Of a stretch of 64,000 nt of DNA, positions 1 to 64,000 are shown one piece after another. The notes below the pieces were generated by a model. The model worked only from the letters and a program-made list of their open reading frames with translations, was not told the origin of the DNA and did not search any database. The translations under genes and the position numbers were made by a program. The stretch comes from Haliotis asinina (Eukaryota > Mollusca > Gastropoda > Lepetellida > Haliotidae): contig NC_090288.1 of NCBI RefSeq assembly GCF_037392515.1, forward strand, positions 60,001,673 through 60,065,672, in the 5' to 3' direction. How positions within the stretch are numbered: position 1 is the first letter of the stretch; the number at the start of each line of letters is the position of its first letter.

Positions 1-1060
1 AATTCAGTTAACGTATGCATGGCTTTCTTGGGACTCTAGTGTGTACCTCATATTTTATTTTTGTATTTTACTGGGTCTTTTCGTAAGTTTTGAGACATTT
101 GAACTTGGGTACTTTTTGCTGAATTTCTCTTTCGATGATAGTGAGATAGGGGATGAAGTCTATCTACTTCTCCACAGAAACTTCTGCATGTCTTTCATAG
201 GATGTGCTTTTCATAATTTTTTATTCAATTTCTTAATTTTTGTCACTTTTACAGATGTGTGAACATAGTTGAATTTTGTTTTGTACAGACTGTATATTCC
301 ATCCAAACTGTCTCATGGAATTCATTTAGATTACACATGCACTTTAGTCATATTCTAATTTTTTATTATGTTTATTTTTCCAATTTTAATGCTGTTTGAA
401 CGTTCGCAATTTTGTTGAATTTCTCACTGAATATAGTTTTATGGGAGGTGAAGTCAACAGAATTGATTGAGCTTCTTTGTGTGTTTCATTGGGACTCTAA
501 AGGTGTGCATCTCATATTTTGATTTTGTATCTTATTTATTTTTCCAATTTTAATGTTGGTTGAACTTACATAAATTTTGTTGAATTTCTTTCTGAATATA
601 GTGTTATGGAGGATGAAGTCCATCCACTTCTCCACAAAAGCAGTTTAACAGAATTGATTGAGCTTCTATGTGTGTTTCACTGGGACTCTCTAGGTGTGCA
701 TCTCATACCTTGTTCATCCATTTTCGTATTTTTGTCACATCTAAAGATGTTGAACTTTGTTCTGTTCATCCTGTTTGTCCCATACAACAGGGGTGTACTT
801 CACCACTTCTCAAAAACCACAGCACAAAACCTATTTAGCTTACATGTCTTTCGAAGAGACTCTAAAGGTTTGCATGTCATATTTTAATTTCGTATTTGGT
901 CGTTTTTCGTATGTTTAGATAAATGTTGTGGAATTTCTCTCTGATGGTTATGAAATAGGGGATTAAGTCTATCCACTTCCCCGCAAAAAATGCTCAACAG
1001 AATTGATTAGCTTATTCATGCATTCATTGGGACACGAGAGGTGTGCATCTCATAGGTGCA
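1..1060. repeat. Degenerate tandem repeat of about 175-190 bp in a PFKFB intron
   Basis: A phrase like 'gggactctaaaggtgtgcat' followed by 'ctcatattttgattttgtat' recurs near 28, 488, 680, 851 and 1026, with shared 'gaattgattgagcttct' and 'gaagtccatccacttctcc' blocks between. The copies are strongly diverged and AT-rich. No open frame is conserved between copies, so I read this as old intronic satellite. From 1060 to 1900 I see no gene. Confidence 0.6.
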
Positions 1061-1913
1061 TGCACGTATATTGAACTTGTTGTGTAGAATTAGTCACCAG
1101 AGCACATCCAATGTGGCAAACATTTCCTACAACAATTTTGTCTTGTTTAAGGTAGAATTGTACAATATCATGATAATGTATTGTACTTATTGCGACATGT
1201 GTGAATCATTTATGTGTAAACCTTGCTTTGGACCTTTGTCCCCAATCTAATTGCTCATTCATTCTTTCTGAGACAAAAGTTGTGAAATAGCCAAACAGCT
1301 TCCATTTTGAGTTTGCTCCACTTTAAGAAATCATGTATGTACTTAAGATTGTCTGGGATACGCAGCGATTGTGCAAGGAAGTAGATATAATATATACCAT
1401 TAAAGGATATGTGGATAGGAGGATGTTATGGATACATGTCATACATGGACATGGATACGTCATACTTAGTCATATAGTCTATATATATACAAGGGAGGTG
1501 GGGATATACATATATTGTCTGATATTTGTACAGAAGGTCATCATGAGACCTCTTCGTAACTTTTGTGTTTTTTACATTTCAATGAGCTTGAACATCAAGG
1601 AACATAGGCATGTCAATGTTGTTATGTAAAGAGACTTGCTGTCTTTGATCAGGACAGTTTCATTGTGTTTTGAGGGTTGTGTTAGGGAGCAGGAAGTGAA
1701 ACGTAACAGGTTGCAGTGACATCCGGTGTCAGGATTCAGCTGGGGTCACCATAGTACAGTGTCTGTGTTCAGATACAGTCACACTCAGTGTATAAGTGTG
1801 GTGTCAGTTACTTATCAGCACCCAGATACTTGCATGGTATAGATATTGATGCATGATCGACATAAGATGATTTATTTGGCTTTTGACTCTCAGTGATTGT
1901 TCATGTCATTTAA

Positions 1914-2063
1914 GGGGCGATGGAATAGCGTGGTGGTTAAAGCATTAGTTCATCATGTCAAAGGCCCAGGTTCTATTCCCGACATGGGTACAATACGTGA
2001 AGCCCTTTTCTGGTGTTCCCACCATGATATGGCTAACAGCTGGGCAAAACTAATCTCACTCAC
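1914..2063 (+). mobile_element. tRNA-derived SINE with perfect target-site duplication
   Basis: A 150-bp insertion flanked by the 13-bp direct repeat tcatgtcatttaa (1901-1913 and 2064-2076). The head has pol III-like boxes: 'tagcgtggtggttaaagc' resembles box A and 'ggttctattcc' box B. It ends in a ctcactcac tail. Related heads occur near 14725, 15415 and 44990, and reversed near 55960-56120. The intact duplication makes this a genuine retroposition and the youngest-looking SINE in the window. Family name is not assigned. Confidence 0.8.
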
Positions 2064-2206
2064 TCATGTCATTTAATGTCCTATGATATTTCCTTTGTGT
2101 TGTTAGTTCATGCAGTTGTTCACTGTGAATATGCTAGTATTACCTGCCTAATGGTTAACACTCTCTCACAGAACAATTCAAACTGTACCAGATATGTTGT
2201 TTTCAG

Positions 2207-34461
<32,255 letters not shown>

Positions 34462-35275
34462 TGGCAGCTAGCTAAACAAGAATGCATGTGCAGGTGTGAA
34501 TGTATCTGCTGTGTGTGGTGCAGCAACAGGAGCGACTGTAGGAATTCAAGTAGCTAGGCAACAGCAGGTTTTAGAAGATGTCATTACGCACACCATCAGT
34601 AGGGAGTATGGGTCATGGAACACACCAGTAGCAGACAAGGGAGACCCATTTTAGGTGGAGCATCTATGATGTTGGATATGGCATCAGTGACATGTATTAG
34701 AGTTTGGCTGGGTGAATAAGTTCTGTTCTGTTAAAGCACATTCCCAGATGCACATGTTATGTATTGAGGTTATGTTTTAGACTTTGTTACAAGATTTCTG
34801 AATGTTTCACAAGTTATTCCCTATGAAGTTTGCTGTATATTGTCTTTACTTGAAATGTTGCCGTGTTAACTGAATTCATTCGGAAGTCATTTCATACATT
34901 TCATTAGTAGCGTTCTTTGACACATAGCATGTTGTTTGTTGAACGATAGTAATTGCCCTAAAACAATGTTGTGAATGAGTTTGCTGCACAGTTTGATGCG
35001 TCTCACAGTTAACTGCTTGTGTTGCTGTACCAGTATGTTTGTGAAGAGAGATAGATCAAATCTTGTTTGTTGGACATTATGTATTTTGATGACAATTTTA
35101 CTCAGATGCAGTGTGTCAGGTATTTGTATATACAAATATGAGGTCCCTATGAATATGTCTGAATAGGCATTGGAGGTGCTTACTTACGGGTTTATGTCAC
35201 TTAATGTTGTGTTATCTCTTCCAGTTGTACATGCAGTTATTAGTGTTTTTTCACTGATAAATATTCCACTTAAGC

Positions 35276-35602
35276 CCAGGCCAATTTATTTCTTGTTTTG
35301 TGGAACCACAGGTCATATTTTTCCAAGAATCAGAAAAAAATGAAATTTTAATTTTCCCCACTCAAAAAATGAAATTGAGATGTTTTTAACGGCCAAAAAT
35401 GTAAGCATGCTAGATAAAATGTTTCTAGGTTGTTTTGGCCATATACACTTCATGAATTGCCATAAGTAAAACATTTTTTCAAAATTTAAAAGGAATGTTA
35501 CTTTGACTTGTGATTTGTTTTATTATTCCTTTTTTTTCCCTCTTGCCTTTAGGTTTTCTGAGAACAAAAATCCATAAAAACAAGAAATAAAATTGGCCTG
35601 GC
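35276..35602. mobile_element. ~325-bp inverted-repeat element, copy 1
   Basis: Left end 'ccaatttatttcttgttttg'; right end 'caagaaataaaattggcctg', inverted. The interior has 'caagaatcagaaaaaaatga' and 'cctttaggttttctgagaac'. Copy 2 is at 37831-38154, within the duplicated module. A third, reversed copy is at about 57329-57620. No coding frame; a MITE of unknown superfamily. Confidence 0.7.
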
Positions 35603-37830
35603 CTCTCTATATGATGAGTGTACTCTCAAACCCATGCTTGTCAAAATAGTGCTCAGTGTGGAGGTCCTGAGAAGTATGTCTATTGTACAGTAAGTCATAG
35701 TTTTCATTGTTTGTATTGTTTGTAAAACCTCTTCCGTTGTATCAGTCCAGTTATTGTTTAGATACAAGTTCTGGCTTTTTGCCATCAAAGGGGTTACATG
35801 AGCTGAAAAATTGACAGTACCAGTTTGGAAATATTAATGATGTATTCTGTATTTGGGGCCCCAATCATTCTGAGATCAGATGTATGAACTCATCAAGTCA
35901 TGTATTGACTCCCATCTCATCAGGAAACCACTGCCATGCTCTGTGTTGAATGTAGTAAAGTGTTCCTCTGTACTCAAAAAACGTGATGTTTTCCTCTATC
36001 AGTCATCCCAGATAAATTACTGTTATGTGTAACAATTTATATATGATGCTCTTTAACTTTGTATGTAATGATTGTGTGAAGTATATCATGTTTTAGTGTT
36101 GTCAGAACATGTGTTATTTTCAGACACAAAAATCTCAGGAACAGGAATGTACCAGCAGTCATATTACATTGACACTGTAACGAGCGTTGAAGTCGGATAG
36201 TCGGGTTGTGTAACATGGTTAGCAAGGGTAGTGGACAATGCAGTCTATCCTACAAATAGCTCATGGTAGTGGTACAGCACAATGGGGTTCTTCACGTGAC
36301 CATAATACAGATGAAGGGGGCCCTCTTTTTACAAATTCCAGGAACCAATGTCAGAAATCCACATGCACCCCTTTATCTTTAGAGATACTCAGACCCAGCA
36401 TTTGAGTCTATTTTCATGTTCCATTGCTGACATATCATTTATATCTGTCTGAAATTGAACCGGGAAGTAATGCTACTGGAGTATACTAACTGAAGCTGTT
36501 TGTACTAGCATGAAAATGTTTACATGAATGAAATGCTGCTGGATACAATATTGCATTGCTATGGAAACATTGTCATTTGATTGAATGAGCTGAAAGCTTG
36601 AGCATATTTCCCCCCAAAACAACACGTTATCACGCTTGTATGAACATATCAGAAACAAAGTCTCCACTATGACAACTGGAAACATTTTGGAGATGAAAAA
36701 AATATATTTCAGTCTGTGAACCTTTACTTTCAATGAATTTAGTTGTAACGCATTCCTTTATAAATCTAAAAGTACTCTTTAAGACAAAATATTATGGATG
36801 TCAATTACTTCATTATGTACCCGTTTCTGGCCTTTTCCTTGCCCCTTCAAAAGGTGAATAATTTTGAAAATTGCGTCAAGTGTCTTATTTACAGAAATCC
36901 AGACATATTTTTACCACATCACACTCATTCATGTGTTGTGAAACCTTATAAAGCTATGGTTTATTAGTAACATGTTTTAATTCATAAAGGTGTTCTATCG
37001 CCTAATCATTCCCATCATAATTGCTGGCAAACAGTACTTCCACCTCAGAAACTACTGTATAATTCATAGATATCAATGTATATTTCATATCTGCTACAAA
37101 CATAATTAACTGATCCATTCAATATACAAGTAGTCATCATAGAGGTATTATATGGATACAGCATAATGTAGTCTAGTTTCTTGAAGTACTAGTATTGTTT
37201 TCAAATTATTTATGACTTATGAAAGTTGCTATCAGATCATAAAACTGTATTTTTCTACTTCACTTTCACAATAATACAACTGTATACAGATGTTTTTTAA
37301 TATATTCTTTTGAATAGCGACATTGCATTGCAATATGGTATGCACATCTGGAAAAGGTTGGGTCTTTAAGCAATTATAGTCTGTTTAGCTGATACAAAAT
37401 GTTTTCTTTTATGGTTTTCAAATTTGACATATATTCCGCTGACATGAACTTCAACTAGATCTGATACATATTTTCTCTGACCTTTCATTTTTTAAAATAA
37501 AAAATAATGGTGTGTTTATTCTGCTGAATCACTCGACCTCAGGATGATAACATCAAGTGATGCAGAGTGAGGGAGTGTGTCTCACAGTCAACTGCTTGTG
37601 TTGCTGTACCAGTGTGTTTGTGAAGAGAGATTAAATCTTGTTTGTTAAACATTATATATTTGGATGACAATTTTACCCAGATGCAATGTGTCAAGTATAT
37701 ATATATATGTGCTATAAATTTGGCTTTGGAGGTGCTTGTTTACAGGTTTATGTCACTTTATGTGGTGTTATCTCTTCCAATTGTACATGCAGTTTTTAGT
37801 GATTTTTTCACTGATAAGTATTAAACTTAA

Positions 37831-38154
37831 GGCCAGGACAATTTATTTCTTGTTTTATGGATCCGCCCATCATATTTTTTCAAGAATCAGGAAAAAAGTA
37901 AAAGTTCATTTTCCCCACTCAGAAAATAAAGTTCAAATATTTATAATGGCCAAAAATGTAAACTTACCAAAAAATATGCCATTAGAATTTATATTGTCAC
38001 ATATACACTTCATGTGTTTCAAAAGTAAAATATTTTCAGCATTAGCATGGATTGTTACTGTGACTTGTGATTCGTTTTATTTGTATTTTTCCCCTCTGCT
38101 TTAGTTTTTCTGAGGACAAAAATCTGTAAAACAAGAAATAAGATTGATCTTGCC
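37831..38154. mobile_element. ~325-bp inverted-repeat element, copy 2
   Basis: Ends 'gacaatttatttcttgtttt' and 'aacaagaaataagattgatc'. Same interior landmarks as copy 1. Because the flanks are also shared with copy 1, this copy probably arose by local duplication rather than transposition. Confidence 0.7.
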
Positions 38155-38725
38155 GAACAGTTCTCTACAAGATGAGTGAGTGCACTCTCAAACCCATGCT
38201 ACCAAGCTTGTCAAGATACTGCTGAGTGTGGAGGTCTTGAGCAGCATGTCTATTACACAGTAAATCATGGTGGTGACTTGGTACAGCAGTAAACAAATGA
38301 TAATCTGTTCTGTATATTTCATAGCAGCTACAAACATCACTAACCAATTCATTCAATATTAAAATAGTCATCATTGAGATACTTTATGGATACGACATAA
38401 CGTAGTTCAGTCTCCTAAAGTTATTGTTTTCAAATTACTTATGTATCATGAAAGTTGCTATCAAAGCAATATCAAAGTATTATTTCAAAATAATACATCC
38501 AGAAAAGGTTGGTCTTTAAGTAGTCGTAATCTGTTTAGCTGATACAAAGTGTTTTCTTTTAATGGTTTTCAAATTTGACACATATTCTGCTGACATGAAC
38601 TTCAACAAGATCTGATACATATTTTCTCTGAATGTTCATTTTTTTTAATTAAAAAATAATGGTATGTTTATTCTGCTCAATGACTTGACCTCAGGATGAT
38701 AACATCAAATGATACGAGTGAGTGA

Positions 38726-40400
38726 GTTGTGTTTTTTTTTATGGCATTAGATGATACATCAATAAACCATTCACATTCTGCATACTTTGAGGATTCTCAC
38801 AGGAATTTGTCAAAAGTGAGAGCATCAGTATTCATGTATTTAGTGTTGATGGTTGAAGAGATTGTTTGTAATTTAGAGATTTCTCGATCTGGTTTAGTTT
38901 TCAGAAACAGTCTGTGCCGAATTACTCAAGGGGATGTCGATTGTGTTATTAATTTGTGCCCAGCTGAATGTCGCGTTGTTACTTCACTGAGGTAACATTG
39001 ATTTATCGGTTTGACTTTATCTTTGTGATTTTGTTTGTATGTGAGAAAAGAATGGGTTGTGTGTTGAATGTTTTGAAAACTGAACATGAGTTGTGAGTTG
39101 GAAATACAGAATCTGTTTGTCTCACAAGCAATGAATGTCTCTTATAAAAGGGAATGAACTGAACTTGCTATGTGTTGAATACGGGAGCTGTGTGATTAAT
39201 ACAGAAATGTGCCTGGCAAGACAATAATGTGGCGTTAAAGATAATTTTTGCATTTTGAACACAGGTTGTGTAGTATGATACATACAGATGTCACAAGAGG
39301 ATGGAATTCTCGAGGATCAGAATGTGCTATGTGATGAATTATGAGGAAGGAGTGTATATGACCAGAAGTAAGTGTGTCTTAATGCAGAATTTGTTGTGTT
39401 TTAAACGTATAATTTGTATTTTTCAACAACAAATTGATGTTAATGATAAGTGTATGTGTTTTGTCTGAAAATGAAATGAACTGCATGTGACACGGAACAA
39501 AGTAATTATTTGAAAACACTCTGACTATGAATGGAATGTGTTTATTTCTGTATTTGATTCACGACATTCTTGCTAGATTTTGTCAAAATTAAAATCATTA
39601 TTTGAAAATACAAAATTATATATTGTGGCTTTTTCCAGAATTAAAGTTCTTTAAGTAAAAATTATTATTTTGAGTTATTTGTGAGTAATGATCGCTTACA
39701 ATTCAATAGAATCAAGTAATTTTTCACTACTGTAACAGTCACTATTCTCCTTTTGAGACAAGAAAGTTTCTGTCCAGAGACATACTCATGTATGAATGGT
39801 GTCATTGTGCAAGACCTGACTTGATCAATACTCATGACATCAGTGACTGGTTTGACTGCTCAAGGCTAGATTATTTTCAGATTGCTTTATGTTGCCTTTA
39901 CTGATGTTCACCAACTTGCAATTGTATATGGCTTGGTCTCACAAGTGAAAGAAGTAACCAGGGTAGAGGTAATTAAGATCTTCTGGAAATGAAGCATTTT
40001 CAAGGCAAATGGCAATATATGCAGTGTTTGAAAAACTGCAGGCATTATGGACCAGGAACCATAAAAAGTTGTGGGTCCTGATCAGAATTTGCTGTAATTT
40101 TGGAAGTTATGTATTCACTTAATATTAATATCCTCTTCTGGCCTGACGACACTACTTCCGGTCTCATGACATTATTCACTTCTCTAAAGAAGTACAGCGT
40201 TAGGCAGTGAGCAAAGTATTTGTTTTAGCATATGCTTACAAGTTGATTTGCATGCAAATACTGTCTACCTGTTGCAAAATATCAATTTTGCTTTGGTCAG
40301 TAGTATATCGGCAACAGTTGTGAGAGGTGTTGTTTCTAGAGCCACAAATTTGATTGAAAATGTGCATTTAAATACGTAGATACAGAGACAAAACAAATGG
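38726..40400. other. Intergenic region, no gene seen
   Basis: AT-rich sequence between the PFKFB 3' end and paralogue A. A weak ~60-bp periodicity ('tgtgttgaat', 'gtgtgattaatacagaa') is visible from about 39040 to 39640. No supported gene. Confidence 0.5.
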
Positions 40401-40867
40401 TTGTGACACACCGACTTTAATCCATCTTTTGCATAGCTTATATGGTACATTTTGAAAATGGTACACTTTATCATACAAGCGTGTCATTTGGTATGACATG
40501 TAATAGTATAGATTATGATACAAGAGTGTCATGTACAATATAATGCATTTGACATTTTCTGACTTTTTATCATTCAGTCGTGTTGAACAAAGATATCTAA
40601 TTGGTCACCGGAAATACAACAATGTATTTACAACACTGTATAGCACGATGACATCGTGCACGTTACATCAATCAAGGCGTGATACCCAAACACAGGGAAT
40701 GTGATATCAAGACACAGAGTTTGTGACATCATGGCACAGGGCATGAGATATGAAGACACTGGAACATGATATCAAGACATTGTACACATCACTGGTGGAT
40801 GGGGACCAGGCGCCTATGCCTTGTAAGGATGCCTGCAGATGTAGATGGTAACGGATACAACGGAAGT
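40400..40867 (-). other. Probable 3' UTR of Met-rich paralogue A
   Basis: Downstream of the stop codon on the minus strand. A possible ATTAAA poly(A) signal lies at 40421-40416. A ~23-bp repeat with 'acacagggaatgtgatatca'-like units occupies about 40680-40775. The UTR end is not certain. Confidence 0.35.
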
Positions 40868-43047
40868 CTACAAGAGGAAAGGTAGCATGGATGCAAATCC
40901 CTGTTGACCACCCCAGGACCCCCCTTGTGCCTGGCCCCCAGAATTCATCTGGCTGGCCATCATGAAGGGGAGCATCGAGTTTATGCTCATCTCTCCTCCA
41001 GACATCGCCATCATCATGAGCGGCATCATCTTGGATGCTCCACCTCCTCCTTGCGACATAGCCATCATCATCAAGGGGTTCATGCCCTCTCCTCCCCCTC
41101 CGTTCAGCAGCAGCAGCGGCATCATGTCCATCATGTTCTTGTTGCCCCCTTTTCCTTGCATCATTGACATCATCATCATCATCTTCCTGGTCTCGGGGCT
41201 GGCACCACGTAGCAAGAATGGAAGCATGGAGGCAAACTGGTTTTGTTGGCTGCTGGGCTTGGTGTTCATTGAGCTTGCTCCTGATCTGCTATACATTGTG
41301 GAGCCTGGTCGTGACATCATTCTGGAACCCATTCCTCCCATCGATGATCCCATACTTCCCATTCCAGAAAAACCTGAACCCGTCCCAGACATTGGGCTTC
41401 CTCCCAACCCTGAAAGCATAGCAGAAAGGGGTCCCGACGGCATGCCTGTGACTGGTTGCATCCCTGCTGGACGGGCACCGAAAGGTATAACACCCGACGA
41501 GCCCATGCTCATTCCACCGAACATTGGATTCCCTTGATTGAGACTAGACTGAGAAGTTCCGGTATTTCTCGGTAGGTTAGCAAGTGCTGGAAAAGGGTGA
41601 CTACGTTGCTGACCAGTGAAGGGACTACTTGCTGGACTGCTGCCGGACTGTACGCCTGACGTGGGATTAAACATAGTATTCATTGTGGGGCTATTCAGTG
41701 CGCCAGACATAGGGTTGGTTCCAAGATTATTCTGGTTCTGTGAGAAGGGGTTAGTGGTTTGACTATTCTGGTTCTGCGAGAAGGGGTTAGTGGTTTGACT
41801 ATTCTGGTTCTGTAAGAAGGGGTTAGTGGTTTGACTATTCTGCGATGCCATCACAAGGTGGTTTTGAGTACTAGGACCTTGATTAGTTGTGGGTTGGTTC
41901 TGTGTTGAAGAGGATGGAGGACCAGAAACTAGATTGTTCTGCTGGGAAGCAAAGTTATTTAACGGACTGTAGGCATAAGGCAGAGAGCTACTTTGCGTTC
42001 CGGAATACGGGTTTGACGGGGACCCGTTATGCTGAATGGGGTAGGTTCCAGGAGAAGAGCTTGTTTTTTGGCTAGAATAAGGAAGCATCTGAACATTTTG
42101 TCCTGATGGGTACTGACTGGCAAATTGAGTATTTGGGTCGACGGCGTTTTGAACGGGAAGGGGGACACTGGGGTCAGCTGGGTTAGGAACGGGCAGAAGA
42201 TTGTTTGAGTTTGTAGAATCTGGTAGGGGTGATTGGCCGTTTGGACCTGAATATGGATCAGGATAGAAGCCAGGTGTTCCGGCGAATGGATCCATCGTTC
42301 CACCTGTTGCTGGGGCATTGGCATTGCTGCTACCGGCCACTGGGGCTGCCATGTTGTTCATGAGGTCGAGAGGACCACTTCCAGACGGTGCAGCTAGGGG
42401 ATCGTAAGGAGCTCCAGATGGAGGAGCTTGGGTATCGTAGGGCGTTCCTGAAGGTGGAGCTTGGGCATCATATGGCGCTCCCGACGGCGGTGCTTGGGTG
42501 TCGTAGGTCGTTCCTGAAGAAGGAGCCTGCGTGTCGTAGGGCGTTCCTGCAGTTGGAGCCTGTGGGTCGTAGGGCGTTCCTGTAGGTGGAGCCTGCGGGT
42601 CATAGGGCGTTCCTGAAGATGGAGCTTGGGCATCATAGGACGCTCCCGACGTTGGCGCTTGGGTATCGTAGGGAGCTCCAGAAGCTGGAGCTTGGGTATC
42701 ATAGGGAGTTCCTGGCGGTGGAGCTTGGTAAGGTGTAGGTGAAGGCTCTTGACCTGCAGGGAAGAATGTTTTGCATTATGCCTCTGAGACGTCATTGCAG
42801 TCACAAGTACTGGCCCACGTCTGTAAAACCGGGTTAAAGTGTCACTCAACGTAGCTCAAGCAGCTCTCAAGAATAACCAATATGGCATGTGTTCCGTAAA
42901 AATGTGCAAATAATGACTAAACTGCACCCGAGGTGTTGTGTTGTTCTTAGAACATATTAATGTATGTAACATATATAAGTGGTCGGCATTCTACTCACCA
43001 GATGTCAACGCCAGAAAACACACAAGCCCAATCAAAGTCAACTTCAT
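40868..43047 (-). CDS. Secreted Met-rich repetitive protein, paralogue A (644 aa)
   Basis: Two coding exons, 42999-43047 and 40868-42753, join in phase 1 (donor gtgagt, acceptor cctgcag). Residues 1-17 (MKLTLIGLVCFLALTSG) form a signal peptide, so the product should enter the secretory pathway. About residues 18-145 hold ten 11-residue repeats of the form QAPxxGxPYDx, rich in Pro, Tyr and Asp. The middle is Asn/Gln/Ser-rich with a 12-residue NSQTTNPFSQNQ repeat (36-bp DNA repeat near 41735-41830). The last ~130 residues form a Met-rich domain with spaced MLPFLL, MMPLLLL, NPLMMMA and MMPLMMM boxes, ending FASMLPFLL. Paralogue B, 8 kb away, shares the C-terminal domain and gene structure. No enzyme motif is visible. 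Met-rich secreted proteins are known from mollusc nacre (for example MRNP34 of pearl oysters), so a shell-matrix or adhesive role is plausible but unproven. Confidence 0.9.
40904..41320 (-). other. Shared Met-rich C-terminal domain of paralogue A
   Basis: Contains FASMLPFLLRGASPETRKMM, MMMSMM, GGGGEGMNPLMMMAMSQGGG and MMPLMMMAMSGGEM. The aligned part of paralogue B has AALLPYLLRGGMSPETKKMI, MMMSMM, QGGGEGMNPLMLMALTQGGG and MMPMVMALLSGSEM. The order of boxes is the same and SPET(R/K)KM and GGGEGMNPLM are nearly invariant, which shows common descent rather than convergent low complexity. Confidence 0.88.
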
Positions 43048-43058
43048 CTTCTCAGCTG
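42999..43058 (-). other. Paralogue A signal-peptide exon with 11-nt 5' UTR
   Basis: Acceptor gtttcag precedes cagctgagaag and the ATG at 43047-43045. Sixteen codons plus one base follow, then donor gtgagt. The start is chosen because it gives a clean signal peptide directly joined in phase to the large exon. Confidence 0.85.
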
Positions 43059-44573
43059 CTGAAACAAATAGCATACCAAAAAGATGTGTACATCGGAGAA
43101 TCTGGTGCATGAGGTCAGCGTCTCAACTGGCGTTGATTTGAACCGAGCATTATGTCACAAATGGACAAGATGGAACACCTGGTTTCGACACATCCTCTAA
43201 CACCTGCTTGGTGTATTGTTTAATACATTTGGGTTAAAGTCATCCACAGAACAATAAACTACCAAGGTACCTTCGACATGTGAAGTTGGATTGAACTCGT
43301 CACCGGCGTTATCGCTATAAGCGGTTAAGCTTCAAAACTGTCATCGGACTGAACACACAGGGTTTGTGCATGGACAGTAACTTCGAGTTACTTAATAAAT
43401 CCTTAAACATTTCTTTAAGAAAACATAATTACATATGTACCAATTTTATCAAGTTGGGTTCTTCGAACATCTTTATCACGGTCGACAGATTACAGTGCAA
43501 GTTGCCAGGTATGTCTAGCGACATCGTCATTTTAACGTTGCTAAAAAAAAGGTTTGCCACCATTTTGCGTGGCCATTTCAGAAACACACCATTTCGTACA
43601 AGTGATCGGAAGTTTTACAGTTTTGACGTGACTAAGGGTAAATGTTTAAATCAGGTGAACAGACAAATTCTTCACTTCACGAGAAAACATCCGTGCACAA
43701 TGGAAACTTTCTTTTAGTATATACTTCTAGGCCAAATGTAGAGATGGCATCAAAATCAGGTAATATGATACACCCAGCCTTATCACCCATACTGCATATC
43801 TTGGCCATGTTGAGCACCAGCGCTTGTCAACTCCCATTAGACAATGTGATCAATACTCAAGCAGTTTGCCTATGAACATGTGGACACTGTTTCAACAGTG
43901 GACTGAACCCAGTTAGTTTTCAGTAAATTGATACCTCCAGTAGGTAGTTCATCAACATCAACAAGAATATTTGGACGGTGGGAAGTGTCATACTAATTAC
44001 TGTATAACATGTTTACTTCTGCTTAGAGATCCTAAAAGATATGGACTTTTCTAGCATTTGGCCTATGACTATATATACCTGCATGACCTTGAGCCAAAGA
44101 CTTGCTCGAAATAAGGTAGTGAGTATTGAGTAACGCACCGTTACGCAATATTCTAGCAGTACCACAGTCCGGAACACCAGTAATGTATCTTCAAACTTTA
44201 TTCCCATGTTAGGAATCGAACCTGATTTTCGGCATGACGTCTCAGTGCTGGTGCACTGCTTACTGTACGGCTCGTGTACAGGCGTTTTGTCTAAGGACAT
44301 GAAGTAATGTGCTGTAGTGTGCTGCAGTGGTGCGAGTCGTGTGGATGCACGTTACGTATTCATAACCTACAAAAGTGAACGCTTGACAATCCACCCCTTA
44401 TCTTCCCTGTACATAACGTGTTGATTGGCATGTATTAACTGTACCTGTTTTTTTCCAATTCAACTTCTAATGTTCACGATTTCGATTGCATTATCAAAGT
44501 GATTCACTCACACGAAGATGCTGATAATCACAAATGCATATATGTTGCGGTTGTATAGCCTAGTGGTCAAATC

Positions 44574-44943
44574 GTATATATACTACAAACAAAAAGTATG
44601 GGATCACCCTAAAATTTATAGTCAAATACAAACCAGCTGCATCGGGAGTCTGTCTAGCTTATGCCCTAGTTTGTTGTGTTTGATCGGTTGTATGAAACAT
44701 GGCCTTGGTGTGTTTCAACACCCTTGTTTTTCGCTGATTTTATCCATCTTTCATTTCACTCACACCCAATGAATACTGAATCATTTGTTTCACTGCAAAT
44801 TTTAACATGCCGTCTGAAGTGTCCATTAAACACACAAAACGTTGCATTTTCCTAAGAGTGTAAATGACCGCTCCACGTTGAAGTGTATACATAATTATCA
44901 GCAGTTAAGGTGTTCTTGTATTTTTTGTTTATAGTATATATAC
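44574..44943. mobile_element. ~370-bp MITE with Tc1/mariner-like ends
   Basis: Left end 'gtatatatactacaaacaaa' then aagta; right end reversed 'gtatatatactataaacaaa' then aaata. Ends in TA-rich sequence fit TA target choice. 'aaaaagtatgggatcaccc' follows the left end. No transposase inside. Confidence 0.65.
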
Positions 44944-44984
44944 ACATATGGATAGCCGGTAAAACTGCCCTTATTTGAAAAGCA

Positions 44985-45150
44985 TGGAGGCAGTTGTAAA
45001 TCCAATGGTTAAAGTGTTAGCTCGTCACTCCGAAGATCCTGGTTCGATTCCCCACCTGGATACAATGTGTGAAGCCCATGTCTAATGTTCCCCCGCAGTG
45101 ACATGGCTAGAAAATTGCTAATGGCGGGGTAAAACGAAACGCACTCTCTT
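44985..45150 (+). mobile_element. SINE copy in intron 1 of paralogue A
   Basis: 'ccaatggttaaagtgttagc', 'gaagatcctggttcgattcc', 'tacaatgtgtgaagcccatg' and 'gttcccccgcagtgacatgg' match the SINE at 1914-2063 block by block. The box B-like ggttcgattcc is perfect. Confidence 0.8.
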
Positions 45151-45235
45151 CAGAAGCATGAATAGGTATCTAACAGTTCCTCCTATTACTACCCCAAACA
45201 ATATCATAGCAAGAAAACCATACAAGATGACTCAC

Positions 45236-45295
45236 CTGTGTGGGGAAGACTGACTTCGAGCAGTGACGGGCTGTATCATCTACTGTGGCTATATA
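45236..45295 (-). promoter_or_regulatory. Paralogue A core promoter and non-coding exon 1
   Basis: Minus strand: TATATA at 45295-45290 is followed about 30 bp on by a likely start site near 45265. A short exon then runs to cccacacag/gtgagt at 45236. The layout repeats that of paralogue B (52570-52612). Upstream, an inverted pair 'atccatcactgact' (about 45318-45331) and 'ggtcagtgatggat' (about 45438-45451) may be regulatory. Confidence 0.65.
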
Positions 45296-45459
45296 CCCAG
45301 ATATGACAGGAAGACATCCATCACTGACTGGATGACCACATGAACCTTTGTTTTACACGCCACGGTGTCACGACAGACGTCGCTGTCCAAGCCTTTGTTG
45401 CAAGCGGGTGTTGTACAACGAGTCGGATGTAGACCAGGTCAGTGATGGATGACCAGCGT

Positions 45460-46974
45460 AACATCTACATTAGCAACTTCTACTTTAGTGACAGCGTTGT
45501 TTGTGGAGGTCGCCGATGACTGGTAACCTACGCAGTTGATTCGCATGTGACACGTTTTGACAGGAGTGTCAGTTCTTCATGTACGGACATACCTCACTCA
45601 AGTCGTGGGGATTTCAATGTATGAAACTTCGAAGGAACGAGATCCAGTCTTTCGGACAAGTCCTGAAGAGATCGTCGTAATACGATATTGAGGCTTCACC
45701 CAAGCAACGGTATTAACTGGTAGCGGAGCGCATTAGTGATTTATTTAAGAAATGAATGGGAGTGGGTCTGCCAAGTCATACCATAAGTTGAGGATGTCTG
45801 CAAGTCTTAATCACCATTCTCATCGCGTCTCACGATCTCCCGCTTTACAACAGCTTTTAGATAATCGCGAAAAAACTCACATAACCTAAAAACCTCGGTT
45901 TTCCATCCCGGCTCAAACAGGTGTGTTTTAAAAGATGATGAGGACATACCCTACAGGCAAAAGGGGAATTACATCGCACGTCCTGTTTGTCAGCGATGTG
46001 CCAAAGTTGGAGACACGTTCTCGTACCTGAAGCTTTACTGAGACATTGGCTCTTGTCTTGATCAAATGATTACATTTCTTTCAGGGGCGTTTTAGAAGTT
46101 GTGAAGATGAAGGAGGTTCTGTGGATAGTCGGCTTTATTGCATTCAATATAAGACAGACGTTGACTATCCACAGAAGCAAGAGTCGTATGAATGTCCTTT
46201 ATTCTATATAACTATTCTGTTGCTGCAGCTGTTGTTTTTTATTCAAGAAGGGGTGCATATATTACACATACACTTTTACCTGATATGACTAGGTAGCTGG
46301 TATGTAAAGCTGAAATGGTGTTCTTTGAGAGGCTGTTGATTGTTATGTTAGCTCAAAGCGTGGGGAAATAATGCTTGTACAATCAGATGTGTTTTAGTGA
46401 CAATCACTGGTTTGTCTGGTTCAGGGTCGGTTTGTTTGCAAACAACATGATATTGCTGTAATGCTTCAGAAGCAAATATATGCTCATGATATAGTACCAA
46501 ATATACTACCGACTCTGCTTTAGTCAGAGATTTTTTATGAATGTGGAAAGGGTCTTGTCGCTCCTGTTTGGATGACAAGGTTGACATCATTGTTGTCTCT
46601 TTGCTGGTGGTGACTTACGAACTCCAGACAATACACAAGCAGCGTTCTGGTATTGCAGCATCTCATATGATGTGTTCTATACTGTCTCTCAGCTCTAGGC
46701 TAACAAAATGCATATATGCATCACGTTGCCTTTTATAAGAAACATCGGTTGCTTTAGAACTTGTACATTTTGTAGTACTTGCTTAATTTGGACTTTTGCT
46801 ATAACTTGTATTACTTGTATAATGGGTTTTATTTGTAGAACTTTACAGCTTTAGTAACAGAACTATGTATGTGAATTCACATATAAATTGTATTGCTTGT
46901 ACACCTTGAATTATTTGTGTTACCTCTACTACATGTAGAACTTGTACGAATTGTGTCCTAATCCAGTTACAACC
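45460..46974. other. Intergenic region, no gene seen
   Basis: No supported gene. A 13-bp inverted pair tctgtggatagtc/gactatccacaga sits at about 46130-46172. Loose repeats of 'acttgtac'/'tttgtagaact' occupy about 46755-46960, just before the 52-bp array. Confidence 0.5.
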
Positions 46975-47985
46975 TGGAAATGTTGAAACCCTAGCAGCTA
47001 TCTGTCGGTACCGCTTGTTTCCCTGTGATTACTGTTGAAACCCCAGCAGCTGTCTGTCGGTACTGCTTGTTTCACAGTGATTACTGTTGAAACCCCAGCA
47101 GCTGTCTGTTGGTACTGCTTGTTTCACAGTGATTACTGTTGAAACCCCAGCAGCTATCTGTCGGTACCGCTTGTTTCACAGTGATTACTCTTCAAACCCC
47201 AGCAGCCATCTGTCGGTACCGTTTGTTTCACTGTGATTACTGTTGAAATCCCAGCAGCTATCTCTCGGTACCGCTTGTTTCACTGTGATTACTGTTGAAA
47301 CACCAGCAGCTGTCTGTTGGTACTGCTTGTTTCACAGTGATTACTGTTGAAACCCCAGCAGCTATCTGTCGGTACCGGTTGTTTCCCTGTGATTACTCTT
47401 GAAACCCCAGCAGCTATCTGATGGTACCGCTAGATTCCCTGTGATTGCTGCTGAAACCCCAGTAGCTACGTGTCGGTACCGCTTGTTTCACTGTGATTGC
47501 TGCTGAAACCCCAGTAACTACGTGTCGGTACCGCTTGTTTCACAGTGATTGCTGTTGAAACCCCAGCAGCTATCTCTCGGTACCGCTTGTTTCCCTGTGA
47601 TTACTCTTGAAACCCCAGCAGCTATCTGTCGGTACCGCTTGTTTCACGGTGAATTACTGTTGAAACCCTGGTGGCTATCTGTCGGTACCGCTAGTTTCCC
47701 TGTGATTACTGTTGAAACCCCAGCAGCTATCTGTCGGTACCGCTTGTTTCCCTGTGATTACTCTTGAAACCCCAGCAGCTATCTGTCGGTACCGGTTGTT
47801 TCACGGTAATTACTGTTGAAACCCCAGCAGTTATCTGTTGGTACTGCTTGTTTCACAGTGATTACTCTTGAAACCCCAGCAGCTATCTGATGGTACCGCA
47901 AGATTCCCTGTGATTGCTGCTGAAACCTCAGTAACTACGTGTCGGTACCATTAGTTTCACAGTGATTACTGTTGAAATCTGTCTT
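46975..47985. repeat. 52-bp minisatellite (about nineteen units)
   Basis: Unit: 'tgttgaaaccccagcagcta' then 'tctgtcggtaccgcttgttt' then 'cacagtgattac'. Most units keep ggtacc. Variants with 'tgctgaaacc' and 'ctacgtg' recur as groups, indicating expansion of blocks of units. No promoter or gene association is visible. Confidence 0.92.
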
Positions 47986-48184
47986 CATGGCGATATGGGT
48001 CCCCACGATTTCGTCAAATGAAACAGTGTTTGTCCTGACAATGACTCCTGTTACCTCATGGGAAGTTAAATGAGCATTGCTTTTTCGAGATGAGATAATG
48101 AGATTTGCATATTTGCGTTTGATAATGGCCATTCCTGAAAAATTAAGCCGAATTATGACAACCTCTGGACATTTAAGTGAAGCA

Positions 48185-48330
48185 TTTGACAACTATCGTA
48201 TCTTTGGACACAGGTGCAGAACGTCTCTTGAGACACATGTGCAGTGCGTCTCTTTAGACACAGGTGTAGTACGTCTCTTTAGACACAGGCGCTGTACGTC
48301 TCTTTAGACACAGGTGTAGTACGTCACTTT
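48185..48330. repeat. 25-bp tandem array (five units)
   Basis: Unit 'acacaggtgtagtacgtctc' plus tttag. It adjoins the 37-bp array that follows and is separated from the 52-bp array by about 200 bp. Confidence 0.85.
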
Positions 48331-48344
48331 GGAGAGCATAAAGT

Positions 48345-48680
48345 AAATTCTGGTATGTGACAACCAACATAGGCATAAAACAAAGCCCGTATTTGACAAC
48401 CAACATCGGAATAAGCCAAAGTGCAGTGTTTAACAACCAACATCGGAATAAGCCAAAGTGCAGTGTTTGACAACCAACATCGGAATAAGCCAAAGTGCAG
48501 TGTTTGACAGCCAACATCGGAATAAGCCAAAGCGCCGTGTTTGACAACCAACATCGGAATAAGCCAAAGTGCAGTGTTTGACAACCAACGTTGGGGTAAG
48601 GCAAAGTGCAGTGTTTGACAAGTGAACTAATATCGGTTCAAAGAAAATTCCAGTTTTTGACAACCAACATTTATGTAAAC
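48345..48680. repeat. 37-bp tandem array (about nine units)
   Basis: Unit 'gtgtttgacaaccaacatcg' then 'gaataagccaaagtgca'. Since 37 is not a multiple of three, all three minus-strand frames carry the same peptide text out of phase, a clear sign that these frames are not genes. Confidence 0.9.
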
Positions 48681-48689
48681 CAAGACGAT

Positions 48690-49550
48690 GTATACAGACA
48701 ATGCTATTGAACACTTACTACGACCATTCCTCGTGTTGTTTACATAACCATTAATACTTGGAATATCTTGAATCCAATACATGAAAAGGTTTCACGAAGT
48801 CCCTATTCGATATGAATGTCCACAAATTACAAGAGTAACTGATTGAGTTTAATGCTGTTATAAACAGAATTCAATACAAGATAATTTACGAAGCTGAGTA
48901 ACAAAACGTGATGCGGATGATTGCATTAAATTGGCGGTTTAACACCACATTACTGGAGGTCATGAGGTCACAACAATGTGGCAAGACTTGACGGAAACAA
49001 CACGTGATGGAGGAGCCGTCATGGCAGAGCATGCTTCAGTGTAAAGCCCTCATCGTCACTACGCGTACACCATCAACAGCGTTCGTTGCAACTGGTGACA
49101 TACGACAAAACTACGATTTTCCTGATCACCGAAGTTGTTTATTTGTTAAGAGTTGTTACTTAACGTAACATAGAAGTACTGACATCCCCTAGAGTCACTA
49201 GTAAATCTCAAAATAACACCTCGTCTTTTCCCGCCGATCTATGCAGAAAATGCATTTCGCTAGTGTATTTTTTATTACTTTTTTTTTAGCTTTTAGTTTT
49301 AGGAAGATGTTGATTTATAATTACAGAGTTGCGATGGTCAGAATCGTACAAAGGACAATGATCAACTGAAAGGTATCGGTTTTGTTCTGTTACATAACCT
49401 TTAGTCTTCCAGTGTCCCATATTTCATTAAGACTGCACGGTTAATGTTAACCCGGTATATTGCAGTACGTGTTGTAATGTGTTTTCCTGTAACCGGTAGA
49501 TCTTAAGCTCCCCAATACATAGTAACACGGGCACCAGAATTGCAATATGT
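48690..49550. other. Intergenic region, no gene seen
   Basis: No exon, RNA gene or clear element recognised between the 37-bp and gagtgagtggg arrays. Confidence 0.5.
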
Positions 49551-49554
49551 GGGA

Positions 49555-49915
49555 GTGAGTGAGGGAGTGGGTGGGTGTGTGGGTGAACGAATGAGTGGCA
49601 GAGCGAGTGGGTTGGTTGGTGAGTGGCTGAGTGAGTGGGTGTGTGGGTGAACGAATGAGAGGCACAGCGAGTGGGTGGGTTGGTGAGTGAGTGAGTGAGT
49701 GGGTGGGTGTGTGGGTGAACGAATGAGTGGCACAGCGAGTGGGTTGGTTGGTGAGTGAGTGAGTGGGTGTGTGGGTGAACGAATGAGGCAGAGCGAGTGA
49801 GTGGGTTGTGAGTGAGCGGCTGAGTGAGTGGGTGTGTGGGTGAACGAATGAGTGGCAGACCGAGTGGGTGGGTTGGCGAGTGAGTGAGTGGCTGAGTGGG
49901 TGAGTGAGTGTGTGT
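49555..49915. repeat. G/T-rich minisatellite (about five ~64-bp units)
   Basis: Units combine 'gagtgagtgggtgtgtgggt', 'gaacgaatgagtggcagagc' and 'gagtgggttggttggtgagt'. The minus strand reads as open THSPTQPL-type text in several frames; rejected as coding. A (gca/gga)n microsatellite follows at 50025-50060. Confidence 0.88.
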
Positions 49916-50119
49916 GACTTTACATGTTAGTGAGCAATGTTCCAGATACACCTGCGGCTGGTACATGCCATGGTCTTTGTAATGATAGTCGTAGTTGTGA
50001 CAGCTGCAGTAGTAGCATGTGTTGCAGCAGCAGCAGCAGCAGGAGGAGGAGGAGGAGGCAATAGCCTACCCTGCTATTATTCTCAAAGATCTCATCGACA
50101 GAATTGGGTGAAAGATACA

Positions 50120-50369
50120 TTTATTAACTTGTTAACAAATATACAAACAATTTTGTGTAAAACCACACAGTGGCATGCAAATATCAAAAACAGTCACGTA
50201 ATGAAAACAATGCTAGATTTGTATTCCTTTTATCATGTCTCATAGTCCTTTTGCTGTTCATACTTCAGACACACACGCATTGGCACACAGTGAGCAATCG
50301 ATAAGCTTAAGACAATAGACCATATCGTCTAATCTCCACACATGTAATCCATCATCACGTGAACGTTAT
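50120..50369 (-). terminator. Paralogue B 3' UTR with AATAAA poly(A) signal
   Basis: The minus strand has AATAAA at 50125-50120, about 245 nt beyond the stop codon, so cleavage is expected near 50100. The UTR is AT-rich without obvious structure. Confidence 0.6.
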
Positions 50370-52201
50370 TTAAACAACTCTGTTCATTCCCATCATAGGA
50401 GCAGCTGACTTCTGACTTCCCCACGCGCCACCCTTGGCGTGAGTTTGACTCTGCATCTGCATCATCATGTAAGGGAGCATGGTGCTCATGTTCATCTCAC
50501 TACCAGACAGAAGCGCCATCACCATCGGCATCATCATGGATGATGATCCTCCTCCTTGGGTCAGGGCCATCAGCATCAGTGGGTTCATGCCCTCTCCTCC
50601 ACCCTGTGCCATCAGGAGAGGCATCATCATCATCATCGGGTTTGACTTGGAGCCGCTGGAGCCACTTCCGCTCATACTAGACATCATTGACATCATCATG
50701 ATCATCTTCTTTGTCTCGGGCGACATGCCTCCGCGGAGCAGGTAGGGGAGTAGTGCAGCCATCGGGTTCTTGGTAGCCTTGCTGGATGGTCCGGAAGTTG
50801 CAGTCGTGGATCCTCCTACTGGATGGGGAAGTTTGCCCTTACCGAAAGTAAATTTGCTGGCAATGTTTTGGCCTGTCATGGCGGCGATGGCGTCCAGAGG
50901 TCCAGACATGGCACCAGTGCTTCCAGACATACCCCCTGGCATCATGGGGCCCATTGGGTTGGACATATCGCCGGTCATACCGTTGGACATACCGGACATA
51001 GGGTTGGACATACCAGACATAGAGCTGGACATACCAGACATAGGGCTGGACATATGCATACCGTTGGACATACCGGACATAGGGCTGGACATATCGGACA
51101 TAGGGCTGGACATACCGGCCATATGGTTGGACATACCGCTACTCACGGAGTTAGACATACCTGCCGTTGGTTTGGACATACCGCCTGTCATGGAGTTGGA
51201 CATACTGCTCATTTGGTCGAACATACCGGACATAGGGCTGGACATACCGGACATAGGGTTAGACATACCGTTCCTGACTGAGTTGGACATATCGGCCGTT
51301 GGTTTTGACATACCGCCGGTAATGGAGTTTGAAACGCTGGCCATTTGGTTGAACATACCGATCATTGGATTGGACATACCAGCCATTGAATTGTCCACTG
51401 GGTTGGAAATACCGCCGGCCATGGAGTTGGACATACTGATCGTAGGGTTGGACATAGGGCTGGACATGGGGTTGGACATGCCAGCCATGGGGTTGGACAT
51501 ACCGCCGGCCATGGAGTTAGACATACTTGTCATTGAGTTCGACATAGTATTGGCCATACCAGCCATTGGGTTCATCACATCGGACATCATTCCACTCATA
51601 CCACTAATAGGTGCGTTTGCCCCCATTTCGGATGTCGAAGGAGATGCTTGTCCTCCCATTCCTACACTGGTGGTAGCTGACATTGCAGCCATTCCTTTGA
51701 CAGCCTTTCCCAAGGGTCCAGATGCAGTGGGGTCGGGTCCGCTACCTCCAAGCGGACCTGTCGCCTGTCCGCCGTTCGGGGCATGGCCTGAATCAGCTGG
51801 CTGGCTAGAACCAGTTCCTGGTGGGGACTGACCTATAATAAATGAAATGATTTGATACATGGGCAATTATTGACAGGAAATAGGGCATAGGTAAAGTCTC
51901 GCTAATCCAAAATCATACTTCTATGATGTGACATGCCGTGCTTCCCCGTGCCAAGTGTAATGAACGAACGCGACGTATGTCTAGACGTTAAATGCATACA
52001 TTAGTTTAGTCTCTGACACCGAAAGTCGATGTTGATATACCTTTGAAGCCACTAGAAGCTTCCAATATTCAACTGGTTATTATAGGACATCCACAACCTT
52101 ATTATATGTCTGAGGGAAAGTACGGAAGAGTCATGATCTGACTTACCCTTAGTAAGGACGAGAATGGCAGCCAGCACTCCAACACACAGAACCTTCATCA
52201 T
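50370..52201 (-). CDS. Secreted Met-rich repetitive protein, paralogue B (505 aa)
   Basis: Coding exons 52147-52201 and 50370-51832 join in phase 1 (donor gtaagt, acceptor attatag). Residues 1-19 (MMKVLCVGVLAAILVLTKG) are a signal peptide; the second Met could also be the start. A Pro/Gly/Ser region of about 90 residues follows (QSPPGTGSSQPADSGHAPNG). Next come over 30 short MSNPMxGMS- and MSSPMSGMS-type repeats, in which Met recurs every three or four residues. The last ~130 residues are the Met-rich domain shared with paralogue A (LLPYLLRGGMSPETKK, GGGEGMNPLMLMAL, MMPMVMALL, MLPYMMMQ). The 11-residue PYD repeats of paralogue A are absent. There are almost no charged residues in the repeats. 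Function unknown; a secreted structural, matrix or mucus protein is my inference. Confidence 0.9.
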
Positions 52202-52206
52202 GGCAA
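52147..52206 (-). other. Paralogue B signal-peptide exon with 5-nt 5' UTR
   Basis: Acceptor gtgttacag precedes ttgcc and the ATG at 52201-52199. Eighteen codons plus one base follow, then donor gtaagt. Intron 2 (51833-52146) has the same phase and position relative to the signal peptide as in paralogue A. Confidence 0.85.
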
Positions 52207-52569
52207 CTGTAACACCAAAAACAGTACCACTGTAGAAACTAGCAACGTGTGCATGTTATAAAGAACAACTTAGGAATATCCTGAGGAATACCCTAAATAA
52301 TACTAATACACAATAGATTTACCAAGCAGTATCTTTAAGACGAACCAACGTTGATTTCAAGGAGCATGGTGGTATTAGCTTCACTTCTTGCCAAAGGAGC
52401 TGGTTTGACTGAGTACAAGGCCATTAACTTTGTCATGATATAGCTCGAATATTGCTAAAAAGCGGCTTAAAACCCAACTCACTCACACACTCACTTTAGA
52501 ATCGCTTCGTTGCCAACACTCTTACTCTGAGAGTTGAATGAAGGAACACACGAGTAAAGTTGAACTTAC

Positions 52570-52612
52570 CAGTGGTGATGTGTCGACATTGAGTTCCCTC
52601 CTGCGTTATATA
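52570..52612 (-). promoter_or_regulatory. Paralogue B core promoter and non-coding exon 1
   Basis: Minus strand: cgggggTATATAacg, TATA box at 52612-52607. The donor gtaagt (52569-52564) follows catcaccactg, so exon 1 is very short (about 10-15 nt if the start is 30 bp after the TATA box). The matching TATA, leader exon and intron plan in paralogue A supports both. Confidence 0.6.
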
Positions 52613-52619
52613 CCCCCGA

Positions 52620-53815
52620 GAGTGAGGAGATCCTTTGTCAGGTCAAGTCAGACTTTGATGGATGGTCAATCGCTGCCCGATGTCCATTATTCACATATTA
52701 GCACATGTTACAGCTCCGACCTTGTAAGCGCGCATCATTCGACAGCAAGATCGATGACATCATCCAGGACAGTCGCTGCTTTGTATCGTGGCTTGAAGGG
52801 CAGCTTTGTGGTAGAAACTAATTGACATGTGGATGTCGCAGGTTTGATTTGCTCTGGTCATCTTTGGCAGCGCAGTTCATGCATGTATTTGAACCCATTA
52901 ATCAAAGATTGGTTAGACACTCTCATATGATTGTGTAAACGCGTACGAAATTTTCAAACGTTCCACAGCATAAGTCTTTAAACTGAGGTTATCAGTTTAA
53001 CGTAGTTAATGGGATAACTTTGTGGCATGTCATGTCCAATGGTGCATGGACATCCCATATTCGCAACTAAACAACTATTATTTAGCCATTGTTTTCTTAT
53101 TTATTTTTTCTTTTAAATTTTCTCTGATAAACTGGAACAGTTGACAATTGTATTGCTGGCGTGATAAATAGATTGATTTCGTTTGTTTCTCGAAATTTTC
53201 AGTTTTTCCTGAGATTGAATTTGGTTAGAAAACTTTTGTCATCTTCAGATGACCAGTAGCGTGGTGGATGGGATCATTTCACAGACAGAATTCCCATTTG
53301 ATGAATCATGTGATACATAACTGACATGAAGAACATAATATTGCAAAATCGTTTAAAATCTATACTTAGGTGATGTTCATCACCGCTACTAAACCAATCA
53401 CTACATCCACTGCTACTGCTATTACTACTACTGCCAGTGGTTTTGTTAGTATGTCTTTTTGTGGTTTTTTTCTTTCTTCTTTTAGTTTGCTGTTTAGCGC
53501 CACATCCTTATTTTATCCCAGCCCTTATATCGCCTCCTAAGCCACGTCTCTGGCCCGATCTTCACGGGTACCACCGCCATTACTACTGCTACTACTACTT
53601 AAAATGTAAACTCAAAACAATCGTCGTTCTTACTATACATTCGCTCCACTCTGTCGAGTACAGTTAAATCAAATCAAATCTTTCCTTATGGTTTTTAATT
53701 GATTTGGTCGAATCCTTACATGGAATAAATAACCTTATTGACGTTGTAGCAGACAATACACAATAAGCATTGCCTTGGGACTTGTTTGACCTTTAAATAT
53801 TCCTTACACGATATG
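52620..53815. other. Region upstream of paralogue B, no gene seen
   Basis: Presumed upstream regulatory region then AT-rich intergenic sequence. Tract (cta/ctg)n near 53405-53430 and again near 53580-53600. No supported gene. Confidence 0.5.
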
Positions 53816-53819
53816 TTCG

Positions 53820-53990
53820 TCATAAGATGATACAAAGGAGCAAATACACATGCCCTACACAAGTGTCACCATTACATGGTGCCCCCGGCTCTGACGGTGG
53901 ACACTGCCTGCAGCAGTTGATGATGCAGTTCTTGGGGATGCAGCAGTCGCTGATGCTGCCCACACCACAGGGACAGTGTTTGAAAGGCAT
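53820..53990 (-). CDS. Possible small Cys-rich peptide (56 aa), doubtful
   Basis: An ATG at 53990-53988 opens 56 codons with eleven cysteines: MPFKHCPCGVGSISDCCIPK, NCIINCCRQCPPSEPGAPCN, then GDTCVG and a hydrophobic end. No signal peptide and no splice acceptor between the preceding in-frame stop and the ATG. The plus strand of the same stretch reads Met/Gln-rich text (CLQQLMMQFLGMQQSLMLPT), and cag/gat triplets dominate, so the cysteine pattern may be a by-product of triplet-rich DNA. It could also be a relic of a spliced gene. Confidence 0.25.
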   Translation of the reverse strand: MPFKHCPCGVGSISDCCIPKNCIINCCRQCPPSEPGAPCNGDTCVGHVYLLLCIIL

Positions 53991-53999
53991 TTAGAGGTT

Positions 54000-54490
54000 G
54001 GACGAATATAATCTCTGAACTAGATCCCCGTACACGTTAATGAATATGAGCATATGTAAGAGACACTAGATCCCCGTACACGTTTATGAATATGAGCATA
54101 TGTAAGAGACACTAGATCCCCGTACACGTTTATGAATATTGGCATATGTAAGAGACACTAGATCCCCGTACACGTTTATGAATATGGGCATATGTAAGAG
54201 ACACTAGATCCACGTACACGTTTATGAATATGGGCATATGTAAGAGACACTAGCTAGACCTCTGTACAGGTTTATCAATGTGGGCATCTCGGTAAGAGAC
54301 AATATATCTGTGGATGTTTATGAATATGAGCACATGTAAGAGACACTAGATCTCTGTACAGGTTTATGAATATGGCCACACGTAAAAGACACTAGATCTC
54401 TGTACAAGTTTATGAATATGGCCACATGTAATAGACACTAGATCTCTGTACAGGTTCATTAATATGAGCATATGTAAGAGACACTTGATC
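54000..54490. repeat. 46-bp minisatellite (about eleven units)
   Basis: Unit 'cactagatccccgtacacgt' then 'ttatgaatatgagcatatgt' then aagaga. Left units are nearly identical, right units are diverged (ctctgtacagg variants), which suggests growth from the left end. Confidence 0.92.
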
Positions 54491-54499
54491 TCCGAACGC

Positions 54500-55955
54500 G
54501 TTTATGAAAAGGGGATTCTGAATGGATATCTAAGTCGTGGATCTTCCTTGCCACTTGTATTTGGTACAACTATAGTTAAGCAAATATTTAGATATAATAA
54601 ATCCAGCTTGCATGGATTTATATTCCCTGTTTGTAACGATCCTTACATGACACTGCGATGTTTTACTCAAGGGCTCGGTTCTACAACAATACTGGGCGAT
54701 ACCCAGCAGTACTGACAGATCAGTCCATATTATCTACTGCAACATGCAAAACTGACAAAAGGCATAAACTGATTGTTAGAAAGATATTTATTGTACCACA
54801 TTATATGCACTACATAAGCAAGAGTATCACATATCCCGAGTCCGGGCTGTAGTTGCTGTGAACATGGATAGCTATATAATAAACTAAAGCACAGTGGCAT
54901 GACCTAGTTGGCAAATGACTCACAGCTCAAACAAAAGAACTGTGAGAAGTATGTTATGAAACCATTCTCATGGTGCATACCTTTGCAACTATAACCAACA
55001 AAAAACATGCCAAACTGTCAAATGATAAAATAAATTAAAGATGTAAGTAAGAAGAATCAGAGTGTGGAGGCGATCCTGTCTCACATGCATCTCCAGCAGC
55101 ACAAGAGTGGGTCACTGTACTGATAGACTAACCCCTAGTCTCTAACATTTGTAAGTTTAATAGAAACAATCAGGCTTTTTAAATTCCAATAGAAGAGTCC
55201 CAGTAAGATGGGACGGAGGAAATTAAGACTTGCTTCACTTATGCTAAAAGTATTAGCATTGCAGAAAGGTGGTGTCGAAAGGGAAAATTTTCTGGTTCAG
55301 GAGACAGACTATTGAACCGACAAAGTGGTACAACAACATAGTTCATATTAGAGCTACATGTGGGACGTTGCATTTTAGATTCTTTTTAACACTATATTCA
55401 GTATTTTGCCAGCTATACAGTGACTGCCTGTAAACAATCAAGTTTGGAGCAGACAGTCTTGTGATTTATAGCGCAAGCAATGCTCCACAGATTGGTGACA
55501 CTACATCAGACATTTTGATTGTTTTCCTTTAGAATAATAAAATATATGTAGTCCTTGTTCTGCCTGTGGGATCATATCTGCAACATTAATGAGATGTAAT
55601 TATGATTACATAGTACCACATTTGGAACAAACTGAAACATGTACACACCTAAAAGTCAAACATGTTGCTGAACAACATCAGAGTCACAAACAAAGAGGCC
55701 TTTTTTGTACAAGTAAACAACAAGTAAGAAGTAGTCAACTGTTGGGCATTAGTGTTAACACATAATTAATTAACAAATGAAACACACCAAGCAGAAATAA
55801 AAATATACAAAACTTAAAAATATACAGCAAAGAATTCATTCAAATTTCTCATCACTACAGTGATTGAGTATGACTTAACACCACGTTGATGTACATCACA
55901 GTACAGGACACCAGACAAGGGCTAACCATTTAGCCACTCAGCTAGCCAGCCCACT
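54500..55955. other. Intergenic region, no gene seen
   Basis: AT-rich, no supported gene or RNA. It may include part of a long 3' UTR for the kelch gene further right, which cannot be judged without transcripts. Confidence 0.45.
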
Positions 55956-55959
55956 ATCC

Positions 55960-56120
55960 ATAAAAGTGAGTGAGTATGTTGTTAAGCTGCTTTTAACAAT
56001 ATTCCAGCAATATCATGTCAGGGACACCAGAAATGGGCTTCCCACATTATACCCATGAGAAGAATCAAACCCAGGTGTTTGGTGTAATGAGCAAATGCCT
56101 TTACCACTAGGCCTAGTCCA
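55960..56120 (-). mobile_element. SINE copy, reversed
   Basis: Plus strand shows the reverse complement of the family: 'gtgagtgagtatgttgttaa', 'caatattccagcaatatcat', 'gacaccagaaatgggcttcc' and 'ataatgagc'-like box A region ending 'taccactaggcctagtcc'. Moderately diverged. Confidence 0.7.
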
Positions 56121-56290
56121 CTATCTGTCTCACCATAAGAGGGAACAGTGTATAGTTACTGGTTTCATTAGGAAAGCATTGGTACTTTTGTTACTTGTAT
56201 GACAGACAAGGTTTTTACACATGTCACACAAGTGGATATAAACATATTCTCCAGCAGGATCTGCATAATTGTACATGTTAATGTTACATT

Positions 56291-56533
56291 GGACCATTCA
56301 TAATTTTGGGGGTGGGGTGAGATGATAACTTAGGGGGTGTTACCCATTTTGCTTGGAGGGGTCATCAGTTTTGTACACATGAATTTGGGGACGGGGTCAT
56401 TGATATTGTATATGCCATGCAAGGGGTAACCTAATTCCGCATAAATTTTAGTGGGGGTTCATTCACTTTGTACATGCTTCTCTACAAAAAATCATCATAA
56501 CTCCTCCCCCCAGCCAAACATTATGAATGGTCC
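56291..56533. mobile_element. ~243-bp MITE with GGACCATTCATAAT ends
   Basis: Left 'ggaccattcataattttggg'; right reversed 'ggaccattcataatgtttgg'. The interior is G-rich (runs of gggg) and lacks a frame. Target duplication is not obvious. Superfamily not assigned. Confidence 0.75.
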
Positions 56534-57328
56534 CTAATCAATATAATAGCACACAACCACATTTGTTACTTAAGGCCTCATGAACACTTACACTAGTTAA
56601 GCAATGCTTATTCTACAGTAAAATAACAGCCCGTACACTTTGCAGAAATATAAAATTGTACATGTCATAAGACATGTTACATTCAATAATGTCTACATTT
56701 TGATTTTACATAAATTGACCAGAAAATGTTCACAATAACTTTCGCTACAAAGGCATGATTACATACTTCAGTAAATGCTAAGGATGCCCCAGTTCTTTCA
56801 TGTTACCATAATTGATATGTCTAACTACTAACAGCAGTACCATGAAAGGAACTGGCAATCTTTGTCTCTTTCGTACAATAGGCTTCAATGATACAACCTT
56901 CTGAAACTATTCAAAACACAGATAATCTGTCAATGATTTGCTTTGAGAATTCTTGGAGAGATACTTAAACATGTTTATATGATCATAATATTCAATACTT
57001 TCTTTAAAAGTTAAAAAGGCATTTGCTGGAAAGTATGACATGATGAAATGGCATATTGTTTCAAAGATAAACATTTTATAAAAAATGTTTCTGTTTGTGA
57101 GTTTTTACAAGAGTTTTTATTCCATTTATTAAACACTGAAAAACACCCATGTATAAACATGCTCCATTACAGGACAGTTAAAAGACTTTACTTCAGACAC
57201 CTTCTAGCCAGTCTTTCACATCTAATTCTAAAATCCCCTTAATTATTTTTATCACAAACATATGTCGATGATGTAAGATTGATTATAACATATCTAGCCA
57301 TTTGACTGAGCTGCCATCTTGTATAATG

Positions 57329-57620
57329 CCACACCAATTATATTTGTTTTAAGATTTTTGTTCCCAGAAAACATAAAGGCAGGAGTGGAAAAAAATAATA
57401 ATAGAAAATAACAAAGTAATATTCCTTGTTAATACTGAAAGTATTTTATTTGTGGTAATTTATAAAGTTTTTACATCAAAAAACATTTTCTTGTAAGTTT
57501 TCATTTTGGGCCTATGAAAACAATAGCATTTTATTATTTGAGCAGTGAAAATTTATTTTTTTTCTGATTCTTGAAACAATACGAGTGGATTTGCAAAACA
57601 AGAAATATAATTGGTCTGTG
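57329..57620. mobile_element. ~325-bp inverted-repeat element, copy 3 (reversed)
   Basis: Shares, in reverse, 'tttttgttcccagaaaacat', 'tttctgattcttgaaacaat' and 'caagaaatataattggtctg' with copies at 35276-35602 and 37831-38154. Here the flanks are unrelated to the duplicated module, so this is an independent insertion. Confidence 0.65.
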
Positions 57621-57624
57621 CTAA

Positions 57625-60600
57625 ACAAGAAATACAAGTTGTCTGTGAAGTAATGCCAGATGTAATGTTTCTTGTCAGATGTCACCCCGTCCACGCCTGT
57701 GGTCACCATCAACTGTGGTGGCAGTTCTAGATACAAACCCACAAACATTGGATGGTAATGTTTTGTAATGAAGGTTACGTGTCAGTACCAGTCAGATAAG
57801 GTCAAGTTCATTTTCACTCTTGCCTCAACAAAATTTTGAAACCCTTCAAAATTGCATGCAAAAAATGTCAATAATAAAGGATATGCAAACATTCAAAAAC
57901 AGGAATATTTGATCAACATAATAATTCAATATAATGACCAATATATTGCAATATATAAATCTGCCATGCAGGCATGTAAACCATACAATGAAACACAGAC
58001 ATAACTACAATGAAGGCATGAAGATCTGGACTGTTTCTCAATGCGACTCCTCCAACTACCACAAGCTGGAATAACATTTAAGTAGAGGATATTTTTATCT
58101 GCTTCACAGTCTTGGAAAGACACGACCTTCATCAAAAACATATAATGAAGTGTTGTCCAGTAGAAAGGGAGCTGGCACAAAATGTGCTTCCTAGGCATTT
58201 GTCATGTTCTTACTGAACGCACACATTGACATTAGACACAAATAATGCAATAAGTCACATGGCTTACAATTTACATTTCAGATGCATTTCATGTTATAGA
58301 TCAGGGCCTCAGTTTCCATCTGTATCTTGGACAATGACTGCAATGACCTCAGTGTCAACTGATAGTGGATTCGGGATTACCAGTGTGATTGGTGTCAAGA
58401 GATTTACTCATCAGTTATGCGACGAGCGGGTCATGGCTGTTACCAGCACACTGACTGCTAGTCCATTTATCAAGTCAAATCTACAAAGTACCACGTCCTT
58501 GGGGCTATGTATCTATGTAGCAGGTTTTTGTATTTGAAGTGGTCTATTTATCAAGTATTACATAATGATAGAGCGTGTGTACTACGACTTATGGATAGTG
58601 TCTACATAAGTGATTTTGTCCCACTAAAATGTGCATACTGAGGGAGAAATTTCTCAAAAAAAAAAACACCATTAGAAAGAAGCTTCTCCTTATTTGACAT
58701 GCACACCACAATTATTGCATTTATGTTTAAAGATTGACTTCATTGATAGGGCATGAATCAGTAAATCAAGAATCGGATTTTATGACCATTTTTGTCAAAA
58801 TTATTACATACTTTAGCTCCATTTTAGTGAATCTCCGACACTGCCATCATTTTCAGTAATCATCCACTTACATCATGAGTATCAACTGAATATTGTACAA
58901 GACAATCAAAATGATCAACAAATTATTGTCTTAACATGTCACCATCACGGGTATTTACCTTGAAAAACATTACAATCAATAAAACCAAAAGCCTCCACAA
59001 ATCCATATTGTCATGTCATACTGCTTGCACAAAATCTGCGGTTACATTGAAATGTTTACAGGTGTATCATGCTGACTCCAAACTAAGATACAACATACAT
59101 TATTATCTTTATGTATGATAAGAAATGCAATTTTAGCGTCTCAACTAAAAGAACTACATGTCATCTTCGTGTATCACAGTGCATTAGGTTAGCTCACATT
59201 TTCCTTCTAGAACCGGAAACATACATTCCTGACTAGTTTCAGGTGATAAACATACTCTCTTTGTGTTTTAGTTTAATAGTGTGACTCTCACTTGAACCAC
59301 TGGCTCACAAGACATACAGAACCATGTCATGTTAATACTGAAATACAATTCCCCATGCCTAACCGTTCCAAAGAATGTTGATAGGTGACATGTACTGTTT
59401 ATACTTTTGTACACGCTAAATTTTACACAATCAAGATAGTGTAAACACTAACTCTGGAAAATGTAATTCATGTTGTGAAAACACTCATGTGTGTTTGGAG
59501 TCAAAACACACGTTGATTTAACCTCACAGTATGTATGTCGAAGTACGGTAAAAGTAGCACAATTCAGCTCTTCTCAATTTGCCATTGACATTATTTTGCT
59601 TACACTCACTAAAACCATTTCTTCAAGAACTAGCTGTGCAGAAAGCAACCTTTCACCTAAAAATATGCTTCCAAAACGTAGATCAAATTCAACAAACATT
59701 AGCAAGTTGTAAAAGTACACAAAGCACCTGACAAGATGGACCTTGAAATAACAACATTCTGAGTACAACATTTAATACAATCGGTGAAAATAGCCAGGAG
59801 GCTGTATCACAATCACAGACACACTGAAGCACCCAGAGTAGCCGACAGTAGCCCAGAGTAGCCAGGCTTAGCCTGAATATCAGCAAGTATGAACACAGCA
59901 TAGGGCTAGGAGTGACACTTTCTCAGGAAATGTTGCTGCAGGAAGCCTGGGCTACAGTGAAACCTTGTAAGTCAGGAACCTGTTAATCCACAACCTCACT
60001 TTTAAGAAGTGTCCCAGATTACAGAGTCTGTCCTGGAGTTTCATCAGAGATGGAGTCATGAGCCTGAATGATGTTCCGATCAACAGATAAGCTGTATCAA
60101 CTGTTCTCTACAGATGTTACTGACTGTAAAAAGTCTTGTATCCATATCAAAATTAGTTATTCTGTATATGATTAAAGCTGAACCACTTACTGGTCTTTTT
60201 GCTCATGGTCAAAGGTAGCCATTGGAACAATAACATATCTGAATGAACTTTTTGGGAAGCAATGAATAATCAGTTTGTATCAACATTCACGAAGTTGTAT
60301 CAATACTGTTTTTAAAATAAATGTTGGAATACACGCTGTTAACATGAGAGGTCACACTGTTCACTAATTCCTGTACCAATGAGTCATTAGGAGGCAGTGA
60401 AGCCTTGTCATTATCTCCTGTTAATGATGACATAAATGCACAAACTGAGTGTCCCTTGCATGCATAATACAGTGAGGTATTCCATGATAAGTACATTGTC
60501 ATGTCCATTAAGCAGTACAGGGTAGTAACGACGACTTCGACAGTGTAGTCAAGAGATCAATATAGACAGTGACAGCTCTGACACTCAAGTTCTCAAGAAG

Positions 60601-61040
60601 TGTGCTCAGTCTGTCATTGACTTGCAGATACATTGGTGTCGTAATGCACAGCATGGAGATGTCGGGAAGGTTTTAAAGAGGACTAACATGACTTCACTTT
60701 ATCTAAAGCTCAGTAACCATCAGAATTCCATTTGTCGCCGCATACACATGTGATGTTATATCTTAGCTGTAGGTTGCAGCAGTGCTGCTATGACAAGTGT
60801 AGAATGAAAACAGCTTCAGTACTTTACACATACTTTACTTTAGGATGATTTTATGCATTAAATAATGTCTTAGAGATGTAAGCAGTGTTGTCAGCAGTCA
60901 GCAGAAAAGACAGTTGATGGGGGAAACATTGCTCCCTGCCTACCTATTGCACACAGACCCCAGCAAATACTGCAGGAATGAAATCACATTTCAAACAAAC
61001 TTTGAAATATTTGACCAGGTTTTTCTCTAGAGACAAATCT
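57625..61040. other. Downstream of KLHDC8 gene, no separate gene seen
   Basis: AT-rich, repeat-poor by the standard of this window. It may hold a long 3' UTR of the kelch gene. I found no splice-bounded coding segment on either strand. Confidence 0.45.
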
Positions 61041-61048
61041 GTTCCCCA

Positions 61049-61192
61049 TACTTTGATGAAAATCATATCACAGATACAAATATTCCATATATACTTCATC
61101 AAAGTATAAGAAACATTATTCGAAGAAACTGTGACCAGATATACTTCTGGAGACAAACTTTGTATCTGTGATGTGATTTTTTCATCAAAGTA
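61049..61192. repeat. Inverted repeat with ~33-bp arms
   Basis: Arm 61049-61080 ('tactttgatgaaaatcatat' then cacagatacaaa) pairs with 61159-61192 ('tttgtatctgtgatgtgatt' then tttcatcaaagta). Part of the arm recurs at 61095-61110. Probably a foldback element; it lies about 380 bp past the kelch stop codon and could fold in that gene's 3' UTR. Confidence 0.75.
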
Positions 61193-61567
61193 AAAGTACA
61201 GCATTCTATTATTGCTCAAATATGACTGGTTAACATGTTAAAATATCAAGGATGATCCTTTAACTTATATTTTCCTTCACTGGTATTTGACTTTCATGAC
61301 TGGATTATCTCTCCCTAAACAGTAAAGTTATGGACAATTTGAGGTCAACATCATAGACTGAAATATTTCCTTTTGGACTTTCAACTTATCAACTTATTTT
61401 CTTTACTATCATGAAATATAAACTCCGAAATGCCAAAACCTTTATCGCACAACGGTTAGCCAGGAACTGTGGAGAGTTCATGTGTGTCTATTACAGCTGA
61501 TGATAGGCAAGTGAAGCAGTGACGACCTGAGAAACCCCTGCTGTGTCCCTACAGCGCCCCACACAGC

Positions 61568-61758
61568 TTAGGAGTAGCTGAGGGCCTCCATACAGGAACT
61601 GGGCCCCTTCAGAGACAGACCTCCTATCACATGTAGCCTGTTCTTGAACATGATACACGCACATGAACAGTGTGTGGTAGGTAGGTTCGAGATCTCGGTC
61701 CACGTGTTGCTAGCAGGGTCATATGCCTCTACAACTTGCAGAGGTTTGCCTGTGTTAC
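61568..61758 (-). CDS. KLHDC8: KLHDC8 terminal exon
   Basis: Acceptor gatgttgcag, phase 1 entry, 62 residues then taa (61570-61568). It contains the last kelch blade: VVEAYDPASNTWTEI and NRLHVIGGL. Confidence 0.88.
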
Positions 61759-63994
61759 CTGCAACATCAATACAAGGAGGGTGAAAATTGGGAGTAAATG
61801 TCATTGATTTGAATTTGTTCAATTACAGAATGATCAGTTTCTGAGACAAATACATCCTAATCCCTGCATACAAGACAATACCTAGAATGACAACAAATTC
61901 GACTGAAATGCTAACTTTACATCAGTATCTAGTTATGACAAAGTTGTTATGTCTTCACTTGAAATGATTTTTAGTTTTATGACTGGTAAAAATATACTGT
62001 TTCTTCTGATTGTCCCAATGTCACTTATCTACCTGGATATATGGTATACATACATACCTAGTCCACCTGCACACACAACCTTTCCTCCTACAATCCCAGC
62101 AGCCATATCACCTCTCTTCGTAGGCATCGGTGTGCCCACCTTCCAGGTCTCTACAAGCAAAGTTCTAGAGTAATGACACCATGTGTGCAGCGTTTCTTGA
62201 TTTAACACCTTTCAATTTCAGAGGTAAATTGAAACCTGCTACTATGAAAATGGAACAAACATCAGTCTAAAAGTTTTGAAAAAGCAAAAGGCACCTGCTC
62301 TTTGTATGTGCTGTTATATGGCAGTAATTAATATTGGTTGTCTAACACTGGTCCAAGTATTTAATAGCGTACATGTCATATCAAGTGAATGGATGTAGGG
62401 ATCAGGCAGAGTTGTGGAATACAATACAAGTTAAGAAAGGGTGGATCCAGAAGGAGGGTGCAAGGTGTGCACCCCACCCACCCCTCTTCTACCTCGAAAA
62501 TATTTTCCCTGACGTGCATTTTCCCCCTAGTCTTTGGAGTTTATGATATGCAAGGTTTTTTATTGTAGAAATAGAAGGGGAGACAACTTTTACATCACAT
62601 CTGACACGTGTTCAGAACTGCAAGCACCCGCGAATGTTCGATCCTGAAACCTGTGCCCAAACTAGCACCCATGAAACATCCCCAAAGCTACCTCCCCAAG
62701 CGAACCAAGATGGCAACCATAAATAATGTCATTCAAAAAACAAAAGTAGCAAACAAGAAAGGCAAGATTTATGGATGTCAACTTCTTTATTGTGAATGAC
62801 ATGACATTCAGAGCATATGCTTGCTCCTTCATCAGAAGCCATAATGTCATTCATCACCGCTCGCCCCTTTCCGTAACCATCCAGAAGACAAGAAGCTATT
62901 TGGCTTGTCCCACAATAACAGAAGTTGGTCACAAACGGTTTAATGTAACCAAGTGCTTGCATCCGTTCAGGGCCAGTGCAAGCACTTGCGGGAAGTAACA
63001 GTGTGGACGCTCATGGTTCTGAACATGCCTCTGTATTACACTTGGGGATAATCATGAAACCCAAGTTCCTAATCTGATTAAAAAATTGGCTTGAAGCCTT
63101 GAATCCTGTGTCCATATCTTCTCTTATACACAGGTAACTTGTATGACATTATGGTAGATACAAGTGCTATGTAATTCATACTCAGATGAAAACAAGTGAC
63201 ACTGATATTACACAGGCTAGGATGACATTGAAGAATCAGCACAATGTATATTTATCCCGACTTTTTTATTCGGCAGTGTTTTGACGTAGATTCTAATGTT
63301 GTTGTCAAGCATGCGGTTGAGTTTTCTATGACAACGTCCTTAGAACCACTTGCTTGACAACAACATAAGAATCTATGTCAAAACGCCACCTATAGGTATA
63401 TCCATAAAAATTATTGCCATTCTTCATCTCCATAACTTCTACAGGCAGTCATATGAAACACTGAAAGGTGTTCCAGGAAAAAAGTTGATAAAAATGGCAA
63501 CAATGATGGCCAAAATGATATATACGTTTTTATGTTGAATTTATTTATTTTCTAAAGTTTGTCTGAAAACTGATATAGTTGACACAAGGGTATCAACTGT
63601 GATTTACGGTCAAATGTTTTAGTGGGTTGGAATCGATGGTTACAAACAGGATAACTTAACAAATCTGTTAAGAACTACAGTAATTCATTAAAAAACAAAA
63701 TAAATATATCCTACTTAGTATCACATCATGAATGGTATATTTGTACTTACTTTTCTCTATATTAAAGACTTCACAGACATCAGAGAAGCCGAGGTCGGGT
63801 GGTTGCTGCAGTCCCCCAAGACTGTAGATGTTGGTGTCGTCCGTCACATACATTGGGAACACACGCTTGCTAGGAACAGCAGGTAGCTTTTCCCACTTCT
63901 TGGTCTCGAAGTGATACACCTCGAAAGCATCTGTGGGAATCTTACCCTGTCGTCCACCTGGAACAGATGCCACCAAACTCTCCATGTCTTGAAA
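61568..63994 (-). CDS. KLHDC8: Kelch domain-containing protein 8-like, last three exons
   Basis: Exons 63751-63994, 62058-62150 and 61568-61758 join in phase 1 at both introns. They read GGRQGKIPTDAFEVYHFETK, KWEKLPAVPSKRVFPMYVTD and DTNIYSLGGL; then KKTWKVGTPMPTKRGDMAAG and GGKVVCAGGL; then GNTGKPLQVVEAYDPASNTW, CACIMFKNRLHVIGGLS and a final SSCMEALSYS. Kelch blades show the GG...W spacing, and the order matches the C-terminal half of vertebrate KLHDC8A/B (FEVFDIETRSW, YSLGGL, VVKNCLLAVGG, VEAL near the end, as I remember it). A beta-propeller scaffold in the cytoplasm is expected. Orthology to A or B is not decided. The 5' part is outside the window. Confidence 0.88.
62058..62150 (-). CDS. 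KLHDC8: KLHDC8 penultimate exon (93 nt)
   Basis: Acceptor tgcttgtag and donor gtatgt. It reads TWKVGTPMPTKRGDMAAGIV then GGKVVCAGGL and half a Gly codon. The vertebrate counterpart has GSLSGRVIVAGGLG at the same place. Confidence 0.88.
62440..62545. repeat. Fragment of a dispersed 'ggatccagaaggaggg' repeat
   Basis: 'gtggatccagaaggagggtg' followed by 'gtgcaccccacccacccctc' and a C-rich stretch. It resembles one end of a mollusc MITE-type repeat; the partner end was not found. Confidence 0.35.
62765..62836 (-). ncRNA. Hammerhead-like unit related to Penelope terminal repeats (decayed)
   Basis: Minus strand reads ctgatga, a stem-like segment 'aggagcaagcatatgctct', then gaatgt where GAAA is expected. 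It is followed by the family phrase 'aaagaagttgacatccataa'. It lies in the KLHDC8 intron. The altered core makes cleavage unlikely. The same unit appears twice, inverted, at 2416-2575 and once at 32835-32873. Confidence 0.45.
63272..63388. repeat. Foldback element with ~37-bp arms in the KLHDC8 intron
   Basis: Left arm 63272-63311 ('gttttgacgtagattctaat' then gttgttgtcaagca) pairs with the right arm 63351-63387 ('tgcttgacaacaacataaga' then atctatgtcaaaac). The spacer is 39 nt. Only a few mismatches. Likely a MITE or foldback transposon. Confidence 0.8.
63751..63994 (-). CDS. KLHDC8: KLHDC8 exon at the window edge
   Basis: 244 nt, donor gtaagt; the presumed acceptor tagcag occupies the last six bases of the window (64000-63995 on the minus strand), so the exon would be complete. 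It begins FQDMESLVASVPGGRQ, whose GGRQ matches a KLHDC8 blade; the internal ATG at 63985 is therefore probably not the start codon. Confidence 0.82.
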
Positions 63995-64000
63995 CTGCTA

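Follow-up and report, generated by a model that had tools for sequence, protein, structure and literature searches.

Secreted, repeat-bearing proteins rich in methionine have been described from mollusc shells (PMC2989941, PMC3374290, PMC4094399, PMC6003135 and PMC7591529). Of the 14 shell proteins given for Haliotis asinina, 3 are Met/Gln-rich (PMC2989941), and idb_20008 of Haliotis laevigata, which is described as secreted, disordered and part of the prismatic layer, is said to carry 13 repeats of the form GMGNPM/TX (PMC6003135). Lotgi1|231186 of Lottia gigantea is presented as a major shell protein of 481 aa with 12% Pro and a pI of 4.6, the last 49 residues of which (aa433-481) contain 27% Met (PMC3374290). 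RNAi knockdown of Pinctada NU-5 to about half led to abnormal nacre tablets, and the recombinant Met/Glu-rich part of NU-5 aggregated with calcium at pH 8.0 (PMC7591529). For such shell genes, a model that combines domain or motif shuffling with slippage has been published (PMC4897951). The main texts of two papers, one on Crepidula shell proteins (PMC11401363) and one on the genome of the scaly-foot snail (PMC7142155), do not contain the word “methionine”, so neither of them reports this protein class by that name.

Similarity in this type of protein is often ascribed to composition, and two of the reports warn that it can be compositional (PMC3374290, PMC6003135); the second also cites work according to which the low-complexity shell proteins of Haliotis asinina have no common origin with those of Pinctada maxima and came to resemble them by convergence. 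The function of NU-5 is therefore not simply transferable to the proteins discussed here. A pair of candidate proteins of this type at one locus permits a test, and the window analysed here, a stretch of 64,000 nucleotides from Haliotis asinina, holds one pair, genes A and B, both on the minus strand and made up as follows.

45298-40868, minus strand: gene A, whole, 644 aa (translation of exons 2 and 3)
45290..45298, minus strand: TATA-like box of gene A, GGGTATATA (by position and sequence)
45236..45270, minus strand: non-coding exon 1 of gene A (3′ end set by the donor, 5′ end assumed from the TATA box)
45005..45146, minus strand: relic of a dispersed repeat in intron 1 of gene A, beginning 90 bases past exon 1
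42999..43058, minus strand: exon 2 of gene A, with the ATG and putative signal peptide MKLTLIGLVCFLALTSG, ending in phase 1
40868..42753, minus strand: exon 3 of gene A, mature protein and stop
42379..42728, minus strand: 33-bp array in the arm of gene A, about ten 11-aa repeats (QAPxSGxPYDx)
41728..41842, minus strand: 36-bp array in the arm of gene A, NQNSQTTNPFSQ repeats (by translation)
40871..41242, minus strand: C-terminal Met-rich domain of gene A, 124 aa

52615-50370, minus strand: gene B, whole, 505 aa (translation of exons 2 and 3)
52607..52615, minus strand: TATA-like box of gene B, GGGTATATA (by position and sequence)
52570..52590, minus strand: non-coding exon 1 of gene B (3′ end set by the donor, 5′ end assumed from the TATA box)
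52366..52484, minus strand: relic of a dispersed repeat in intron 1 of gene B, beginning 86 bases past exon 1
52147..52206, minus strand: exon 2 of gene B, with the ATG and putative signal peptide MMKVLCVGVLAAILVLTKG, ending in phase 1
50370..51832, minus strand: exon 3 of gene B, mature protein and stop
50951..51546, minus strand: tandem array in the arm of gene B, 7-aa repeats GMSNPMx / GMSKPTx (21-bp rows over 50951-51388, a 45-bp row over 50951-51546)
50373..50771, minus strand: C-terminal Met-rich domain of gene B, 133 aa

The gene plan of the original prediction (TATA box, short non-coding exon, signal-peptide exon ending in phase 1, single large exon) is thus borne out in both genes. 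All four introns are GT-AG, the first donors reading ACAG|GTGAGT after 45236 in A and ACTG|GTAAGT after 52570 in B; the large exons lie 7.6 kb apart, slightly less than the 8 kb given for the genes. Direct reading of the translations places a hydrophobic N-terminal exon, the putative signal peptide, in each precursor, and intron 2 falls, in phase 1, at the cleavage site apparent by eye (..LTSG|QEP in A, ..LTKG|QSP in B). Each precursor has one Cys, inside the signal peptide, which leaves the mature proteins cysteine-free; their pI values are 4.76 (A) and 9.36 (B). In gene B the stop is followed by an AATAAA at about 244 bases; in gene A an ATTAAA lies about 446 bases past it and the first AATAAA only at about 1321. 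A six-frame scan of stop-to-stop ORFs of at least 60 aa, with a 60-aa segment of at least 15% Met as the criterion, returned 2 of the 232 ORFs in the window, namely A and B. The window holds no third copy of the domain: weaker matches lie within A and B themselves or in short stretches around 24.7 and 26.4 kb, the latter with E values no better than 0.12. Rfam gave no match at gathering thresholds.

The C-terminal domains of A and B are homologous beyond composition, as their predicted alignment had implied: 71 of 118 aligned residues are identical, and the alignment score of 333 exceeds the maxima of 110, 145 and 224 reached by single-residue, 5-block and 10-block shuffles (500 of each kind). 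Of the two motifs thought to be common to both proteins, SPETKKM holds for B and is replaced by SPETRKM in A; in a literature search, GGGEGMNPLM occurred in none of the 40 papers listed out of 127. The DNA of the two genes is 67% identical over 402 columns, essentially the domain, and different codons are used at 26 of 48 identical residues other than Met and Trp. With dN 0.32 and dS 0.99 (NG86; dN/dS ~0.32), the domain is under coding constraint and purifying selection. It consists of six short hydrophobic Met/Leu boxes at intervals of about 18-19 residues, and the linkers between them are rich in Gly/Ser and contain a few Lys/Arg. The autocorrelation of domain A at lags 17-19 was reached by 0 of 1000 block shuffles, each represented by its best value over lags 12-25; for domain B, p was 0.034. 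We set aside the AlphaFold model as a source of a fold (mean pLDDT 50.5, pTM 0.21); its low-confidence helices coincide with the hydrophobic boxes.

The assignment of the domain to no named family stands: A, B and the domain of B matched no Pfam family at E up to 1, the two domains matched nothing in NCBIfam, and neither the domain of B nor a two-domain profile matched a PDB sequence. None of 550 pattern matches in prokaryotic genome contigs and none of 70 in viral contigs was confirmed as a relative, as expected of an animal gene.

The N-terminal arms had been called unrelated, and they show no significant similarity. Their local alignment scores 181, which is z 3.2 against 200 residue shuffles (maximum also 181) and z 1.5 against 200 7-block shuffles (maximum 225); as only shuffle-level scores are reached, kinship of the arms is not demonstrable. 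A distant homology was also sought in ungapped segments and rejected, the best one, SGPLD, scoring 19.1 (60 shuffles: mean 16.2, sd 1.7, maximum 20.7). SGPL occurs twice in each arm, which hints only at a common layout. Arm A is acidic and Pro/Ser-rich with 4.6% Met; each repeat of its first array carries one Tyr and one Asp, so that a Tyr recurs every 11 residues. To the PYD and Asn/Gln repeats already described in arm A we add a Gly/Ser/Met-rich stretch immediately N-terminal of the domain. Arm B has two Met per 7-residue repeat, and protein B is basic; GM.NP[MT] occurs five times and GM.[NSKD]P[MT] nine times in arm B, and neither occurs in A. Tyrosines number 20 in arm A and 0 in arm B. 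Computed tryptic peptides include SHPFPALANLPR, GASPETR and SGASSMNTKPSSQQNQFASMLPFLLR for A, and LPHPVGGSTTATSGPSSK, NPMAALLPYLLR, GGMSPETK, GGAWGSQK and SAAPMMGMNR for B; the repeat parts would yield very long ones (229 and 154 residues in arm A, 141 and 140 in arm B).

Descent of A and B by duplication, as originally proposed, follows from the homology of the domain with purifying selection and from the identical exon plan. The intron-1 relics, which lie on the same strand and belong to the same dispersed repeat (presumably resembling abalone repeats), are weakened as proof: relic A matches another copy near 55964-56055 at E 2.8e-10 and relic B matches the same copy at E 1.5e-9, whereas the two relics match each other at E ~1e-4. 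Each matches that copy better than it matches the other relic, so shared descent is not proven by the relic. A 13-base piece like this repeat occurred in none of the 5 papers listed out of 2,886, a result with no bearing on the organism. Replacement of the arms fits the data, but slippage of ancestral repeats would give the same picture. The original observation is confirmed and its interpretation supported in part: descent by duplication, the secreted structural character and the absence of a match to a named family hold up.

We consider it probable that A and B are tandem paralogues encoding mantle-secreted, Met-rich, repetitive low-complexity shell-matrix proteins of a gastropod; they have the hydrophobic N-terminal exon, short tandem repeats and biased composition of mollusc proteins of this kind. 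The C-terminal domain may self-associate outside the cell without disulfides and so build the chain into an organic scaffold that is insoluble; each arm would then determine the chemistry that its chain adds, with the tyrosines of arm A as possible sites of oxidative cross-links. The pair would have arisen by gene duplication, after which selection held the domain and the repeat arms changed past recognition, by slippage or replacement. A signal peptide, Tyr repeats and Met-rich repeats name no tissue, and the same assembly outside mineral, in periostracum, foot or hypobranchial mucus, operculum, egg coat or adhesive, is unlikely without being negligible; against it, the closest repeat found in the literature, GMGNPM/TX, belongs to a shell-layer protein (PMC6003135).

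It is most improbable that the close methionines of arm B serve in copper(I) binding or as a sink for oxidants and not in building a scaffold. Pairs of Met 4 and 7 residues apart are indeed far commoner in arm B than in shuffles (z 6.8 and 8.5), but the 7-residue tandem repeat explains them; moreover, arm A is low in Met, the mature proteins lack Cys, and His makes up only 0.6% of arm A and 1.1% of arm B. That A and B are duplicates which have decayed or are not expressed, and in which the repeats simply happen to remain open, would agree with the low-complexity arrays and with the lack of an AATAAA within 1.3 kb of the stop in gene A. This is a very remote prospect, as both genes keep a long open frame, an intact signal exon and intact splice sites, and as dS exceeds dN in the domain.

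Repetitive extracellular proteins include abductin and the spider silk proteins, and silks combine conserved terminal domains with variable repeats. Their likeness to A and B is one of analogy only, given the Pfam result above. A bolder reading, which we regard as rather improbable, would make the Met-rich domain a distinct, heritable assembly module, a cysteine-free counterpart of silk terminal domains that condenses in calcium-rich fluid, can harden by Met oxidation and is kept by selection while tandem paralogues swap arms; an acidic, Tyr-bearing version (A) and a basic, Met-bearing version (B) would then furnish different layers. If so, a traceable homologous core would link shell proteins that are at present classified as low-complexity sequences without kinship. 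The pair offers a simple natural experiment, repeat-arm change around a fixed module, and a profile of the domain could reveal whether Met-rich shell proteins scattered among gastropods have a common origin.

We likened A and B to reported shell proteins through published descriptions rather than sequences. In Lottia gigantea, MRP_LOTGI (Lotgi1|173200, B3A0R7) and GMP_LOTGI (Lotgi1|239174, B3A0R1; 186 aa, pI 11.2) belong to the shell matrix and show repeats that contain Met or a composition biased towards Gly/Met; MRP_LOTGI, the “methionine-rich protein”, has 20 Cys and GAMP/GSMP repeats, unlike the cysteine-free A and B (PMC3374290). Two major shell proteins of Haliotis laevigata, idb_4071 (repetitive, Q/P-rich and in one stretch similar to MRP_LOTGI) and CLC_12027/idb_54497 (in which G/M-rich repeats follow the signal peptide), are described with compositions and motifs other than those of A and B (PMC6003135). 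Pinctada NU-5, LMP and MRNP34 are, by description, shell or ligament proteins with Met-rich regions like A and B; NU-5, at about 180 kDa and with Glu-rich regions, is otherwise unlike them. Lotgi1|231186 resembles A, as described, in its acidic pI (4.6 vs 4.76) and Met-rich C-terminus, and departs from it in 19% Gly and an R/H-rich C-terminal half (PMC3374290). The Q/G/P-rich idb_20008 has a 24-Gln block and Q/P-rich repeats; B lacks such a block (arm B has 2.0% Gln and no long poly-Gln), and is therefore not classed with it. Its GMGNPM/TX repeats are nevertheless close in type to the GMSNPMx / GMSKPTx repeats of arm B (PMC6003135), and with a repeat this close in an abalone shell protein, A and B are less novel than was originally held.

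Two neighbouring minus-strand genes, A (45298-40868) and B (52615-50370), encode secreted-type proteins with a common C-terminal Met-rich domain and different repeat arms. The gene pair of the original prediction is real and was carefully described, and its plan is confirmed in both genes from the sequence: a GGGTATATA box, a short non-coding exon 1, a 60-base exon 2 that holds the start codon and encodes a hydrophobic signal peptide, and a single large last exon. Introns 1 and 2 measure 2177 and 245 bases in gene A, and 363 and 314 bases in gene B; all four have GT-AG ends. The exon joins are predicted from splice signals and open frames, and the transcription starts are approximate. In both genes intron 2 falls within a glycine codon where the signal peptide would apparently be cleaved, so that mature A and mature B would both start with glutamine. 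The predicted gene models give proteins of 644 aa (A) and 505 aa (B), and neither mature protein contains cysteine.

Judged by alignment, the A and B domains (124 and 133 aa) are homologous beyond composition, which upholds the proposed shared domain: the local BLOSUM62 alignment scores 333, above the maxima of 500 shuffles of each kind (110 for single residues, 145 for blocks of 5, 224 for blocks of 10), with 71 of 118 aligned residues identical. The domain is constrained; third codon positions differ most (49/118) and second positions least (24), and dN and dS are 0.32 and 0.99 by NG86 or 0.30 and 0.90 by YN00, both being point estimates from 118 codons, with no confidence limits attached. 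Only 2 of 232 six-frame ORFs of at least 60 aa reach 15% Met or more in any window of 60 aa.

The spaced hydrophobic boxes are likewise present in both domains: six Met/Leu boxes lie ~18-19 residues apart with Gly/Ser-rich linkers between them, a spacing signal reached by 0 of 1000 block shuffles for A and less clear for B (p 0.034). An AlphaFold model from the two-sequence alignment places putative short helices on the boxes (mean pLDDT 50.5, pTM 0.21; only suggestive). In line with the original prediction, Pfam, NCBIfam and PDB sequence searches returned no match for the domain. The last nine residues of protein A, FASMLPFLL, repeat exactly the first hydrophobic box of its domain, which looks like the start of a further domain copy that breaks off there:

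40871-40897, minus strand, terminal copy in gene A
41210-41236, minus strand, copy in the first box of the domain of A

The N-terminal arms differ, again in line with the prediction, and no relationship between them is demonstrable. Arm A (503 aa) runs from about ten 11-residue QAPxSGxPYDx repeats through an Asn/Gln/Ser/Thr/Pro-rich part to a Gly/Ser/Met-rich part, with 20 Tyr, 2 Lys and 4.6% Met, whereas arm B (353 aa) consists of 7-residue repeats of GMSNPMx type, with 17.3% Met and no Tyr. The pI is 4.76 for whole mature A and 9.36 for whole mature B. The tetrapeptide SGPL occurs twice per arm, flanking the repeat regions (residues 142 and 456 in A, 56 and 328 in B), and is not significant as a common segment.

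The strongest A-B DNA match is the domain itself (67% over 402 columns); the second-best, 49 bases long, lies in intron 1 of both genes and is part of a dispersed element that presumably resembles elements of abalone genomes and has further copies in the window:

45005-45146, relic in intron 1 of A
52366-52484, relic in intron 1 of B
55964-56055, further copy
30711-30762, further copy

The relics start 90 (A) and 86 (B) bases past exon 1 on the same strand, and their gapped alignment (spans of 142 and 119 bases) scores 27.5, whereas the highest of 500 shuffles scored 23.5. This matching place suggests that the relic was inserted before the duplication, in which case the duplicated unit would have included the promoter and first exon. 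This reading is weakened by the fact that both relics resemble the copy near 55964-56055 (E 2.8e-10 for relic A, 1.5e-9 for relic B) more than they resemble one another (E about 1e-4), and independent insertion into the two introns may be the explanation instead. Elsewhere, the window contains:

5204-6016, tandem array of a 39-bp unit (16.6 copies), both strands open
20274-21121, plus strand, Tc1/mariner-like transposase pieces in two frames (HTH_Tnp_Tc3_2, DDE_3)
46981-47977, tandem array of a 52-bp unit in the A-B interval, about 19 copies
63671-63997, minus strand, exon-like ORF with Kelch repeat

The 39-bp array, whose Pfam matches are weak and below cut-off, is probably a minisatellite and not a gene.

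By analogy, A and B probably act as scaffold proteins: the domain may use its Met/Leu boxes to assemble an insoluble scaffold, to which arm A would contribute an acidic, tyrosine-bearing, cross-linkable chain and arm B a methionine-bearing chain within a basic protein. This proposal leans on work in Pinctada, in which a recombinant fragment rich in Met and Glu formed aggregates with calcium at pH 8.0 (PMC7591529); the fragment has no known homology to the A/B domain.

The pair, or a Met-rich domain homologous beyond composition with unrelated-looking arms, was not found among the matches listed from the main texts of open-licence papers. The word methionine is absent from the main text of two gastropod papers (PMC11401363, PMC7142155), and further papers name Met-rich matrix or shell proteins with no detail, in the text consulted, bearing on A or B (PMC4660305, PMC5607911, PMC11336291). 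According to a proposal made in a review, shell proteins evolve by domain shuffling, recruitment and slippage (PMC4897951), and convergence of abalone and pearl-oyster low-complexity proteins is cited in PMC6003135.

The kind of protein is already known; the likeness to published shell proteins, taken from their descriptions, is one of kind and may or may not extend to shared descent. In arm B, GMxNP[MT] occurs 5 times and a looser form, GMx[NSKD]P[MT], 9 times, a shuffle control being trivial since the arm is a repeat array; compared by description, these repeats match in type the GMGNPM/TX repeat reported from the Haliotis laevigata shell protein idb_20008 (PMC6003135). In Haliotis laevigata, the major proteins include CLC_12027/idb_54497, with G/M-rich repeats, and idb_4071, part of which matches Lottia MRP_LOTGI (PMC6003135); of 14 shell proteins in Haliotis asinina, 3 are Met/Gln-rich (PMC2989941). 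Met-rich shell proteins also appear in Lottia proteomes; one of them, 231186, has a pI of 4.6 and a C-terminal end of 27% Met (PMC3374290, PMC4094399). M- and G-rich shell peptides are reported from an Antarctic clam, the function of such domains being called enigmatic (PMC5105077), and in Pinctada most identified insoluble scaffold proteins have Met-rich regions and NU-5 knockdown disturbs nacre (PMC7591529).
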